From: Isoptericola halotolerans
GTDB lineage: Bacteria > Actinomycetota > Actinomycetes > Actinomycetales > Cellulomonadaceae
Reading direction: 5' to 3'
Length of the DNA stretch: 64,000 nt
Assembly: GCF_003003075.1 (NCBI RefSeq)
Contig: NZ_PVTX01000006.1
Span: 186,001-250,000, forward strand
Under the pieces are notes generated by a model. That model ran no database searches, was not told the DNA's origin, and saw only the letters and a program-made list of their open reading frames with translations. The position numbers and the translations under genes are program-made. Of the stretch, positions 1 through 64,000 are shown one piece after another. Positions within the stretch are counted from its first letter, which is position 1. Each line of letters starts with the position of its first letter.

Positions 1-1
1 C

Positions 2-742
2 GCCGTCACGCTGGAGCGGCGCGGCCAGCTCGACCACACCGGCTCTACGGGCGTGCAGTTCGACAAGATCCGCTCCTACTTCAACCACCCCGGGTTCGTG
101 CAGGCGAACGTGGACGCGGTGCTGGACGCCTATGCCGCGCTGGAGGCCCAGGGCGGCGCCCCGGCCGAGGCGAAGCTCGTGTTCGTCACGCACTCCATCC
201 CCGACACGATGGAGGCGGCGTCCCGGATCTCCGGCGCCACGTACGCCCAGCAGCACCTCGACGTCGCCGGCGTGATCGCCGGGCGCGTCGCGGAGCAGCG
301 GGGCCACGCCGTCGAGTGGGAGCTGGCCTACTGCTCACGCTCCGGTCCGCCCACCCAGCCGTGGCTGGAGCCCGACGTCAACGACCTGCTGACCGAGCGT
401 GCCGCCGAGGGCCTGCGCGACGTCGTGATGTCCCCCATCGGGTTCGTCTCCGACCACATGGAGGTCGCCTACGACCTCGACACCGAGGCGATGGCCACCG
501 CGACCGAGCTGGGCATGAACGCCGTGCGCGCGGGGACGGTCGGCACCCGCGAGCCGTTCGTGGCCGGCCTGGTCGACCTCCTCCTCGAGCGCGCCGCGCT
601 GGCCCGCGGGGAGGACGTCGAGGAGGCCACCGTGGGCGACCTGCCCGCCTTCCGCTCCGTCTGCGAGGTCGACTGCTGCCTGCGGCGCGACGGCGAACCG
701 AGCGGTGTCCCGGCCCTGTGCTCGCGTGACGTCTCGCGCTGA
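2..742 (+). CDS. hemH: Coproporphyrin/protoporphyrin ferrochelatase, 5'-truncated by the window edge
   Basis: C-terminal part of ferrochelatase, which inserts ferrous iron into the porphyrin. The frame is open from base 2, before the first in-frame GTG at 53, so the true start lies outside the window. Family-like segments include FDKIRSYFNHPGF, FVTHSIP, ELAYCSRSGPP and SPIGFVSDHMEVAYDLD; the last carries the conserved region with the metal-site Glu/Asp residues. The tail has a CEVDCC...C arrangement (about residues 204-222 counted from the GTG), resembling the C-terminal [2Fe-2S] ligands known in actinobacterial ferrochelatases. hemQ follows 36 bp downstream, so in Gram-positive logic the substrate is probably coproporphyrin III (CpfC) rather than protoporphyrin. 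Family call is secure; substrate is inferred from the neighbour. Confidence 0.93.
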   Translation, partial: AVTLERRGQLDHTGSTGVQFDKIRSYFNHPGFVQANVDAVLDAYAALEAQGGAPAEAKLVFVTHSIPDTMEAASRISGATYAQQHLDVAGVIAGRVAEQRGHAVEWELAYCSRSGPPTQPWLEPDVNDLLTERAAEGLRDVVMSPIGFVSDHMEVAYDLDTEAMATATELGMNAVRAGTVGTREPFVAGLVDLLLERAALARGEDVEEATVGDLPAFRSVCEVDCCLRRDGEPSGVPALCSRDVSR

Positions 743-778
743 CCGGCCGTCCTGACGAACGAACCGAAGGAGAACAGC

Positions 779-1543
779 GTGAGCGACCAGCACATCCACG
801 GCGACACCGGCGAGGCCGTCGACGCGCGGGCCATCAACGAGACCGTCCGCTACGCGATGATCTCGGTGTTCTCCGTCGCTGCGCCGCTGCCGGCCGACGG
901 CGCGGTCCGCGAGGAGCTCGTCGCCGCGGCCGAGGATGCGCTGTGGGACGGCCGGCCCCGGGACGACCGTGACGCCGAGCGGGCCGACGGCGGCGTCGTC
1001 GTGCGCGGGGTGTACGACGTGGCGGGACTGCGTGCCGACGCCGACCTCATGGTCTGGGTGCACGGCCCCACCGTGGAGTCCGTGCAGGGCGCCTACCAGC
1101 GGTTGCGGGCCTCGGGCCTCGGGGCGCACCTCGTGCCCGAGTGGTCGGTCGTGGCGCTGCACCGCGCCGCCGAGTTCAACAAGGGGCACGTGCCGGCGTT
1201 CCTCGCGGGGGAGCAGCCGCGGGACTACCTGTGCGTGTACCCGTTCGTCCGCTCCTACGAGTGGTACCTGCTGCCCGACGACGAGCGCCGCACGATGCTG
1301 CGCGACCACGGCATCGCGGCCGCCGGGTACCAGGACGTGCGGGCGAACACGATGAGCACCTTCGCCCTGAGCGACTACGAGTGGCTGCTCGCGTTCGAGG
1401 CGGACGAGCTGCACCGGATCGTGGACCTCATGCGGGACCTGCGTGCCACCGAGGCGCGACGCCACGTGCGCGAGGAGGTGCCGTTCTACACCGGTCCGCG
1501 GGTGGAGCTGGGTGCCTGGGCGGACCGGCAGCCCCTCGCCTGA
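779..1543 (+). CDS. hemQ: HemQ / coproheme decarboxylase (chlorite dismutase-like family)
   Basis: 254 aa, the usual HemQ length. The enzyme converts coproheme III to haem b by two oxidative decarboxylations and closes the Gram-positive haem pathway. Tyr154 in [14 protein letters not shown] matches the catalytic tyrosine of actinobacterial HemQ, and His177 in [12 protein letters not shown] matches the proximal haem ligand. The stretch [20 protein letters not shown] is highly conserved in the family. The GTG start at 779 has a good AAGGAG Shine-Dalgarno 7-8 bases upstream. It directly follows hemH, so the pair is probably co-transcribed and functionally sequential. Alternative: a true chlorite dismutase, unlikely given the Tyr motif and the neighbour. 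Confidence 0.93.
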
Positions 1544-1614
1544 CGCCTCGGCGTCGGGTCGTCGTGCGGGCCCGCCCAGATGCTCAGCAGGCTGATGTTC
1601 GCCATGCTGGAGCC

Positions 1615-2445
1615 ATGAGCACCGAGAACGCCGCCATCACGTCCTCAGCCCCGCCCACCGCCGCCGACCGGGTGCGTCAGGTCGTCGTGCTGCTCGGGTC
1701 GCTCCTGGCGATCGCCGCAGCCGCCGTCGGATCCGGCGCGGCCGGCGGCCAGCCGGTCTCCGAGGCGGCCGGCGGGGCGCTCTCCGCCGAAGCCACCGTC
1801 GTCGCCCCCGGCTCGCCGGCCTTCTCCATCTGGTCGGTCATCTACGCCGGGCTCCTGCTGTTCGCGATCGTCCAGCTCCTCCCGGGCCGCGCCGCCGACC
1901 CGCGGATGCGCGCGCTCGGCTGGTGGGTGCTCGGGTCGATGCTGCTCAACGCCGTCTGGATCGGCGTCGTCCAGGCCGGCTGGCTGTGGGGCAGCGTGCT
2001 CGTCATCGTCGCGCTGCTCGCCGTGCTGTGCGTGATCCTCGTCCGGATCGTGCGGATCCCGGCGGGGCGGCCGCTCGACACCGTCGCCACCGACGTCACC
2101 ATCGGGCTCTACCTGGGCTGGGTCAGCATCGCGACGATCGCCGACGTGGCCGCGACGCTCGCCGCCGACGAGGTCGGGGAGCTCGGCCTCGGCGAGAGCG
2201 TCTGGGGCGCCGTCCTCGCCGTCGCCGGCGCGCTCGTGGTCGTCGCGATCTCCGTCTTCGCCCGCTCGCGGCCCACCGTGACGATCCCCGTCGGGCTCGC
2301 CGCGGGATGGGGCCTCGCGTGGATCGCCGTCGCACGTACGCAGGGCCCGCTGACGGACGTCGTCGTCGCGGTGGCCGCCACGATCACCGCGGTCGCAGCC
2401 GTGGCGGCCCCGATCGTCGTCACGCTGGCCCGCCGGCCGCGCTAG
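1615..2445 (+). CDS. TspO/MBR-like tryptophan-rich sensory membrane protein
   Basis: 276 aa from ATG 1615, an integral membrane protein with about seven predicted helices starting at VVLLGSLLAIAAAAVG (residues ~21-36). The segment SPAFSIWSVIYAGLLLFAIVQ followed by MLLNAVWIGVVQAGWLWGS resembles the TspO/MBR fold, whose members bind tetrapyrroles. Position just behind hemH-hemQ supports a tetrapyrrole-linked role, but that is inference. It is longer than canonical TspO (~160 aa), as in actinobacterial TspO-like proteins annotated only as sensory membrane proteins. The 3' end overlaps the convergent methyltransferase gene by 26 bp. Confidence 0.6.
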   Translation: MSTENAAITSSAPPTAADRVRQVVVLLGSLLAIAAAAVGSGAAGGQPVSEAAGGALSAEATVVAPGSPAFSIWSVIYAGLLLFAIVQLLPGRAADPRMRALGWWVLGSMLLNAVWIGVVQAGWLWGSVLVIVALLAVLCVILVRIVRIPAGRPLDTVATDVTIGLYLGWVSIATIADVAATLAADEVGELGLGESVWGAVLAVAGALVVVAISVFARSRPTVTIPVGLAAGWGLAWIAVARTQGPLTDVVVAVAATITAVAAVAAPIVVTLARRPR

Positions 2446-3325
2446 CGTCAGCCGCCGTCGCCACGACCACGGTGCCGCCCGGTCCGTCGTCGTCCTCGTC
2501 GCGGACGACGTGCCCGACGAGCGCGGCCGCCGCGACGAGCGCGAGCGCACCGTCCACCTGGTCGGAGCCCACCTCGAACAGCAGCCGTCCGCCCGGCCGC
2601 AGCCAGCCGGGCGCCGCGGCGACCACGCGGCGCAGGACGTCGAGCCCGTCGGTGCCGCCGTCGAGCGCGGCGACCGGCTCGTGGTCGCGCGCCTCGGGCG
2701 GCATCCCGGGGATCGCCGCGGTGGGCACGTACGGGGCGTGGCACAGCAGCACGTCGACGCCTCCGCGCAGGTGGGCGGGGAGCGGGTCGAACAGGTCGCC
2801 CTGGTGCACGGTGCCCCCGAGCGGTGCGAGGTTGCGCCGGGCGTGGGCGACGGCGGCCGCGTCGACGTCGCTCGCGTGCAGCTCGACGGGCCGGCCGGGC
2901 CGGGTGCGCGGCCCCGGCCCGCCCTGCAGACCCAGCGCCACCGCGCCGCCGACGGCGCCGCAGCCGCAGCACAGGTCGACCACGACGTCGGCCGCGCGCG
3001 GCGTCCCCTGCAGCGCGGTGCGGACCATCAGCTCGGTGCGCCGGCGCGGGACGAACACACCCGGGCCGACGGACCACCGGTGCCCGGCGAGCTCCACCCA
3101 GCCCAGCAGGTGCTCGAGCGGCTCGCCGGCGACGCGCCGCGCGACGAGGACCGCCAGCTCGTCCGCCGCCGCCACCTCCGGTGCCGCCTCCGGTGCTGCC
3201 GCCGCTGCGGGCGCGGCTCCGGTGGTGCGGCCGACGTGCTCGAGCAGGAGCCGGGCCTCGTCCTCCGCGAAGACGCAGCCGGCCGCCCGCAGCCGGGCGA
3301 CCAGCGCGTCCTCGTCGCGGCTCAG
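2420..3325 (-). CDS. PrmC-related protein N5-glutamine methyltransferase, unusual start
   Basis: SAM-dependent class I methyltransferase of the PrmC/HemK-related family with undefined substrate. It shows VVVDLCCGCGAVGGAVA (SAM motif I), ELHASDVDAAAVAHARRNL (motif II) and LRPGGRLLFEVG near the end. The catalytic NPPY/NAPY motif reads HAPYVPT (about residue 194), so the usual Asn is His. No ATG/GTG/TTG lies near the natural N-terminus: the closest upstream in-frame GTG (3517) would run 196 bp into gdhA. A CTG at 3325-3323 overlaps the gdhA TGA as CTGA, mimicking the common ATGA coupling, and gives 301 aa; I chose it. A downstream GTG would remove about 70 residues. Product family is fairly sure, start is not. 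Confidence 0.75.
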   Translation of the reverse strand: MSRDEDALVARLRAAGCVFAEDEARLLLEHVGRTTGAAPAAAAAPEAAPEVAAADELAVLVARRVAGEPLEHLLGWVELAGHRWSVGPGVFVPRRRTELMVRTALQGTPRAADVVVDLCCGCGAVGGAVALGLQGGPGPRTRPGRPVELHASDVDAAAVAHARRNLAPLGGTVHQGDLFDPLPAHLRGGVDVLLCHAPYVPTAAIPGMPPEARDHEPVAALDGGTDGLDVLRRVVAAAPGWLRPGGRLLFEVGSDQVDGALALVAAAALVGHVVRDEDDDGPGGTVVVATAADASAAGGPA

Positions 3326-4620
3326 GGGTACAGCCCCCGCGTCTCGTGCGCCTCGGCCGTGCGCTGCACGCCGATGACCAGGGCGGCGTCCCGCAGCGAG
3401 ATCCCGTCGCGGCGGGCGAGCGCCGAGACGTCGGCGTACGCCGACGACATGCGGCGCGCCAGCTTCTCGGCGATCTCCTGCTCCGACCACCAGTAGGTCT
3501 GGTTGGCCTGCACCCACTCGAAGTAGGAGACCACGACGCCGCCCGCGTTCGCGAGGACGTCCGGCACCACGATGACCCCGTTGTCCGCGAGGATCTGGTC
3601 ACCCCGTGCGGTGGTCGGGCCGTTCGCGCCCTCGACGACCCAGCGGGCGCGCACCGCGGGAGCCGTGGACTCGTCGAGCACGCCCTCGAGCGCCGCCGGG
3701 ACCAGCACGTCGACGTCCAGGGCCAGGAGCTCGGCGTTCGTGATCGGGTCGGCGTCGTCGAACCCCACGACCGACCCGGTGGCCTCCACGTGCTGCTGCA
3801 GGCGGGGCACGTCGAGGCCGTCGGCGGCCCGCACGCCGCCGTACTGGTCGCTGACCGCCACGACGCGCGCGCCACGGTCGGCGAAGATGGTCGCGGCGTG
3901 GCCGCCCACCTTGCCGAAGCCCTGGATCGCCACGGAGACCTCGCTCAGCGGGACGTCGGCCTCCTTCAGCGCGGCGGCCGTGACGTGCACGATGCCGGCG
4001 CTCGTGGCCGTGCCGCGGCCCAGGGAGCCGCCGACGGCGAGCGGCTTGCCCGTCACCACGGCCGGGATGGTGAACCCGCGGTTCACGGAGTAGGTGTCCA
4101 TCACCCACGCCATCGTCTGGGCGTCGGTGCCCATGTCCGGCGCCATGATGTCGGTGTCCGGGCCGATCACGGGCATGATCTCGGAGGTGTAGCGGCGCGT
4201 CACCCGCTCGAGCTCGGCGGCGGAGTACTCCCGCGGATCGATGCCGATCCCGCCCTTCGCCCCGCCGTAGGGCAGGTCCACGATCCCGCACTTCCACGTC
4301 ATCCACATGGCCAGCGCACGCACCTCGTCGATGTCCACCGACGGGTGGTAACGCAGCCCGCCCTTGCCAGGACCTCGGGAGACGTTGTGCTGCACCCGGA
4401 AGCCGTGGAACAGCACGGTCTCGCCGCTGTCGCGGCGCAGCGGCACCGCGACGTGCGTCTCGCGACGGGGGGTGGCGAGCATCTGGTGGAGGCCCTCGTC
4501 GTAGCCCAGGTGGGCGACGACCCTCGTCAGCTGGCTGTGCGCCGTCGCCAGGGGTGAGGCGTCCGCCGTCAGGGTCGGGGCGTCCGCCACCAGGGTCGTG
4601 GGGGTCGACGTCAGCGTCAA
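3322..4620 (-). CDS. gdhA: Glutamate dehydrogenase (Glu/Leu/Phe/Val family)
   Basis: 432 aa hexameric-type glutamate dehydrogenase, interconverting glutamate and 2-oxoglutarate plus ammonium with NAD(P). The dimerisation/substrate domain contains GPGKGGLRYHPSVD and the catalytic-Lys loop PYGGAKGGIGID (about residue 117). The Rossmann domain has VAIQGFGKVGGHAA and AALEGVLDE, and the family signature VVEGANGPTT is present. The start is TTG at 4620, chosen because a strong GGAGG sits 5 bases upstream; a start at 4704 would add an unconserved tail. It lies in a nitrogen/amino-acid block with putA, whose product is also glutamate. Confidence 0.94.
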   Translation of the reverse strand: MTLTSTPTTLVADAPTLTADASPLATAHSQLTRVVAHLGYDEGLHQMLATPRRETHVAVPLRRDSGETVLFHGFRVQHNVSRGPGKGGLRYHPSVDIDEVRALAMWMTWKCGIVDLPYGGAKGGIGIDPREYSAAELERVTRRYTSEIMPVIGPDTDIMAPDMGTDAQTMAWVMDTYSVNRGFTIPAVVTGKPLAVGGSLGRGTATSAGIVHVTAAALKEADVPLSEVSVAIQGFGKVGGHAATIFADRGARVVAVSDQYGGVRAADGLDVPRLQQHVEATGSVVGFDDADPITNAELLALDVDVLVPAALEGVLDESTAPAVRARWVVEGANGPTTARGDQILADNGVIVVPDVLANAGGVVVSYFEWVQANQTYWWSEQEIAEKLARRMSSAYADVSALARRDGISLRDAALVIGVQRTAEAHETRGLYP

Positions 4621-4776
4621 CAGAACCTCCTGCAAGGCACGTGCCGGGCGCTCGGGCCCGGCCCGGCGGGTCGGTGCGACCCCGGTCGTGGGGAGCGCAG
4701 GCACACCGTATCCCCACCGGCGGGGGCGCGACGACGCCGCCTCCCCGCGCCTGGCGCCCGGACCGGCCGCCGGTCC

Positions 4777-5571
4777 TCACCCACGGCGCGCCCGACGACG
4801 GAACGAGGCCGGGGTCTCCCCGGTCAGCCGCGCGAACGCCCGGGTGAACGCCGCCTGGTCGTAGAAGCCCGTGGCGGCCGCGATCTCGGCGATGGGGGTG
4901 CCGCCGCCGGTCAGCAGGTCCGCCGCGCGGTCCACGCGGGTGCGCAGCACGAGCTGGCGGGGCGACAGCCCGAACACCTGCCGGACCCGCCGGTCCAGCA
5001 CCGCCGGGGAGCAACCGGCCAGCGCCGCCAGGTCACGGACGGTCAGCGCGACCTCGGGGGAGCGGTCCAGGTGCTGCTCCACGGCGGCCCGCAGCCGCGC
5101 CATCGCGTCCATCGTGACGTCGTCGGCGTCGCGGGAGCGCAGGTCCCGCGAGACCGACACGATCCCGACGAGCCGCCCCGCGTCGTCGTGCACCGGGAGC
5201 TTGGAGGTCAGGTACCAGCCGGGGGTGCCACCGAGTCGCCGGATCAGCTCCAGCTCGCCCCGCAGGGGCCGGCCGCCGCGCAGGACCTCGGCGTCCTGGG
5301 CCTCGTAGCGCTCCGCCAGCTCGGGGACGAACAGGTCCCGCGCCCGCCGGCCGACCACCTGGCGGCGGGAGCGCTCGTTGGTGCGGTGCACGAACGTCCG
5401 GTTGACGAGCACGTACCGGCCGGAGACGTCCTTGGCGCAGAACATCACGTCGCTCAGCTCGTCCATCAGGGCGACCATGGTCCGTGCCATCGCGGCCAGG
5501 ACGGCGTCCCCGGCGGGCCACGGTGGCCCGGGGCCGGTCGGTCCGTCGGACGGCGGTTCGGGGGGAGGCAC
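4777..5571 (-). CDS. PAS-sensing AraC-family transcriptional regulator
   Basis: 264 aa. The N-terminal half (about residues 30-150) is a PAS domain (DVMFCAKDVSGRYVLVNRTF ... GWYLTSKLPVHDDAGRLVGI). The C-terminal ~100 residues are an AraC double helix-turn-helix ending in the typical GFYDQAAFTRAFARLTGETPASFRRR. GTG start at 5571. It is divergent from putA, with 110 bp between the start codons, so proline catabolism is the most likely target and a small ligand or redox cue may be read by the PAS domain; both points are inferred. A near-consensus TAGACC ends 6 nt before the GTG, a possible weak leaderless promoter. Confidence 0.85.
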   Translation of the reverse strand: MPPPEPPSDGPTGPGPPWPAGDAVLAAMARTMVALMDELSDVMFCAKDVSGRYVLVNRTFVHRTNERSRRQVVGRRARDLFVPELAERYEAQDAEVLRGGRPLRGELELIRRLGGTPGWYLTSKLPVHDDAGRLVGIVSVSRDLRSRDADDVTMDAMARLRAAVEQHLDRSPEVALTVRDLAALAGCSPAVLDRRVRQVFGLSPRQLVLRTRVDRAADLLTGGGTPIAEIAAATGFYDQAAFTRAFARLTGETPASFRRRARRG

Positions 5572-5681
5572 GGTGACGGTCTACCCGGCCGGGGCCCGCA
5601 CGGCAAGTTTGTCGCAGGAGCGCCGTGGCACGGCGGGATCCGTACAAGACGAGCAGCGGCCGTCAGGAGCATCCTGGGGGG

Positions 5682-8600
5682 ATGAGCACCCACCTGAACG
5701 AGCGCGGCGCCACCACCCCGGGCGCCGAGCGGCCCGACCGCCTCGGGGCCGCCGCCCTGGTCGAGGACGCCGTGGCCCTCGCCCACTCGTGGATCGCGGC
5801 CGCCGAGGGCACCGGCGGCGGCGCCACCCGCGCCGACCGCCGCACCCGCGCCACCGCCGAGCGCCTGGGCGACCTGGTCGCCGACCCGGCCGGACTCGAC
5901 CTGGCCGTCGGGTTCGTCGACGACGTCGCGCGGCCCCAGGACGTCCGGGTGGCCGCGAAGGCCCTGGCACGCCTCGGCCGGGACGCGGGCAGCGCAAGCT
6001 TCCTGTCCCCGGTCGACCGGACCCTGTTCCGGGTCGGGGCCGCCGTCGCCCCGGTGCTGCCCGCCGTCGTCGTCCCCGCCGCCCGCGTCCGGCTCCGCCA
6101 GCTCGTCGGACACCTCGTCGCCGACGCCGGACGCGGGCTCGGCAAGCACCTCGCCCGCACCCGTGACGAGGGCTACACACTCAACGTGAACCTGCTCGGC
6201 GAGGCCGTGCTCGGCGCCGACGAGGCGCAGGCCCGCCTGCAGCGCACCATCGACCTGGTCCGGCGGGACGACGTCGACTACGTCTCGGTCAAGGTCTCCT
6301 CCGTCGCGGCCCAGCTCGTCACCTGGGACCTCGACGGCTCGCGCGAGCGCGTGGTCGCCCAGCTGCTGCCCCTGTACCGCGCCGCCCGTGACCACGGGGT
6401 GTTCCTCAACCTCGACATGGAGGAGTACAAGGACCTCGCCCTCACCACCGCCGTCTTCCGCGATGTGCTCGACCGCGACGAGTTCCGCGACCTCGAGGCC
6501 GGGATCGTCCTGCAGGCCTACCTGCCCGACGCGATGGGTGCGCTCGACGAGCTGACCGCGTGGGCGCAGGGCCGGGTGGCGGCCGGCGGCGCGCGGATCA
6601 AGGTCCGGCTCGTCAAGGGTGCCAACCTCGCGATGGAGCACGTCGAGGCGGAGCTGCACGACTGGGCCGCCGCGCCCTACCCGACCAAGCCCGACGTGGA
6701 CGCCAACTACGTGCGCATCCTCGACCGCCACCTCACGCCCGAGCGCACGGCGGCCGTGCGCCTCGGCGCCGCGTCCCACAACCTGTTCCACGTGGCGCTC
6801 GCCGTGCTGCTGGCCCGCGGCCGCGGCGTCAGCGAGGGCCTCGACGTCGAGATGCTGCAGGGCATGGCGCCGATCGAGGCCCGGCTGGTGCGGGCGGAGA
6901 TCAGCAAGGGCTCGCCGGACGAGCACGGCGAGGTGGTCCTCTACACCCCCGTGGTCCGCGACGAGGACTTCGACGTGGCCATCTCCTACCTCGTGCGCCG
7001 CCTCGAGGAGAACGCCGCCGAGCAGAACTTCCTGCACGCCTCGTTCGCCCCGCCGTCGTCCGTGCCCGGGGTGGCCGGCACACCGATGGACCGGCAGGAG
7101 GTCGCGTTCCGCGCCTCCGTGACGCACGGCGTCGACTACACGGCCGACGACGTCGCACCGCGCCGCCGGTCGCGCTTCGACGCGGAGCCCGCGCCCGCCA
7201 CGCACGGGCCGTTCCACAACGCGATCGACACCGACCCGGCCGTGGCGGCGCACCGGGAGTGGGCGCAGCGGATCGTCGGGCCGGACAGCGGGTTCGTCCC
7301 CGTCCAGGCCCCCGAGATCACGGACACCACGGTGATCGACGCCGCCGTCGCGCGCGCCGTCGAGGTCCGCGAGGCCTGGTCCGCGGTGCCCGCCGCCGGT
7401 CGTGCGCGCGTGCTGCGCGAGGCGGCGACCCGCCTCGAGGCCCGCCGCGGCGACCTGGTGGCCGCAGCCGTCCACGAGGCGGGCAAGACCGTCCCGGAGA
7501 CGGACCCCGAGGTCACCGAGGCCATCGACTTCGCCAACTACTACGCCGCGGCCGCCGAGGCGCTCGACACCGTCGAGGGCGCGGACTTCGCGCCCGACGG
7601 CGTCACGCTCGTCACGCCGCCGTGGAACTTCCCCGTCGCGATCCCGATCGGCGGGGTGCTGGCGGCGCTCGCGGCCGGCTCGACGGTGCTCGCCAAGCCG
7701 GCACCGCCGACGCCGCGCTGCTACGAGCTCGCGGTCGAGTGCGTCCACGAGGCGCTGGAGGCCGTGGCGCCCGAGATCGGCCTCGCCCCCGACGTCGCCC
7801 GCGACGCCGTGCAGTACCTGCGGGTCCCCGACGGCGACGCCGGCAAGCATCTCGTCAACCACCCCGACGTGGCACGGGTGGTGCTGACCGGGTCCATCGA
7901 GACCGCCGAGCTGTTCGCGCGGTGGCGGCCCGAGCGTCCGGTGCTCGCCGAGACGTCCGGCAAGAACGCTCTGGTCGTGACGCCGTCGGCGGACCTCGAC
8001 CTGGCGGTGGCCGACGTGGTGCGCAGCGCCTTCGGGCACGCCGGCCAGAAGTGCTCCGCGGCCTCCCTGGTCATCCTCGTGGGCTCCGTCGGTGACCCGT
8101 CGACGGTGACCGGAGAGCGGTTCCGCCGCCAGCTCGTCGACGCGGTGCGGTCCCTCGCCGTCGGGCTGCCCACGTCGCTGTCGACCGTGATGGGTCCGCT
8201 CACCGAGCCGGCCGCCGGCAAGCTCGAGCGGGCGCTCACCACCCTGGAGCCGGGCGAGACGTGGCTCGTGGCGCCGCGCCGGCTCGACGAGCAGGCGGCA
8301 GCCGCCGGGCTGGACCCCGACCGGCTGTGGACGCCCGGCCTGCGCGACGGCGTGACGCGCGGCTCGTTCTTCCACCTCACCGAGGTGTTCGGACCGGTGC
8401 TCGGCATCATGCGGGCCGCCACGCTGGACGAGGCCCTCGAGATCCAGAACCAGGTGTCGTTCGGCCTGACCGGCGGGATCCACTCGCTCGACTCCGACGA
8501 GATCGCCACCTGGCTCGACCGCGTCGAGGTCGGCAACGCCTACGTCAACCGGCACATCACCGGGGCGATCGTGCAGCGGCAGTCGTTCGGCGGCTGGAAG

Positions 8601-9206
8601 GCCTCCGTGGTGGGACCGGGCGCCAAGGCGGGCGGCCCCAACTACGTGGCCCAGCTCGGCGCCTGGCGCGACACGGCGGCCGCGGCCGGTGGTCCGCCCT
8701 CGCGCGGCAACGACCCGCAGGGCTGGCTCACCTGGGCCGAGGCCTCGGACGACGCCGCGTGGGAGCAGGAGTTCGGCGTCCCGCACGACAAGACCGGGCT
8801 GAGCGTGGAGGAGAACACCTTCCGCTACCGGCCGGTCGACCAGGTGACGGTGCGCGTCGGGGACGACGCGCTGCCGGCCGAGGTGCAGCGTGTCCTGGCC
8901 GGGGCTCGGCGTGCCGGGGTGCGCGCCGTCGTCGTCCCCGAGGCCGACGCCGGCTGGGGCGTGCCGCACGAGGAGCCGGTCTCCCACGCGCAGTTCGCCG
9001 CGGCCGTCGCGGACGGGCGCGTGACGGGGCGGATCCGGGTGATCGGGTCGGCCCCCGGGCTGCGCGAGGCGGCGGTGGGTCGGCTCGGCGAGGTGACCGT
9101 GCTGGACGGCCCCGTCCTGGCGTCCGGTCGCCGCGAGCTGCTGACGTTCCTGCGCGAGCAGGCCGTCAGCCGCACGAAGCACCGGTACGGCCACCTCCGC
9201 GACTGA
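5682..9206 (+). CDS. putA: Bifunctional proline dehydrogenase / L-glutamate-gamma-semialdehyde dehydrogenase
   Basis: 1174 aa two-domain enzyme oxidising proline to glutamate. The FAD-dependent PRODH barrel covers about residues 110-450 (VKVSSVAAQ, FLNLDMEEYKDLALT, RIKVRLVKGAN, YLVRRLEENAAEQNFL). The ALDH domain covers about 500-1010: PPWNFPVAIPIGG, VLTGSIETA, ETSGKNALVV, and catalytic Cys791 in FGHAGQKCSAAS. The remaining ~160 C-terminal residues have no obvious known domain. ATG at 5682 is preceded by a G-rich ribosome site; earlier in-frame codons from 5625 lack conservation. No N-terminal ribbon-helix-helix DNA-binding domain is present, so unlike proteobacterial PutA it cannot self-regulate, which fits the divergent AraC regulator. 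A strong hairpin follows. Confidence 0.95.
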   Translation: MSTHLNERGATTPGAERPDRLGAAALVEDAVALAHSWIAAAEGTGGGATRADRRTRATAERLGDLVADPAGLDLAVGFVDDVARPQDVRVAAKALARLGRDAGSASFLSPVDRTLFRVGAAVAPVLPAVVVPAARVRLRQLVGHLVADAGRGLGKHLARTRDEGYTLNVNLLGEAVLGADEAQARLQRTIDLVRRDDVDYVSVKVSSVAAQLVTWDLDGSRERVVAQLLPLYRAARDHGVFLNLDMEEYKDLALTTAVFRDVLDRDEFRDLEAGIVLQAYLPDAMGALDELTAWAQGRVAAGGARIKVRLVKGANLAMEHVEAELHDWAAAPYPTKPDVDANYVRILDRHLTPERTAAVRLGAASHNLFHVALAVLLARGRGVSEGLDVEMLQGMAPIEARLVRAEISKGSPDEHGEVVLYTPVVRDEDFDVAISYLVRRLEENAAEQNFLHASFAPPSSVPGVAGTPMDRQEVAFRASVTHGVDYTADDVAPRRRSRFDAEPAPATHGPFHNAIDTDPAVAAHREWAQRIVGPDSGFVPVQAPEITDTTVIDAAVARAVEVREAWSAVPAAGRARVLREAATRLEARRGDLVAAAVHEAGKTVPETDPEVTEAIDFANYYAAAAEALDTVEGADFAPDGVTLVTPPWNFPVAIPIGGVLAALAAGSTVLAKPAPPTPRCYELAVECVHEALEAVAPEIGLAPDVARDAVQYLRVPDGDAGKHLVNHPDVARVVLTGSIETAELFARWRPERPVLAETSGKNALVVTPSADLDLAVADVVRSAFGHAGQKCSAASLVILVGSVGDPSTVTGERFRRQLVDAVRSLAVGLPTSLSTVMGPLTEPAAGKLERALTTLEPGETWLVAPRRLDEQAAAAGLDPDRLWTPGLRDGVTRGSFFHLTEVFGPVLGIMRAATLDEALEIQNQVSFGLTGGIHSLDSDEIATWLDRVEVGNAYVNRHITGAIVQRQSFGGWKASVVGPGAKAGGPNYVAQLGAWRDTAAAAGGPPSRGNDPQGWLTWAEASDDAAWEQEFGVPHDKTGLSVEENTFRYRPVDQVTVRVGDDALPAEVQRVLAGARRAGVRAVVVPEADAGWGVPHEEPVSHAQFAAAVADGRVTGRIRVIGSAPGLREAAVGRLGEVTVLDGPVLASGRRELLTFLREQAVSRTKHRYGHLRD

Positions 9207-9220
9207 CCCCCACCCCCCCA

Positions 9221-9284
9221 CGCTGTGGGTGCACGACACGCCGTCTGGCCCTGCGGGCCGACGGCGTGTCGTGCACCCACAGCG
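9221..9284. terminator. Long perfect inverted repeat after putA
   Basis: Arms 9221-9245 and 9260-9284 are perfect 25-base reverse complements. Inside them 9247-9251 and 9255-9259 (GGCCC/GGGCC) pair again, leaving a three-base loop and one bulge. It begins 14 bp after the putA stop, so it is a plausible factor-independent terminator, although no U-tract follows. It is longer than most terminators and could be a member of a dispersed palindromic repeat family. Confidence 0.7.
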
Positions 9285-9314
9285 GTGGAGGGGGTTGCGT
9301 GCGACGATGTCGGC

Positions 9315-10135
9315 GTGACGGTGGCTTTCGTGCTCGGGGGCGGAGGGGTGCGCGGCGCCGTGCACGTCGGCATGCTCCAGGCCCTCTTCGAGGCCGGGGT
9401 GCGTCCCGACCTGCTCGTCGGCACGTCGATCGGGGCCATCAACGGGGCGGCCGTCGCCGCCGACCCGTCGCTGGCCGTCGTCGACAGGCTCCTCGAGGCC
9501 TGGGCGTCGCCCACCGCCGCGAGCGTCTACTCCGAGCCCTGGTACCGGCAGGTCGCGCACCTCGCCCGTTCCCGGACCCACGTGTTCGACCCGGCGAAGC
9601 TCCGCGCGCTCGTCGCCGAGACCGTGGGCGAGCACCGCACGTTCGAGGACCTCCAGGTGCCGCTCGCGGTCGCGGCGGCGAGCATCGAGCGGGCGGCGCA
9701 GCGCTGGTTCGACAGCGGACCGCTCGTCGACGCCATCGTCGCGTCCGCCTCCGTGCCCGGCGCGCTCCCGCCCGCCGAGATCGACGGTGAGAACTTCGTC
9801 GACGGCGGGTGGTCGACTCGATCCCGCTCGGGGAGGCGGTGCGGCGGGGTGCGTCCACGGTCTACGTGCTCCAGGTCGGGCGCATCGAGGAGCCGCTCAC
9901 CGCGCCGACCACGCCCGCCGACGTCGCCCGCGTGACGTTCGAGATCTCCCGCCGGCACCGGTTCTTCCGCGAGCTGGACGACGTGCCCGACGGCGTCGTC
10001 GTCCACGTGCTGCCCTCCGGCGGTCCCGTGCCGGGCGACGAGAAGCTCACGTCGTTCCGGCGCCTCGACGCGACGCGTCGCCGCATCGACCAGTCGTACC
10101 GGGCGGCAGCCCGCTATCTCGCCGACAGCGCATGA
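9315..10135 (+). pseudogene. Patatin-like phospholipase, interrupted by one frameshift
   Basis: Frame 1 from GTG 9315 encodes the patatin fold: glycine-rich oxyanion loop AFVLGGGGVRGAVHVGML, nucleophile motif GTSIGAING and catalytic Asp in FVDGG. Immediately after DGG the homologous continuation (VVDSIPLGEAVRRGASTVYVLQVG...) lies in another frame, 9809-10135. Adding one G to the GGG at 9807-9809 would restore GGG-GTG-GTC and a single protein of about 273 aa, normal for RssA-type patatins. Either a genuine single-base deletion in a G-run or a sequencing error. Unshifted, frame 1 would run on to a stop at 9935. The second segment ends with a TGA overlapping the next gene's ATG. Confidence 0.85.
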
Positions 10136-11157
10136 TGGCGCCCCCGCCCCGCTGGGTGCGCCGGCTCGTGGTCGCCCCGCTCGTGGTCGTGCTGGCCCTC
10201 GTCATGGTGCCGACCACGCTGATGCTCGCGCTCGTCGTGGGCGCCGCGCTGACGTGGGTGCTGCCGGGACGGCTGCGCACCCTGCGGCTGCTCTGGATGA
10301 TCGCGTTCTACGTGGTGTGGGACGCCCTCGCGCTGCTGGCGATGCTGGGCCTGTGGATCGCGTCCGGCTGCGGGCTTCTCGCGGGCCGCCCCTGGTACCG
10401 GCGTGCGCACGTCCGCCTCGCCCGCGGCATGCTCGCGCTGTTCTTCTGGCAGGTGCGGTGGACGCTGCGCCTGCGCATCGTGGTCGACGCCGCACCCGGC
10501 GTCGAGATCCCCGACGCGCCCCTCGTCGTGGTCAGCCGCCACGCCGGCCCGGGGGACTCGTTCATCCTGATCGACCGGCTGCTCGGGCTCACCGGCCGGG
10601 CGCCGGCCGTCGTGCTCAAGGACACCCTGCAGTGGGACCCGGCGATCGACGTGCTGCTGCACCGGCTCCCGTCCGCCTTCGTCACGCCGTCGTCGCGCCG
10701 CCGGGAGGGTCAGGCCGGCGCGCGCGAGACCGTGGAGCGCATCGCGGCGGGGCTCACGAGCGACGAGGCGTTGGTGCTGTTCCCGGAGGGCGGCAACATC
10801 ACCGCCCGACGTCGCACCGGGCGCATCGCGGCCCTGCGGGAGCGCGGGCACGAGGAGCTGGCACGACAGGCCGAGGCCATGGGCAACGTCATGGCGCCCC
10901 ACGCCGGCGGCTTCCAGGCCGCGCTGGACGGTGCGCCGGACGCCGCGGTGCTGGTCGTGGCGCACACCGGCCTCGAGCGCCTCGTCACCGTGGGCGACAT
11001 CTGGCGGGAGCTCCCGATGGACAAGTCCATCGTGCTCGGCGGGTGGCTCCACCCGGCGTCCGGCGTACCGCGGGACGACGTGGCGCGCGAGGCCTGGCTG
11101 TTCGAGCAGTGGCGGGTCGTCGACGCCTGGATCGGTGAGCGCACGCCGACCGTCTGA
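10132..11157 (+). CDS. PlsC-like membrane lysophospholipid acyltransferase
   Basis: 341 aa. Two hydrophobic segments at about residues 11-45 and 53-80 anchor it in the membrane. The HX4D acyltransferase motif is His137-AGPG-Asp142, and the FPEGGNIT segment matches the FPEG motif III. It probably transfers acyl groups to a lysophospholipid or glycerol phosphate. Its ATG (10132) overlaps the patatin TGA (ATGA), suggesting translational coupling and a lipid deacylation/reacylation pair; the exact substrate is unknown. Two ATGs occur in tandem (10132, 10135). Confidence 0.83.
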   Translation: MMAPPPRWVRRLVVAPLVVVLALVMVPTTLMLALVVGAALTWVLPGRLRTLRLLWMIAFYVVWDALALLAMLGLWIASGCGLLAGRPWYRRAHVRLARGMLALFFWQVRWTLRLRIVVDAAPGVEIPDAPLVVVSRHAGPGDSFILIDRLLGLTGRAPAVVLKDTLQWDPAIDVLLHRLPSAFVTPSSRRREGQAGARETVERIAAGLTSDEALVLFPEGGNITARRRTGRIAALRERGHEELARQAEAMGNVMAPHAGGFQAALDGAPDAAVLVVAHTGLERLVTVGDIWRELPMDKSIVLGGWLHPASGVPRDDVAREAWLFEQWRVVDAWIGERTPTV

Positions 11158-11177
11158 CGTCCGTCCACCTCCGCAGC

Positions 11178-11319
11178 GGGCGGGTGCCTCGTTCCTCGGC
11201 CCACCCGCTGCTTCACCTCCGCCTCAGGCGGTGCTGTTGCCGCCTGAGGCTGCGGCTCCGCATCGGGCGGGTGCCTCGTTCCTCGGCCCCACCCGCTGCT
11301 TCACCTCCGCCTCAGGCGG
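11178..11319. repeat. Two near-identical ~55-bp direct repeats
   Basis: Copies at about 11178-11231 and 11265-11319 share the segments GGGCGGGTGCCTCGTTCCTC and CACCCGCTGCTTCACCTCC almost base for base; the second has one extra C. They sit between the convergent acyltransferase and cebR genes, the second copy running into the 3' end of cebR. Likely local duplication of an intergenic segment. Confidence 0.8.
11221..11250. terminator. Hairpin between convergent genes
   Basis: GCCTCAGGCGG (11221-11231) and CCGCCTGAGGC (11240-11250) form an 11-bp perfect stem with an 8-base loop. It is 63 bp past the acyltransferase stop and 62 bp past the cebR stop, so it could serve both strands. Confidence 0.6.
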
Positions 11320-12322
11320 AGTCACCCTCGACGAGGCGGGGGACGAAGATCCGGGGCTCCGGGTGCACGTCCTCGCCGGCCAGCATGTCGAGGAGCGTCG
11401 ACGTCGCCGCCGCCACCATCTCCACGACCGGCTGCAGCACCGTGGTGAGCCGGGGAGTCGTGCGCTCGGCTCCCAGGGCGTCGAAGCCGACGACGGCGAC
11501 GTCGTCCGGCACCTTCTTGCCGTGGTCGCGCAGCACCTGGAGGGCGCCCGAGGCCATCAGGTCGGAGGCGGCGAAGACGCCATCGATGTCGGGATGGTCG
11601 GCGAGCACACGTTCCATCGCCGCGGCACCACCCTCGACCGTGAAGTCGCCGTTCGCGACCGCGTCGGTCGGCAGGCCCGCCCGGCTCAGTGTCCGGCGCC
11701 AGCCCTCGTGGCGGTCGAGGGACGCCGTCATGTCCTGCGGACCGGTGATCGCCGCGATGCTGCGGCAGCCGCGGTCGACCAGCCGCTGGGTCGCGACGCG
11801 TGCCCCCGCCGCGTTGTCGACGTCGACGTAGTGCAGGCCTGCGCTGTCGAACGGACGGCCCACGAACACCCCGGGAAGGGTGCCCGAACGGAGCTCCGGC
11901 TCGAGGCGGTCGTCCTTGTGGTGCGACGCGATGATGACGCCGTCGACGTGACCGCTGTTGAGGTATCGCGCGATGTGTCCCGGCCGCTCGCCCGGGCGGG
12001 CGAGCAGCAGGACGAGCTGCAGGTCGGTGCCACCCAGACCCTCGCTGACGCCTCGCACCACGCCGGCGAGGAACGGGTCGGTGAGGATGCGGGCGTCCGG
12101 CTCCGGCACGACGAGCGCGATGGAGTCCGTCCGGCGGGTCACGAGCGATCGTGCCGCCCGGTTGGGCGCGTAGCCCAGCCGGAGGATGGCGGCGTCGACG
12201 GCCTGCTGGGCCTCGGGGGAGACGCGGTCGCCCCCGTTGATGGCGCGCGACGCCGTCGACCGGGACACCCCCGCGGCGCGCGCGACGTCGTCGAGCGTCG
12301 GAACGATGTGCTTCGTGACCAC
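11312..12322 (-). CDS. cebR: LacI-family repressor, CebR-like cellobiose regulator
   Basis: 336 aa. N-terminal LacI helix-turn-helix (PTLDDVARAAGVSRSTASRAINGGDRVS, residues ~8-35) and a hinge containing NRAARSL, then a periplasmic-binding-like effector domain. It is the last gene of a cebE-cebF-cebG-bgl block, and two sites matching the Streptomyces CebR operator (TGGGAGCGCTCCCA) lie upstream of cebE, so it most likely represses this cluster and is released by cellobiose or a cello-oligosaccharide. Assignment rests on synteny plus operator match; the ligand is inferred. GTG start; a TAGTCT hexamer 6 nt upstream suggests its own leaderless transcript in addition to read-through from the operon. 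Confidence 0.85.
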   Translation of the reverse strand: MVTKHIVPTLDDVARAAGVSRSTASRAINGGDRVSPEAQQAVDAAILRLGYAPNRAARSLVTRRTDSIALVVPEPDARILTDPFLAGVVRGVSEGLGGTDLQLVLLLARPGERPGHIARYLNSGHVDGVIIASHHKDDRLEPELRSGTLPGVFVGRPFDSAGLHYVDVDNAAGARVATQRLVDRGCRSIAAITGPQDMTASLDRHEGWRRTLSRAGLPTDAVANGDFTVEGGAAAMERVLADHPDIDGVFAASDLMASGALQVLRDHGKKVPDDVAVVGFDALGAERTTPRLTTVLQPVVEMVAAATSTLLDMLAGEDVHPEPRIFVPRLVEGDSA

Positions 12323-12328
12323 GATCGG

Positions 12329-12334
12329 AGACTA
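12329..12334 (-). promoter_or_regulatory. -10 hexamer TAGTCT, candidate leaderless promoter of cebR
   Basis: TAGTCT on the minus strand ends 6 nt before the GTG at 12322, the spacing expected when transcription starts at the start codon. It lies in the 20-bp gap after the beta-glucosidase stop, so cebR may be transcribed separately from the operon. Confidence 0.4.
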
Positions 12335-12342
12335 CCTTTCGC

Positions 12343-13911
<1,569 letters not shown>

Positions 13912-13940
13912 CTCAGCTGTACTTCCCTGTCGGAGGAGCG

Positions 13941-13974
13941 GGCTGTCCGGACGCCCGGGGACGTCCGGACAGCC
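13941..13974. other. Intercistronic hairpin between cebG and beta-glucosidase
   Basis: Perfect 13-base arms 13941-13953 and 13962-13974 with an 8-base loop lie between the cebG stop and the bgl start. In the operon transcript it could lower or buffer beta-glucosidase expression, act as partial terminator or protect a processed 3' end. Confidence 0.6.
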
Positions 13975-13993
13975 TGTGGTCGAAGTCTGCGTC

Positions 13994-14917
13994 TCAGCCC
14001 TTCACCGCGCCAGCCATGATCCCGGCCACGAGCTGACGTCCGACGAAGAAGAACAGCACCAGGAGGGGGAGCGTGACGAGGAAGATGCCACCCATCACCA
14101 GCGAGTAGTCGACGAAGTAGTTGGCCTGCAGGGAGCGCACGACCAGCGGCAGCGTCGGGTTCTCGTTGGTGAGGATGATGGACGGCCAGAAGTAGTTGGT
14201 CCACTGCTGCACGAACTGGAACAGGCCGAGCATCGCGGCGGCCGGGAGCGCGGCGGGCATCGCGACCGACCAGAAGGTGCGGATCATCGACGCGCCGTCC
14301 ACGCGGGCCGCCTCGATGAGCTCGTACGGCAGGGCCTCGGAGAGGTACTGGGTCATCCAGAACACGCCGAACGCGGTGACCAGGCCGGGCAGGATGACGG
14401 CCTGCACCTTGCCGTACCAGCCGATCTCGCTCATGAGGATGTACAGCGGGATGATGCCGAGCTGCACCGGCACGGCCATGGTGGCGATGACGAAGACCAG
14501 CAGGGGGCCGCGGCCGCGGAAGTTCAGCTTGGCGAACGAGTACCCCGCCAGCGTCGAGAACAGCACGACCGACGCCGACGAGATCACGCCGATGAGGGTC
14601 GAGTTCCAGAGGGCCTTCCAGAAGTTGATGTTGGAGTCGGTGATGACCGTCTGGAACTGCGTGAACAGGCTGGCGTCCGGGAGCCACTGCGGGACCGCGT
14701 TCTGCGCGATGGACGTCGGGTCGGACGAGCCCAGCAGGAGCGTGTAGTACAGCGGGAAGATCGAGATCAGCAGGACGGCGCCCAGCAGGACGTAGGTGAC
14801 CCGGCCGGCTCGGCGGGCGGACCCGCCGAGGGGCGCCTTGCCACGGGCGCGGCGCTTGGCGGCGGCGCGGGCGGCACGGGTGCCGGCGGTCTGCGCGGTG
14901 ACGGCGACGGAGCTCAT
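13994..14917 (-). CDS. cebG: ABC sugar transporter inner-membrane permease (CebG-like)
   Basis: 307 aa MalG-type permease with about six membrane helices. First helix VTYVLLGAVLLISIFPLYY (about residues 40-58). The EAA loop that contacts the ATPase reads ELIEAARVDGASMIRTFWSVAMP (about residue 200). The start ATG (14917) overlaps the cebF TGA as ATGA. It pairs with CebF to form the channel of the cello-oligosaccharide importer. No ATPase gene is in the cluster, as in Streptomyces where a shared MsiK energises CebEFG, so an MsiK-type ATPase is expected elsewhere in the genome (inference). Confidence 0.88.
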   Translation of the reverse strand: MSSVAVTAQTAGTRAARAAAKRRARGKAPLGGSARRAGRVTYVLLGAVLLISIFPLYYTLLLGSSDPTSIAQNAVPQWLPDASLFTQFQTVITDSNINFWKALWNSTLIGVISSASVVLFSTLAGYSFAKLNFRGRGPLLVFVIATMAVPVQLGIIPLYILMSEIGWYGKVQAVILPGLVTAFGVFWMTQYLSEALPYELIEAARVDGASMIRTFWSVAMPAALPAAAMLGLFQFVQQWTNYFWPSIILTNENPTLPLVVRSLQANYFVDYSLVMGGIFLVTLPLLVLFFFVGRQLVAGIMAGAVKG

Positions 14918-16095
14918 CGGACGTCCTCCCCGGGGGTCTGGTTCGACGAACCGTTGGACGGCTGCGTGGGCGGGATCGACGGCGGTGGTGGCGGCGAGCC
15001 GGGCGGGGGACCGGCGTTGGCGCCGGGCGGCGCCGACGGTGTCGGTGCACCGCTGCGGTTCGAGGCGGCCCTGGCCTCGGCGAGCAGCGCCTTGGTGTGA
15101 CGGCGGCTCACCTTGGGGCCGCGGGCACCGCCGGTGGCGATCCGCTGCGTCATGATGAAGTTGGCCATGCCGACGATGACGATGATGATGAACAGCAGCC
15201 AGGCGACCGCTGCGGCACGACCGAAGCTCTTCTGGTTGCCCCACGCGACGTCGTAGAGGTAGACCACCGTGGTCATCCAGTCCCGGTTCGGTCCGCCGAG
15301 CCCCTGGGAGTCGTACATGCGGACCTCGTCGAAGATCTGCATGCCGCCGACGGTCGAGGTGATGACGACGAAGATGACGGTGGCGCGGATCTGGGGGACC
15401 GTCACGGAGAAGAACTGACGGATCCGTCCGGCGCCGTCGATGACCGCGGCCTCGTAGAGCTCGCGCGGCACGGCCTGCATGGCCGCGAGGAAGATCAGCG
15501 TGTTGTAGCCGGTCCAGCGGTAGTTGACCATCGTGGAGATGGCGAAGTGGCTGGCGAGACGGTCACCGTGCCAGGCGACGGGGTCGACGCCGACGAGACC
15601 GAGCAGCTCGTTGATGAACCCGTACTGGTCGGCGTAGAGACGCCCGAAGATCATGGAGATGGCGACCGGTGCCACGACGAACGGCACCAGCACGCCCATG
15701 CGCCAGAAGGTGGCCGCGCGCAGGTTCTGGTCGAGGATCGCGGCGATCGCGATCGCCATGATCACCTGCGGCACCGAGGAGAACAGGAAGATGGAGAAGG
15801 TGTTGCCGACCGACTTCCAGAACAGCGGCTGCTGCAGGACGGCGACGTAGTTGTCCATGCCGACGAAGTCGCCCTGCCCGCCCAGCAGGTTCCAGTCGTA
15901 GAGCGACACGATGGCCGTGTAGACGAGCGGGAACAGGCCCACCACGGCGAACAGCAGGAAGAACGGCGAGATGTACAGGTAGGGCGAGACCTTCACGTCC
16001 AGCCGGCCGAGCCGCTGGGAGAGGCCGACCCGTCGCGGCGGACGTTCCGGTTCGCCGCGCGCGTGCGCGGGCTTGCTGGGGGACAAGATGGCCAT
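14914..16095 (-). CDS. cebF: ABC sugar transporter inner-membrane permease (CebF-like)
   Basis: 393 aa MalF-type permease. First helix PYLYISPFFLLFAVVGLFPL; EAA loop ELYEAAVIDGAGRIRQFFSVTVP. ATG 16095 is chosen because AGGAAC precedes it, rather than an upstream start at 16137 inside the hairpin. The last ~50 residues form a low-complexity Pro/Ser/Gly tail (APTPSAPPGANAGPPPGSP...) absent from typical MalF proteins, presumably cytoplasmic. Overlaps cebG by 4 bp. Imports cello-oligosaccharides delivered by the CebE lipoprotein. Confidence 0.88.
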   Translation of the reverse strand: MAILSPSKPAHARGEPERPPRRVGLSQRLGRLDVKVSPYLYISPFFLLFAVVGLFPLVYTAIVSLYDWNLLGGQGDFVGMDNYVAVLQQPLFWKSVGNTFSIFLFSSVPQVIMAIAIAAILDQNLRAATFWRMGVLVPFVVAPVAISMIFGRLYADQYGFINELLGLVGVDPVAWHGDRLASHFAISTMVNYRWTGYNTLIFLAAMQAVPRELYEAAVIDGAGRIRQFFSVTVPQIRATVIFVVITSTVGGMQIFDEVRMYDSQGLGGPNRDWMTTVVYLYDVAWGNQKSFGRAAAVAWLLFIIIVIVGMANFIMTQRIATGGARGPKVSRRHTKALLAEARAASNRSGAPTPSAPPGANAGPPPGSPPPPPSIPPTQPSNGSSNQTPGEDVR

Positions 16096-16136
16096 GAGCA
16101 GTTCCTGTACGTCTCTCCGTGGGGCGGGGCTGGGCA

Positions 16137-16178
16137 CGTGTCGGGCCGGTCGCCGGGGATGGCGACCGGCCCGACACG
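16137..16178. other. Strong intercistronic hairpin between cebE and cebF
   Basis: 18-base perfect arms 16137-16154 and 16161-16178 with a 6-base loop lie 55 bp after the cebE stop and 41 bp before cebF. Comparable hairpins after binding-protein genes (for example malE) stabilise upstream mRNA and give more binding protein than permease. Same role is inferred here. Confidence 0.65.
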
Positions 16179-16232
16179 GTGTCTCACAGGGTGGAGCGGG
16201 GCGGTGTGCGCCTCACATCCAGGTGGGTGAGG

Positions 16233-17567
16233 TCACTGGATGACGTTCGCGGCGTCCGTGACCGCCGTCTCCCACGAGGTCTCCGGGTCCTCGCCGTTGA
16301 GGTCGACGCGGTTGATCGCGTTCTGGACCTCGGCGTGGATCGCGAAGTAGTTCGCGCCCTTGAACGGCGCACCGTCGATGGCCTGGGCACGCGTGGAGAA
16401 GATCTCGCCGGCCGGGGCGCCGCTCATGAAGTCGTTCGTGAACGTCTGGACGGCCTCGGACTCCTGCGCCTCGATCTGCGACGGGAAGGTGCCCGCCTCC
16501 TCGAAGGCCTGGGTCTGGACCTCGGGCGAGGTCAGCCAGTCGGCGAGCTCCGTGGCGGCCTCGGTGTTGGCGCCGGAAGCCGGCACGGTGAGGAACGAGC
16601 CGCCCCAGTTGCCACCGCCACCGGGGAAGACGTCGGCGATGTCCCAGCCCTCGACGTTGCCCGCGTTCTGCTCGATCGGACCGGTCATCCAGGCCGGGCA
16701 GAGCATCGTGGCGAAGGCGTCGTTCTGGAAGCCGGCGGCCCAGTCGTCGCCCCACTGCTCGAGACCGGCGGACAGCTCGTCCTCGGCCGCGGCAGCGAGA
16801 ACCTGGTCGTAGAGGCCCTTGACCTCGGTGTTGCTCGCCAGGTCCTTGGGCTCACCGGTGGCCGGGTCCTCGTAGGCCGCGTCGAGCTGGTTGACCATGC
16901 CCTGGAACGTCGCCTGGGCGGAGTCGAACCAGGCGTTGCCCGTCTCGTCGACGTACTCCTTGCCGGCGGCGAAGTAGGTGTCCCAGGTGGCGTCGTCGCC
17001 ACCGATCCACTCGGCGACCTCTTCACGCTCGGAGGGCAGCCCCGCCGCCTCGAGGAGGTCGGAGCGGTAGCAGATGGCCTCGGGGCCGATGTCGGTGCCG
17101 TACCCGATGAGCTTGCCGTCCGGCGTGGTGGCCTGCTGGACCTTCCAGTCCACCCACCGGCCGTCGATCGTGGGGAGGTCGGCGAAGAGGTCGGGGTACT
17201 GCATGAGCTCCGGCAGCCAGTCGACCTCGATGGCCTCGATGTCGGCCAGGCCCTCGCCGCCGGCGGCGAGCTTGGTGGTCAGGTTCGTGCGGGCGTCACC
17301 CGACTCGGCGGCCGTGACGTGCTCGATGGTGACGTTGGGGTGCTCCTCGGAGTACTGGGCGAGGAGCTCGTCGGTGTAGCCGAAGTTGTTGAACGTGGCG
17401 ACCGTGAGGGTGATCTCCTCGTCGGTCATCTCGCCGTCGTCGCCGTCGGTGGTGCCCGGCTCCTCGGTGTCGCCCGAGCAGGCGCCGAGGAGGAGTGCGA
17501 GGGACGCGATGCCGGCAGTGGCCGCTGCGACGCGACGGCTCCGGCGGGGGCGGGTGCTGCTGAGCAC
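16233..17567 (-). CDS. cebE: Extracellular solute-binding lipoprotein for cellobiose/cello-oligosaccharides (CebE-like)
   Basis: 444 aa family 1 solute-binding protein. An Arg-rich start, hydrophobic core AAATAGIASLALLLGAC and lipobox LLGAC give a lipid-modified Cys near residue 30, followed by an acidic linker. The mature part is Trp-rich (VDWLPELMQ, WGDDWAAGF, MLCPAWMTG, GGNWGGSF), typical of sugar binding. GTG start with AAGGGAG upstream. It is the first gene of the cluster, with two CebR-type operators and a sigma-70-like promoter upstream and a strong hairpin downstream. Substrate is inferred from cebR, bgl and operator identity. Confidence 0.88.
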   Translation of the reverse strand: MLSSTRPRRSRRVAAATAGIASLALLLGACSGDTEEPGTTDGDDGEMTDEEITLTVATFNNFGYTDELLAQYSEEHPNVTIEHVTAAESGDARTNLTTKLAAGGEGLADIEAIEVDWLPELMQYPDLFADLPTIDGRWVDWKVQQATTPDGKLIGYGTDIGPEAICYRSDLLEAAGLPSEREEVAEWIGGDDATWDTYFAAGKEYVDETGNAWFDSAQATFQGMVNQLDAAYEDPATGEPKDLASNTEVKGLYDQVLAAAAEDELSAGLEQWGDDWAAGFQNDAFATMLCPAWMTGPIEQNAGNVEGWDIADVFPGGGGNWGGSFLTVPASGANTEAATELADWLTSPEVQTQAFEEAGTFPSQIEAQESEAVQTFTNDFMSGAPAGEIFSTRAQAIDGAPFKGANYFAIHAEVQNAINRVDLNGEDPETSWETAVTDAANVIQ

Positions 17568-17633
17568 GGTGACTCCCTTGTCTGGTTCGAATCATGCGTA
17601 GGACGCTTCAGGAAGCGCCGACGCATCATGACG

Positions 17634-17647
17634 TGGTAGCGCTTCCA
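17634..17647. promoter_or_regulatory. CebR-type operator proximal to cebE
   Basis: TGGTAGCGCTTCCA matches the published CebR palindrome TGGGAGCGCTCCCA at 12 of 14 positions. It lies 67-80 bp upstream of the cebE start and just downstream of the candidate -10, where bound repressor would block elongation or initiation. Confidence 0.75.
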
Positions 17648-17659
17648 CGACCGGGGATG

Positions 17660-17688
17660 ATGCTTCCCTCGCCAGCGTGCTACGTCAA
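17660..17688 (-). promoter_or_regulatory. Candidate cebE promoter
   Basis: Minus strand TTGACG (17683-17688) as -35, a 17-bp spacer, and AAGCAT (17660-17665) as a weak -10. The proximal CebR operator begins about 12 bp downstream. Confidence 0.45.
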
Positions 17689-17756
17689 GTCCCCCGGAGT
17701 CATCGATGCCGGACGGTGATGTCGCGTTCGAGCGTCGTCGCAGGTCAGGGCCGTGG

Positions 17757-17770
17757 TGGGAGCGCTCCCG
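17757..17770. promoter_or_regulatory. Distal CebR-type operator
   Basis: TGGGAGCGCTCCCG matches the CebR consensus at 13 of 14 positions. It lies about 110 bp upstream of the proximal site, so looping or a second promoter is possible. The 277-bp gap between cebE and the DUF2505 gene holds these two sites and the promoter; a further CGCTTC-AG-GAAGCG palindrome lies at 17604-17617, and no gene is seen. Confidence 0.75.
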
Positions 17771-17844
17771 TGATCAAACCGTGATCACCCTCCGCGGCGT
17801 GCAGGGGGAGTGCAGGGGGCGTGCTCGCGCGCTGGCGGCCAGGC

Positions 17845-18345
17845 TCAGGAGCCTTCGAGCCACTCCCGGCCGGCGCGCTCCTCGGCCTCGAGGGTGCGCC
17901 GGACGGCACCCGCCGCGGCCTCCTCGACGGTCGCGGCGAAGAGGGGGAGGTTCGCCCGCACCTCGCCGTCGTAGACCTGGCGGGTGCTGCCGTCGGCCGT
18001 CGGCTCGAGCCGGAGCGAGCCGGTCATCCGGACCGGGGCGCCCGCGATCTCGACCGCGACGGTGCCCACGTGGCGCCCGTCGCGCACCGGCTCCCACGCC
18101 TCCGCCTGGCGCACCTCGAGGTGGTCGCCGACGAGCTGCCGGACCTGGGCCGGGATGAGGTCCGTCGGAAGGGTGCGCCGCAGGGACACCGTGAACCCGG
18201 AGGCCGGGTCCCCGCTCACGTCGACGTGGGAGGCCGCGCCGGCGTCCCGCCGTCGGCCACGCCACCGCACGAACTCCGCGTCGCTGAGCATGGCGGCCAC
18301 GGCAGAGACGTCCGCCGGGTAGATCTGCTCCACGGTCAGGTGCAC
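17845..18345 (-). CDS. DUF2505 domain protein
   Basis: 166 aa, matching the DUF2505 family of actinobacteria (SRPBCC-like fold; function unknown): VHLTVEQIYPADVSAVAAMLSDAEFVRWR at the N-terminus, then SGSLRLEPTADGSTRQVYDGEVRANLPLF. No signal or membrane segment. Start GTG 18345 is supported by a TAGGGT hexamer exactly 7 nt upstream (leaderless); a GTG at 18354 would lie inside that hexamer. It is divergent from pdtaS with only 56 bp between start codons. Confidence 0.8.
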   Translation of the reverse strand: MHLTVEQIYPADVSAVAAMLSDAEFVRWRGRRRDAGAASHVDVSGDPASGFTVSLRRTLPTDLIPAQVRQLVGDHLEVRQAEAWEPVRDGRHVGTVAVEIAGAPVRMTGSLRLEPTADGSTRQVYDGEVRANLPLFAATVEEAAAGAVRRTLEAEERAGREWLEGS

Positions 18346-18352
18346 GCTGCCC

Positions 18353-18358
18353 ACCCTA
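18353..18358 (-). promoter_or_regulatory. -10 hexamer TAGGGT, leaderless promoter of DUF2505 gene
   Basis: Minus-strand TAGGGT ends 7 nt before GTG 18345. Its -35 zone overlaps that of the divergent pdtaS promoter. Confidence 0.5.
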
Positions 18359-18388
18359 CCGGCGTGCTCCCCACGGGGGAGTGCCCCG

Positions 18389-18394
18389 TACGCT
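18389..18394 (+). promoter_or_regulatory. -10 hexamer TACGCT, leaderless promoter of pdtaS
   Basis: TACGCT followed by 7 nt (GGTGGGC) and GTG at 18402; no room for a conventional leader. This decides the GTG over the ATG at 18411. Confidence 0.5.
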
Positions 18395-18401
18395 GGTGGG
18401 C

Positions 18402-19886
18402 GTGTCCGCCATGAGTGATCTGATCGCCGAGCACGCCGAGCTGGCCGAGGGGGACCTCGAGTGGCTCCACCTGCTGGTCGGTGACTGGCAGATCGTCTCC
18501 GACCTCGCCTTCGCCGACCTCGTCCTGTGGCTGCCCACGGCCGACGGCCGGTTCGTCGCCGTCGCGCAGTGCCGCCCCAGCACCGGGGCCACCGTGCACT
18601 ACGACGACGTCGTCGGCTCGTTCGCCCCCGAGGGCCAGCGCCCGCAGCTCGCCGCCGCGATGAGCGAGGGCCGTGCGCAGCGCTCCCGCGAGCCACGCTG
18701 GTTCGGCGCCTACGCGGTGCGCGAGGAGGCCGTGCCCGTGGTGCACGACGGGCGCGCGATCGCCGTGGTCGCCCGGCAGACCAACCTCGGTTCGGGGCGC
18801 ACACCCAGCCGTCTGGAGCTCAACTACATCGAGTCCGCGGACGACCTGCTGGCCATGATCGGCCGCGGCGAGTACCCCTCGCCGAACGCGGCGACCGGGC
18901 CACGGCGCGGCGCCCCGCGCGTCGGCGACGGACTCATCAGGCTCAACTCCGAGGGTGAGGTCCTCTACGCCAGCCCCAACGCGCTGTCGTGCTTCCACCG
19001 GCTGGGCGTCATCGGTCCGCTGGTCGGCCAGTCCCTGGTCGAGGTGACCGCCGGGATCGCCGAGCAGCAGAGCACCGTCGACGAGTCGCTGCCACTGGTG
19101 GTCATGGGCCGGGCGCCGTGGCGCACGGACATCGAGGCGGGCCGGGCCGCGCTGTCGCTGCGTGCCCTGCCGCTCACCGACCGCGGCCAGCGCATCGGCG
19201 CGGTCCTGCTGTGCCGCGACGTCTCCGAGCTGCGCCGGCGCGAGCGCGAGCTGATGACCAAGGACGCGACGATCCGTGAGATCCACCACCGCGTCAAGAA
19301 CAACCTGGCCACGGTGGCGGCGCTGCTGCGGCTGCAGGCCCGGCGCATGGAGGTCCCGGAGGCGCGGGCGGCGCTCGAGGAGGCGATGCGGCGCGTCGCC
19401 ACCATCTCGCTGGTGCACGAGTCCCTGTCCCAGACGCTCGACGAGAGCGTCGAGCTCGACGACATGCTCAAGCGCGCGCTGCGTCTCGCGGCCGACGTCG
19501 CCTCGACACGCGCCCAGATCAGCACCCGTCAGAGCGGCTCGTTCGGGCTCGTGCCGGCCCAGGACGCCACCCCGCTCGCCCTGGTGCTCACGGAGCTGGT
19601 GACCAACGCCGTCGAGCACGGCTTCCCGGGCCAGGAGTCCGGCACGGTCTCGATCGACGTCGAGCGCGAGGACTCGTCGCTGCGCGTGGTCGTGGCGGAC
19701 GACGGCGTCGGGATGCGGGACGGGATCGACGAGCTCGGTCGGGCGTCCCGCAGCGGGCTCGGGTCGCAGATCGTCAAGACGCTCGTCGTCAACGAGCTGC
19801 GCGGCACGATCGACTGGCTCCCGCGCGAGGGCGGCGGGACGCAGGTCGTCCTGCAGGTTCACCTGCGGGGCGACGCGCAGCGCTGA
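18402..19886 (+). CDS. pdtaS: PdtaS-type sensor histidine kinase
   Basis: 494 aa cytosolic kinase: N-terminal GAF domain (about residues 1-150), PAS domain (about 170-280) and a HisKA_2 kinase core. The phospho-acceptor motif is IHHRVKNNL (His295/His296), typical of the HWE/HisKA_2 group; the ATP site has LVLTELVTNAVEHGFPG and DDGVGMRDG. Known members pair with the ANTAR RNA-binding regulator PdtaR, which is not in this window. The convergent order pdtaS-whiB1 matches mycobacteria (Rv3220c/Rv3219), supporting orthology. No transmembrane segment, so it senses an intracellular signal. Confidence 0.92.
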   Translation: MSAMSDLIAEHAELAEGDLEWLHLLVGDWQIVSDLAFADLVLWLPTADGRFVAVAQCRPSTGATVHYDDVVGSFAPEGQRPQLAAAMSEGRAQRSREPRWFGAYAVREEAVPVVHDGRAIAVVARQTNLGSGRTPSRLELNYIESADDLLAMIGRGEYPSPNAATGPRRGAPRVGDGLIRLNSEGEVLYASPNALSCFHRLGVIGPLVGQSLVEVTAGIAEQQSTVDESLPLVVMGRAPWRTDIEAGRAALSLRALPLTDRGQRIGAVLLCRDVSELRRRERELMTKDATIREIHHRVKNNLATVAALLRLQARRMEVPEARAALEEAMRRVATISLVHESLSQTLDESVELDDMLKRALRLAADVASTRAQISTRQSGSFGLVPAQDATPLALVLTELVTNAVEHGFPGQESGTVSIDVEREDSSLRVVVADDGVGMRDGIDELGRASRSGLGSQIVKTLVVNELRGTIDWLPREGGGTQVVLQVHLRGDAQR

Positions 19887-19940
19887 GCACACGCAGAAGG
19901 GCTCCCCCGCCCAGGAGCGGGGGAGCCCTTCTGCGTGTGC
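19887..19940. terminator. Bidirectional terminator between pdtaS and whiB1
   Basis: Perfect 24-bp stem, arms 19887-19910 and 19917-19940, with a 6-base loop, occupying nearly all of the 63-bp convergent gap. On each strand it follows a stop codon directly. Confidence 0.88.
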
Positions 19941-19949
19941 GCGGTGGCG

Positions 19950-20198
19950 TCAGCCGGCGCGGCGGGCGCGGGCGGTGCGACGCTTGAGGGCGCGGCGCTC
20001 GTCCTCGCTCATGCCGCCCCAGACGCCGGCGTCCTGCCCGGACTCCATGGCCCACTTGAGGCAGTTGTCGACGACGTCGCAGCGACGGCAGACAGCCTTG
20101 GCCTCTTCGATCTGCATGAGGGCCGGGCCGGTGTTGCCGATGGGGAAGAAGAGCTCGGGGTCCTCGTCGAGGCAGGCTGCCTTGTGGCGCCAGTCCAT
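19950..20198 (-). CDS. whiB1: WhiB1/WblE-type iron-sulfur transcriptional regulator
   Basis: 82 aa with four cluster ligands Cys9, Cys37, Cys40 and Cys46, the same spacing as mycobacterial WhiB1, followed by GVWGGMSEDERRALKRR, the beta-turn and basic DNA-binding tail. Start MDWRHKAAC is diagnostic of this clade. WhiB1 carries a [4Fe-4S] cluster and binds the primary sigma factor region 4. ATG 20198 has a GAGGAG ribosome site. The 228-bp upstream region is comparatively AT-rich and should hold its promoter; I see no convincing -35/-10 pair there. Confidence 0.93.
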   Translation of the reverse strand: MDWRHKAACLDEDPELFFPIGNTGPALMQIEEAKAVCRRCDVVDNCLKWAMESGQDAGVWGGMSEDERRALKRRTARARRAG

Positions 20199-20412
20199 GT
20201 CATCTCCTCAATGGTCGTGGATCCGCTCCGGACGGCGCACGGCCAACTGGGCATGCCGCAAGGCAGCCGTCTCCGGTTCGGATCGTTCAGGGGGGGCGGA
20301 ATCTCTGTCCAGAATCACACCTCGTGAAGGCCGGCACAAGGGGTTACGGCCAGATTTCTGTCCCGTGAACCCTGAGGGTTTCATCACACTGCACAAACTT
20401 TCCCGCGGGCCG

Positions 20413-20418
20413 TATCCT
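20413..20418 (+). promoter_or_regulatory. -10 hexamer TATCCT, candidate leaderless promoter
   Basis: TATCCT ends 8 nt before the ATG at 20427 of the small membrane protein; no Shine-Dalgarno is visible. Confidence 0.45.
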
Positions 20419-20426
20419 GGCGTGTC

Positions 20427-20861
20427 ATGCCAGGTCCTGCCGCTCCTCCCCCCGAGACCGGTCCGCTCCCGCCGCCGGGCACCCGCCCCGGCGGTGCGCT
20501 GGTCGCGGTCCTCGTGGCCGTCGGGCTCGAGGCGGTGGCCATGGTCATCTTCGCGGGGGCCGTGGTCGTCGAGCTGGTGGGTGGCCGTTCCGGCAGCACC
20601 GGCGTCAGCGTCTTCGTGGTGCTGTTCTTCCTCGGTCTGGCCGCGCTCCTCGTCGGCAGCGGCCGCGCACTGTGGCGCGGACGACGCCGAGGGCGGTCCC
20701 CGGTCGCCGGCTGGCAGATCTTCCAGGGCATCCTCGGCGTCTCGCTGCTGACCAGCGGCTCACCGGCGGCGGTCGCGGGCGGCATCGCACTGCTGGTCCT
20801 CGCCGCTGGCACCCTCCTGGGCCTCATGACGCGCTCGGTGCTCGAGCACACCGCCGACTGA
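20427..20861 (+). CDS. Small integral membrane protein, function unknown
   Basis: 144 aa. A Pro-rich N-terminal tail (residues 1-22) is followed by about four hydrophobic segments (GALVAVLVAVGLEAVAMVIF, VFVVLFFLGLAALLVGSGRAL, WQIFQGILGVSLLTS, AAVAGGIALLVLAAGTLLGL), with a basic RRGRRRG loop that is probably cytoplasmic. No enzymatic motif is seen. It ends 18 bp before the convergent FtsK-like gene. Confidence 0.7.
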   Translation: MPGPAAPPPETGPLPPPGTRPGGALVAVLVAVGLEAVAMVIFAGAVVVELVGGRSGSTGVSVFVVLFFLGLAALLVGSGRALWRGRRRGRSPVAGWQIFQGILGVSLLTSGSPAAVAGGIALLVLAAGTLLGLMTRSVLEHTAD

Positions 20862-20879
20862 CACCGACGGGCGGGGCGC

Positions 20880-23800
20880 TCAGGGCCCGGCGGCCTGCAG
20901 CGGGGCGGCGGTGCCCGCCGTCAGCAGCGCCCCGCGTCCAGGCCGCGCAGGTCCGGGGTCGGCGACGTCGGTGAGCGGCGTGCCGAAAACCTCGTCGGCC
21001 TCCCGACCACCCGGTGCGAGCACGACACCGGTGCGCAACGCCCGCAGCTCGGCCAACGGACCCCGGTGCGCCATCAGGGCGTTCTGCGTCGTGGCCGACG
21101 CCACGAGCACGAGCCCGCTCTCCTCGACCAGCGTGCCCAGGCGTTCGACCTCCACGGGGCAGGTCTGGGCGAGCGCGTCGAGGTCGTCGACGACGACGCA
21201 GGAAGTGCCACCACCGCTGTCGTCCGGAGAGGAGCCGTGGCCGGCCGAGGTCAGCTCCTCGACCAGCCGCCGGAACGCTGCCGGGGAGGGCGGCGACGCC
21301 CGGTGCCCGCCGGCCTCGGTACGCAGCACGGCGTCCCGTGAGACGACGGCGGCGAGCCGGCCCTCCGCCGCGAGCCGGCGGACGACGGTCCGCAGCACCG
21401 TGGACCGGCCCGCGCCGCGGGGACCCACGACGAGCGCCCCGCCGCTGACGTCCAGCGCGACCGGTCCCGCGGCGTCGCCCCCCACTCCGACCAGGACGTT
21501 CCCGTCGCCCGGCGGGCCCGCCGGGGGCCCGCCCGGATCGGCGGCGGCCCGCCCGAGGTCGTCCCACGTCAGCCGTGCCGGCAGCGCCCGGACCCGGGCC
21601 GGCGGCTGGCGCGACGGTGCGCCGGGGTGCTCGTGGTCGAGGACTTCCGGTCCGCCCGCACGCGGCGCGAGCACCTGGCAGAGCAGGGGCTCGCCCGCCG
21701 GGAGCCAGGCCGCGCGCCCCGCCGGCCCGCCGCTGCCGGCCAGCGCCCCCGGCGCTCCCAGCATCACGTCCGAGTGCTGGTCGGCGCCGAGCAGCACCAG
21801 TCGCGGGCCGACGCGTGCCGCGACGCCACCGACCGAGGCCGTGTCGGCCGTGAGGGCGAAGGCCGCGTGCCCGGCGGCGAGCGCGCCGACCAGCGGGTCC
21901 CAGGCACCCGGCCCCGCGAGCGCCGCGCGGAGCTCCTCCACGCCGTCCACGACGACGAGGGTGCGGGCCGCGCCGCCGTCCAGGGCCGGCGGTCGGTCCA
22001 GCAGCCGGAGGAGCCGGCGTGCGCGGCGTGGGTCGTCGGGTCCGGTGACGGTCCCGAGGCCCGGATGGTGCGCCAGGGCCGCGAAGGCCCGCCCCGACGC
22101 CGGGGGGACGAGCGCGTGGACGTGCCAGCCGCGGGTCAGCGCGGCGGTGGCGAGGGACAGCAGGGCCGTGGTGCGGCCGGACCTGGTGGGTCCCAGGACA
22201 GCGAGGTGCCCGGCCGTGGGCCGCCAGTGCACGACGAGGCGCCGCTGGGCGTCCGGGTCGTCCGCGAGCGCCAGCGGGAGCGCCTCGGGGGACTCGTCCA
22301 CCGCCGGCGCGCCGTCCAGGTCTGCCTCGGCGACGCGGGTCGGCAGCGCAGGCAGCCAGGGCGGGGGACCGGGGCGGTGGCCCAGCCGTGCGGCGGCCCG
22401 GCGGGCGACCTCCACGGCGGTGTCCACGGGATCCTCGCGACGGTTGGTCGGCCGCTCGTCACCGGTCCGGTCGCGCGGTCCCGGCGCGGCGGCGGACACC
22501 GCGCCGTCGTGCGCACCGACGTCCGGGGCGGGCCGCCGCCAGGTGGGCGCCCGACGGACGGCCGGGCCGTCGTCGTCGGGCGACGTCCCCGCGTGCGCGC
22601 ACTGGAGCGCGACGGGCGTGCCGGCGCCGATGCGGAGCACCGCGCGCCCCGGTGCGCCGACGGGGATGCGGGCCGCCGCCGCATGGTCCACGACGTCGTG
22701 CGAGTCTGCCGCGTCCACGACCCGCAGCGCGATCCTGGCCGAGACGTTCGCGCGGACGTCGGTGCTGACTGCCCCGGAGGGACGCTGCGTCGCGAGCACG
22801 AGGTGGACCCCCAAGGACCGTCCCTGGGCGGCGATCCGCAGCAGCCCGGGCAGGAAGTCCGGCAGGTCGTCGGCGAGCGCGCGGAACTCGTCGATGACCA
22901 CCACGAGGCGGGGCAGCGTGCCGGGCGGCGCGTCGTCGAGCGAGGCTGCCCGGCATCCTGCCAGGACGCGCTCCCGGCGGTGCAGCTCCGCACGCAGCCC
23001 CGCGAGAGCCCGGCCGGCGAGCCCCGGCTCCAGGTCGGTCACCTGACCGACGACGTGGGGCAGGTCGGCGCAGCGACCGAACGAGGCCCCGCCCTTGAAG
23101 TCCACCAGCGCCAGTGCGAGGTCGGCAGGGGACCGGCTCAGCGCCAGCCCGAGCACGAGCGACTGCAGCAGCTCGGACTTGCCGGCGCCCGTGGTCCCGG
23201 CGACCAGCAGGTGCGGCCCGTCGGCGACCAGGTCCAGCGTGACCGTGGTGCCGGAGCCGTCGACACCGAGCGGCACCCGCCACCCGGTGGCCGCGGCCCA
23301 GCGCCGAGCGGGGTCGAGGCCGTCCAGCAGGCCGGCGAGCGGCACGACGTCGGGCAGGCCGGGGTCGGTCACGTCCGCACCGCCGGGCTCCGGCGGCGGG
23401 AGCAGTGCCGGTGCCGCGGTCGTCGCCGTGTCGAGGTCGGCCGGCGAGCGCCGCAGGCCACGCAGCCCGGCCAGGCGGCGGGCGGTGCGTTCGGCGCAGG
23501 CGGACGTGACCCCGACGCCGGGGCCGGTGGTGTCGGTGCCGTCGAGAGCCGTCCGGTGGGCCCGGCCGTCCGCCCCGACCCGCAGCGACGCCCGGCACCA
23601 GGACGGGGCGGGCACCTCCCGGCCGTCGGGTCCGTGCGGCAGGCACAGCACGACGAGGTCGCCCCGTCGGGCCGCCTCGTCCGCGGCACGGTGGGCCGCG
23701 TGGTCCGGGGTGTCGACCACCAGCACCCGGGCCTCACCGGCCGGATCCCCACCCGCGCGGGGACCGTCGGCGTCCGCGAGCCATCGGCACCACGCCCAGG

Positions 23801-24890
23801 CCTCGTGCCCCTGCCCGGTCACCTGCACCGTGGCCCCGGCCGCGGCGAGATCGACGACGACGGCGCGGGCGGCCGCGCGGTCGGCGCCGACCTCGCCGCG
23901 CACCACGAGAGCGCCGTCCGGCAGCAGGTCGGCGGGGGTGCGGCCGGCTCGCGCAGGATCCCGGTGATCGGCGTCGCGGGCCCGTGCGGCGAGAGCGTCG
24001 AGCGCGCGGCGCCAGGCGACGTCCGACGCCTGGTGCACGGCGGCGACCCGGGCGGCGGTGCGGCCCGGGGCCGTGCCGACCGGAGACGCCCCGGGCGCCG
24101 TGGGCTGGTCCTGTGCGCGTCGACGGCGGACGGCGGCCACCACCTGCGGGACGAGTGCGACCACAGCGACCAGCGAGAACAGCGCGTACAGCGGCTGCCG
24201 GAGCATCACCGCCAGCGTGATCGAGCCGAGGACGGGGACCAGCCCGGTGAGGAGCATCGCCGGGTTGAGCGGCAGGGCGGTGGAGCGCTCCGGTGGCGCG
24301 GGGGCGAGCCAGGCGGTGACGTCGCCGGAACGGAGCAGCTCGTACCGGGTGCTGGCCACCTCGAGGAGCACGCCGGCCCGCCAGCGACGCCGCGTGGGTC
24401 CCAGCCGACGACGGCGCTCGCGGCCGGCGTCCGTGCGCACCAGCGCGCTGTGCGGCGGACCCGTGGGCAGGCGCCGCAGGGCACGGCGGTCAGGGTGCAC
24501 CCGCACGCGGTCGCGGGAGTCGACGCGCAGGGTCACCCGCCTCCCACCGCGGCCGAGGGTGACGGGAGACCCGGGTGCCAGGGGTATCGTCTCGCCGGCG
24601 TCCGTACCGGTGGTGGGCGTGACGAGCCAGGGACTGCGCAGCGCGGCGACGTCCGGGGACGGCGGGGCCGACGATCCCGGACCGGTGACGCGGAGGGTCG
24701 CCCCGGGCAGCAGGGGACGGTGCCCGACGACGGCGTCGTCGCCGACGGGGGTGGTGTCGGCGGTCAGCGGCGCGTGCCCCAGCTCGGGGCGGCGGACCAG
24801 CCGGGCCAGCGGGACGCGGAGGTCGCCGAGCCGGGCGCCGTCGGGCAGCTCGACGTCCTCGCCGGGGTGCAGCGTGAGGCGGACGGACAT
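20880..24890 (-). CDS. FHA-like / FtsK-SpoIIIE multi-ATPase protein (EccC/EssC-like)
   Basis: 1336 aa. An N-terminal FHA-like region (about 1-190, with PVTLGRGGRRVTL) precedes two membrane helices (about 205-252). Three P-loop ATPase modules follow. Module 1 has a canonical Walker A GTTGAGKSELLQS (about residue 563) and Walker B VVVIDEFRAL (about 663). Modules 2 and 3 carry GPTRSGRTT (about 898) and GPRGAGRST (about 1154), where the Walker Lys is Arg. This is the architecture of the type VII secretion motor (EccC/EssC), which recruits and drives export of WXG100-type substrates. No WXG100, EccB/D/E or mycosin gene is adjacent, so a T7SS role is inference; a stand-alone DNA or protein pump is possible. 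Confidence 0.8.
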   Translation of the reverse strand: MSVRLTLHPGEDVELPDGARLGDLRVPLARLVRRPELGHAPLTADTTPVGDDAVVGHRPLLPGATLRVTGPGSSAPPSPDVAALRSPWLVTPTTGTDAGETIPLAPGSPVTLGRGGRRVTLRVDSRDRVRVHPDRRALRRLPTGPPHSALVRTDAGRERRRRLGPTRRRWRAGVLLEVASTRYELLRSGDVTAWLAPAPPERSTALPLNPAMLLTGLVPVLGSITLAVMLRQPLYALFSLVAVVALVPQVVAAVRRRRAQDQPTAPGASPVGTAPGRTAARVAAVHQASDVAWRRALDALAARARDADHRDPARAGRTPADLLPDGALVVRGEVGADRAAARAVVVDLAAAGATVQVTGQGHEAWAWCRWLADADGPRAGGDPAGEARVLVVDTPDHAAHRAADEAARRGDLVVLCLPHGPDGREVPAPSWCRASLRVGADGRAHRTALDGTDTTGPGVGVTSACAERTARRLAGLRGLRRSPADLDTATTAAPALLPPPEPGGADVTDPGLPDVVPLAGLLDGLDPARRWAAATGWRVPLGVDGSGTTVTLDLVADGPHLLVAGTTGAGKSELLQSLVLGLALSRSPADLALALVDFKGGASFGRCADLPHVVGQVTDLEPGLAGRALAGLRAELHRRERVLAGCRAASLDDAPPGTLPRLVVVIDEFRALADDLPDFLPGLLRIAAQGRSLGVHLVLATQRPSGAVSTDVRANVSARIALRVVDAADSHDVVDHAAAARIPVGAPGRAVLRIGAGTPVALQCAHAGTSPDDDGPAVRRAPTWRRPAPDVGAHDGAVSAAAPGPRDRTGDERPTNRREDPVDTAVEVARRAAARLGHRPGPPPWLPALPTRVAEADLDGAPAVDESPEALPLALADDPDAQRRLVVHWRPTAGHLAVLGPTRSGRTTALLSLATAALTRGWHVHALVPPASGRAFAALAHHPGLGTVTGPDDPRRARRLLRLLDRPPALDGGAARTLVVVDGVEELRAALAGPGAWDPLVGALAAGHAAFALTADTASVGGVAARVGPRLVLLGADQHSDVMLGAPGALAGSGGPAGRAAWLPAGEPLLCQVLAPRAGGPEVLDHEHPGAPSRQPPARVRALPARLTWDDLGRAAADPGGPPAGPPGDGNVLVGVGGDAAGPVALDVSGGALVVGPRGAGRSTVLRTVVRRLAAEGRLAAVVSRDAVLRTEAGGHRASPPSPAAFRRLVEELTSAGHGSSPDDSGGGTSCVVVDDLDALAQTCPVEVERLGTLVEESGLVLVASATTQNALMAHRGPLAELRALRTGVVLAPGGREADEVFGTPLTDVADPGPARPGRGALLTAGTAAPLQAAGP

Positions 24891-24926
24891 GGCACCAGCG
24901 TGCCGCCTTCGGGCACACGACCGCCC

Positions 24927-24953
24927 GCGTCGTCCACAGGGTGTGGACGACGC
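24927..24953. terminator. Hairpin after the ABC exporter operon
   Basis: 12-bp perfect arms GCGTCGTCCACA (24927-24938) and TGTGGACGACGC (24942-24953), loop GGG, located 29 bp past the permease stop and 37 bp before the FtsK-like start (minus strand). Each arm contains a 9-mer one base off the actinobacterial DnaA box, but a terminator is the simpler reading. Confidence 0.6.
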
Positions 24954-24981
24954 AGGCGGCCGGGTTCGGCGCGGAGCCGGG

Positions 24982-27567
24982 TCAGTCCGCGGCGAGCGCC
25001 TCCACGGGGGAGGCCTTGAGCGCCGTGCGCGCCGGGGCCACCGAGGCGACCAGGCCGGCCGCCAGGGCGACCACCAGCACCAGCGTCACGTCGAGCCAGG
25101 GGACCGTGAGGGTGACGTCACCCATGATCCCCAGCGCAGCCGCTGATCCGCCCCACCCGTACACCAGCCCCAGCACGATGCCGAGCACCGCGCCGACACC
25201 CGCGATGAGCAGGCCCTCGATCGCCAGCATCCCGCGCAGCTGGGACTTCGACAGGCCGATCGCGCGCAGCGTCGCGGACTCCTTGCGCCGCTCGATCACG
25301 GAGAGCGACAGGGTGTTCGCCACGCCGATCAGCGCGATGACCACGGCCACGGCCAGCAGGCCGAGGACGATCGCCAGCACCGTGTCGATCACCTCGTCGT
25401 ACATGGCGCGCTGCACCGCGATCCCCGTGACCTGGGCCGACTCGCCGGAGTCCGAGACGACGTCCTGGATGGTCGCGACGGTGCCGGCGGCGTCCGCCGA
25501 GTCCGCGAGGGCCACGTACATGTCGGTGACCACCGTGCCTGCCTGCACCTGGGGCAGGTCGTCGGCAGCGAGGTAGTTGACGTAGGGCTCCACCTCGTTC
25601 ACCGCGACGCTGAACGTCGCGGTGCCGTCGGCACCGGTGAGCGTCAGCCGGTCGCCGTCGGCGAGCTCCAGCGACTCGGCGTTGGTATAGCCCAGCAGGG
25701 CGGTGCCGGGCGCCAGGCCGTCGATGTGGTCGGGCGCGTTCAGCACCTCCCGGGCGGCGCCCGGGTCGAGCGCCGTGAAGTCCACCGACACGGGCTCGCC
25801 GTCTGGGTCGACGATGTCCGGCACGCCCAGCGACACGTCGGTCAGGTCGGTGATCGCCGCGACGTCGGCCACGCTCGAGACGTCGGCACGCAGGCCGTCC
25901 GACAGGGCCGTCCGGGCGCCCTCCTCGTCGTAGGTCGAGCTGGACACCTCGACGTCCACCGGGAACTGCTCGTCGAGCGCCGACGTCAGCGAGGTCCGGG
26001 CGCTGGCCGCGCCGGTCGACATCATCGCCACGAGGGTCACACCGATGAGCAGGGCGGTGCTCGTCGTCGCCGTGCGCCGCGGGTTGCGCAACGTGTTGGC
26101 GCTGGCGAGCCGCGCCGTCGGGCCCGAGGCCCCGACCAGCCGGCCGGCGAGCGCCGCGACCTTCGGCAGCCAGAAGACGGCACCGACCGCCACACCGACG
26201 AACGACAGCGCACCGCCGGCGATCCCGGCCAGGACACCGAACGTGGGCTCCTGCGCCACCGTGCCGAGTGCCGCGCCCAGGCCGAGCAGCGCGAAGCCGA
26301 GCACGGCGGTCAGCATCGACAGCACGAGGCGCACGCGGCCCGCCCGGCGCGAGGCGGAGGGCGCGTCGGCGGGACGCAGCGCCGCCAGCGGAGCGACGCG
26401 CGTCGCGACCCGGGCGGGGACGAGCGCCGCACCCACGGTGACGAGCGTGCCGACGAGCACCGGGATCACCACGACCTGCCAGGTCAGCGTGATGCTGTCG
26501 GGCAGCGGCACCGGGAGGTCCATCGCGCCGGCGACCCAGAGGGCACCCTGCCCGAGCGCCGTGCCGAGCAGCACCCCGGCCACCGACGCGACGGCACCCA
26601 GGATCGCGGCCTCGGTGAGCACGCCGCGGCCCACCTGCGCCTTGTTCGCCCCGACGCACCGCAGCAGAGCCAGGGTGCGGGCACGCTGGGCGACCAGCAC
26701 CTGGAAGGTGTTGGCGATGACCAGACCGGCCACGACGAGGGCGATCGCGGCGAAGGTCAGCACAAAGATGAGGAACACCAGGTCCTGGCCGCCGGTCAGG
26801 CTCGCTGCCACGGTGGCGGCCCGTTCGTCGGTCGGCACCACCCAGCGGGCGTCTTCGGGGTCGGTCGTGCCACCCACCGCGGTGGCCAGCGCCGCCTGGA
26901 CGGCGGCGACGTCGGCTCCGGGCGAGACGGCGACCGCGACCTCCTCGGCTCCCACCTCGCCACCGTTCTCCTCGGCGCGCCAGGTCGCGAAGGTGTCGGC
27001 GTCGACGACGGCGGCACCACCCGTCTGCGAGTACGCGCCGTAGGGGTCGTCGAGGATCCCGACGACGACCGGTCGGACGGTCACCTGCTCCCAGCTGCCG
27101 TCCTCGGCGGGCACGCTGCGGTTCAGGTTGATGCGCTCGCCGGTCTCGACGCCGAGGCGTTCGGCGACGTCCTGCGGGAGCGCGATCTCGTCGTCCTGCG
27201 TCGGCATCGACCCGACCGTCGCGACCATCGGCATGAGCCGGTCGTCGGCGGTGGGGATGATGGTCTGGAAGACGGACCGCGCCCCGGCGGACAGCTCGGC
27301 GTAGGAGGCGCTCATCGGGGCCACGGAGTCCACGCCGTCGACCTCGCCGAGGGCGGCGACGTCCGTGACCGGGTCCTCGATCGTGGCGCCGACCACCAGG
27401 TCGGCGTCGGCGTACCGGGCGGCGATCGAGTCGTAGGTCGTGCGGGTGACGACGTCGCCCGCCAGCAGCGTCGCGGCGACGAACGCGGTGCCGATGACGA
27501 TGGCGATGCCGGCGGCCGCGAGCCGGCCGGAGCTGCGGCGCATCTGGGCCAGGGTGATCCGCAGCAT
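24982..27567 (-). CDS. FtsX-family ABC transporter permease (MacB/LolCE-like)
   Basis: 861 aa with two FtsX core domains. A first helix (about residues 14-36) precedes a large extracytoplasmic region, then clusters of helices around residues 255-400 and 430-540, a second extracellular domain, and three C-terminal helices ending with APARTALKASPVEALAAD, typical of the family. The ATG start shares one base with the ATPase stop (TGATG). Such permeases use ATP-driven mechanotransmission to move lipids, peptides or antibiotics from the membrane rather than forming a simple channel. The two-component system at 30187-32315 lies just upstream and could control it (inference). Confidence 0.88.
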   Translation of the reverse strand: MLRITLAQMRRSSGRLAAAGIAIVIGTAFVAATLLAGDVVTRTTYDSIAARYADADLVVGATIEDPVTDVAALGEVDGVDSVAPMSASYAELSAGARSVFQTIIPTADDRLMPMVATVGSMPTQDDEIALPQDVAERLGVETGERINLNRSVPAEDGSWEQVTVRPVVVGILDDPYGAYSQTGGAAVVDADTFATWRAEENGGEVGAEEVAVAVSPGADVAAVQAALATAVGGTTDPEDARWVVPTDERAATVAASLTGGQDLVFLIFVLTFAAIALVVAGLVIANTFQVLVAQRARTLALLRCVGANKAQVGRGVLTEAAILGAVASVAGVLLGTALGQGALWVAGAMDLPVPLPDSITLTWQVVVIPVLVGTLVTVGAALVPARVATRVAPLAALRPADAPSASRRAGRVRLVLSMLTAVLGFALLGLGAALGTVAQEPTFGVLAGIAGGALSFVGVAVGAVFWLPKVAALAGRLVGASGPTARLASANTLRNPRRTATTSTALLIGVTLVAMMSTGAASARTSLTSALDEQFPVDVEVSSSTYDEEGARTALSDGLRADVSSVADVAAITDLTDVSLGVPDIVDPDGEPVSVDFTALDPGAAREVLNAPDHIDGLAPGTALLGYTNAESLELADGDRLTLTGADGTATFSVAVNEVEPYVNYLAADDLPQVQAGTVVTDMYVALADSADAAGTVATIQDVVSDSGESAQVTGIAVQRAMYDEVIDTVLAIVLGLLAVAVVIALIGVANTLSLSVIERRKESATLRAIGLSKSQLRGMLAIEGLLIAGVGAVLGIVLGLVYGWGGSAAALGIMGDVTLTVPWLDVTLVLVVALAAGLVASVAPARTALKASPVEALAAD

Positions 27568-28385
27568 CAGGCACCCGCCTGCGCGGCGTCGTCGGCCACG
27601 GGGCCCTCGAGCGACCGCAGGGCGTCGAGGCCGGCGAGGACGGCCTCGGGCGTGGGGTCGGTGATCTCGCCGGCGATGCGACCGTCGGCGATGAGGACGA
27701 CGCGGTCGGCGTAGGCGGCGGCGGCCGGGTCGTGCGTCACCATGATGATGGTGCGGCCCAGCTCGCGCACGGAGCGGCGCAGGAAGCTGAGCACCTCGGC
27801 GCCGGAGCGGGAGTCCAGGTTGCCGGTCGGCTCGTCGGCGAAGACGACCTCCGGCTGGGCGATGAGCGCGCGGGCGATGGCGACGCGCTGCTGCTGACCG
27901 CCCGAGAGCTCGCTCGGACGGTGCTCGAGCCGCTGATCGAGGCCGAGGGTGCGCACCAGCGTGTCGAACCACTCGCGGTCTGCCTTTGCTCCGGCGAGCT
28001 CGAGCGGCAGCGTGATGTTGTCACGCGCCGTGAACATCGGCAGCAGGTTGAACTGCTGGAACACGAAGCCCACCCGGTCCCGGCGCAGGCGGGTGAGCGC
28101 CTTGTCGCCGAGGCCGGTGATCTCTGTGCTGCCCAAGAACGCCTGCCCGGCCGTCGCGCTGTCGAGGCCGGCCAGCAGGTGCATCAGCGTGGACTTGCCG
28201 GACCCGGAGGGCCCCATGATGGCGGTGAACCGTCCCTCGGCGAAGTCGACGTCGACGCCGTCGAGGGCGCGCACCTGCGCCTCGCCGGAGCCGTAGGTCT
28301 TGGTCAGCCCGCGCGCCCGGACGGCGAGCCGGCCGGTGTCGGGGGTGTCGGTGTCTGTGACGGGGACGAACACGGTGGTGTCCAC
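27567..28385 (-). CDS. LolD/MacB-type ABC transporter ATPase
   Basis: 272 aa. Walker A MGPSGSGKST (about residues 59-68), Q-loop FVFQQFNLLP, signature LSGGQQQRVAIARAL, Walker B VVFADEPTGNLDS and switch His in MVTHD. The NLDSRSG/ADEPTGNL form is typical of exporters pairing with FtsX permeases. GTG start with GGAGA upstream. It forms an operon with the overlapping permease gene. Confidence 0.92.
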   Translation of the reverse strand: MDTTVFVPVTDTDTPDTGRLAVRARGLTKTYGSGEAQVRALDGVDVDFAEGRFTAIMGPSGSGKSTLMHLLAGLDSATAGQAFLGSTEITGLGDKALTRLRRDRVGFVFQQFNLLPMFTARDNITLPLELAGAKADREWFDTLVRTLGLDQRLEHRPSELSGGQQQRVAIARALIAQPEVVFADEPTGNLDSRSGAEVLSFLRRSVRELGRTIIMVTHDPAAAAYADRVVLIADGRIAGEITDPTPEAVLAGLDALRSLEGPVADDAAQAGA

Positions 28386-28559
28386 GAGGTGTCTCCACGG
28401 GTCTTGCTCCGGCGGCTCCCGGACGGGAGCTCGATGACACCACCGACGCTACGGAGCGGACGGCGGGCCGTCGTCGGTCCCCGGGCTGGTCGTGGCGGCG
28501 TCCAGGTCATACCCAGGTATGACACCGACCCTGAGAGCTCCCTGAGGGGGGACCCCGAG

Positions 28560-28607
28560 ACCTGTCAGGACGCCGCGCCGGTTGACGACGTCGTGGGTCT
28601 GACAGCT
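28560..28607. repeat. 48-bp palindromic-ended repeat, copy 1
   Basis: Begins ACCTGTCAGG and ends CTGACAGCT; shares an 18-base identical end (GTCGTGGGTCTGACAGCT) with copy 2. Terminal inverted repeats around CTGTCAG/CTGACAG. Confidence 0.7.
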
Positions 28608-28620
28608 CCGGGTTCGCTTG

Positions 28621-28668
28621 AGCTGTCAGAACGTGCCGCGGGTGTTCCGGGTCGTGGGTCTGACAGCT
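28621..28668. repeat. 48-bp palindromic-ended repeat, copy 2
   Basis: Perfect 10-base terminal inverted repeats AGCTGTCAGA / TCTGACAGCT. Same length as copies 1 and 3; interior begins ACGTG and is GC-rich. Confidence 0.75.
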
Positions 28669-28770
28669 CGCGGGGGGAAGAGCACCCCCAGGGGCCCGAC
28701 GCCGGCGCTCGTCCACAGCGGTCGGCCGACGCCACGCCGGGCCCACCGAGATGGGGCACCGTGCGGCGGC

Positions 28771-29412
28771 ATGACAGGAACCACGAGCGTGTACACGGCC
28801 GTACCGGGCCTGATGGACCTGCTCCGGCGCCAGCACATGGTGCTGAGTCGTGCACAGCTCTCCCGGCTTGGCGTGCGGCACGACCACGTGGCGTGCCATC
28901 TGCGCGCCCTGCGCTGGCGGGCTCTCAGCGGCACCGTCGTGGTGGCGCACCGGGGACCGCTCACCCGACCCGCGCGCAGATGGGCGGCGGTCCTTGGGGC
29001 GCCCACCACCAGCGTGCTCGGGGCGTGGACGGCCCTGGAGCTGCACCGCCTGCAGGGCTGGCACCGTGAACCCGTCCATCTGGTCGTGGACCGGGGATCG
29101 GCCCCTGACCGTTACCGCTGGCTCGTCGTCCACGAGTCGCGTCGGTTGTGCGACGAGCACGTCACCACGCGGGAGGGGCTGCCCGTGCACACGGTCGCCC
29201 GTGCCGCCGTCGACGCGGCGGCATGGCAGCGGTCGTGGCGGACCGCCGTGGGGCTGATGGCCGCCGTCGTGCAGCAGCGGCTCGCGTCGACGGACGACCA
29301 GTTCGGGATGCTCGACGCCGTCGGTCAGGTCCGGATCCGGCTCCCGGCGATGGCGGCACGTCACGAGCCGGGACGTGTGGTGGCGATCGCCCGCCGTCAC
29401 CTCGGCTGGTAG
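28771..29412 (+). CDS. AbiEi-antitoxin-like protein, hypothetical
   Basis: 213 aa from ATG 28771. The N-terminus (LMDLLRRQHMVLSRAQLSRLGVRHDHVACHL ... WRALSGTVVVAHRGPL) looks like the winged-helix domain of AbiEi-type antitoxin relatives common in actinobacteria. Those proteins usually continue to ~300 aa with a DUF559-like nuclease domain, which is missing here: the frame stops at LARRHLGW-like RHLGW, 8 bp before a 48-bp repeat copy. It may be a truncated remnant or a short antitoxin-like regulator. No AbiEii toxin is adjacent. Function is not established. Confidence 0.65.
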   Translation: MTGTTSVYTAVPGLMDLLRRQHMVLSRAQLSRLGVRHDHVACHLRALRWRALSGTVVVAHRGPLTRPARRWAAVLGAPTTSVLGAWTALELHRLQGWHREPVHLVVDRGSAPDRYRWLVVHESRRLCDEHVTTREGLPVHTVARAAVDAAAWQRSWRTAVGLMAAVVQQRLASTDDQFGMLDAVGQVRIRLPAMAARHEPGRVVAIARRHLGW

Positions 29413-29419
29413 TCCTCGG

Positions 29420-29467
29420 ACCTGTCAGAACGTGGTCGCGGTATGCGCGCGCCGGAGTCTGACAGGT
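29420..29467. repeat. 48-bp palindromic-ended repeat, copy 3
   Basis: Perfect 10-base ends ACCTGTCAGA / TCTGACAGGT. Lies 7 bp after the AbiEi-like stop, so copies 2 and 3 flank that single gene. Confidence 0.75.
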
Positions 29468-29475
29468 CGGCGGAC

Positions 29476-30138
29476 TCAGGGTCGGGTCGAGGTCTCCTGC
29501 TCGACCCGCGGGTCGTCGCGTCGCGGCCGGTACCTGGTCAGCACGAACACCGCACCGGCCAGGAGCGCACCAGCGACGACCACGGCCCACACGGAGGCGG
29601 GTGCGCCGATCAGGTCTTCGAGCAGGAGGCGGCTGCGTGAGGTGGGGTCTGCCAGCACGACGGCGACGAATGCCGCGACGACGGCCACCACCGTCCCCGT
29701 CGCCACGCGTTCCCAGCGCGAGTCCAAGGAGGCGTTGCCCATCAGCCGCCGACCCGCGCGGACGATGTGACGTGCGCGCAGGACCCGCAGCGCCCCGACG
29801 GCGCGCACCAGGCGCAGAAGCTGCGTGGGCCCGACGGCGAGCACCACGGAGACCACGATCGCGGCCGTCACGATCACCAGCCACCTGTTCCTGCGCACCC
29901 ACCGGCGCTTGTCGTCCGAGACGACGAACAGCACGACCGTCTCGCCCAGGAGCACCGCGCCGGTCAGGAGGCTGACGGCGGTGCCGACCGTCGCGTACGG
30001 CTCTGCCAGGAGCGTGAGCCACACGGCGGGGACCGACGCCAGCGCCGCGACGAGCACGGGGACGGCGAGCCGTCGCTGCCACCGGTCCTCGGCCGCGTCC
30101 TGCGTGGTCCCGGGGGAGGTGGAGGCGTCGGGGAGCAC
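29476..30138 (-). CDS. Voltage-sensor-like membrane protein without an obvious pore
   Basis: 220 aa with about five hydrophobic segments. After a helix at about residues 86-105 comes RLVRAVGALRVLRARHIVRAGRR, in which Arg recurs roughly every third residue as in the S4 helix of voltage-sensor domains. Earlier helices (about 25-75) fit S1-S2. No TVGYG-type selectivity filter or recognisable pore helix follows; the C-terminal helices at about 148-205 are generic. It could be a voltage-sensor-only protein (Hv/VSP-like) or an uncharacterised channel relative. GTG start 30138 is preceded by TACCCT at 6 nt. Confidence 0.6.
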   Translation of the reverse strand: MLPDASTSPGTTQDAAEDRWQRRLAVPVLVAALASVPAVWLTLLAEPYATVGTAVSLLTGAVLLGETVVLFVVSDDKRRWVRRNRWLVIVTAAIVVSVVLAVGPTQLLRLVRAVGALRVLRARHIVRAGRRLMGNASLDSRWERVATGTVVAVVAAFVAVVLADPTSRSRLLLEDLIGAPASVWAVVVAGALLAGAVFVLTRYRPRRDDPRVEQETSTRP

Positions 30139-30144
30139 CGCCCC

Positions 30145-30150
30145 AGGGTA
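30145..30150 (-). promoter_or_regulatory. -10 hexamer TACCCT, candidate leaderless promoter
   Basis: Minus-strand TACCCT ends 6 nt before GTG 30138 of the voltage-sensor-like gene. Confidence 0.45.
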
Positions 30151-30186
30151 GTGGGACCGTCACCAGGGTGGAGTCGAACCCGGAGC

Positions 30187-30858
30187 CTAGGAACCGGGTC
30201 GCACCAGCCCGGTCTCGTAGGCGGTGACCACGGCCTGCACGCGGTCGCGGGCGTCGAGCTTGGCCAGGACCCGGCCCACGTGCGTCTTGACCGTGGCCTC
30301 GGCCACGAACAGCTCGGCGGCGATCTCGGTGTTGGACCGTCCGCGCGCCATGAGGACGAGCACCTCGCGCTCGCGCTCGGTGAGCTCGCCGAGCGCCTGG
30401 TGCGCCGGACCGTCCGTCGTCGTCGGCAGGGCGGTGACGAGGTGCTCCAGCAGCCGGCGCGTGGACGACGGCGCGATGACGGCGTCGCCGCGGTGCACCG
30501 TGCGGATCGCGGCGAGCATCTCCTCGGGCGGGGCGTCCTTGAGCAGGAACCCGGAGGCCCCGGCCCGGATCGCCTCGAGGACGTACTCGTCGAGGTCGAA
30601 GGTCGTCAGCACGACGACGCGTGGTGCGTCCGGTCGTGCGGTCAGCCGCCCGGTCGCCGTGAGGCCGTCCATGGTGGGCATGCGCACGTCCATGAGGACG
30701 ACGTCGACGGGGTGGTCGGCGAGGAGGCGCAGGGCCTGCGCGCCGTCGGAGGCCTCGACCGCCACGGTGAGGTCGGGCTGGGAGTCGATGACCATCCGGA
30801 AGCCGGCGCGCACGAGCTGCTGGTCGTCGACGAGCGCGACCTTCACGACGTCGCTCAT
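30187..30858 (-). CDS. NarL/LuxR-family response regulator
   Basis: 223 aa. Receiver domain with acidic pocket VDD and phospho-acceptor Asp57 in VVLMDVRMP, Lys in FLLKDAPP; C-terminal LuxR helix-turn-helix LTEREREVLVLMARGRSNTEIAAELFVAEATVKTHV (residues ~155-190). It overlaps the kinase gene by 4 bp (ATGA), so the two are translationally coupled. The LolD/FtsX exporter downstream on the same strand is a plausible target, by analogy with many actinobacterial NarL-type systems next to exporters. Confidence 0.93.
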   Translation of the reverse strand: MSDVVKVALVDDQQLVRAGFRMVIDSQPDLTVAVEASDGAQALRLLADHPVDVVLMDVRMPTMDGLTATGRLTARPDAPRVVVLTTFDLDEYVLEAIRAGASGFLLKDAPPEEMLAAIRTVHRGDAVIAPSSTRRLLEHLVTALPTTTDGPAHQALGELTEREREVLVLMARGRSNTEIAAELFVAEATVKTHVGRVLAKLDARDRVQAVVTAYETGLVRPGS

Positions 30859-32315
30859 GCGGGCTCCTTGTCGTCAGGGGTGCCGAGACGTTCCGGCGGT
30901 GCGGGGGACGCGGCCGGTCCCGCGGACGCGGAGGTCGTCGGCGGTGTCGCGGCGGGCACGGGCATCGTGAACCGTACCCGCCAGCCGCCGCCGGGGCGCG
31001 GGCCGGCCGTCACCGAGCCGCCGAACATCGCGGCGCGCTCGCGCATGCCGAGCAGCCCGTACCCGGCCTCGCCGTCACCGGCCGCCGCGCCCCGACCGTC
31101 GTCGGAGACCTCGACCGTGACGGACTCGGCCTCCCAGCGCAGCACCACGGTGACGCGCGGGTCGGGTCCCGCGTGCTTGCGCACGTTGCTCAGCGCCTCC
31201 TGCGTGACGCGGTGCAACGTCAGTCCCGCTCCGGGCGGCAGGCGTCGCGCGACACCGACGCGCACGAGCGAGACGCGCGTGCCGGCGTCGCGCGCCTGCG
31301 CCACGAGGGTCGTCAGGTCGGCGTCGTCGGGTTGCGGGGCGAGGGGCGCGGTGCCCGACGACGTCCCCCGCCCGGGCAGCACCGGGGCGGCGGAGGCGTC
31401 GCCCGCCCGGGCCGCGCCGTCGCCGGTGGCGCTGCCGTCCGCGCGCCGTGCCTGCCCGGGCGCCGTGGGGCGCGTGCCGTGGCCGGCCGTGACCCCGCCG
31501 CCTTCCTGCCAGGCGGCCGAGGGGCCGGACGCGCCGTCGTCCTCCCGCAGGACCCCGAGCAGCCGGCGCATGTCGGCGAGCGCCGCCCGGCCGGTCTCGG
31601 AGATGACGCCGAGGGAACGCACGGCGGCCCCGGGGTCGTTGGCCGCGGCGTACCGGCCGCCGTCGGCCTGGGCCACGATGATCGACAGGGAGTGCGCCAC
31701 GATGTCGTGCATCTCCCGCGCGATGCGTGCGCGCTCCGCGGCGGTGGCGATCTGGGTCTGCTGGTCGCGCTCGAGCTCGAGACGCTCGGCACGGTCGCGC
31801 AACGCGTCGAGGGTGACGCGGCGTTGGCGGCGCACGAGCGCGAGCGCCCAGACGGCGAGGCCGATCACGGCGCAGAACATGCTGACGCCGACGAGCTGGG
31901 AGAGGAGCGCCGTGCTCTGCGCCTGCAGCGCCACGACCGGACCGATGAGGAACGACCCCACGATCGTCGAGATGATCGCCGTGACGTGCGCCCAGCCCGG
32001 GCCGTACACGGTGACGGCCCACAGCGCGGCGAGGACGGCGATGTCCCCGGGGAGCAGCAGGGGATGCCCGGTGAGCAGGTGCGCGAGGGCCACGGCGTAG
32101 ACGGCGACCGCCGACGCCACCGGATGGGTGCGCCGCCAGGCCAGCGGGGCGATGGTGGCCAGGGACCACAGGGTCACGGGGACGGTCCGGGTGCCGGAGC
32201 CGTCCCATGCCGCGGCCGTGCCGGCGACGAAGAGCGCGAAGAACGCCGTGCCGGTGGCGTCCACGATGAAGCGGTGGCGCTCGAACCACGTGCTCACGCG
32301 TGCTGACCAGCCCAT
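30855..32315 (-). CDS. HisKA_3-type sensor histidine kinase
   Basis: 486 aa from ATG 32315. The N-terminal region holds about five to six membrane helices without a large sensor loop, pointing to an intramembrane cell-envelope sensor. The dimerisation motif REMHDIVAHSLSIIV carries phospho-acceptor His203; the catalytic end has GYGLLGMRERAAMFGG. A Gly/Ala/Pro-rich insertion of about 60 residues separates DHp and ATPase parts. I prefer 32315 to the GTG at 32324 because a TAGGGT -10 overlaps that GTG and lies 7 nt before the ATG. Confidence 0.9.
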   Translation of the reverse strand: MGWSARVSTWFERHRFIVDATGTAFFALFVAGTAAAWDGSGTRTVPVTLWSLATIAPLAWRRTHPVASAVAVYAVALAHLLTGHPLLLPGDIAVLAALWAVTVYGPGWAHVTAIISTIVGSFLIGPVVALQAQSTALLSQLVGVSMFCAVIGLAVWALALVRRQRRVTLDALRDRAERLELERDQQTQIATAAERARIAREMHDIVAHSLSIIVAQADGGRYAAANDPGAAVRSLGVISETGRAALADMRRLLGVLREDDGASGPSAAWQEGGGVTAGHGTRPTAPGQARRADGSATGDGAARAGDASAAPVLPGRGTSSGTAPLAPQPDDADLTTLVAQARDAGTRVSLVRVGVARRLPPGAGLTLHRVTQEALSNVRKHAGPDPRVTVVLRWEAESVTVEVSDDGRGAAAGDGEAGYGLLGMRERAAMFGGSVTAGPRPGGGWRVRFTMPVPAATPPTTSASAGPAASPAPPERLGTPDDKEPA

Positions 32316-32322
32316 GCTCGCC

Positions 32323-32328
32323 ACCCTA
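32323..32328 (-). promoter_or_regulatory. -10 hexamer TAGGGT, leaderless promoter of kinase operon
   Basis: Minus-strand TAGGGT ends 7 nt before ATG 32315, giving a leaderless kinase-regulator transcript. Confidence 0.5.
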
Positions 32329-32446
32329 GGCAGGTCGAGGGCTCCTGCGCGTCAGCCCGTGGTGGGACTCGCCGGCCGGTCGACATGCCACCTCAGGATG
32401 ATCGGACGGCCGTGTCGCGACGTGCCGGGACCAGGCATATTGCCGC

Positions 32447-32452
32447 TAGCAT
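32447..32452 (+). promoter_or_regulatory. -10 hexamer TAGCAT, candidate leaderless promoter
   Basis: TAGCAT ends 6 nt before ATG 32459 of the OmpR-type regulator. The GAGGGA between them abuts the ATG, too close to act as a Shine-Dalgarno. Confidence 0.45.
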
Positions 32453-32458
32453 GAGGGA

Positions 32459-33145
32459 ATGACCCACGTACTGCTGGCCGAGGACGACCCGGCGATTGCC
32501 GAGCCTTTGGCGCGGGCTCTCACGCGTGAGGGTTACGACGTCGTCGTGCAAGGAACTGGTCAAGGAGCCATCGACAACGCCGGGGACGCGGACATCGTCG
32601 TCCTGGACCTCGGCCTGCCGGACATCGACGGGCTCGACGTCGCTCGTGAGATCCGCGGTCGCGGGCTCAGCACGCCGATCCTGGTGCTCACCGCCCGCGC
32701 CGACGAGGTCGACCTCGTGGTGGGTCTGGACGCCGGCGCCGACGACTACGTGACCAAGCCGTTCCGGCTGGCCGAGCTGCTCGCGCGGGTCCGGGCGCTG
32801 CTGCGCCGCACCCACGGCGAGACGGCCGAGGACGAGGAGCTGCGCGCCCAGGACGTGCGCGTCGACGTCGCCGCGCACCGCGCCTTCCAGGGCGAGCGGG
32901 AGCTGCACCTGACCACCAAGGAGTTCGACCTGCTGCGGGTGCTGGTCGGCAACGCGGGCTCCGTCGTCGTGCGCGACACCCTGATGCGCGACGTCTGGGG
33001 CTCGGACCCGGTCGGGTCGACCAAGACGCTCGACATGCACGTCTCCTGGCTGCGCCGCAAGCTCGGCGACGACGCGAACTCCCCGCGCTACGTCTCCACG
33101 GTCCGGGGCCTCGGCTTCCGGTTCGAGCTCGGTCAGCAGGCCTGA
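32459..33145 (+). CDS. OmpR/PhoB-family response regulator
   Basis: 228 aa. Receiver with acidic LLAEDD, phospho-acceptor Asp50 (VVLDLGLPDIDG) and YVTKPF Lys; winged-helix C-terminal domain LTTKEFDLLRVLVGNAGSVV...TLDMHVSWLRRKLG and VRGLGFRF. The kinase gene begins 6 bp downstream, so they form one operon. The stimulus is not evident. Confidence 0.93.
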   Translation: MTHVLLAEDDPAIAEPLARALTREGYDVVVQGTGQGAIDNAGDADIVVLDLGLPDIDGLDVAREIRGRGLSTPILVLTARADEVDLVVGLDAGADDYVTKPFRLAELLARVRALLRRTHGETAEDEELRAQDVRVDVAAHRAFQGERELHLTTKEFDLLRVLVGNAGSVVVRDTLMRDVWGSDPVGSTKTLDMHVSWLRRKLGDDANSPRYVSTVRGLGFRFELGQQA

Positions 33146-33151
33146 CGTCCG

Positions 33152-34498
33152 GTGCGCCGTCGCGTCCTGCTGGCGACGATCTCCGCGGTCGCCGTCGCAG
33201 TGGTCCTGCTCGGCGTGCCGCTGGGCTTCTTCGGGGCACAGTACGTCGTCGCGAACGAGGAGCGCCGCGTCTCGGACCGGCTCGACGCGTTCGTCCGCAC
33301 CGTCGATCGGGTCCAGGCGCAGGGGGAGAGCCCCAGCGAGGAGCAGCTCCTGCGCGCGGCCGAGGGCCGCTCCGGCGACCTCCCGGCGCGTGTGACCGTC
33401 AGCCTGCCCGACGGCGAGCTGCTCGAGTATGGTGACGAGCTGCGCGAACCGACGATCTTCAAGGCGGCGCAGACCACCGACGAGCGTGCGTCGGTCTCGA
33501 TCGAGGTCTCCGCGTGGGGCGCCTACATCAAGGCCGCGCAGACCGTCGCGCTGGTGGTGGTCGCCGGCGTCGTGGCGATCGCGGCCGGCGTGGCCATGGC
33601 GGTGTGGCAGGCGAACCGTCTCTCCGCGCCGCTCGTGTACCTCGCGGCGTCCGCCGAGCAGCTGGGCTCCGGTCAGGTGCGTCCGAGCCTCGAGCCGTCC
33701 GGAGTCGAGGAGATCGACCTCGTGGCGGCCGAGCTCGCGCGCAGCGCCGACCGGCTGGCCGGCCGCCTGGCGTCGGAGCGGCAGTTCGCGCAGGACGCGT
33801 CCCACCAGCTGCGCACGCCGCTGACCGCCCTGACGATGCGGCTGGAGGAGATCATGCTGACCAGCGACGACGACGACGTCGTCGAGGAGGCCCGGGTCTC
33901 CCTCGAGCAGGTGGAGCGGCTGGTCACCGTGGTGGACGACCTGCTCTCCACGTCGCGGCGGTCGCAGGGCGGCACCACCGAGGCGGTGACGGTGATCGAC
34001 GTCGTCCGCCAGCAGGAGGAGGAGTGGGCCGAGACGTTCCGGACGGCCGGGCGCGTGCTGGTCGTCGACGTCCCGGGCGAGCACCGGGTCCTGGCGACCC
34101 CCGGGGCGCTCGCGCAGGTGATCGCCACGCTGCTGGAGAACTCGCTGAAGTACGGCGCCGGCACCACGACCGTGCGCTCCAAGCCGTCGGGCCCCAAGGG
34201 TGCCGTGGCGCTCGAGGTCTCCGACGAGGGCCCCGGCGTGCCGGACGACATCGCCCCGCGGATCTTCGAGCGCGGCACGACGACGGGCGGCAGCACGGGC
34301 CTCGGGCTCGCGCTGGCCCGCGACCTGGTCGCCGCCGACGGCGGTCGACTCGAGCTGGCGCAGCGCCGCCCGCCGGTGTTCCGCATCTTCCTCGCGGGCG
34401 TGCCGCGCACGCTCGACCCGAGCGTCGTGCTCCCGCCCGGGACGACGATCTCGTCGCGCGGACGCCGCCGCGGCTGGCTCCACCACCACGAAGGCTGA
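33152..34498 (+). CDS. HAMP-containing sensor histidine kinase
   Basis: 448 aa. TM1 at about residues 5-30, a short extracytoplasmic domain (about 30-125), TM2 AQTVALVVVAGVVAIAAGVAM (about 130-150), HAMP, then DHp motif ASHQLRTPLTAL with His218, and HATPase_c with LLENSLKYGAG, DEGPGVPDD and TGLGLALARDL. The small external loop probably detects an envelope or ionic cue. GTG start 33152. The stop lies at the edge of an 88-bp tandem repeat. Confidence 0.92.
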   Translation: MRRRVLLATISAVAVAVVLLGVPLGFFGAQYVVANEERRVSDRLDAFVRTVDRVQAQGESPSEEQLLRAAEGRSGDLPARVTVSLPDGELLEYGDELREPTIFKAAQTTDERASVSIEVSAWGAYIKAAQTVALVVVAGVVAIAAGVAMAVWQANRLSAPLVYLAASAEQLGSGQVRPSLEPSGVEEIDLVAAELARSADRLAGRLASERQFAQDASHQLRTPLTALTMRLEEIMLTSDDDDVVEEARVSLEQVERLVTVVDDLLSTSRRSQGGTTEAVTVIDVVRQQEEEWAETFRTAGRVLVVDVPGEHRVLATPGALAQVIATLLENSLKYGAGTTTVRSKPSGPKGAVALEVSDEGPGVPDDIAPRIFERGTTTGGSTGLGLALARDLVAADGGRLELAQRRPPVFRIFLAGVPRTLDPSVVLPPGTTISSRGRRRGWLHHHEG

Positions 34499-34697
34499 CC
34501 CGGAGCGCAGCGGACGGTGGGGCCGAGGGACGAGGGCGCGCCGGGCGCGGAGTGCAGGGTCGGCCGAGCAACGACACGAGGGCTGACCCGGAGCGCAGCG
34601 GACGGTGGGGCCGAGGGACGAGGGCGCGCCGGGCGCGGAGTGCAGGGTCGGCCGAGCAACGACACGAGGGCTGACCCGGAGCGCAGCGGACGGTGGG
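34495..34697. repeat. 88-bp tandem direct repeat, about 2.3 units
   Basis: Unit starts CTGACCCGGAGCGCAGCGGA at 34495, repeats identically at 34583 and partially at 34671 (period exactly 88). The first unit begins within the kinase stop codon and the third is cut off just before the GtrA stop, so the repeat fills the convergent intergenic gap. Perfect identity between units points to a recent duplication. Confidence 0.9.
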
Positions 34698-35183
34698 TCA
34701 GTCCGTTCCCCGGAAGACCACCGTGCGGTACATCACGTACCGGAAGATCGTGCTCAGCACCAGGCCGACGCCGTTCGCCGCGACGTTGTCCGCCAGCGCC
34801 GAGTCCAGGCCCAGCACGTAGCGGGACACCGCGAGGCAGCCGGCCGAGATCGCGAGACCGCCGACGTTCACCGCGGCGAACTCCAGCAGCTCACGACCGC
34901 GTCGCCGGGTCCGACGGTCGGCGAACGTCCAGTACCGGTTGCCGACCCAGGCCACCAGGGTCGCGACGGCCGCCGCGATGATCCGCACGGTGATCGGCTT
35001 GTGCGCGAGCACGTCGACCGGCCCGTGCAGCATCAGGTTGAACACGGCCAGGTCCACGACGAAGGCGAGCGCACCCACCGAGCCGAACCGCAGCAGCTCG
35101 ATGCGCCGCGCCCACAGCTCGAGCACCGCGCGTGCGGGCCACCGCTGCGGGCCGGGGGCGGCTGCGGCCGGGGCGCGAGACAT
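34698..35183 (-). CDS. GtrA-family membrane protein (polyprenol-linked glycan flipping)
   Basis: 161 aa with four hydrophobic helices: FGSVGALAFVVDLAVFNLML, IIAAAVATLVAWVGNRYWTF, FAAVNVGGLAISAGCLAVS and NGVGLVLSTIFRYVMYRTVVF, the GtrA/DPMS signature. Family members are implicated in moving polyprenyl-phosphate sugars in cell-surface glycan synthesis. ATG 35183 with TAAGGT 7 nt upstream. It is divergent from purK; the same GtrA/purK/purE neighbourhood occurs in mycobacteria (Rv3275c-Rv3277). Confidence 0.88.
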   Translation of the reverse strand: MSRAPAAAAPGPQRWPARAVLELWARRIELLRFGSVGALAFVVDLAVFNLMLHGPVDVLAHKPITVRIIAAAVATLVAWVGNRYWTFADRRTRRRGRELLEFAAVNVGGLAISAGCLAVSRYVLGLDSALADNVAANGVGLVLSTIFRYVMYRTVVFRGTD

Positions 35184-35190
35184 GCGGGCC

Positions 35191-35196
35191 ACCTTA
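35191..35196 (-). promoter_or_regulatory. -10 hexamer TAAGGT, leaderless promoter of GtrA gene
   Basis: Minus-strand TAAGGT ends 7 nt before ATG 35183. Its expected -35 position falls on the purK -10, so the two divergent promoters are interlocked. Confidence 0.5.
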
Positions 35197-35208
35197 TCGG
35201 CCGGCCGG

Positions 35209-35214
35209 TATCCT
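35209..35214 (+). promoter_or_regulatory. -10 hexamer TATCCT, leaderless promoter of purK
   Basis: TATCCT ends 8 nt before GTG 35223. Confidence 0.5.
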
Positions 35215-35222
35215 CGACGTCC

Positions 35223-36446
35223 GTGACATCCCCCGCCAGTGCTCCCGTCCCGCCCGTGGTCGCCGTCGTCGGTGGCGGCCAGCTCGCTCGCATGATGGCC
35301 CCGCCCGCCGCGGAGCTCGGCGTGCACCTGCGGGTGCTCGTCGAGGACCCCGCGACGGCCGCGGCACAGGTGGTCGTCGACGCCCCGGTGGGTGCCGCGT
35401 CCGACGAGGCAGCGATCCGTGAACTCGTGGCTCCCGCGGACGGGCGGCCGCCGGCGGACGTGCTGACCTTCGAGCACGAGCACGTCCCGAACGCGCTGCT
35501 CGCCGACCTGGTCGACGGCGGCACGCCGGTGCGTCCGGGGCCTGGTGCCCTGGTGCAGGCGCAGGACAAGATCGTGATGCGACGTCGGCTCACCGACCTG
35601 GGAGTGCCGTGCCCGCGCTGGGCGGCGCTGCCCACCGAACCGCCGGCGGCGCGTTCCGCGCTGGAGGCCTTCCTCGGGGAGGCCCCGGGCGGCGAGGCCG
35701 TGGTCAAGACCGCCCGCGGTGGCTACGACGGCAAGGGTGTGCGCGTGGTGACCGCAGCCGCCGAGGTCGACGACTGGGTCGCCGCCCACGTCGCGGGCGG
35801 CCCCGAGCTCCTCGTCGAGGAGAAGGTGCCCTTCACCCGCGAGCTGGCGGTGCTCGTCGCGCGGCGGCCGTCCGGCGAGGTGCGGACGTGGCCCGTCGTG
35901 GAGTCGATCCAGCGCGACGGCGTCTGCGCCGAGGTGGTCGCCCCCGCCCCCGGGCTCGACCCGGAGCTCGCCGAGCGTGCTCGCCAGGTGGCGGTCCAGG
36001 TGGCCGAAGGGCTCGACGTCACCGGTGTGCTCGCCGTGGAGATGTTCGAGGTCCCCGGAGAGGGCGGCCGCAGCGAGGTGCTCGTCAACGAGCTCGCCAT
36101 GCGTCCGCACAACTCGGGGCACTGGACCATCGACGGCGCCACGACCAGCCAGTTCGAGCAGCATCTGCGAGCGGTGCTCGACCTGCCGCTCGGCGCCACC
36201 ACCCCGACCGCCCGGTGGACCGTCATGGCGAACGTGCTCGGATCCGCCCTCGACAACCTCACGGACGCGCTGCCGCAGGTCGGCGCGCGGTTCCCGGAGG
36301 CACGGGTCAACCTGTACGGCAAGGGCATCCGCCCGGGCCGCAAGCTGGGCCACGTCAACGTGAGCGGTGACGACCTGGACGAGGTCCGCCGTCGGGCGCG
36401 TGGCGCCGCCGCCCTGCTGCGCGGCGAGGAGATCGAGGAGAGCTGA
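35223..36446 (+). CDS. purK: N5-carboxyaminoimidazole ribonucleotide synthase
   Basis: 407 aa ATP-grasp enzyme converting AIR, bicarbonate and ATP to N5-CAIR in de novo purine synthesis. N-terminal [12 protein letters not shown]-grasp elements [12 protein letters not shown] and [16 protein letters not shown]; metal site [17 protein letters not shown] and the C-terminal [20 protein letters not shown] 35223 is set by the leaderless -10 upstream and the [10 protein letters not shown] alignment. Shares one base with purE (TGATG). Confidence 0.95.
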
Positions 36447-36973
36447 TGAGCGAGAACAAGCCCGTCGTCGGGATCGTCATGGGGTCGGACTCCGACTGGC
36501 CCGTCATGCAGGCCGCGGCCGAGGCGCTGGACGAGCTCGGTGTGCCGTGCGAGGTGGACGTCGTCTCCGCGCACCGGATGCCGACCGAGATGATCGACTA
36601 CGGCCGGGCGGCCGCCGACCGCGGGCTGCGCGTGATCGTCGCCGGTGCCGGGGGAGCGGCGCACCTGCCGGGGATGCTGGCTGCCGTCACGCCCCTGCCG
36701 GTGATCGGGGTCCCCGTGCCGCTCAAGCACCTGGACGGGATGGACTCCCTGCTGTCGATCGTGCAGATGCCGGCGGGCGTGCCGGTCGCCACGGTGTCGA
36801 TCGGCGGCGCCCGCAACGCGGGTCTGCTCGCGGCGCAGATCCTCGGGGCGGGCACCGACCCGGAGTCGCTGGCGCTGCGGGAGCGGATGGTCGCGTTCCA
36901 GGCCGAGCTCCGCGACGTCGCGCACGCCAAGGGCGAGCGCCTGCGCGAGACCCGCCGCACCACCGCGAGGTAG
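36446..36973 (+). CDS. purE: N5-CAIR mutase
   Basis: 175 aa. Catalyses N5-CAIR to CAIR, the step after Pur[14 protein letters not shown] and SAHRMP hold the substrate-binding Ser/Asp and catalytic His; [15 protein letters not shown] and [19 protein letters not shown] complete the signature. ATG preceded by GAGGAGAGC inside purK. Its last two codons and TAG stop lie inside the first unit of a 9-bp repeat array. Confidence 0.96.
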
Positions 36974-37074
36974 TAACGCTCGTGCCGAGGTAGTGCGGGG
37001 TTGCGCGAGGTAGCGCTGCGTTGCGCGAGGTAGTACCGGGTTGCGCGAGGTAGTACCTCGCGGGTCGAGGTAGT
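36966..37074 (+). repeat. Array of six CGAGGTAGT repeats at an exact 20-bp period
   Basis: CGAGGTAGT (third copy CGAGGTAGC) starts at 36966, 36986, 37006, 37026, 37046 and 37066, every 20 bp without deviation. The 11-bp spacers differ, though three end in GTTGCG. The first copy contains the purE stop codon. Together with the right-hand array and the central palindrome it fills the 380-bp gene-free gap between purE and the LCP gene. Confidence 0.95.
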
Positions 37075-37092
37075 GGCGCGGTGGGGGTTCCG

Positions 37093-37184
37093 CCGGGTGT
37101 CGGGCCCCGTACACGGTCGCGTTCACGGGCGCAGGGCGCCCTCCACTTCGGGACTGACGACCGTGCACGGGACCCGACACCCGG
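37093..37184. other. Central inverted repeat inside the repeat array
   Basis: 27-base arms 37093-37119 and 37158-37184 are reverse complements at 25 of 27 positions. Both mismatches become G-U pairs in a minus-strand RNA but A-C in a plus-strand RNA, so the stem is perfect only in the transcript coming from the LCP gene. It may terminate that transcript or act as a structured RNA. Confidence 0.75.
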
Positions 37185-37224
37185 CTTGAGCGTTCCCGCC
37201 CGGCGCTACTCCACGCCGTCGGGC

Positions 37225-37333
37225 ACTACCTCGCGCCGCGCGCTACTACCTCGGGGCGAGCGGCACTACCTCGGCGGCCGGCGCACTACCTCGAGCAGAG
37301 TGCTACTACCTCGGCGAGGGTCGCACTACCTCG
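37225..37333 (-). repeat. Mirror array of six ACTACCTCG repeats at an exact 20-bp period
   Basis: ACTACCTCG, the reverse complement of the left unit, starts at 37225, 37245, 37265, 37285, 37305 and 37325. A degenerate seventh copy (GCTACTCCA) sits in phase at 37205. The array stops 20 bp before the LCP stop codon at 37354. Confidence 0.95.
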
Positions 37334-37353
37334 GCGGGGAGAGGCGGCTCGGG

Positions 37354-38772
37354 TCAGAGGCCGCCGACCGTCGAGCCGGGCTCCAGGTTGCCGTCCCGGA
37401 GGTCGGCCCAGAAGGTGTCGACGTCGTCGGCGAGGAGGACCGTCGAGCCGACGCCGTTGCCCGGGTTGTAGCCGGGGTCGGCGATGGGCGGCGTGCCCGT
37501 GACGCCCTGCGGCCCGGTCGCGCCCTTGAAGGCGAGTGCCAGCCGGCCGAGGTCGATCAGGCCGGTCTTCTGGTCCACGAGCAGAGCGTCCGTCCCGGCG
37601 CCGACGAGCTGCACCTGGTCGATCGGGTTGAGCAGCACGCTCGGCTGGACGGCGGTGTCGGCGATGCCGGCGATCACCTGCTGCTGGCGCTCGGCCCGCC
37701 CGATGTCGCCCTGGGGGTCCGAGTAGCGCATGCGGGAGAACGCGAGCGCGGTCGCGCCGTCGGCCTGGTGGCACCCCGCCTCCCAGACGAGCTCCGACTT
37801 CGGGTCGTCGACGTCGTAGTCGAGGCACAGCTCGACGCCACCCACGGCGTCCACGATCTCCTCGAGGCTGCCGAAACCCACCTCGGCGTAGTGGTCCATC
37901 GTGAGCCCGGTGAGACCCTCGACGGTCTGGACCAGCAGGGGCGCGCCGCCCCACGCGTAGGCGGCGTTCACCTTGCTCATGCCCTCGCCGGGGATCTCGA
38001 CGTAGGTGTCGCGCGGGATGGAGATGAGCGCGGTCGGGCCGCTCCGGGGCTTGTGTAGCACCATGATCGTGTCGGTGCGCGCCCCGGACGTGTCGTCGTT
38101 CACCCCGCCGGACCCGCGGGCGTCGGACCCGGCGAGCAGGTACGTCGTACCCGGCGTCCCCTCGGCGTCCGACAGGGCGTCGGTGTGCTGGATCTGCCCG
38201 TCGGCCCAGACGATCAGCCCGATCGGCCAGGCCAGGAGCAGCACCAGGACGAGCAGGAACGCGAGCCCGGCGACCCGTCCCTTGCGCACGCGGAACCCGC
38301 CCGGGCCCTTCTGGTCCGGGCGTGCCGGCCCGCGGCCGGTGGGTCCACCGCCGTCGCCCCGTGCCGGGGCGGGCCGTGCGGCGGGTGAGGCCTGGCGCGT
38401 CCCGGCCGGCATGACGCGGGTCCCCGACGCTCCGGCGGGCGGCTGGGCAGCGGGCGGCTGTGCCGCCCGCGAGACCCTCGGCCGTGAGCTGCCGACGGCG
38501 GGGGCGTACGACTGCGGCTGCCGGGCCGGTGCCGCGGACCGCCGCTGCGGTGCCTTCGGCGTCACCGGGATCTCGCGGGACGACTGCCGCCGGACGCGGG
38601 GCTCGCGTGACTCCAGGGGCACGGCGTCGTCCCGGCGCCCGACACGACCGCCGGCGCGCGGCCCGCCGGACGCCGAGCCGCCGACGGAGATGGCGTCACC
38701 GGTCTGCTGGGGACGGGAGCTGTGGCCGCCGGTGGGCGTGAAGCTCGGGGGGATGCGTCGCTCGTCCGTCAT
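37354..38772 (-). CDS. LytR-CpsA-Psr (LCP) family glycopolymer ligase
   Basis: 472 aa. A long disordered cytoplasmic N-terminus (about 1-165, Pro/Arg/Ala-rich), one membrane helix GLAFLLVLVLLLAWPIGLIVW (about 168-190), and an extracellular LCP domain with YLLAGSDARG, SGARTDTIMVLH, ISIPRDTYVEIPG and RMRYSDPQGDIGRAERQQQ, the conserved Asp/Arg residues of pyrophosphate-lipid binding. LCP enzymes transfer polyprenyl-linked glycopolymers to peptidoglycan. It lies 4 bp after a second LCP gene; the pair sits near mannose and galactan genes, but the polymer attached is unknown. Confidence 0.93.
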   Translation of the reverse strand: MTDERRIPPSFTPTGGHSSRPQQTGDAISVGGSASGGPRAGGRVGRRDDAVPLESREPRVRRQSSREIPVTPKAPQRRSAAPARQPQSYAPAVGSSRPRVSRAAQPPAAQPPAGASGTRVMPAGTRQASPAARPAPARGDGGGPTGRGPARPDQKGPGGFRVRKGRVAGLAFLLVLVLLLAWPIGLIVWADGQIQHTDALSDAEGTPGTTYLLAGSDARGSGGVNDDTSGARTDTIMVLHKPRSGPTALISIPRDTYVEIPGEGMSKVNAAYAWGGAPLLVQTVEGLTGLTMDHYAEVGFGSLEEIVDAVGGVELCLDYDVDDPKSELVWEAGCHQADGATALAFSRMRYSDPQGDIGRAERQQQVIAGIADTAVQPSVLLNPIDQVQLVGAGTDALLVDQKTGLIDLGRLALAFKGATGPQGVTGTPPIADPGYNPGNGVGSTVLLADDVDTFWADLRDGNLEPGSTVGGL

Positions 38773-38776
38773 GCGA

Positions 38777-40162
38777 TCACCCGCAGACCGAGGTGACGTC
38801 GGCGCCGGTGAAGGCCTCCGCGCCCGCCTCACGGGTCTCGGTGGGCTTCGGCTCGGGCTCCGTGTCCGTGGCGGCGTCCTCGCCGCCGTCGGCTGCCGCC
38901 TCGTCGGACGCGTCGGCCGTGGACCCCTCCGTCGTGTCTTCCTCCGCGCCGCCCTCGGTCGCGGCGTCGTCCTCCGAGCCGCCCGCCGAGCCGCCCTCGC
39001 TCGTCGTGCCGTCCCCGTCGGCGCCGTCGTCCGAGGACTTCTCCTCGGCGATCACGTCGCTCAGCGGACGGTCGTGCCTGAGGTTGTCGAACACCGTCGT
39101 CGCCTCGTCCGTGAGCACCACGTTGTTGGGGTTCGACGGGTCGTACTGCCACGGGACCGTCATGAAGGCGATCGTGTCAGGTCGCAGGCCACGGGCGCTG
39201 TACGCCAGCCCGGCGAGTCCCTGGATCGAACCGAGGTTGCTGCTCATCGTCAGCGAGCCCGTCACGGCTCCGAGGAACTGCAGGAGCTTCGGCGAGTCGG
39301 TGAGCAGGTTCTGGCCGAGGACGGTCCGCGCGAGCGCCGCCATGAGCTCCTGCTGACGGCCGATCCGGCCGATGTCGGAGCCGTCGCCCAGCCCCTCGCC
39401 GGTGCGGGCACGGGCGTACTTCAGCGCCGTCTCGCCGTCGAGCGTCTGCATGCCCGCGGAGAGCACGAGGTTGTCCGCCTTCTTGGAGGAGATGTCGTTC
39501 GGGATGCACATCTCGACCCCGTCGAGCGCCTCGATCATCTTCTCGAACCCGGCGAAGTCCACGACGATGAACCCGTCCATGCGGACGTCGGAGACGGTCT
39601 CGATCGTCTTCATCGTGCACAGCGCGCCCGACTCGACGTCGCCGCCGGTCAGCACACCCTGGGCGAAGGCCGCGTTGAACTTCGTCCCGTACAACGGTGC
39701 CGTCTCGCCGCCCGACGACGTGGGGCACGCGGGGACGTCGATCGTCGTGTCGCGCGGGATGGACATCAGCTCGACGCGAGCGCGGTCGGCCGAGATGTGC
39801 ATGATCATCGTGGTGTCGGACCGGGCGCCCTCGGTGCCGTCGTCGGCGGCCTTCGCGTTCGCACCGCCGCGGGAGTCGGAGCCGAGCAGCAAGATGTTGA
39901 GCGGCGCTCCCGCGGACGGGTCCTCGGGCGCGACGACCTCGGGGCGGTCGGTCCCCAGCGCGGCGTCGGCGTCGACGGTCTGGATGTTCCCGGTGAGCTT
40001 GACGGCGGCCGTCGCGGCTCCGACACCCGCGAAGGCGACGGCCGCGGTCGCCACCATCCCGACGACGCGCGTCAGCGAGTGCCGCCGCAGCGTCCGGGCG
40101 TGCGCCGGCCCGCGGGACGGCTCGTCCCGGGGAGCGACGTGGCGGGCAGGCGTGTGGTTCAC
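38777..40162 (-). CDS. LCP family glycopolymer ligase with acidic C-terminal tail
   Basis: 461 aa. Membrane anchor VVGMVATAAVAFAGVGAATAA (about residues 34-54), LCP core with NILLLGSDSRGG, GARSDTTMIMH, MSIPRDTTIDVP and RARTGEGLGDGSDIGRIGRQQ. The last ~110 residues are a low-complexity Asp/Glu/Ala/Ser/Thr tail ending FTGADVTSVCG with a C-terminal Cys. Such an acidic extracellular tail is unusual and may span or bind the wall. GTG 40162 has TATGCT 8 nt upstream, so transcription of both LCP genes probably starts here. Confidence 0.92.
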   Translation of the reverse strand: MNHTPARHVAPRDEPSRGPAHARTLRRHSLTRVVGMVATAAVAFAGVGAATAAVKLTGNIQTVDADAALGTDRPEVVAPEDPSAGAPLNILLLGSDSRGGANAKAADDGTEGARSDTTMIMHISADRARVELMSIPRDTTIDVPACPTSSGGETAPLYGTKFNAAFAQGVLTGGDVESGALCTMKTIETVSDVRMDGFIVVDFAGFEKMIEALDGVEMCIPNDISSKKADNLVLSAGMQTLDGETALKYARARTGEGLGDGSDIGRIGRQQELMAALARTVLGQNLLTDSPKLLQFLGAVTGSLTMSSNLGSIQGLAGLAYSARGLRPDTIAFMTVPWQYDPSNPNNVVLTDEATTVFDNLRHDRPLSDVIAEEKSSDDGADGDGTTSEGGSAGGSEDDAATEGGAEEDTTEGSTADASDEAAADGGEDAATDTEPEPKPTETREAGAEAFTGADVTSVCG

Positions 40163-40170
40163 GATAGGTG

Positions 40171-40176
40171 AGCATA
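40171..40176 (-). promoter_or_regulatory. -10 hexamer TATGCT, leaderless promoter of the LCP pair
   Basis: Minus-strand TATGCT ends 8 nt before GTG 40162. Confidence 0.45.
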
Positions 40177-40237
40177 GATGCCTACGGCGTCGGTGCTGCG
40201 GTCTCCCGGGACCGATGCCGTAGAGGAACTGTGACGG

Positions 40238-42382
40238 TCAGAGCTGCGAGCCCACCGGGAACTGCTTCCGGGTGACCTTGAGGATCACGTGGACCCTCGG
40301 CATGCTGCCGCCGTTGACCTGACGGGCTCGGGCCTTCGACACGGGACGCAGGACGCCGTCGCGCAGGATGTAGATCTGGCCCTTGCCGTTCTGCCGCACG
40401 GCGACGACGCGGGTCCAGCCCCCGGCCTGGGGGACCTCGGCCTTGAGGGCCTTGCGCCAGTCCTGGCTCTTCGTCGACGACCGGAAGCCGCCGGTCCCGT
40501 CGGTCCGGGCCAGGCCGCGCGTGGTCAGGAGGTACGAACGGCCACCCTTGCCCTCGACGACGCCGGTCGTCTTGGTGACGCGTGGCAGCCGGGCCATGCT
40601 CGAGCTGTCCAGGTAGCCGCGGTCGAGGTTGCCGAGCGGGGTGTTCCGCTGCAGGTAGTTGCCGACCCGCCCGCTGTGCTTGCGCCCGTTGATGATCAGC
40701 CGGTCGTTGCCGTTGCTGCGGTTCGTGACGATCACGCCGGGGCGCACGATCGGGTTGCCGTAGGGCAGCCTGCTCAGCGCGTCCGGGTGCAGCGACACGC
40801 TCGGCGAGGACTTGCCGGCACGGCGGAGCGAGGCGGTGTCGAACACCTCGCGCTTGGTCCCGCGACCGACCCAGAACAGACGGCCGTCGCTGCGGACGGT
40901 GCGTTGCAGCCGGCTGCTCTTGACGAGTCCGCTCCAGGTCGAGCTGTTGACCTTCCGCACGCTGCCGCACCGTTCGCCGTAGTCCTGCACGACGGAGCAG
41001 TACGCGAGGTGCTTGCGCCCGTTCTCCACGAGGGCGACCTTGCCGCCGGGGTTCTGGACGAAGGTGCCGTCGGCGATGCTGCCCTGGGCCTGCTCGGCGG
41101 CCGCCCGCTCCTGCGCGGCGGTCGCCCGGCGGCGTATCTCGCTCATCTTCGCGTAGAGGGTGCGCCCGGGGCACGCCGTCGACGCGACGTCGCGGTGCCC
41201 GAAGATGCGCTGCTCCCGTGTGCCGTTGATCGTCGTCGTGCCGCTGGCGGGGACGCCGTGCAGCGAGAGCTTCCAGGCGGCGAGGCCGACGACGGCGCTC
41301 ACGGCGGAGTTCGAGACGGTGGTGGTCTCGTAGTTGCCGAGCACGGAGATACCGGTCGAGTTGGTGTTGTAGCCGATGGCGTGCCCGCCGATGGTCTGCC
41401 GGGTGACGCCGCCCGAGCGGCCTTCCCACACGCGGCCGAACTTGTCGACCAGGAAGTTGTACCCGATGTCTCCCCAGTCGCGCGTCTGGGCGTGGTAGGC
41501 GTAGATCCCGCGGATGATGCGCGGCACGTCGTCCCGCGAGTAGTTGTTCGTGCCCGCGGTGTGGTGGATGGCGGCCCCGCGGATCGAGCCCTGTCGCGGC
41601 GTCCACGTCATGATGGACTCGTCGGCGCCCCACGCCCGGCGCGAGTTGATCGACGGGCGGGTGGTCACCGCGCTCGCCGCGGCGACGGACGCCCCGCCGG
41701 GCGACGTGCCCTCCGGCGGGGTGGGCACGTCGTCGTCGGCCGGGGAGGTGCCCGGGTCGACGACGGTGAGCTTCAGGTCGCGGACCGGCTCGGTGCCGGA
41801 GACGCGCGCCTGGACGCGGGCGACGTCGCCGACGACGAGCGGTTCGGTGCCGTCCAGGGTGCCGTCGGGCGACGGCTCGGCCTCCACCGCCTGCCACGCG
41901 TCCCAGCCGGCGTCTCCGTCGGCCGGGGCCTCGGGGTCGATGCTGGTGCGCACCTCGACCACCAGGGAGTCCTCGCTGACGTCCCCGGACCAGGTGACCC
42001 CGACGACGGCGAAGCCGGTCGCGTCCGAGGTCGCGACCTGGGGCTCGGCCTCGGGCGCGAACAGGGGGACGTCCTCGTCGGACGGGGCGTCCTCCTCCGG
42101 CGTCGCGTCCTCGCCCTCCGGCTCGGCGCCGTCCTCCGCGTCGGCGAGCTCCTCGGCCGGGACGAACTCCGCCTCCTCGGACTCGGGCGCGACGGGTTCG
42201 GCGGCGGCCGGGTCCGGGGCCGTCTCGTCGGCCGCCTCGACAGCGGCCGAGGCGGCCGACGGGGCTGCCTCGACCAGGGGCGCCGCCTGGGCGCCCGGCG
42301 GGACGACCAGGGCGAAGGAGAGGAGTCCGACGACCCCGGTGGCGAGCGCGGACCGGGTCCTGGAGCGAGTGAGTCGGTTCAC
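40238..42382 (-). CDS. Secreted PGRP-type N-acetylmuramoyl-L-alanine amidase
   Basis: 714 aa from GTG 42382. A signal peptide (LATGVVGLLSFALVVPPGAQA, cleavage near residue 34) is followed by a ~90-residue Glu/Ala/Pro-rich acidic linker and a beta-rich region (about 130-225). The amidase_2/PGRP domain (about 245-410) has AAIHHTAGTNNY, IGYNFLVDKFGRVWEGR and FGHRDVASTACPG, supplying the Zn His residues and Cys. The last ~280 residues hold repeated beta units (SDGRLFWVGRGTKREVF, NRSNGNDRLIINGRKH, GKGGRSYLLTTRGL), probably a wall-binding domain. It cleaves the peptide from peptidoglycan glycan strands. Start is supported by TAGCGT 7 nt upstream. Confidence 0.88.
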   Translation of the reverse strand: MNRLTRSRTRSALATGVVGLLSFALVVPPGAQAAPLVEAAPSAASAAVEAADETAPDPAAAEPVAPESEEAEFVPAEELADAEDGAEPEGEDATPEEDAPSDEDVPLFAPEAEPQVATSDATGFAVVGVTWSGDVSEDSLVVEVRTSIDPEAPADGDAGWDAWQAVEAEPSPDGTLDGTEPLVVGDVARVQARVSGTEPVRDLKLTVVDPGTSPADDDVPTPPEGTSPGGASVAAASAVTTRPSINSRRAWGADESIMTWTPRQGSIRGAAIHHTAGTNNYSRDDVPRIIRGIYAYHAQTRDWGDIGYNFLVDKFGRVWEGRSGGVTRQTIGGHAIGYNTNSTGISVLGNYETTTVSNSAVSAVVGLAAWKLSLHGVPASGTTTINGTREQRIFGHRDVASTACPGRTLYAKMSEIRRRATAAQERAAAEQAQGSIADGTFVQNPGGKVALVENGRKHLAYCSVVQDYGERCGSVRKVNSSTWSGLVKSSRLQRTVRSDGRLFWVGRGTKREVFDTASLRRAGKSSPSVSLHPDALSRLPYGNPIVRPGVIVTNRSNGNDRLIINGRKHSGRVGNYLQRNTPLGNLDRGYLDSSSMARLPRVTKTTGVVEGKGGRSYLLTTRGLARTDGTGGFRSSTKSQDWRKALKAEVPQAGGWTRVVAVRQNGKGQIYILRDGVLRPVSKARARQVNGGSMPRVHVILKVTRKQFPVGSQL

Positions 42383-42389
42383 ACTGCGC

Positions 42390-42395
42390 ACGCTA
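42390..42395 (-). promoter_or_regulatory. -10 hexamer TAGCGT, leaderless promoter of amidase
   Basis: Minus-strand TAGCGT ends 7 nt before GTG 42382. Confidence 0.45.
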
Positions 42396-42540
42396 CGTTC
42401 GGCCGGCTGGTTGCGCAGGGCGACAAGGGGCAGGTCCGTCCCGGGCTCTATGTCGGACCAGCGCGGTTCGTTCCGGCCCTGTTCATCGTGCCGCCACCGG
42501 CTCCACGCGCACCGCTCTCCCGTGAGCCACGTCACGTGCC

Positions 42541-42546
42541 TAGACT
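42541..42546 (+). promoter_or_regulatory. -10 hexamer TAGACT, leaderless promoter of ugd
   Basis: TAGACT ends 7 nt before ATG 42554. Confidence 0.5.
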
Positions 42547-42553
42547 CGCGAGC

Positions 42554-43867
42554 ATGCGGATCTCGGTGATCGGGCTGGGCTATCTCGGTGCCGTCCATGC
42601 GGCGGCGCTCGCCGCGTCGGGGCACGACGTCGTCGGCGTGGACGTCGATCCGGAGAAGGTCGGCGCCCTGGCGCTCGGCAAGGCCCCCTTCTTCGAGCCC
42701 GGCTTCGACGGCCTCCTCGCCGACGTCATCCGGAGCGGCCGCCTGGAGGTGGGCACGGACGTGGGTGCGATCGCCGGCTGCGCGGTGCACTTCGTGTGCG
42801 TGGGCACCCCGCAGGCCGCCGGGTCGCCCGCCGCCGACCTGCGGTTCGTGGACGCGGCCGTGGACTCGTTGCTGCCGCACCTGGGCGCCGGTGACGTCGT
42901 GGTGGGCAAGTCGACCGTCCCGGTGGGAACGGCGGGGCGGCTCGCCGACGTCGTCGCGGCCGCCGCGCCGGGCGCCGTGCTGGCGTGGAACCCGGAGTTC
43001 CTGCGCGAGGGGCACGCGGTGGACGACACGCTGCACCCGGACCGGATCGTGTACGGCGTGCCCGGGGGCGCGGCGGGGGAGCGGGCCACCCGTCTCCTCG
43101 ACGAGGTGTACGCGATCCCGCTCGCGGAGGGGATGCCGCGGATCGTGACCGACTACCCGACGGCGGAGCTGGTCAAGGTCGCGGCGAACTCGTTCCTGGC
43201 CACGAAGATCTCGTTCATCAACGCGATGGCCGAGCTGTGCGAGGTCGCCGGCGGCGACGTGACCCAGCTCGCGGACGCCATCGGGCACGACGCACGGATC
43301 GGGCGCCGGTTCCTCAACGCCGGTCTCGGGTTCGGCGGCGGTTGCCTGCCCAAGGACATCCGCGCGTTCACCGCCCGTGCCGAGGAGCTGGGTGCGGGTG
43401 AGGCGGTGGCGTTCCTCGGGGAGGTCGACCGCATCAACAACCGGCGGCGCTCCCGCATGGTCGAGCTGACCGCCGAGGTGCTCGGCGGGTCGGTCACCGG
43501 CCGCCGCGTGGCGGTGCTGGGCGCGGCGTTCAAGCCGGAGAGCGACGACGTCCGTGACTCGCCCGCCCTGGACGTCGCGACCCGGCTGGCCGAGGCGGGC
43601 GCCGACGTCGTGGTCACCGATCCGCAGGCCGTGCCGACCGCTCGTCGGCGTGCGCCGCAGCTGGCCTGCACCGAGGACCTCGACGAGGCGCTGCGCGGCG
43701 CCGACGTGGTCCTGCTGCTGACCGAGTGGCGCCAGTTCCGGGATCTCGACCCCGTGCGGACGGGGGAGCTCGTGGCCCACCGGACGGTGCTCGACGGCCG
43801 CCAGGCGCTGGATCGGGCTGTCTGGGAGGCGGCCGGCTGGCGTTACCGGGCGCTGGGCCGCGCCTGA
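42554..43867 (+). CDS. ugd: UDP-glucose 6-dehydrogenase
   Basis: 437 aa. N-terminal NAD-binding GLGYLGAVHAAALAASGHDVVGVD; catalytic Cys264 in GLGFGGGCLPKDIRAF; KVAANSFLATKISFINAMAELCE and GAAFKPESDDVRDSPALDV are family signatures. It oxidises UDP-glucose to UDP-glucuronate, a precursor for acidic wall polysaccharides such as teichuronic acids, consistent with the glycan genes in the window. GDP-mannose dehydrogenase is the main alternative. Confidence 0.9.
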   Translation: MRISVIGLGYLGAVHAAALAASGHDVVGVDVDPEKVGALALGKAPFFEPGFDGLLADVIRSGRLEVGTDVGAIAGCAVHFVCVGTPQAAGSPAADLRFVDAAVDSLLPHLGAGDVVVGKSTVPVGTAGRLADVVAAAAPGAVLAWNPEFLREGHAVDDTLHPDRIVYGVPGGAAGERATRLLDEVYAIPLAEGMPRIVTDYPTAELVKVAANSFLATKISFINAMAELCEVAGGDVTQLADAIGHDARIGRRFLNAGLGFGGGCLPKDIRAFTARAEELGAGEAVAFLGEVDRINNRRRSRMVELTAEVLGGSVTGRRVAVLGAAFKPESDDVRDSPALDVATRLAEAGADVVVTDPQAVPTARRRAPQLACTEDLDEALRGADVVLLLTEWRQFRDLDPVRTGELVAHRTVLDGRQALDRAVWEAAGWRYRALGRA

Positions 43868-43871
43868 CCGG

Positions 43872-44615
43872 TCACGCCCGGGTGATCTGCTCCGAGGCGA
43901 CGAGCCGCTCGAGCCGGGCACCGTCCGCGGTCAGCTCACGGGCCGTGGCGGCCGAGGTGAGCACGACGGAACCGCCACGAGCCCACACGTCGACGGCCGC
44001 GCCGAGCACCGTGTGCACCGAGCCCGCACCCCGGACGAGCGTGCGCCCCGCGGACTCGTCACCGGCACCGCTCGCCGCACCGCCGGCCGGTGCCCGCCCA
44101 CCCGGCAGCGCGGCGAGCGGTGCCGGGCGACCGGCGGCGGGGTCGAACCCGATGGCGTCGCCGTAGGTCATGACCGCGGCGGCGGCGTCGATCGCCTCGG
44201 GCGGGAGCTCGCCGTCGAACCGGCGGGCCAGCGCCGGCAGCGCGACGGCGACGAGCTCGGCGGTCGACCCGTCCCAGTCCGCGGGCCGGGAGGTCACCAC
44301 CACGTCGGCCCCGTCCGTCTCCGCGCCGTCCGTTTCGGGGTCGCGCAGCACCACCGTCGCACCGCACCGTGCGGCCGCCAGCGCCCAGACCGCCTGGCGC
44401 CAGCCGACGGGCAGGTCGACGACGACGTCGGTGCCCGGCCCGGCGTCGAACTCCTCGACGAGCAGGTTCACGGTCTTGGCGACCCAGTTGCCCAGGACAG
44501 CCCCGGACAGCTCGATGCGTTCTCCGCCGTCCCCGTACCAGGTCAGAGCCGGTCGACCGCCCGTGGCGACGAGGCGGTCGAGGAGGTCGGTGACGGTGCT
44601 CGGTGGGGTGCTCAC
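43872..44615 (-). CDS. TIGR03089 family protein
   Basis: 247 aa, resembling the actinobacterial TIGR03089 family, distantly like the N-terminal half of AMP-binding enzymes (LTWYGDGGERIELSGAVLGNWVAKTVNLLVEEFDAGPG, WALAAARCGATVVLRDP). No C-terminal adenylating motifs are present, so catalysis is doubtful. The neighbour LCP/TIGR03089/whiB2 order also occurs in mycobacteria (Rv3267/Rv3268 region). A Gly/Ala-rich insertion occurs at about residues 180-200. Ends 4 bp from the convergent ugd. Confidence 0.85.
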   Translation of the reverse strand: MSTPPSTVTDLLDRLVATGGRPALTWYGDGGERIELSGAVLGNWVAKTVNLLVEEFDAGPGTDVVVDLPVGWRQAVWALAAARCGATVVLRDPETDGAETDGADVVVTSRPADWDGSTAELVAVALPALARRFDGELPPEAIDAAAAVMTYGDAIGFDPAAGRPAPLAALPGGRAPAGGAASGAGDESAGRTLVRGAGSVHTVLGAAVDVWARGGSVVLTSAATARELTADGARLERLVASEQITRA

Positions 44616-44621
44616 GGCGTC

Positions 44622-44627
44622 AGCCTA
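44622..44627 (-). promoter_or_regulatory. -10 hexamer TAGGCT, leaderless promoter of TIGR03089 gene
   Basis: Minus-strand TAGGCT ends 6 nt before GTG 44615. Confidence 0.5.
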
Positions 44628-44646
44628 CGAGCCGCAAGGCCCCCGG

Positions 44647-44668
44647 ATTCACCTCAAGGGCACCTCAG
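44647..44668 (+). promoter_or_regulatory. Weak PHO-box-like direct repeat upstream of whiB2
   Basis: Two adjacent 11-mers, ATTCACCTCAA and GGGCACCTCAG, agree with the Streptomyces PHO-box core GTTCACC at 6 and 5 of 7 positions. About 50 bp upstream of the whiB2 -35. Confidence 0.3.
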
Positions 44669-44715
44669 ACAGTTGTGAACACGCCGTGCAGTTTGGCGAC
44701 TTAGCACATTTCGGC

Positions 44716-44744
44716 TTGACGCCCTGGAAAGACACGCGTGTAAT
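44716..44744 (+). promoter_or_regulatory. Sigma-70-like promoter of whiB2
   Basis: TTGACG (44716-44721), 17-bp spacer, TGTAAT (44739-44744): the best -35/-10 pair in the window. Start of transcription is expected near 44751, giving a leader of about 38 nt with GGAGGG before ATG 44789. Confidence 0.75.
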
Positions 44745-44788
44745 TCCAGGTATGCAGTTTCCGACAGAACGGCATGGAGGGGCACGCC

Positions 44789-45124
44789 ATGTGGAACTTG
44801 CTCGACGGGGACGAGGTCTTCCCGTCTGACGTAATGAGCGAGCCGGACCGGGTCGCACCGGTCCTGCCGCTGTTCGGCCAGGACGTCGTCGAGGACGACG
44901 CGACCCTGCTGGGGTGGCAGGAACGAGCTCTGTGCGCCCAGACCGACCCGGAAGCATTCTTTCCTGAGAAGGGCGGGTCGACGCGCGAGGCCAAGAAGGT
45001 CTGCGCCTCCTGCGAGGTCCGGGCCGAGTGCCTGGACTATGCGCTCGAGAACGACGAGAGGTTCGGGATCTGGGGCGGGCTGTCGGAGAGGGAGCGTCGC
45101 AAGCTGAAGCGGCGCGCCGTCTGA
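44789..45124 (+). CDS. whiB2: WhiB2/WhmD-type iron-sulfur regulator
   Basis: 111 aa. Cluster ligands Cys49, Cys72, Cys75 and Cys81, then FGIWGGLSERERRKLKRRAV. The spacing (22 residues between the first two Cys) and the ~48-residue N-terminal extension distinguish it from WhiB1 and match WhiB2/WhmD, which governs septation and sporulation division in actinobacteria. ATG 44789 is chosen for its GGAGGGG site; ATG 44774 is an alternative. It opens the conserved whiB2-glycosyltransferase-DUF5719 block. Confidence 0.92.
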   Translation: MWNLLDGDEVFPSDVMSEPDRVAPVLPLFGQDVVEDDATLLGWQERALCAQTDPEAFFPEKGGSTREAKKVCASCEVRAECLDYALENDERFGIWGGLSERERRKLKRRAV

Positions 45125-45160
45125 CGGATATCCCACGCGGTCCGCCCTGCGCGCCGCATC

Positions 45161-48100
45161 ATGGCGGACAGGATGACTGCTCCGCACCTGACCCAGGCAC
45201 CCACGCACGACGAGGACGCGCCGCACGGCACGGCCCTCGACCCGGCGACGTCCCAGGCCGGGTTCGGCCGGGTCGCGGTCACCGTCACGACGGTGGTCGT
45301 CACCCAGGGCCGGACCCCGTTCCTGCAGGCGACGCTCGACGCCGTCGCCGCGCAGGACCGCGCGCCGGAGGACGTCGTCGTCGTCGACGTCGACACGACC
45401 GAGTCCACGGCCGGTCACACCGACCTGCGCATGGGCGGGCGCCGGTTCGTCGGCGGCGCCGGCGCCCGGACGCTCGGTGAGGCGGTCGACCGCGCCCTCG
45501 CCGTGGCCGACCTCCCGCCCTCCACCTGGCTGTGGATCCTGCACGACGACTCGGTGCCCGCCCCCGACGCCCTCGGCCGCCTGCTGCGCGCGGTCGAGCA
45601 CTCGGCCGCCGTCGCCGTCGCGGGGTGCAAGCAGCGCCGGTGGCAGGTCGACGACGACGGGCACGCACCCGCGCCGGACCCCGCGCGCCCCGGGCTGCTC
45701 GTCGAGGTCGGCTACACCGTCTCGCCCCTGGGGCGTCGCATGACGGGTGTCGACGACACGGAGATCGACCAGGGCCAGCACGACGCGCGCGAGGACGTCC
45801 TGGCCGTGGGGCTCGCCGGCGCGCTGGTGCGGCGCGGCGTGTGGACCGCCCTGGGCGGCACCGACCCCGAGCTCGGCCGGTTCGGCGACAGCCTCGATCT
45901 CTGCCGCCGTGCCCGCCTGGCCGGGCACCGCGTCGTGGTCGTGCCCGACGCCGTCGTCCACCATGCGCAGGCGTCCTTGCGTGGCTTGCGCGGCCTGCGC
46001 GGCCACCGTGTGCCCGCAGGGTCCGGGGCGTCCGCTGCGTCCGCGTACGCGCGGCGACGCAGCCAGCTGTACGCGCGCCTGGTCGGTGTCCCGCTGCCGC
46101 TGCTGCCCGTCGCGGCCGTGGCGATGCTGGTCTGGGCGCCGTTCGCCGCCGCCTACCGACTCGCCCTCAAACGCCCCGCACAGGCCCGGGACGAGCTCCT
46201 CGCCCCGGTCGTCACCGTCCTGCGGGTGGTGCCCTGGGTCCGCGGACGACGACGTGCCGCACGGACGCGCACCCAGCCGCGCCGGGTCCTGCGTCCCCTC
46301 CAGGCGGGCTGGCGGCAGGTGGCCGCCGAGCGCCGCGACGCGCGTCTCGCCCGCGCCGAGGCCCAGCGCGTCGTCTGGCAGCCGAGCGACCTGGAGCGCA
46401 CCGAGCTGCGCGGGCTGGCCCGCCGGCGTCGGACGGCGCTCGCGACGGTCCTCCTCGCCGCCGTCGCCGTGGCCGCCGCCGCGTTCGGTCCCTGGCAGGG
46501 CGTCCTGGCCGACGGCGGCCGCGTCGTCGGCGGCGCGCTGCTGCCGGCGCCGGCCGACCTCGCCACGGCGGCCGAGGCCGCCACCTCCGGCTGGGTGCGG
46601 GACGGTCTCGGGACCGGCGCCCCTGCCGACCCGCTGCTGCTCGTCCTCACGCTCCTGACCGCTGTCGCCGGCGGCAGCACCCAGGTCGCGGTCAACGTCC
46701 TGATCGTCGCGGCGCTGCCGCTCGCGGCGCTGGGCGGCTGGTTCGCGGCCGGGACGGTGACCCGTTCCGTGTGGGCGCGCGCAGCCGCCGCGCTGGTCTG
46801 GACCGCCGCCCCAGGGTTCCTGGAGAGCCTCGGTACCGGGCGGGTCGGGGCGCTGCTCGCGCACCTGACCCTGCCGTGGGTGGTCGTCGCGGTCGCCCGC
46901 GCCGTCGGCGCCCACGCCCGCGACACGGTCGGTCCGCCCGCCACCCGGCGCGGCTCGCTGGGTGCCGCCGCTGCCGCCGGCCTGCTCCTCGCCGTCGCCG
47001 TCTGCGCGGCGCCTGTCCTGCTGCCGGTGGCGAGCGTCGCCGTCGTCGGCGCGATCGCGGTCACGTGGCGGCACTGGCGGCGCCTGCTCCTCGTGCTCCT
47101 GCCGGCCGTCGTCGTCCCGCTGCCCTTCTGGTGGCACGCCGTGGCGACCTGGTCGGACGGCGGGTGGCGGCCGCTCCTCGCGGAGCCCGGGGTACCGGTC
47201 CCGACCCCCTCGCCGCACGGGCTCATGCTGCTGCTCGGCCACCCGACGGCACCGACGCCGTGGCTGTCGGGACTCGTGCCGGCCGACGGCCCGCTGGCCC
47301 TCGTGCTGGCGGCCGGCCCGTGGCTCCTGGGCGCCGGGGTGCTCGTGCTCGCGGTCGTCGGCCTGCTCGCGCGCCGCCGGGTGGTGGCCTCCCGGCTGGG
47401 CGTCGCGCTCGCCGTGGTCGGACTCGTCGCGGCGCTGCTGGCGGCCGGGACGACGGTCGCCTCCGGTGAGACGCCCGGAGGGGTGGGTGCCGCCGTCCAC
47501 GGCTGGCCCGGAGCGGGACTGTCCGTGCTGCTGCTCGGCCTCGGTCTCGCGGCGCTCGCGGCCACGCCCGCCCCCGGAGCGGGCCGCCCCCGGCGGATCG
47601 GGGTCGGCGCGCTCGCCGCCGTGGCGCTCGTCCTGCCGGTCGCCGGCCTGGCCGTGTGGTGGCAGGACGAGGCGCGGGGCGCCGCCGTGGCCGACCTGCA
47701 GGTCACCGCCGATCCCGTCGTCCCCGCCGTCGGGCAGCAGATGCAGGCCCCGCCGCGGGCCGCCCGGGTGCTGCAGCTCGACCGCGCCGACGGCATCGTC
47801 GACTACACGCTGCTGCACGCGGACGGCTCCAGCCTGCTCGACTCGTCCGTCGTCGTCCGGGCCCGGGACGCAGGGCTCGCACCCGGGCCGGCCCGCGACG
47901 ACGTCGCCGGGCTGGACGAGCTCGTCGCGCAGGTGGCCGTCGGCCGCGCCCCCGACCTCGCTCCCCGGCTCGCCGCCCTGGGCGTCGGCGCCGTCCAGCT
48001 GCCGCCGGGCGGCGACCCCGAGCTCGTCACCACGCTCGACCTGGTCCCCGGGCTGGCCCGGGTGACGGAGGACGACGTGCTCCTGTGGCGGGTCGGGCCC

Positions 48101-48472
48101 GACGACGCGCCGCCACCGGGTTGGGCGTCGGTGCTCGACGCGCTGCCCGACGACGGCGCCACCGGGTCCCCGACCCGCACCCTCGCGGCGGACGGCACCG
48201 CGGTCGACGACCAGGTCGAGGAGGGCTCCGAGGACCGCGTCCTCGTGCTCGCCGAGACGGCGGGCTCGCCGTGGCGGGCCACCCTGGACGGCCGCCGGCT
48301 CACCGCGGTCGAGGCGGACGGTCGCCAGGCCTTCGAGCTGGGCGGTGACGCCGGGCAGGTCGCCGTGGCCTACGAGGCGTCCTCCCGGCCGCCCTGGTTC
48401 GCCCTGGCCGGCCTGGTGCTCGTCTCCTACGTGCTCCTCGCGCTCCCCGTCGGCCGCCGGAGGCTCCGGTGA
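45161..48472 (+). CDS. Family 2 glycosyltransferase fused to a large polytopic membrane domain
   Basis: 1103 aa. The N-terminal GT-A domain (about 35-300) has VTVTTVVVTQGRTPFLQATLDAVAAQ, an HDDSVPAPDALGRL metal-binding motif and GFGRFGDSLDLCRRARLAGH-like acceptor region. About ten to twelve membrane helices follow (about 300-840) and a C-terminal extracytoplasmic domain (about 850-1075) before a final helix and basic tail. This matches the large actinobacterial GT2 proteins next to whiB2, presumed to act in envelope polysaccharide synthesis; donor and product are unknown. Its stop overlaps the next gene (GTGA). Confidence 0.87.
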   Translation: MADRMTAPHLTQAPTHDEDAPHGTALDPATSQAGFGRVAVTVTTVVVTQGRTPFLQATLDAVAAQDRAPEDVVVVDVDTTESTAGHTDLRMGGRRFVGGAGARTLGEAVDRALAVADLPPSTWLWILHDDSVPAPDALGRLLRAVEHSAAVAVAGCKQRRWQVDDDGHAPAPDPARPGLLVEVGYTVSPLGRRMTGVDDTEIDQGQHDAREDVLAVGLAGALVRRGVWTALGGTDPELGRFGDSLDLCRRARLAGHRVVVVPDAVVHHAQASLRGLRGLRGHRVPAGSGASAASAYARRRSQLYARLVGVPLPLLPVAAVAMLVWAPFAAAYRLALKRPAQARDELLAPVVTVLRVVPWVRGRRRAARTRTQPRRVLRPLQAGWRQVAAERRDARLARAEAQRVVWQPSDLERTELRGLARRRRTALATVLLAAVAVAAAAFGPWQGVLADGGRVVGGALLPAPADLATAAEAATSGWVRDGLGTGAPADPLLLVLTLLTAVAGGSTQVAVNVLIVAALPLAALGGWFAAGTVTRSVWARAAAALVWTAAPGFLESLGTGRVGALLAHLTLPWVVVAVARAVGAHARDTVGPPATRRGSLGAAAAAGLLLAVAVCAAPVLLPVASVAVVGAIAVTWRHWRRLLLVLLPAVVVPLPFWWHAVATWSDGGWRPLLAEPGVPVPTPSPHGLMLLLGHPTAPTPWLSGLVPADGPLALVLAAGPWLLGAGVLVLAVVGLLARRRVVASRLGVALAVVGLVAALLAAGTTVASGETPGGVGAAVHGWPGAGLSVLLLGLGLAALAATPAPGAGRPRRIGVGALAAVALVLPVAGLAVWWQDEARGAAVADLQVTADPVVPAVGQQMQAPPRAARVLQLDRADGIVDYTLLHADGSSLLDSSVVVRARDAGLAPGPARDDVAGLDELVAQVAVGRAPDLAPRLAALGVGAVQLPPGGDPELVTTLDLVPGLARVTEDDVLLWRVGPDDAPPPGWASVLDALPDDGATGSPTRTLAADGTAVDDQVEEGSEDRVLVLAETAGSPWRATLDGRRLTAVEADGRQAFELGGDAGQVAVAYEASSRPPWFALAGLVLVSYVLLALPVGRRRLR

Positions 48473-50067
48473 CCCGGCTCGCGCGCGCAGGGCGCGCGAC
48501 CGTGGCCGTGGTCTCGGGCCTCGCCGTCGTCGGGGTGCTCGGTGCGACCGCCGCCGTCGGCGACCAGTGGGTGGGCCGCTGGACCGGCGCGACGCAGGCC
48601 GCGCTGGACGCCGGCACGCGGGAGGTCCCCGTCGAGCCCGCCGAGCTGCCGGAGGTCTGCCCGCCGCCGGTCCGGCTCCCCGACGGTGCCGACGTCGGCG
48701 ACGACCAGTTCGACGCCGCGCCGGTACGCACCCGGACCACGTTGGGCGCGGCCGTCGCCGGTGCCACCGAGCTGCCGGGCCTGACCGCGCTCGACGGCTC
48801 AGGGGAGGATTCCCTCACCGAGGGCACCGGTGCGGCGGTGGCGTCCGGACCGGTCGACGGGGTGCGGGTGCTGCGCGCCCAGCCCTCGGCGGTCGACCCG
48901 CTCCGGGCCTCTGCCGCGGTGGCCTCGCTGACGACGGCCGGGGACCTGCGCGGGCTCGCTGCCGCCTCCTGCGCGACGCCCAGCACCTCCCACTGGCTGG
49001 TGGGCGGCAGCAGCGAGGTCGGGGCCAGCGCGCTCCTCGCCGTGCAGAACCCCAGCCCCCGTCCGGCGTCGGTCGCGCTCGAGGTGTTCGGCCCGTCCGG
49101 GCGGGTCGCCGTGGGCGGGCAGTCGGCCTTCACCGTGGCACCGGGGGAGCAGGTCGTCACGCGCCTCGACTCCCTCGCCCCCGAGCAGCGGCGCCTCGCG
49201 GTGCACGTGCGGGCCACCGGTGCACGGGTGACGACGTCGCTGCAGAGCCAGGGCATCGACGGGCTGGTCCCGGCGGGGACCGACCTCGTCGAGGCAGGTG
49301 CGGCCCCCACCACGACCCTGGCCGTCAGCGGGGTGCTGAGCCGCGGCGAGGCGACGGACGACGACCATGCCGCGACCATGTGGCTGCTGGCCCCCGACGA
49401 GCCCGGCGCCGCCGACGTGCGCGTCTACGGTCCCGACGGACGGGTGACCCTGCGCGGTGCCGAGGAGGTTCCGCTGGCCGCCGGCGACGTCGTCGGCGTC
49501 CCGTTGGGCGGCCTCGAACCGGGTGCCTACACCGTCGTCGTGGACGCCGACGTCCCCGTGGTCGGGGCCGCGCGCTTCGCCGTGCCCGGCGCGCTGGGCG
49601 AGGACGCCGTCGTCGAGGGCACGCCGTTCGACGTGGCGTGGAGCGCGGGCCGGGCGGTCGGTGCACCGGACGAACCGGCGTCGGGACAGGTCGCGCTGCC
49701 CGGTGGCGCCGACGGCGCGACCCTCGTGCTCGCCGGTGTCCCGGCGGACCGCGGGGCCGACGACGCGCCGGACGGCGAGGTGGTCGCCACCGTCCGCGGC
49801 CTGGGCGAGGACGGCGCGGTCGCCGCCGAGCGGGAGGTCACGGTGCCGGTCGGCGGGACGGTCGAGCTCCCCGCCGCGGACGTCGGTGCCGTCACCGCGG
49901 TCACCGTGGACACCGAGGCGACCGGTGACGCGTCCCTGGCCTGGTCCGTCCGTCTCACAGCGGCGGACGCCGCGGACACGGCGGACGCGCTCGTCGCGAC
50001 GCTCGACCCGACACCCACGGTGGTCGCCCCGGGCAGCGTCGCGGTGCGTCGCATCGACGCATGGTGA
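48469..50067 (+). CDS. DUF5719 family exported protein
   Basis: 532 aa. One N-terminal helix (TVAVVSGLAVVGVLGATAAVG, about residues 10-30) acts as signal or anchor; the rest is beta-rich and extracellular, with SHWLVGGSSEVGASALLAVQNPSPRPASV and TTLAVSGVLSR typical of DUF5719. Function unknown; it always follows the large GT2 in actinobacteria and is translationally coupled to it here by a 4-bp overlap, so it probably assists that enzyme. Confidence 0.85.
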   Translation: MTRLARAGRATVAVVSGLAVVGVLGATAAVGDQWVGRWTGATQAALDAGTREVPVEPAELPEVCPPPVRLPDGADVGDDQFDAAPVRTRTTLGAAVAGATELPGLTALDGSGEDSLTEGTGAAVASGPVDGVRVLRAQPSAVDPLRASAAVASLTTAGDLRGLAAASCATPSTSHWLVGGSSEVGASALLAVQNPSPRPASVALEVFGPSGRVAVGGQSAFTVAPGEQVVTRLDSLAPEQRRLAVHVRATGARVTTSLQSQGIDGLVPAGTDLVEAGAAPTTTLAVSGVLSRGEATDDDHAATMWLLAPDEPGAADVRVYGPDGRVTLRGAEEVPLAAGDVVGVPLGGLEPGAYTVVVDADVPVVGAARFAVPGALGEDAVVEGTPFDVAWSAGRAVGAPDEPASGQVALPGGADGATLVLAGVPADRGADDAPDGEVVATVRGLGEDGAVAAEREVTVPVGGTVELPAADVGAVTAVTVDTEATGDASLAWSVRLTAADAADTADALVATLDPTPTVVAPGSVAVRRIDAW

Positions 50068-50086
50068 CCGGGCCCTCGACCCGGTC
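50066..50086. terminator. Short hairpin after DUF5719 gene
   Basis: GACCGGG / CCCGGTC 7-bp stem with 7-base loop at 50066-50086, overlapping the stop codon, between convergent genes. Confidence 0.35.
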
Positions 50087-50101
50087 TCGCGTCCCGCCGG
50101 T

Positions 50102-50557
50102 TCAGTGCCCCCCGAACCGAGGGTCGATCTCCTCCGGCGTCCGGGCCAGCAGGTGCGCGACCTGCTCCACGACCACCTCGTGCACCAGGACCGCGAGGTC
50201 CTCGCCGTCCAGGGCACGCGACTCGACCGGCCGCCGGTAGACGACGATCCGCGCCGGCTGGCCCGCCTCCGCGGGGAAGAGCCGGCCCAGCTGGACGCCG
50301 CCCGACTCCCACGGTGCCGGGTCCGACGGCGGCACGTCCTCCACGGCGAGCTCGGTGCCGCTCACGGCCGGCCACGACCGCTCCACCCGGGCGAGGGCGT
50401 CCAGCACCAGGTCGTCGAACCGCTCGGCGCGGGTCCGGGAGGCGGGGGCTCCCGGCGGGAGCAGCGGGCCGCGCAGGCCCCGGCCTCGGCGGTCGCGACG
50501 GCGCTGCCCACGAGGGGCGGGGGAGTCGCGCGGAGGCGTCAGGTCGAAGCTGCTCAC
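50102..50557 (-). CDS. Zincin-like metallopeptidase family protein
   Basis: 151 aa. Matches the small actinobacterial metallopeptidase family: RGLRGPLLPPGAPASRTRAERFDDLVLDAL, AVEDVPPSDPAPWE, GRLFPAE, IVVYRRPVESRA and the metal motif VHEVVVEQVAHLL (H-E-x3-E rather than the classic HExxH). Rv3259 is the mycobacterial counterpart in the same gene neighbourhood. Substrate unknown. GTG 50557 set by TACGCT 6 nt upstream; divergent from the DUF3499 gene. Confidence 0.88.
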   Translation of the reverse strand: MSSFDLTPPRDSPAPRGQRRRDRRGRGLRGPLLPPGAPASRTRAERFDDLVLDALARVERSWPAVSGTELAVEDVPPSDPAPWESGGVQLGRLFPAEAGQPARIVVYRRPVESRALDGEDLAVLVHEVVVEQVAHLLARTPEEIDPRFGGH

Positions 50558-50563
50558 GGTCCG

Positions 50564-50569
50564 AGCGTA
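50564..50569 (-). promoter_or_regulatory. -10 hexamer TACGCT, leaderless promoter of metallopeptidase
   Basis: Minus-strand TACGCT ends 6 nt before GTG 50557. Confidence 0.5.
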
Positions 50570-50612
50570 TCCACGACCGGCGCGCCTGGAGCGGGCGACG
50601 CTCCTGGCCACG

Positions 50613-50618
50613 TATTCT
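50613..50618 (+). promoter_or_regulatory. -10 hexamer TATTCT, leaderless promoter of DUF3499 gene
   Basis: TATTCT ends 6 nt before GTG 50625. Confidence 0.55.
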
Positions 50619-50624
50619 CCCCGC

Positions 50625-50996
50625 GTGAGATCGACCAGGCAGTGCTCGCGCACGGCATGCACGGAAGCTGCTGTGGCGACCCTCACCTACGTCTACGCGG
50701 ACTCCACCGCGGTGCTCGGTCCCCTCGCGCAGCACGCCGAGCCCCACAGCTACGACCTGTGCTCCGTGCACGCCGGACGGCTCACCGCGCCCCGCGGCTG
50801 GGAGGTCGTCCGGCTGCAGCCCGAGTTCGCCGTGCCGCCGCCGTCGAAGGACGACCTCTCGGCGCTCGCGGAGGCCGTGCGGGAGGCAGGGCGCGGGCGC
50901 CGGACCGATGCGGCGCCGTCGGCGGGAGAACCGGACAACGTCACCGAGACCGCCCGTCGGGGCCACCTGCGTGTGCTGCGCGCCGAACCGGACTGA
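50625..50996 (+). CDS. DUF3499 family protein
   Basis: 123 aa. CSRTACTEAAVATLTYVYADST and SYDLCSVHAGRLTAPRGWEVVRL are the DUF3499 signature; the Cys residues (CSRTAC and LCSVH) suggest a small zinc ribbon. Rv3258c is the mycobacterial relative between the metallopeptidase and phosphomannomutase genes, matching the order here. Function unknown. Ends 3 bp from convergent manA. Confidence 0.9.
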   Translation: MRSTRQCSRTACTEAAVATLTYVYADSTAVLGPLAQHAEPHSYDLCSVHAGRLTAPRGWEVVRLQPEFAVPPPSKDDLSALAEAVREAGRGRRTDAAPSAGEPDNVTETARRGHLRVLRAEPD

Positions 50997-50999
50997 GGT

Positions 51000-52205
51000 T
51001 CAGGGCACCCACGCGCACACGACGTGACCCTCGCCGGAGACCCGCAGGGCGCCCGCGTCGTGCGGCACGAACACCGAGGAGCCCCGCGACAGGGGGGTCG
51101 GCCGCGGTACGGCGGCGGCGTGCAGCTCGACCTGGCCGGCCAGGCACAGCACGACGCGCGGTCCGGAGTCCGGCAGGTCGGCACCCGCGGTGACGCCGAC
51201 GTCGGCGAGGGTGAGCGCGAACTCGGTCACCGGTGCGCGGTAGGTGTGCACGCCCTGCTGCGCGCCGGACGTGCTGCGCTCCGGGACCGCGGGTGGTCGC
51301 GGGACGAACGACGCGCACTCCAGCAGCGCCGCGGTGTCGATCCGCTTCGTGGTGAGCCCGGCGCGCAGCACGTTGTCGCTCGAGGCCATGACCTCGACCG
51401 CCAGGCCCGACAGGTACGCGTGCACCTCGCCCGGCGGCAGGAACAGGGCCTCGCCCGGGTCGAGCGTGACCCGGTTGAGCAGGAGCGAGGCCAGCGCACC
51501 GGGGTCGCCCGGATGCTGGTCGGCGAGCGCCAGGACCGTGGCGTCCGCCCGGGCCGACGGCGAACCCGACCTCAGGCGGTCGCGCACCGCCTCGACGGTG
51601 GCCGCCACCGCGTCGGGGCACTCCTGCGAGGAGCGGGCGGCCAGGAGATGCGTGAAGGCCGTGCGCACGCCGGTAGGGGAGCGGTCTGCCTCCAGGGCCG
51701 CGCGCATCTGTGCGACCAGCGGACCGTCGAGCCCTGCGAGCAGGTCCAGGACCGTGCGCGGCGTGCGGAACCCGGCGAGGCCGTCGAACTCGGTGAGCGC
51801 GACGACCATCTCGGGCTTGTGCTGGTCGTCGTGGAACGAGCGCTCCGGTGCACCCGGGGCGAGACCGAGCCGGTTCTCCCGGTTGTATCCGGCACGGGCC
51901 AGGTGCGGCCTGGGGTGTACCTGGAGGGACAGTGCGCGGTCCGCGGCGAGGACCTTGAGCAGGAAGGGCAGCCGCGGGCCGAACCGGTCGGAGACCCGCC
52001 GGCCGAGCATCGCGTCGGGCGCGGACCGGACGAGCTCGTCCAGCGGGACCCCGCCCGCACGGCTCGGCGCGCTGGGATGGGCGCCGAGCCAGAGCTCGGC
52101 CACGGGCCGGCCGTCGGCCGCCGTGCCGAGCAACGAGGGGATGCGGGTGGCCGAGCCCCAGTCGTAGCGCCGCAGCGGGTTGTCGAGCGGGTGCAGCGCG
52201 GTCAC
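51000..52205 (-). CDS. manA: Mannose-6-phosphate isomerase, class I
   Basis: 401 aa cupin enzyme interconverting fructose-6-P and mannose-6-P. N-terminal LDNPLRRYDWGSATRIPSLLG; zinc ligands in SLQVHP, HKPEMVVALTEF and PPGEVHAYLSG; the Arg/Lys-rich LTTKRID region follows. Start GTG 52205 (MTALHPLDNPLRRYDWG). Feeds GDP-mannose synthesis together with manB, from which it is divergent. Confidence 0.93.
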   Translation of the reverse strand: MTALHPLDNPLRRYDWGSATRIPSLLGTAADGRPVAELWLGAHPSAPSRAGGVPLDELVRSAPDAMLGRRVSDRFGPRLPFLLKVLAADRALSLQVHPRPHLARAGYNRENRLGLAPGAPERSFHDDQHKPEMVVALTEFDGLAGFRTPRTVLDLLAGLDGPLVAQMRAALEADRSPTGVRTAFTHLLAARSSQECPDAVAATVEAVRDRLRSGSPSARADATVLALADQHPGDPGALASLLLNRVTLDPGEALFLPPGEVHAYLSGLAVEVMASSDNVLRAGLTTKRIDTAALLECASFVPRPPAVPERSTSGAQQGVHTYRAPVTEFALTLADVGVTAGADLPDSGPRVVLCLAGQVELHAAAVPRPTPLSRGSSVFVPHDAGALRVSGEGHVVCAWVP

Positions 52206-52295
52206 GGGCTCAGCCAACCACAGGAGCACGGCGTCGGAGGGGTGAAGCGTGCTCGACGCCGCCCCTCGACGGGCGGCATGACCACGGCTGCGCCG

Positions 52296-52301
52296 TAGGC
52301 T
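52296..52301 (+). promoter_or_regulatory. -10 hexamer TAGGCT, leaderless promoter of manB
   Basis: TAGGCT ends 7 nt before GTG 52309. Confidence 0.5.
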
Positions 52302-52308
52302 GTCCGGT

Positions 52309-53748
52309 GTGACCGATCTTTCGAGCATCATCAAGGCCTACGACGTGCGGGGCGTGGTCCCGCAGGAGCTCTCGCCGGCGGTGGCGCGGGCGATCGGTGA
52401 GGCGTTCGCGGCGGCGGTGGTGGTGCCCGAGGGCGGGTCGCGGGTGGTGGTGGGTCATGACATGCGTGACTCGGGTCCGGGTCTGGTCGAGGCGTTCGCC
52501 GAGGGTGTGACGTCGCGGGGCGTGGACGTGGTGCGGATCGGGCTGTGCTCGACCGACGGGCTGTACTTCGCGTCGGGGTCGTTGGACGCGGCGGGTGCGA
52601 TGTTCACCGCCTCGCACAACCCGGCGCGGTACAACGGGATCAAGCTGTGCCGGCCCGGGGCGCGTCCGGTCGGGCAGGACACGGGCTTGGCGCGGGTGCG
52701 TGAGCTGGCCGAGGGCCTCCTCGACGCCGGTGCTGCGGGTGACGGTGCCGGTCCGGTGGAGCCGGGCGCGGTGAGCGACGTCGATCTGCTGGGTGAGTAC
52801 GCGGCGTTCCTGCGGTCCCTGGTGGACGTTTCGGGCGTGCGGCCGTTGAAGGTGGTGGTCGACGCCGGCAACGGCATGGCGGGCCTGACGGTCCCGGCGG
52901 TGCTGGGCACCGCGGCGGGGCTGGCCGAGCTGCCGCTGCAGATCGTGCCGTTGTACTTCGAGCTGGACGGCACGTTCCCGAACCACGAGGCGAACCCGCT
53001 CGAGCCGGCGAACCTGGTCGACCTGCAGGCCGCGGTCGTGGCGCACGAGGCCGACGTCGGGCTGGCGTTCGACGGGGACGCCGACCGCTGCTTCGTGGTC
53101 GACGAGCGAGGCGGCGCGGTCTCGCCGTCGGCGGTCACGGCCCTGGTCGGGATGCGTGAGGTCGCCCGCGAGCAGGCCGCGGGACGCACCGCGACGATCA
53201 TCCACAACCTCATCACCTCCCGCGCCGTGCCGGACCTGCTCGGCGCCACCGACGCGCACCTGGTGCGCACCAGGGTGGGGCACTCGTTCATCAAGACCGA
53301 GATGGCCACCCACGACGCCGTGTTCGGCGGTGAGCACTCCGCGCACTACTACTTCCGCGACTTCTGGTTCGCCGACACCGGCATGCTCGCCGCCCTGCAC
53401 GTCCTGGCCGCCCTCGGCGAGCAGCCCCACCCGCTGTCCGCGCTGGCCGAGATGTACACCCCCTACAGCGCCTCGGGAGAGATCAACTCCACCGTCACCG
53501 ACGCCGCGACGGTGGTCGAGCGTGTCCGCGAGGCCTACACCCGCGCCTACCCCGACGCGGTCGTGGACACCCTGGACGGGATGACCATCTCCCACTGGGA
53601 CGGCCAGCACCCCCAGTGGTGGTTCAACCTGCGCGCCTCCAACACCGAGCCCCTGCTCCGCCTCAACGTGGAGGCAGCCGACGACGACATCATGACCAAG
53701 CTGCGCGACGACGTCCTGTCGCTCGTGCGGGAGGAGAAGGACGCATGA
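52309..53748 (+). CDS. manB: Phosphomannomutase/phosphoglucomutase
   Basis: 479 aa alpha-D-phosphohexomutase. IIKAYDVRGVVP at the N-terminus, phosphoserine Ser102 in FTASHNPARYNG, metal loop FDGDADRC (Asp255 onward), sugar-binding GGEHSAHYYFRDF and phosphate-binding RASNTEPLLRLNVEA. Converts mannose-6-P to mannose-1-P (and possibly glucose phosphates). The stop overlaps the Trm112-like gene (ATGA). Confidence 0.94.
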   Translation: MTDLSSIIKAYDVRGVVPQELSPAVARAIGEAFAAAVVVPEGGSRVVVGHDMRDSGPGLVEAFAEGVTSRGVDVVRIGLCSTDGLYFASGSLDAAGAMFTASHNPARYNGIKLCRPGARPVGQDTGLARVRELAEGLLDAGAAGDGAGPVEPGAVSDVDLLGEYAAFLRSLVDVSGVRPLKVVVDAGNGMAGLTVPAVLGTAAGLAELPLQIVPLYFELDGTFPNHEANPLEPANLVDLQAAVVAHEADVGLAFDGDADRCFVVDERGGAVSPSAVTALVGMREVAREQAAGRTATIIHNLITSRAVPDLLGATDAHLVRTRVGHSFIKTEMATHDAVFGGEHSAHYYFRDFWFADTGMLAALHVLAALGEQPHPLSALAEMYTPYSASGEINSTVTDAATVVERVREAYTRAYPDAVVDTLDGMTISHWDGQHPQWWFNLRASNTEPLLRLNVEAADDDIMTKLRDDVLSLVREEKDA

Positions 53749-53945
53749 GCGAGACCGACACGCCGTGGATGGACCCGTGGGTGCGCTCGGTGCTGCGCTG
53801 CCCGGTGACGGGCGCGGAACTCGTCGACGCGTTCGGCGCCGACGGCGAGCCCGAGCTGCACTCCACCGACACCGAGCGTCCGCTCGCCTACCCGGTCAGG
53901 GCCGGCATCCCGGTGCTGCTGGAGACCGAGGCGCGGGCGCTCTGA
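53745..53945 (+). CDS. Trm112-family small protein
   Basis: 66 aa. VRSVLRCPVTGAELVDAF and LAYPVRAGIPVLLETEARAL match the YcaR/Trm112 domain. Only one of the usual zinc Cys residues is seen (LRCPV), so the zinc site is incomplete. In actinobacteria it regularly follows manB. Role unknown; Trm112 proteins elsewhere stabilise methyltransferases. Confidence 0.85.
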   Translation: MSETDTPWMDPWVRSVLRCPVTGAELVDAFGADGEPELHSTDTERPLAYPVRAGIPVLLETEARAL

Positions 53946-53949
53946 AGAG

Positions 53950-53982
53950 TCCTCGTGACCCCCAGGTGAACCGTAGGTGCCC
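53950..53982 (-). promoter_or_regulatory. PHO-box-like triple direct repeat before the glycan cluster
   Basis: On the minus strand three contiguous 11-mers read GGGCACCTACG, GTTCACCTGGG, GGTCACGAGGA. Against the Streptomyces PhoP unit core GTTCACC they match 5, 7 and 5 of 7. The box lies about 84-116 bp upstream of the GT4 start, in inverse orientation to it. Confidence 0.45.
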
Positions 53983-54053
53983 GCCGAGCAAACAGTGGTT
54001 GGCAACTCGCTCGAGGGGCACCGAATCGATACTCCGCTGACGTTTGGCCTGGT

Positions 54054-54059
54054 TACGCT
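54054..54059 (+). promoter_or_regulatory. -10 hexamer TACGCT, leaderless promoter of glycan cluster
   Basis: TACGCT ends 6 nt before GTG 54066. Confidence 0.5.
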
Positions 54060-54065
54060 CACGCC

Positions 54066-55619
54066 GTGCCTCGACATGACACGGCTGTCGTCCATTTCGT
54101 CCGCAGCCTGAACGCCCGCATCGCCGGTGGAGCCAGGGCCGTCCTGGAGCGCGCCGGGATGTTCGCTCGCAGCGGGTGGTCGAGCCACCTGGTCGTGACG
54201 GGCGTCGTCAACGAGCACGACATCGCGCAGGCCCGGCACGCCGGGCTGCTCGACCCTGCGATGCACGTCCACGCCTACCTGCGCGAGGCGCCCTCGTGGC
54301 AAGACCTGCAGGAGGCCAGCAGGAGAGCTCCGCTGGCACCCGCGGCCGTGCTGAGACCGGGCACCCCCTGGGGCCGTCACGTCGAGACGGACGAGTCCCG
54401 TCGCGTGGTCGAGACCTCGGTGGACGGGACGCTGCGTCGGCAGGAGGTGACATCCGCCAACGGGCGTCGGACGCGACGCGTGAGCCTGTTCGACGACAAC
54501 GGACGCAGGACCGAGAGCTGGCTCTACGTCGACGGTGTCCCTGTGGTGGCCAGCATGATCGATCCGGAGACCGGGCAGTGGATCCGTTCCGACTACATCG
54601 CTGACGGCCGGTACCGCTGGGCGACCGTCGGGTACGAGCCCCCGCTGGGCACGGCACCGGCCACACTGCACACCACCGGGGAGCAGACGGACGTGGGTAC
54701 GGTGCTGGCGCGCTGGCTGGACCGGGAGTTCGCCGCGTGGGACCAGCTCGTCGTCTTTGCCGACGGAGAGAACATTTGGCAGCGCGGGCTCCGGCGGATG
54801 CGCCATCCCGGGGTGCGTGGCGTCAGTGTCTTGCACAACTCCCACCTCGGCGAGCCGTATGACGAATCGGCGGGCACGAAGCCGCACTGGCACGGCTTCT
54901 TCGACGACCTGACGAACGTGGACAGGATGGTGTGCCTGACGGGTCGTCAGCGGCAGGACCTCGTCGAGCGGTATGGCGATCTGCCACTGGAGGTGGTGCA
55001 CCATGCGGTGCCGACGCCTCGCGAACAGGTGGTGGTGCCACGGGAACGACATCTCGTCTTCATCGGCCGTCTGGCGGAGCAGAAGCGGATCGAGCATCTC
55101 CTGGACGCAGTCGCGGCCGCGCGCGCCCGAGTGCCGGACGTGCGGCTCGAGATCTACGGCTCGGGACCGGAGGAGGACGACGTCCGGCGTTGGATCTCCG
55201 AGCGCGGGCTCGACGGAGCGGTCGAGATGCGGGGACACACGACCGACCCGCTCGGCGCCTTCGCGGCGGCCCGCGCCGCGGTGATGACATCCCGCTACGA
55301 GGGCCTGCCGCTGACACTGACCGAGGGGATGGCGGTCGGCACGCCATTCATTTCCTACGACCTCAACTACGGCCCGGCCGAGGTGATCCGCGACGGCGTG
55401 GACGGCTACCTGGTCCCGGCGGGAGATGTTGAGACGTTCGCCGACCGGATCGTCACCGTCCTGCGTGACGACGCGCTGGCGAAGCGATTGAGCGACGCCG
55501 CGCGAGAGGTCGTCGACCGATTCTCGACGGACCGCTACCGGCGGAGCTGGACCCGTGTTCTGCACGATGTGGCCGATGGAGCAGGGCCCGACCGGGGCCT
55601 GACGAAGGAGATGGCGTGA
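54066..55619 (+). CDS. GT4 glycosyltransferase, poly(glycerol-phosphate) glucosyltransferase-like
   Basis: 517 aa GT-B enzyme. The N-terminal half (about 1-300) carries VVHFVRSLNARIAGGARAVLERAGMFA and a beta-rich insertion (about 100-210) of the kind seen in TarM/TagE. The C-terminal GT4 domain has VFIGRLAEQKRIEHLLDAV, EIYGSGPEEDDVRRWI and the EX7E motif EGLPLTLTEGMAVGTPFISYDLNYGP, which closely resembles TagE/GtfA enzymes that add glucose or GlcNAc to teichoic acids or Ser-rich proteins. First gene of three coupled by GTGA/ATGA overlaps. Base composition here is visibly less GC-rich than in flanking genes. Confidence 0.83.
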   Translation: MPRHDTAVVHFVRSLNARIAGGARAVLERAGMFARSGWSSHLVVTGVVNEHDIAQARHAGLLDPAMHVHAYLREAPSWQDLQEASRRAPLAPAAVLRPGTPWGRHVETDESRRVVETSVDGTLRRQEVTSANGRRTRRVSLFDDNGRRTESWLYVDGVPVVASMIDPETGQWIRSDYIADGRYRWATVGYEPPLGTAPATLHTTGEQTDVGTVLARWLDREFAAWDQLVVFADGENIWQRGLRRMRHPGVRGVSVLHNSHLGEPYDESAGTKPHWHGFFDDLTNVDRMVCLTGRQRQDLVERYGDLPLEVVHHAVPTPREQVVVPRERHLVFIGRLAEQKRIEHLLDAVAAARARVPDVRLEIYGSGPEEDDVRRWISERGLDGAVEMRGHTTDPLGAFAAARAAVMTSRYEGLPLTLTEGMAVGTPFISYDLNYGPAEVIRDGVDGYLVPAGDVETFADRIVTVLRDDALAKRLSDAAREVVDRFSTDRYRRSWTRVLHDVADGAGPDRGLTKEMA

Positions 55620-57028
55620 GCAGGCGGCGGCGAATGGTGCGACGGATCGTCGGCGCGGTCGGGCAGCGAGCCGCGAAGGTGCTGCCGCGGGTGGCGCCGG
55701 GGTCCGGGTCGGCACACCGAGCGGCCAACAACGCGGCTTTCCGCGAGCTCGCCCTGGAGCGGACCGATGGTGAGCCCGGCCGACTTGCCCGATCCCGCGA
55801 CGAGCTGGCCCGGCGGGTGCGCAAGGTCTCCCCGTACGGGACTCGGCTCTGGCTGCAACTGTCCCTCGGCAGAGCAAGCTGGTGGGACCTCCCGGGAGTG
55901 GAGAGCCGGTTGTTCACCGTCGCGGAGGCTGCGGTGGACACGTGTCGGCTCGACGTCGCGGACGCGGTGCTGGCCGTGATGGAGGATCTCCGGCCGGGCT
56001 ACTCCAAGGTCCTGCACCTCCGTGGAAGGCTCTATGCGACGCGAGGCGACTGGGCGGGTGCGCGCGAGTGCTGGGAGGCGGCGGAGCGGCGCGGTGGCGG
56101 CGACCCCGGTGCCGTCGGCCGCAGGGTGGCCGACGAGAAGGCTCGCCATCAGGTCCGCCGACTCATCGGCCAGCTGCCCGCTGACCTGCCTGCCGTCCAG
56201 GACGGAGCCCCCGGTGCGGCGGCACATCGCCGAGCGGTCGCACTTGCTCCGAGGGTTCTGCGGCCCTGGGCGTTCGACCGAGCCGTGGAGGAGTTCATCG
56301 CCCGTTCGAGTGTCGCCGCGCTCACCGACGGTCTGACCCCCCTGATGGACGCCTGGACGCAGATCGGGGCCGAACATGTGGTCCTGGCGCCACCGGAGCT
56401 CGTCACCGAGACGAAATGGGTCGATGTGGAAGGGTTCGCCGACTACCTCCGCGGCAGGTCGGTGGCGCTGATCGCCAACTCGCCGACGCTCCTGAGGGAG
56501 GAGCTCGGCGAGCTGATCGACTCCTACGACGTCGTGATCCGCTTCAACTCGTTCGTGATCGACCCGGTCCATACTGGTGCGCGCACCGATGTCCACGTTG
56601 CTTTCCACAAGTACGAGTTCAATCTCGAGGTGCCGGTGGACGTCCGCATCCTGTTCTCGGGGGAGACGGCGCTCTGGAGAGAGTCGGTCAAGGTCCGGGC
56701 GATCCCCGGCCGCCAGCGCATGCTGGGGGACCTCAGCCTGCGCTGGCCTGCGCCGAGCCTTGGCCTGATCGGCAAGGACGACCCGTTCAAGCTCCCGACC
56801 GCCGGTTTCAACCTGCTCCGCCTGCTCCTGCATCTGGACGTGTGCCCGGTCGTCGACCTGATCGGGTTCGACTTCTATCGGTCCGGGATGCTGCGCGTCG
56901 AAGGCGCGAAGGCCATTCCGCACTCGCCCGGGCACGACTCCAGCGCCGAGAAGGAGTGGATCATGGCACACGCAGCCTCAGTCGATGCCCATGTCATCTC
57001 GATGAAGAAGACGAGGACCGCCGCATGA
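55616..57028 (+). CDS. GT29-family sialyltransferase-like glycosyltransferase
   Basis: 470 aa. After a helical ~270-residue N-terminal region (TPR-like RLYATRGDWAGARECWEAAERR at about 140) comes a GT29 core: an L-motif-like GRSVALIANSPTLLREE with DVVIRFN (about 282-312), an S-motif-like PTAGFNLLRLLLHL (about 391-405) and a VS-like HDSSAEKEWIM (about 440-450) supplying the catalytic His and Glu. GT29 enzymes use CMP-sialic acid or related CMP-nonulosonates; bacterial members are uncommon. No CMP-nonulosonate synthesis gene is in the window. Donor and linkage are unproven. Confidence 0.75.
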   Translation: MSRRRRMVRRIVGAVGQRAAKVLPRVAPGSGSAHRAANNAAFRELALERTDGEPGRLARSRDELARRVRKVSPYGTRLWLQLSLGRASWWDLPGVESRLFTVAEAAVDTCRLDVADAVLAVMEDLRPGYSKVLHLRGRLYATRGDWAGARECWEAAERRGGGDPGAVGRRVADEKARHQVRRLIGQLPADLPAVQDGAPGAAAHRRAVALAPRVLRPWAFDRAVEEFIARSSVAALTDGLTPLMDAWTQIGAEHVVLAPPELVTETKWVDVEGFADYLRGRSVALIANSPTLLREELGELIDSYDVVIRFNSFVIDPVHTGARTDVHVAFHKYEFNLEVPVDVRILFSGETALWRESVKVRAIPGRQRMLGDLSLRWPAPSLGLIGKDDPFKLPTAGFNLLRLLLHLDVCPVVDLIGFDFYRSGMLRVEGAKAIPHSPGHDSSAEKEWIMAHAASVDAHVISMKKTRTAA

Positions 57029-58533
57029 CCGCCGACGGAGCACCCTTCGCCGAACTGCTCGACCGTGCCGACGAGCTCTCGCAGGACGCTCACTACGAGG
57101 GCGCACTCGAGGTTCTCGCGGTGCTCGCCGGCCGGCCCGGCGTCTTCGCGAGCTCGCGCTACGTCTTCCTGCTCTCCCGCGTGCTCCGTGCGACGAGCCG
57201 GTACGACGCAGCCAACGACGTGCTCGCACTGCTCCGCAGGGATGCGTTCCTGGTGAGCCGAGCCGAGACCGAACGCGCGCAGATCGCCTGGATCCGTCAC
57301 CAGTACGAGCAGGGTGTCGAGCACGCTGTGCACGCCGTCCGGGCCAACCCGGGCAACGCAGCCGCACACGCGGTCCTGCGCCGGGTGCAGGCGCCGATCA
57401 CGCCGTCGCGTGCGTCGGCCCCGACGGGCGGCGTTGCTCACGCCGCTTTCTACGTCTCCGACGGAGGTAACTTCGGTGACCTGGCCTTGCCGGTCGCCGT
57501 CAGGGCGGCGTTCGTCGACGCCCGGGGGCCTGTCGACTGGCTGCCCGTGCACGTGCACCAACTCTTCGACGAAGAGCGCCTCGAGCTGACCAACGCCCAA
57601 CGCGCCCTCGTCGTCGGGGGTGGTGGCCTGTTCCTGCCGGACACCTCTCCCAACGGCAACTCCGGTTGGCAGTGGAACGTCCCGCGAGCGATGCTCGAAC
57701 GCATCGAGGTCCCGGTGGCGGCGTACGCCGTCGGCTTCAACCTCTTCAAAGGTCAGACCTTCCACGGTGACCTGTTCCGCTCCAACCTCGAGGCGTTCGC
57801 CGAACAGGTCCAGTTCCTCGGCCTGCGCAACCACGGGTCTGTCGGCCGGGTGCGCGAGATGCTACCGCCGCGCCTGCAGGACAAGGTGCGATTCGTGCCG
57901 TGCCCGACGACGGTCCTGCAGCGGACCCGAACGGGGCTCCCACCGGCCGAGGCCGGGACCGGCCGGGTGCTGGTCAACGCCGCCTACGACCGGTCGTCGC
58001 GGCGGTTCGGCGGCGGCTACGAGTCGTTCCTGGCTGGGATGGAGTCCTTCATCGCGCAGCTCTCGGCGTCCGGGGCCGAGGTCCGGTTCGCCTCGCACCT
58101 GCCGGGCGACGAACGATTCGTGCGCGACATCGCGGCTCAGCACGGACGCGAGCTGCCGGTGGACCGCCTGAATCTCATGTCCCCGGAGGAGGGTTTTGCC
58201 TACTACCGCCGCGCCAGCCTGGTGGTGGGCATGCGCGGGCACGCCTCGATGATCCCGTTCGGTCTGGGCACGCCGATCCTCAGCATCGTGTCGCACCCGA
58301 AGATGCGGTACTTCCTGGAGGACATCGGCCGGCCGGAGTGGGCGTTCGACGTCGACCGCCCGGACCTGGGAAACGCTCTCACGGTTCGGGCCAGGGACGT
58401 GCTTCAGCACGAGCAGCGCTATCGGGCTGATGTTGCGGATCTGCAGGCGATGCTGCACGAGCCGATCGAGCAGGCCGCCGTCGACCTCCTGGCGAGTGCC
58501 TCGGTCCAGGATGGACAACCCGTCCCGAGCTAG
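57025..58533 (+). CDS. Polysaccharide pyruvyl transferase family protein with helical N-terminus
   Basis: 502 aa. The first ~125 residues are TPR-like (ALEVLAVLAGRPGVFASSRYVFLLSRVLRATSRYDAANDVLALL). The catalytic part from about 140 has YVSDGGNFGDLALPVAVRAAF, ALVVGGGGLFLPD, LGLRNHGSVGRVREM, VVGMRGHASMIPFGLGTPILSIVSHPK, the WcaK/CsaB signature with its active-site Arg/His. It would add a pyruvate ketal from phosphoenolpyruvate to a sugar of the surface polymer. Coupled to GT29 by ATGA; it shares its stop with the convergent gene. Confidence 0.85.
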   Translation: MTADGAPFAELLDRADELSQDAHYEGALEVLAVLAGRPGVFASSRYVFLLSRVLRATSRYDAANDVLALLRRDAFLVSRAETERAQIAWIRHQYEQGVEHAVHAVRANPGNAAAHAVLRRVQAPITPSRASAPTGGVAHAAFYVSDGGNFGDLALPVAVRAAFVDARGPVDWLPVHVHQLFDEERLELTNAQRALVVGGGGLFLPDTSPNGNSGWQWNVPRAMLERIEVPVAAYAVGFNLFKGQTFHGDLFRSNLEAFAEQVQFLGLRNHGSVGRVREMLPPRLQDKVRFVPCPTTVLQRTRTGLPPAEAGTGRVLVNAAYDRSSRRFGGGYESFLAGMESFIAQLSASGAEVRFASHLPGDERFVRDIAAQHGRELPVDRLNLMSPEEGFAYYRRASLVVGMRGHASMIPFGLGTPILSIVSHPKMRYFLEDIGRPEWAFDVDRPDLGNALTVRARDVLQHEQRYRADVADLQAMLHEPIEQAAVDLLASASVQDGQPVPS

Positions 58534-59744
58534 CCGGAGAGGACGGCGGCGATCCCTTCGGAGACGACAACACCGTTGGCAACGGCGCTGCGCCGTACCA
58601 CGGAGCGTGCCCCGCGGTGGCTGCGGACCTCGGTCACCGCGTCCGCCAGATCGGCCGCCTGGGCGACGCCCCCGGAGAAGAAGGGCTGCTCCTCACGTCG
58701 CCAGCAGTTGTCCACCACGTCCAGCAGCGAGCGCGTCTTGTGCGAGTTCGACTCCATGAGCAGGAACGGAGTCCCTCCCAGGGAGGCGAGAATGCTGGGG
58801 TGGTAGCGGCCGGAGACCATGGCCGAGGCGCTCCAGAGCAGCCGTGTCGCCGCGCTGAGCGGGATCTGCGGGTCGACCCGGTGGATGTGGAGGCCTTCGA
58901 GAGCGTCGGCCAGACGCCGGTCCGGCTTGTCGGAGCCGGCGAACACGACGTCGACGCCAGCCGTCGCCAGCCGTTCCTGCAGCGCCGCGATCGTCTCTCG
59001 GAGGACCTCGGTGTCGATGCCGAACCGCGACGTCCCGGAGAGCACCACGTACGGCCGTCCGTCGGCCAGCAGCCGATGGACCGGCAAGGGGAGGCCCTCG
59101 GTCTCCGGCGTATAGCCACTACGACCTGCGGGCGTGTCCTGGACGTGTGCCGACCAGGCGAACAGCGCGTCGGGCAGCCACGAGGCGGACACGTCCGGAT
59201 AGAGTTCCTGGTGGAGCGCGAGACTAGCGGGGTCGCGGTAGACCACTGCGTCGCAGCAGGCGAGCGTGCGGCCCACCTCGTCGAGCGCGAGCGCGTCCGC
59301 GTCGGTGCGTCCCGGGGCGTAGGACAAGATGCTGTTGACGAGGTAGACGGGTTTGCCGAGCAGCGTGGCCGCACGCATCATCGCCATGGTCCGCACGAGC
59401 GTGAGCCGTTCGGTGAGGATGAAGTCGCCCTCGCCGTTGACGACCAGCTCGTCGGCCGCCGAGATCGCGGCCTGGACCTCGGCGAGCTTCGTCGTCGCCG
59501 GCCTGGGGGCGGCGATCTCGACGGCGAGCTCCTCGACCACCTCGAACACGCTGTGGCCGTCGGTGCGGACGTCGGTGTCACCGAGCTGGCCCAGGATGTG
59601 GGGAGCGCCGATGGTCGACACGACCGTGCGTCCGGCGTGCCGCTCGAGGATCTCGGCGAGAGCCAGGCTGGTGGAACGTCCACCCCAGTTCACCCTCGTC
59701 TGCGCCTCGTGCATCCTCAGCACGCACGCTCGACGTCTCGTCAC
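58530..59744 (-). CDS. Polysaccharide pyruvyl transferase family protein (second)
   Basis: 404 aa single-domain WcaK-like protein: NWGGRSTSLALAEILER, ADELVVNGEGDFILTERLTLV, YRDPASLALHQEL, VVFAGSDKPDRRLADAL and the C-terminal SGRYHPSILASLGGTPFLLMESNSHKTRSLLD. Divergent in sequence from the preceding homologue, so probably a different acceptor. ATG/GTG region at 59744 follows AAGGAGG. Its stop and that of the convergent neighbour share the palindrome CTAG (58530-58533). A PHO-box-like repeat and TAGCGT -10 lie upstream. Confidence 0.85.
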   Translation of the reverse strand: MTRRRACVLRMHEAQTRVNWGGRSTSLALAEILERHAGRTVVSTIGAPHILGQLGDTDVRTDGHSVFEVVEELAVEIAAPRPATTKLAEVQAAISAADELVVNGEGDFILTERLTLVRTMAMMRAATLLGKPVYLVNSILSYAPGRTDADALALDEVGRTLACCDAVVYRDPASLALHQELYPDVSASWLPDALFAWSAHVQDTPAGRSGYTPETEGLPLPVHRLLADGRPYVVLSGTSRFGIDTEVLRETIAALQERLATAGVDVVFAGSDKPDRRLADALEGLHIHRVDPQIPLSAATRLLWSASAMVSGRYHPSILASLGGTPFLLMESNSHKTRSLLDVVDNCWRREEQPFFSGGVAQAADLADAVTEVRSHRGARSVVRRSAVANGVVVSEGIAAVLSG

Positions 59745-59792
59745 CTGGAACCCTCCTTGCGTCGGACGGCCTCAGCGCGAGGCTGTCGGTCG

Positions 59793-59798
59793 ACGCTA
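59793..59798 (-). promoter_or_regulatory. Candidate -10 TAGCGT of second pyruvyltransferase
   Basis: Minus-strand TAGCGT about 48 bp before the start codon; a PHO-box-like repeat lies just upstream of its -35 position. Confidence 0.35.
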
Positions 59799-59826
59799 GC
59801 GCCCCAGGGCGCGCCCACACCCGTGA

Positions 59827-59848
59827 CCGGGGTGAACGTCAGATGAAC
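59827..59848 (-). promoter_or_regulatory. PHO-box-like direct repeat upstream of second pyruvyltransferase
   Basis: Two contiguous minus-strand 11-mers GTTCATCTGAC and GTTCACCCCGG match the PhoP unit core GTTCACC at 6 and 7 of 7. Same orientation as the gene; 83-104 bp before its start. Seen on the plus strand as a TGAACGTCAG tandem at 59833 and 59844. Confidence 0.5.
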
Positions 59849-59854
59849 GTCAGG

Positions 59855-61168
59855 TCACTCTGCCCGGATCCTCGTGATCCACGACGCCGGCATGCTGCCC
59901 TGGGTCGTGGCGCGGCCCACCCACGCGCGCATCTGGTCGGCCTTGCCGCTCAGTGTCGCCGTGCGCCCGTTCGGCTGCGTCGCCGTGAGGGTGCGCACCT
60001 GACCGCTGGACCACGTGCGGGTCACCTTGATGGAGGCGACGTTCCCGAGCCCGAAGAGGTCCCGCGCCTGCTGCTGCGTCATGGTCCGCGTCCACGAGGC
60101 GTAGGAGTTCCCCGGCGCCCGCAGGCTGTAGGGGTCGTCGACGCTGCGCTCGTAGGACAGCCGGGAGGACCACACGTCCTCGGAGTTCGCGGTGCGCCCG
60201 CCGCTGGAGGAGAAGTAGTGGGCCGTCACGGGGCGGCCGCCGACCTGCAGCACCCGCGCCCGGGTCTTGCCCTGGGTCGTCTGGTCGACCGCCTTGGTCC
60301 AGACGGCCCCGTAGCGGCCGCCCGAGCCCTCGTTCTCCTTCTTCCAGCCGGTGAAGTGCTGGTCGCGGACGTCGTCGACGATGTGGCAGCGGCAGTCCGG
60401 CTTGCCGTCGTGCTTGGCGATCGCGTACGACCGAGCGGTCATCGCCTGGGCGCGGAGCGCGCGGCTGCCGCCGTTGAGGCCCCACGAGGACGGCATCTCG
60501 GCGATGCCGTACAGGTACTCGGTGTTGAGCAGCAGGTCGTTGGTGATGTTGGGCGTCATGTCCCGGTTGACGATGGTCAGCCGTCCGTGCCGGTAGGCGC
60601 CGTGCGCGCCGTCGATCGTGGCGACGGCCTCCTTGCCGTTCGGGCGCCAGTGGTTGGTCCCCGACCACTGGATGCGCATCATGTCGCCCTTGTAGACCTT
60701 GCCGTTCACCTTGACGCGCACCGGGCCGCGGTCGCCGATCCGGACCTTCATGGTGACCTTGCTGCTGCCCTGGGCGACGGTGCCCTTGCCCGGCTTGTTG
60801 ACGCGCCAGTCGCCGCCGGAGACCGTGACCCAGGTCGTGCGCCCGGAGTCGCCGTAGCCGGAGAAGCTGTACGGGTCGGGCCCGTAGACCTGCACCCGGA
60901 TGCGCTTCGGCGTCGTGGTGTAGGGCGCCTTCGCCCCGGTGTAGTAGTGCTGCAGGATCTTGATGCCGCCGAACCCCTGTCGGGCCAGCTCGTACGCGCC
61001 GTACTGGCTCATACCGACGCCGTGCCCGTAGCCCGACCCGGAGATGGTGAACTTCTCGGGCAGGTCGGCGGCCGACGCCGGTGCGCTCGCGGCGAGCCCT
61101 CCCGCGGCGGTGACGAACAGTGCGGCCAGCACGGAGACGGCCCGGTGGTACCAGTGACGCTGTTGCAT
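59855..61168 (-). CDS. Secreted SpoIID/LytB domain protein
   Basis: 437 aa. Signal peptide (AVSVLAALFVTAAGGLAASAPASA, cleavage near residue 34). The mature protein starts SGSGYGHGVGMSQYGAYELARQGFGGIKILQHYYTG, the SpoIID signature, and continues with EYLYGIAEMPSSWGL, ALRAQAMTARSYAIAKH and HYFSSSGGRTANSEDVW. SpoIID-type proteins are lytic transglycosylases acting on denuded glycan strands; here a non-sporulation wall-remodelling role is likely. A C-terminal ~75-residue domain (TRTMTQQQARDLFGLGNVASIKVTR) is typical of actinobacterial versions. ATG 61168. Confidence 0.9.
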   Translation of the reverse strand: MQQRHWYHRAVSVLAALFVTAAGGLAASAPASAADLPEKFTISGSGYGHGVGMSQYGAYELARQGFGGIKILQHYYTGAKAPYTTTPKRIRVQVYGPDPYSFSGYGDSGRTTWVTVSGGDWRVNKPGKGTVAQGSSKVTMKVRIGDRGPVRVKVNGKVYKGDMMRIQWSGTNHWRPNGKEAVATIDGAHGAYRHGRLTIVNRDMTPNITNDLLLNTEYLYGIAEMPSSWGLNGGSRALRAQAMTARSYAIAKHDGKPDCRCHIVDDVRDQHFTGWKKENEGSGGRYGAVWTKAVDQTTQGKTRARVLQVGGRPVTAHYFSSSGGRTANSEDVWSSRLSYERSVDDPYSLRAPGNSYASWTRTMTQQQARDLFGLGNVASIKVTRTWSSGQVRTLTATQPNGRTATLSGKADQMRAWVGRATTQGSMPASWITRIRAE

Positions 61169-61251
61169 GATGAAACCCCCTCGGCCACTGTGCATCAGGC
61201 GTCGGCCGGCGGCATCTCGAACGGGTGCGCCGGGGCGCAGGGGAGTGCCAC

Positions 61252-61257
61252 TAGGCT
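61252..61257 (+). promoter_or_regulatory. -10 hexamer TAGGCT, leaderless promoter of GlfT2-like gene
   Basis: TAGGCT ends 7 nt before GTG 61265. Confidence 0.5.
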
Positions 61258-61264
61258 CGCCGTC

Positions 61265-63097
61265 GTGCATCGTGCCCACCGCCTGATCCTCTCCGACCTC
61301 CCCGCACGGCGACCGCTGGTCGTCGAGGACGGCCCGGGCGTGCTCGACGGCGGCGCGCTGAACCTGGCCCCCGGCACCACGCAGGGCCTGGGCACCTACC
61401 TCAACGGGTTCCCGGCGGCGTACTGGGCCCGTTGGACCGGGGCGACGCGGGCCCGGCTCACCCTGGACGCGTCCGGCGCGGGCACGGTCCGGCTGCTGCG
61501 GTCCGACGCCGAGGGCCGCGTGACCGAGGTCGCCTCCGGGTCGCTCGACGAACCGCTGGAGGCGGACCTGTCGCCGGACGGCGGCTGGTTGTGGTGCGAG
61601 GTGAGCGCCGCGGCGGCCGACGGTCCCGGCGGATCGGGCGGTGTCGTCGTCGCCGGTGGTGAGTGGTCCGTCGACGTGCCGCCCCGGCGCGACGGTGAGG
61701 TGCTCCTGTCGATCACCACGATGGACAAGCCCGAGTACTGCGTCGCCACCCTGGCGACCCTGGCCGGCTCGTCGGAGCTGGCGGCGGCCGACGTCCGCGT
61801 CCAGGTCGTGGACCAGGGCACGCGCAAGGTCGCCGAGCATCCGGGGTTCGCGGACGTCGCCGCGGCGCTGGGGGACCGGCTGAGGATCGTCGACCAGCCG
61901 AACCTCGGCGGCTCGGGGGGCTTCTCCCGCGGGATGCTCGAGACGCTCGACGCCGGCGCCGACGCGGTGCTGATCTGCGACGACGACGTCGAGGTCGAAC
62001 CCGAGGCGCTGCTCCGGGCCGTGCGGTTCCACCGGTCGGCGACCACCCCGGTGATCGTGGGCGGGCACATGCTCGACCTGGCGCGCCCCACGGTGCTCAA
62101 CTCGTTCAGCGAGGTGATCCACCGCCGCACCTTCAACTGGGGCCCGCCCGTCCTGGACCGCCAGTGGCACGACCTCGCCGGCGGTCTGCGCGCGACACCG
62201 TGGCTCCACGCGCGCGCCGAGTCGGACTTCAACGGGTGGTGGATGTGCCTCATCCCGGCCGCCGCCCTGCGCGAGGTCGGTCTCAGCATGCCGCTGTTCC
62301 TCAAGTGGGACGACGCCGAGTTCTCCCTGCGCGGGGGCGAGGCGGGTTTCCCGACGGTCTCCCTGCCGGGCGCCTGCCTGTGGCACATGGCCTGGACCGA
62401 GAAGGACGACTCCGTCGAGTGGCAGGCCTACCTGCACGTGCGCAACCGCGTGATCACCGCGCTGGTGCACGCACGAGGGGCCGGGCTGCTGCCTGCGGCG
62501 CTGCTCGCGACCGACCTCAAGCTGCTGCTGGCCATGCGCTACTACCCGGTGGACCTGCACGTGCGCGCGCTGCGGGAGGTCCTCGCCGGGCCGGGGCGGC
62601 TGCACCCGGAGCTCGGCACCGTCGTCGGGCAGGTGCGCGCCGTCGGCGCTGAGCACCCCGAGACGGTCCGGCACCGGCCGGGCGACGCGGCGTTCGACGC
62701 GGTCGCGGGGACGACGGCGGCAGCCCGGCCCGGGGCACGGCCCTCCGGTGCGCTGGGGCTCGCCGCGTTCGTGGCGCGCGGGCTGCTCCGGACCCTACGA
62801 CCGGTGCCGGCCGCTGCCCGCCGGGAGCCCGCCGCGGCACTGGCGCGCACCGACGCCGGGTGGTGGCAGGTGCCCGCGTACGACTCGGTGCTGGTGCTCG
62901 ACGCCGACGCCACCAGCGGTGTGTGGCTGCGCCGCGACCGCCGCAGGTTCTGGCGCCTGGCGGGTGCCGCCGTCGTCGGCCACGCCCACCTCGCGTGGAG
63001 GTGGCGCTCGCTCGCCCGCACGTGGCGCGCGGCCGCCCCCGACCTGGTCTCGACCGAGACCTGGCGGGCGGACTTCGCACCTGGTCACGCCGACTAG
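61265..63097 (+). CDS. glfT2: GlfT2-like galactofuranosyltransferase (GT2)
   Basis: 610 aa. An N-terminal beta-sandwich (about 1-140), a GT-A domain with LLSITTMDKPEYCVATLATLA, RLRIVDQPNLGGSGGFSRGM, DXD-type ICDDDVEVEPEALLRA (about 238) and acceptor motif LKWDDAEFSLRGGEAGF (about 348) with catalytic Asp and a downstream WHMAW His, then a helical C-terminal region. This is the domain plan of mycobacterial GlfT2, the polymerising UDP-galactofuranosyltransferase. Glf (UDP-Galp mutase) is not in the window. The TAG stop is part of the next gene's -10 hexamer. Confidence 0.82.
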   Translation: MHRAHRLILSDLPARRPLVVEDGPGVLDGGALNLAPGTTQGLGTYLNGFPAAYWARWTGATRARLTLDASGAGTVRLLRSDAEGRVTEVASGSLDEPLEADLSPDGGWLWCEVSAAAADGPGGSGGVVVAGGEWSVDVPPRRDGEVLLSITTMDKPEYCVATLATLAGSSELAAADVRVQVVDQGTRKVAEHPGFADVAAALGDRLRIVDQPNLGGSGGFSRGMLETLDAGADAVLICDDDVEVEPEALLRAVRFHRSATTPVIVGGHMLDLARPTVLNSFSEVIHRRTFNWGPPVLDRQWHDLAGGLRATPWLHARAESDFNGWWMCLIPAAALREVGLSMPLFLKWDDAEFSLRGGEAGFPTVSLPGACLWHMAWTEKDDSVEWQAYLHVRNRVITALVHARGAGLLPAALLATDLKLLLAMRYYPVDLHVRALREVLAGPGRLHPELGTVVGQVRAVGAEHPETVRHRPGDAAFDAVAGTTAAARPGARPSGALGLAAFVARGLLRTLRPVPAAARREPAAALARTDAGWWQVPAYDSVLVLDADATSGVWLRRDRRRFWRLAGAAVVGHAHLAWRWRSLARTWRAAAPDLVSTETWRADFAPGHAD

Positions 63098-63100
63098 GAT
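63095..63100 (+). promoter_or_regulatory. -10 hexamer TAGGAT embedding the upstream stop codon
   Basis: TAGGAT, whose first three bases are the GlfT2-like stop, ends 7 nt before ATG 63108. Confidence 0.45.
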
Positions 63101-63107
63101 GTTCCGG

Positions 63108-64000
63108 ATGTCCGTCCCCGTAGTCGTCGCCGTCGTCGTGTCGTACAACCGAGCCGAGCTGCTCGGTGCCGCGCTCGACGCCCTCGGCGACCAGAGCCGC
63201 CCCGTGGACCGCGTCGTCGTCGTGGACAACGCCTCGACCGACGACGCGCTCGCCGTCGCGCGGCAGCACCCCACCGCGCCGCACGTCGTCGCGCTGGCCC
63301 GCAACACCGGGGGAGCGGGCGGGTTCGCCGTCGGCATCGCCACGGCCGTGGCCGAGCTGGGCGCCGACCTCGTGTGGGTCATGGACGACGACACGATCCC
63401 GACGCCGACGGCGCTGTCCGCGCTGCTCGCGGCCCGCGACGCCTACGACGGCGAGGTCGCGGCACTCTGCAGCCGGGTGGTGTGGACGGACGGCTCCGAC
63501 CACCCGATGAACACGCCGCGCCGCCGCCCCGGAGCGAGCACCGCCGAGGTCGAGCGGGCGCAGGAGGCCGGCGCGATCCCGGTCCGGTCCATGTCGTTCG
63601 TGTCGATGATGATCGACGCCGCGGCCGTGCAGCGCTCGGGGCTGCCCGTGACCGACTACTTCATCTGGAACGACGACTTCGAGTACGCGACGCGCCTGCT
63701 GCGGCACCGCGTCGGGCTGTCCGTGCCCGGCAGCGTCGTGGAGCACCGCACCAAGAAGCTCGGCGCGACGGACGCCGACCCCGGCCCGCGCTTCTACTAC
63801 GAGGTGCGCAACAAGATCTGGATGTTCTCGCGGTCCGACGCGCTGTCCTTCCGCGAGCGCGTGCTGTACGGCGGCTCGACGGTGCGGCGCTGGCTGCGCA
63901 CGTTCGTCCGCTCCAGCGACCGGCGCACCCTCGCCGGAGCCGGGTGGCGGGGGTTCTGGCACGGGATCACCCGGGGACCGCGCCCCGACACCGAGGTGCT
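63108..64000 (+). CDS. GlfT1-like family 2 glycosyltransferase, 3'-truncated by window edge
   Basis: 297 codons are visible and open to the end. VVAVVVSYNRAELLGAALDALGDQSRPVDRVVVVDNAST is a GT-A start; LARNTGGAGGFAVGI and the metal motif VMDDDTIPTP follow, then FIWNDDFEYATRLLRH and VEHRTKK, closely resembling GlfT1 (Rv3782), which primes the galactan with the first Galf residues. Adjacent to a GlfT2-like gene, so initiation and elongation are encoded together. Donor specificity is inferred from the pair. Confidence 0.83.
   Translation, partial: MSVPVVVAVVVSYNRAELLGAALDALGDQSRPVDRVVVVDNASTDDALAVARQHPTAPHVVALARNTGGAGGFAVGIATAVAELGADLVWVMDDDTIPTPTALSALLAARDAYDGEVAALCSRVVWTDGSDHPMNTPRRRPGASTAEVERAQEAGAIPVRSMSFVSMMIDAAAVQRSGLPVTDYFIWNDDFEYATRLLRHRVGLSVPGSVVEHRTKKLGATDADPGPRFYYEVRNKIWMFSRSDALSFRERVLYGGSTVRRWLRTFVRSSDRRTLAGAGWRGFWHGITRGPRPDTEV

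Follow-up and report, generated by a model that had tools for sequence, protein, structure and literature searches.

Several described repeat systems resemble, in one respect or another, the locus analysed here. Plasmid iterons are direct repeats of about 20 bp that are bound head to tail, and protein-roadblock terminators with tandem sites are exemplified by the Sal-box/TTF-I array of mouse rDNA. To our knowledge, the way in which transcripts end in high-G+C actinobacteria is poorly settled. The nearest elements found are the GTAG-tagged REPs, dispersed intergenic repeats that lie near gene 3' ends and whose GTAG end often supplies the TAG stop codon of the flanking ORF (PMC3733652). Together with the BIMEs and SMAGs, which are associated with RAYT transposases, they are placed in convergent and co-directional gaps and form clusters and tail-to-tail pairs, as do the arrays described below (PMC3733652). 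The DUS of the Neisseriaceae combine a short word of fixed core with species dialects and have dialects congruent with phylogeny and inverted pairs at terminators (PMC3630211). The original prediction for the present locus held that no element of this form is described, which is nearly right: REPs share with it the placement at gene ends and the supply of TAG stop codons, but not the structure. The REP unit is a palindromic stem-loop, whereas the array unit is not palindromic, and head-to-tail pairs, rare among REPs in most genomes, are here the basic form, in arrays of up to 12 units. A search of the open-access literature, outside of which most subscription papers lie, returned no description of such arrays or for these genera.

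The window, that is, the whole stretch of 64,000 nucleotides that was analysed, contains two mirror arrays of a short word with an exact 20-bp period around a palindrome, located between the convergent genes purE and LCP (Table 1). This arrangement was confirmed: pairs of CGAGGTAG at 20 bp number 10 in the window, whereas none appeared in any of 100 dinucleotide shuffles. The coincidence of the first unit with the purE stop codon was likewise confirmed. The word had been described as twelve identical 9-mers; the 9-mer is exact five times on the plus strand and six times on the minus strand, and the copy at 37006, CGAGGTAGC, deviates at base nine, so that the invariant part is an 8-mer. The proposed seventh copy at 37205 matches at only 5 of 9 bases but, given the sequence of its homologue (Table 1), looks like a decayed unit. 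An assembly artefact, which the prediction had named as a possible refutation, is very unlikely, since similar arrays sit in many other genomes. When the purE gap was compared by eye in 18 genomes, arrays were found at purE in four: the genome of origin (G000), the sister genome G011 (2 units), G004 (3+3 units, of which one is decayed, following a TGA of its own) and G003 (3 units, most of them with the variant word CGAGGTGG). Compared with most congeners, PurE of G000 apparently has, again by eye, a shortened C-terminus, as though the last codons had given way to the array. Elsewhere in the window, positions 34487-34697 hold a direct repeat (shift 88 bp, 99% identity over 123 bp), and positions 11169-11319 and 9213-9293 hold two further repeats, one direct and close to perfect (64 bp, 97%), the other inverted (83 columns, 89%).

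Table 1. Features of the purE/LCP gap and the flanking genes, in window coordinates
Feature	Coordinates	Strand	Basis
purE (AIR carboxylase), ends in array 1	36446..36973	+	
Array 1, six head-to-tail 20-bp units, sense to purE; CGAGGTAG starts at 36966, 36986, 37006, 37026, 37046 and 37066	36966..37085	+	word positions, shuffles
First word CGAGGTAG; its TAG (36971-36973) is the purE stop codon	36966..36973	+	sequence; unit likewise placed in sister genome G011
Central palindrome, arms 37092-37119 and 37158-37185, 28 nt, 93%	37092..37185	.	also a dispersed repeat by itself
Decayed in-phase seventh unit	37206..37213	-	TGAGGTAG in the homologous C5 copy, same genome
Array 2, six CGAGGTAG words (37226, 37246, 37266, 37286, 37306, 37326), from 37226-37233 through 37326-37333 in steps of exactly 20 bp, sense to the LCP gene	37226..37333	-	
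LytR-CpsA-Psr (LCP) gene, convergent; array 2 sits 20 nt 3' of its stop	37354..38772	-	

The locus is not isolated but belongs to a family that is dispersed through Isoptericola and related Cellulomonadaceae. The search for the word at 20-bp spacing, which the prediction had proposed as a check, recovered this family in G000 and in 10 of 17 congeners. In G000 (3.85 Mb), 162 forward and 112 reverse word pairs were found with up to two mismatches, and the reversed-pattern control gave 0; with up to one mismatch, 10 of the 17 congeners have 22-286 pairs and the other 7 have 0-10, and 20 genomes of other genera have 0 or 1 pair each (reversed control, 1 match in each of two). Thirty-eight arrays at exact-match sites covering about 1.5 of the 3.85 Mb extrapolate to roughly 100 arrays per genome. 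An iteron-like locus, one of the readings offered, does not agree with arrays that are numerous and dispersed over the chromosome at gene ends, whereas iterons sit at one origin. Among the matches listed in the genome scan are records of Isoptericola, Krasilnikoviella, Oerskovia and Cellulosimicrobium and one labelled Sphaerisporangium. An Anaerolineales match proved unrelated, being a single near-perfect tandem repeat in a stretch of 58% G+C, and a viral origin was rejected, as the two viral-contig matches are 10-bp tandem repeats and none looks related. In other Cellulomonadaceae genera, the 20-bp architecture occurs with changed words, CGAGGTCGGCA in G099 (genus g35, locus L240) and mostly CGAGGTCGYAC in G050 (genus g34, locus L397). 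Of 396 genomes of the order, 361 lie outside the family (f1); in 16 of these, a pattern of three GAGGT at 20-bp spacing was matched 1-7 times, and many of the matches are, by eye, plain tandem duplications. Genus g23 (G063 and G124; loci L364-L383) has 20-bp arrays of an unrelated word, GTGGAGCGTTC, which close in a conserved-looking centre and one inverted unit; this separate array family accounts for the 18 and 26 matches of the reversed-pattern control in G063 and G124, where the control is accordingly not clean. A motif-free search at a lag of 20 nt in small samples of array-poor genomes produced no peak, and G000 itself gave none either.

An array consists of 2-12 head-to-tail 20-bp units, each with the fixed CGAGGTAG, a species-specific extension of 3-5 bases and a free remainder. 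In the G000 unit, CGAGGTAG precedes T[GA][CG]C and then loose, C/G-rich sequence, and the extension after the same 8-mer is TTCG in Krasilnikoviella flava, GCAAC in AK164, GCAA in chiayiensis, A[AG]CG in halalbus, TACG in QY916, CGCG in two metagenome bins and AACCC in Oerskovia flava (8 units only). The extension is common to the arrays of one genome and differs across species, while the 8-mer is common across the genus; on the purK-purE tree, close relatives tend to have one extension in common, as judged by eye from small samples. The suggestion that selection or a copying mechanism acts on the word and its spacing was well founded. Among the 107 spacings of up to 70 nt in contiguous stretches, 98 are of 20 nt, 8 of 40 nt and 1 of 21 nt, such statistics, like those on gaps below, having been taken from contiguous stretches where selection bias matters. 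In orthologous arrays of the sister species, word and phase are kept and spacers are unrelated: over 23 unit pairs of G000 and G011, matched by order from the gene side and not by alignment, word identity is 94.6%, an upper estimate as the array caller permits up to two word mismatches, and spacer identity 42.4%. Eight orthologous loci were offered for this comparison, and one of them, at gene 129, gave no G011 unit, its words there having decayed. Across 507 internal units, mismatches affect 43 of the 4056 word positions, and adjacent spacers are 65.3% alike, against 51.6% for spacers of unrelated loci in one genome. Every one of the 68 intergenic words of G000 and of the 39 of G017 falls in an array, with one lone word at a G000 stop codon, which hints at cooperativity. 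The idea that proteins bound to all copies would sit on one face of the DNA was not upheld: at 10.5 bp per turn, a step of 20 bp makes 1.9 turns, with a rotation of about 34 degrees per copy, and the spacing of 21 bp that would keep to one face is the single exception noted above. As 20 bp is not exactly two turns, bound copies would wind round the helix, and contact between neighbours would fit better than display on one face.

The arrays are located predominantly behind genes and in the sense direction. Among 197 arrays from 14 locus groups, which were chosen for three words at 20 bp and one of which is the unrelated Anaerolineales locus, 153 follow a sense gene, 34 an antisense gene, 9 have no upstream gene in the stretch and 1 is intragenic; genes were called by a simple codon-usage script and not by a standard gene finder, and its errors enter the 34 antisense cases as well as the gap classes given below. 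The TAG of the word is the stop codon of 67 of the 153 sense genes (unit 1 in 50, unit 2 in 17), and in a further 27 a stop codon, mostly TGA, ends 3-4 nt ahead of unit 1. A second tally of 35 antisense arrays found 23 tail to tail with another array, 1 back to back and 11 unpaired; 76 sense arrays have no partner, and two arrays often face each other between convergent genes. In contiguous stretches of 380-400 kb of G000, G011 and G017, arrays occupy 11 of the 161 gaps of at least 100 nt between co-directional genes, 6 of the 37 between convergent genes and 1 of the 141 between divergent genes (8 arrays lie in divergent gaps in the larger, array-selected set), and in the contiguous stretch of the genome G008 they occupy 0 of 103 such gaps. 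None of the 197 co-directional gene ends of G000 and G017 followed by less than 30 nt has an array. Expressed per gene end, arrays are present at 12 of 172 convergent or at least 100-nt co-directional ends in G000 and at 6 of 207 in G017. Unpaired arrays in co-directional gaps number 31 sense and 4 antisense, or 15 and 4 when only those wholly 3' of the stop codon are counted, so that polarity is most pronounced at arrays that themselves provide the stop codon. Of the 39 unpaired arrays situated between convergent genes, 32 are closer to their sense gene than to the opposing one. A cruder count, which takes in every unpaired array up to 25 nt downstream of a stop codon, gives no bias (17 sense, 24 antisense), because an array in a convergent gap that is sense to one gene ends beside the other gene. 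The upstream genes are functionally diverse and include those for MarR regulators, PAP2 phosphatase, mannitol dehydrogenase, PspA, rRNA methylase, a regulator type that we take from its domains to be Rex-like, and others.

Strong hairpins are present in 10 of 56 head-to-tail arrays, in comparison with 68 of 150 other gene ends, sampled from 171 (Fisher p = 3e-4). Behind 37 of the 56, less than 55 nt of usable intergenic DNA remains once the last 30 nt before a co-directional start are excluded, and the array is therefore the sole candidate 3'-end signal in the gap for many genes, though not for all. Where at least 55 nt are left, a hairpin is found in 7 of 19 cases, about the control rate, so that some genes may not need the array.

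We tentatively favour, at a little short of even probability, the reading in which a word-specific putative protein, arranged head to tail every 20 bp, turns the array into a polar signal for the 3' end or for termination. That some agent recognises the word is probable, since drift and plain duplication both fail to account for a preserved word, phase and polarity alongside randomised spacers. In the proposed mechanism, a sequence-specific putative protein would bind one unit per 20 bp and touch its neighbours head to tail; its binding, polar with respect to DNA or nascent RNA, would stop or release RNA polymerase, and the array would act as a factor-dependent terminator or insulator of the upstream transcription unit. 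A shift in the specificity of the protein would rewrite the extension across the arrays of a species, loss of the protein would let the arrays decay, and arrays might lengthen and spread through recombination or through template switching from one word to another, processes that would hold the 20-bp register. Placement at gene ends, polarity, phase, selection on word and phase, conserved position, dialects, the hint of cooperativity, the shortage of hairpins at head-to-tail arrays, suggestive of substitution, and the diversity of the genes served all argue for this reading; the ordinary hairpin rate where at least 55 nt remain, the small share of gene ends with arrays and the 15 to 4 polarity past the stop codon argue against it. 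The Sal-box/TTF-I roadblock array is similar in consisting of polar tandem binding sites 3' of a transcription unit, and placement and polarity of the present arrays fit such a roadblock-like terminator; here, hundreds of units lie at many unrelated bacterial genes and the factor is putative. The function would be dispensable, given the close relatives that are array-free or nearly so (the 7 congeners with 0-10 pairs). Among 21 genes of G000 and G011 for which no clear match was found in G008, in a comparison covering about 10% of the genome, no candidate for the trans factor stands out; they include, by eye, LacI-type and ArsR-like regulators, and a gene that appears missing may lie elsewhere in G008.

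The chief alternative, possible but less probable, is a REP-like dispersed repeat with no gene-regulatory role, in which units would be multiplied and moved by a copying activity that recognises the word, be it recombination or an unknown mobiliser, and would survive mainly at gene ends, and in sense, as the word brings a stop codon and harms little there. With a step of 20, which is not a multiple of 3, three units place TAG in all frames, and the concentration of the polarity bias at stop-overlapping arrays agrees with this explanation, as does the likeness to GTAG REPs in the GTAG-type end, the location at gene 3' ends and the supply of TAG stop codons (PMC3733652). The presence of arrays also changes fast: G017 has 171 pairs and its tree neighbour G002 none, and on the purK-purE tree the distribution of rich and poor states takes five changes, of which well-supported branches force four. 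Further evidence for copying comes from the palindrome, which is found in G000 at five other loci, 94-97% identical and always between mirror arrays, and twice in G011. Around its copies at the six G000 loci, units with the same spacers recur in register in differing combinations and numbers, the most-shared units being those that adjoin the palindrome and the gene-side units being more often locus-specific; at one locus that looks orthologous, there are ten left units in G000 and none in G011. Arrays therefore appear to exchange blocks at unit boundaries. Standing against the REP-like explanation are the non-palindromic units and the Y1/RAYT transposase (PF01797), absent from all 28 genomes searched, G000 included, in a search whose control was positive in 5 of 14 well-known genomes; a RAYT/REP origin as such was rejected on these two grounds. 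RAYT is not known to be universal in genomes with REPs, so its absence alone is not decisive. Words and phase persist past full divergence of the spacers, an outcome that plain copying would produce only if the copying process required the word, and the sense bias remains for arrays wholly 3' of the stop codon in co-directional gaps. Orthologous gene ends moreover share arrays: of the 9 array ends in G000 for which the analysed G011 stretch contains an ortholog, 5 have at least 2 units there, compared with 2 of 266 array-less ends. In G008, the strict rule finds no array, single words stand at two of those stop codons, and a looser rule finds two units at a third gene end, a pattern that fits array loss without proving it.

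Several observations were made at and around these loci. The palindrome belongs to a repeat that is dispersed throughout the genus, whose core is conserved and whose outer stem arms vary by locus (e.g. L183 3792-3849), and it looks like a hairpin element set in gene-end stems. Its core is also present in array-poor genomes, with 41 matches in G009, a count in which the palindrome can match both strands. As a long hairpin, it gave only sub-threshold microRNA-precursor matches in a search for known RNA families (best 32.5 bits, gathering score 90). Beside the array at about 471.3 kb of G000 C1, about 8 kb are missing relative to G011 C1:409337-417663 and G008 C1:533266-541807. The G008 orthologs of G000 genes 272/273 have a terminator-like hairpin with the tip GAGGTAG-TG-CTACCTC, possibly the origin of facing units or a remnant of them.

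That the arrays function as structured RNA, which had been raised at the outset, we consider improbable, although the mirror arrays are indeed structured. According to this explanation, facing arrays form rods or hairpins, which would terminate transcription or shield the 3' ends of mRNA, and the 20-nt period lets any register pair. The predicted transcript of the window locus indeed folds into one long rod (-263.5 kcal/mol), as the prediction had suggested, 19 of 29 mirror arrays are strongly structured (z below -2), and 23 of 35 antisense arrays are set tail to tail with a partner. The partnerless sense arrays and the head-to-tail arrays speak against it, the latter being less structured than ordinary gene ends (mean z -1.4, n=42, versus -2.7, n=48, for the controls) and poorer in strong hairpins. 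Of the G+C-rich transcript hairpin typical of intrinsic terminators, many mirror arrays (19 of 29) thus have an equivalent, and the head-to-tail arrays (10 of 56) have fewer than the controls. The unit itself is not palindromic: folds of 28-mers were no stronger than spacer-shuffled ones in 8 of 9 species, the exception being AK164, and folds of 20-mers were stronger than shuffled ones in 4 of 9 species, of which AK164 and chiayiensis alone showed a clear difference.

A translation-end device, in which TAG repeated in all frames or an SD-like GAGGU beside the stop codon acts on terminating or read-through ribosomes, is equally improbable. It is in keeping with the stop codons drawn from unit 1 or 2, with the 20-nt step that shifts the frame each time and with GAGGU, which matches five bases of the anti-SD complement. 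It leaves aside, however, the 80 of 153 upstream sense genes that end in TGA, outside the word, the arrays of up to 12 units where three suffice for all frames, and the extension dialect, for which it has no role. The 20-bp arrays of genus g23, too, have a word with no stop codon and do not abut stop codons, the first unit of those inspected beginning at least 32 nt from a called gene. Tandem phased arrays are not a known feature of DUS, whereas the present arrays are phased, anchored on stop codons and free of single-word enrichment. A self-recognition tag for biased transformation, with species dialects and with inverted pairs doubling as terminators, is very improbable despite the similar dialect pattern, given that uptake tags are also common inside genes (PMC3630211), whereas no excess of single words was detected in the stretches of G000, G017 and G008 (43 words in 400 kb of array-less G008 and 43 genic singles in 380 kb of G000, with no intergenic singles in G000 or G017).

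The arrays are a novel form of dispersed gene-end repeat, and the chance that they constitute a new class of factor-dependent gene-end signal is fair. In its fullest form, which we hold less firmly than termination as such, the favoured reading would describe a new bacterial gene-end signal: a protein would polymerise on the 20-bp word array, read the end of the coding sequence through the stop-containing word and terminate or insulate transcription, and its specificity for the DNA or RNA word would drift, so that, within a single genus, the approximately 100 arrays of a genome would change dialect in concert and would be lost with the protein. If the arrays are neutral instead, they would represent a REP-like class that copies in the register of the word in the absence of palindromes or RAYT, which would also be new. 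Both the terminator model and the copying explanation predict a factor that is absent from array-poor genomes. Species that are rich in arrays next to relatives from which arrays are absent constitute a natural experiment, and the predicted word-specific trans factor may be found by means of the sister genomes.
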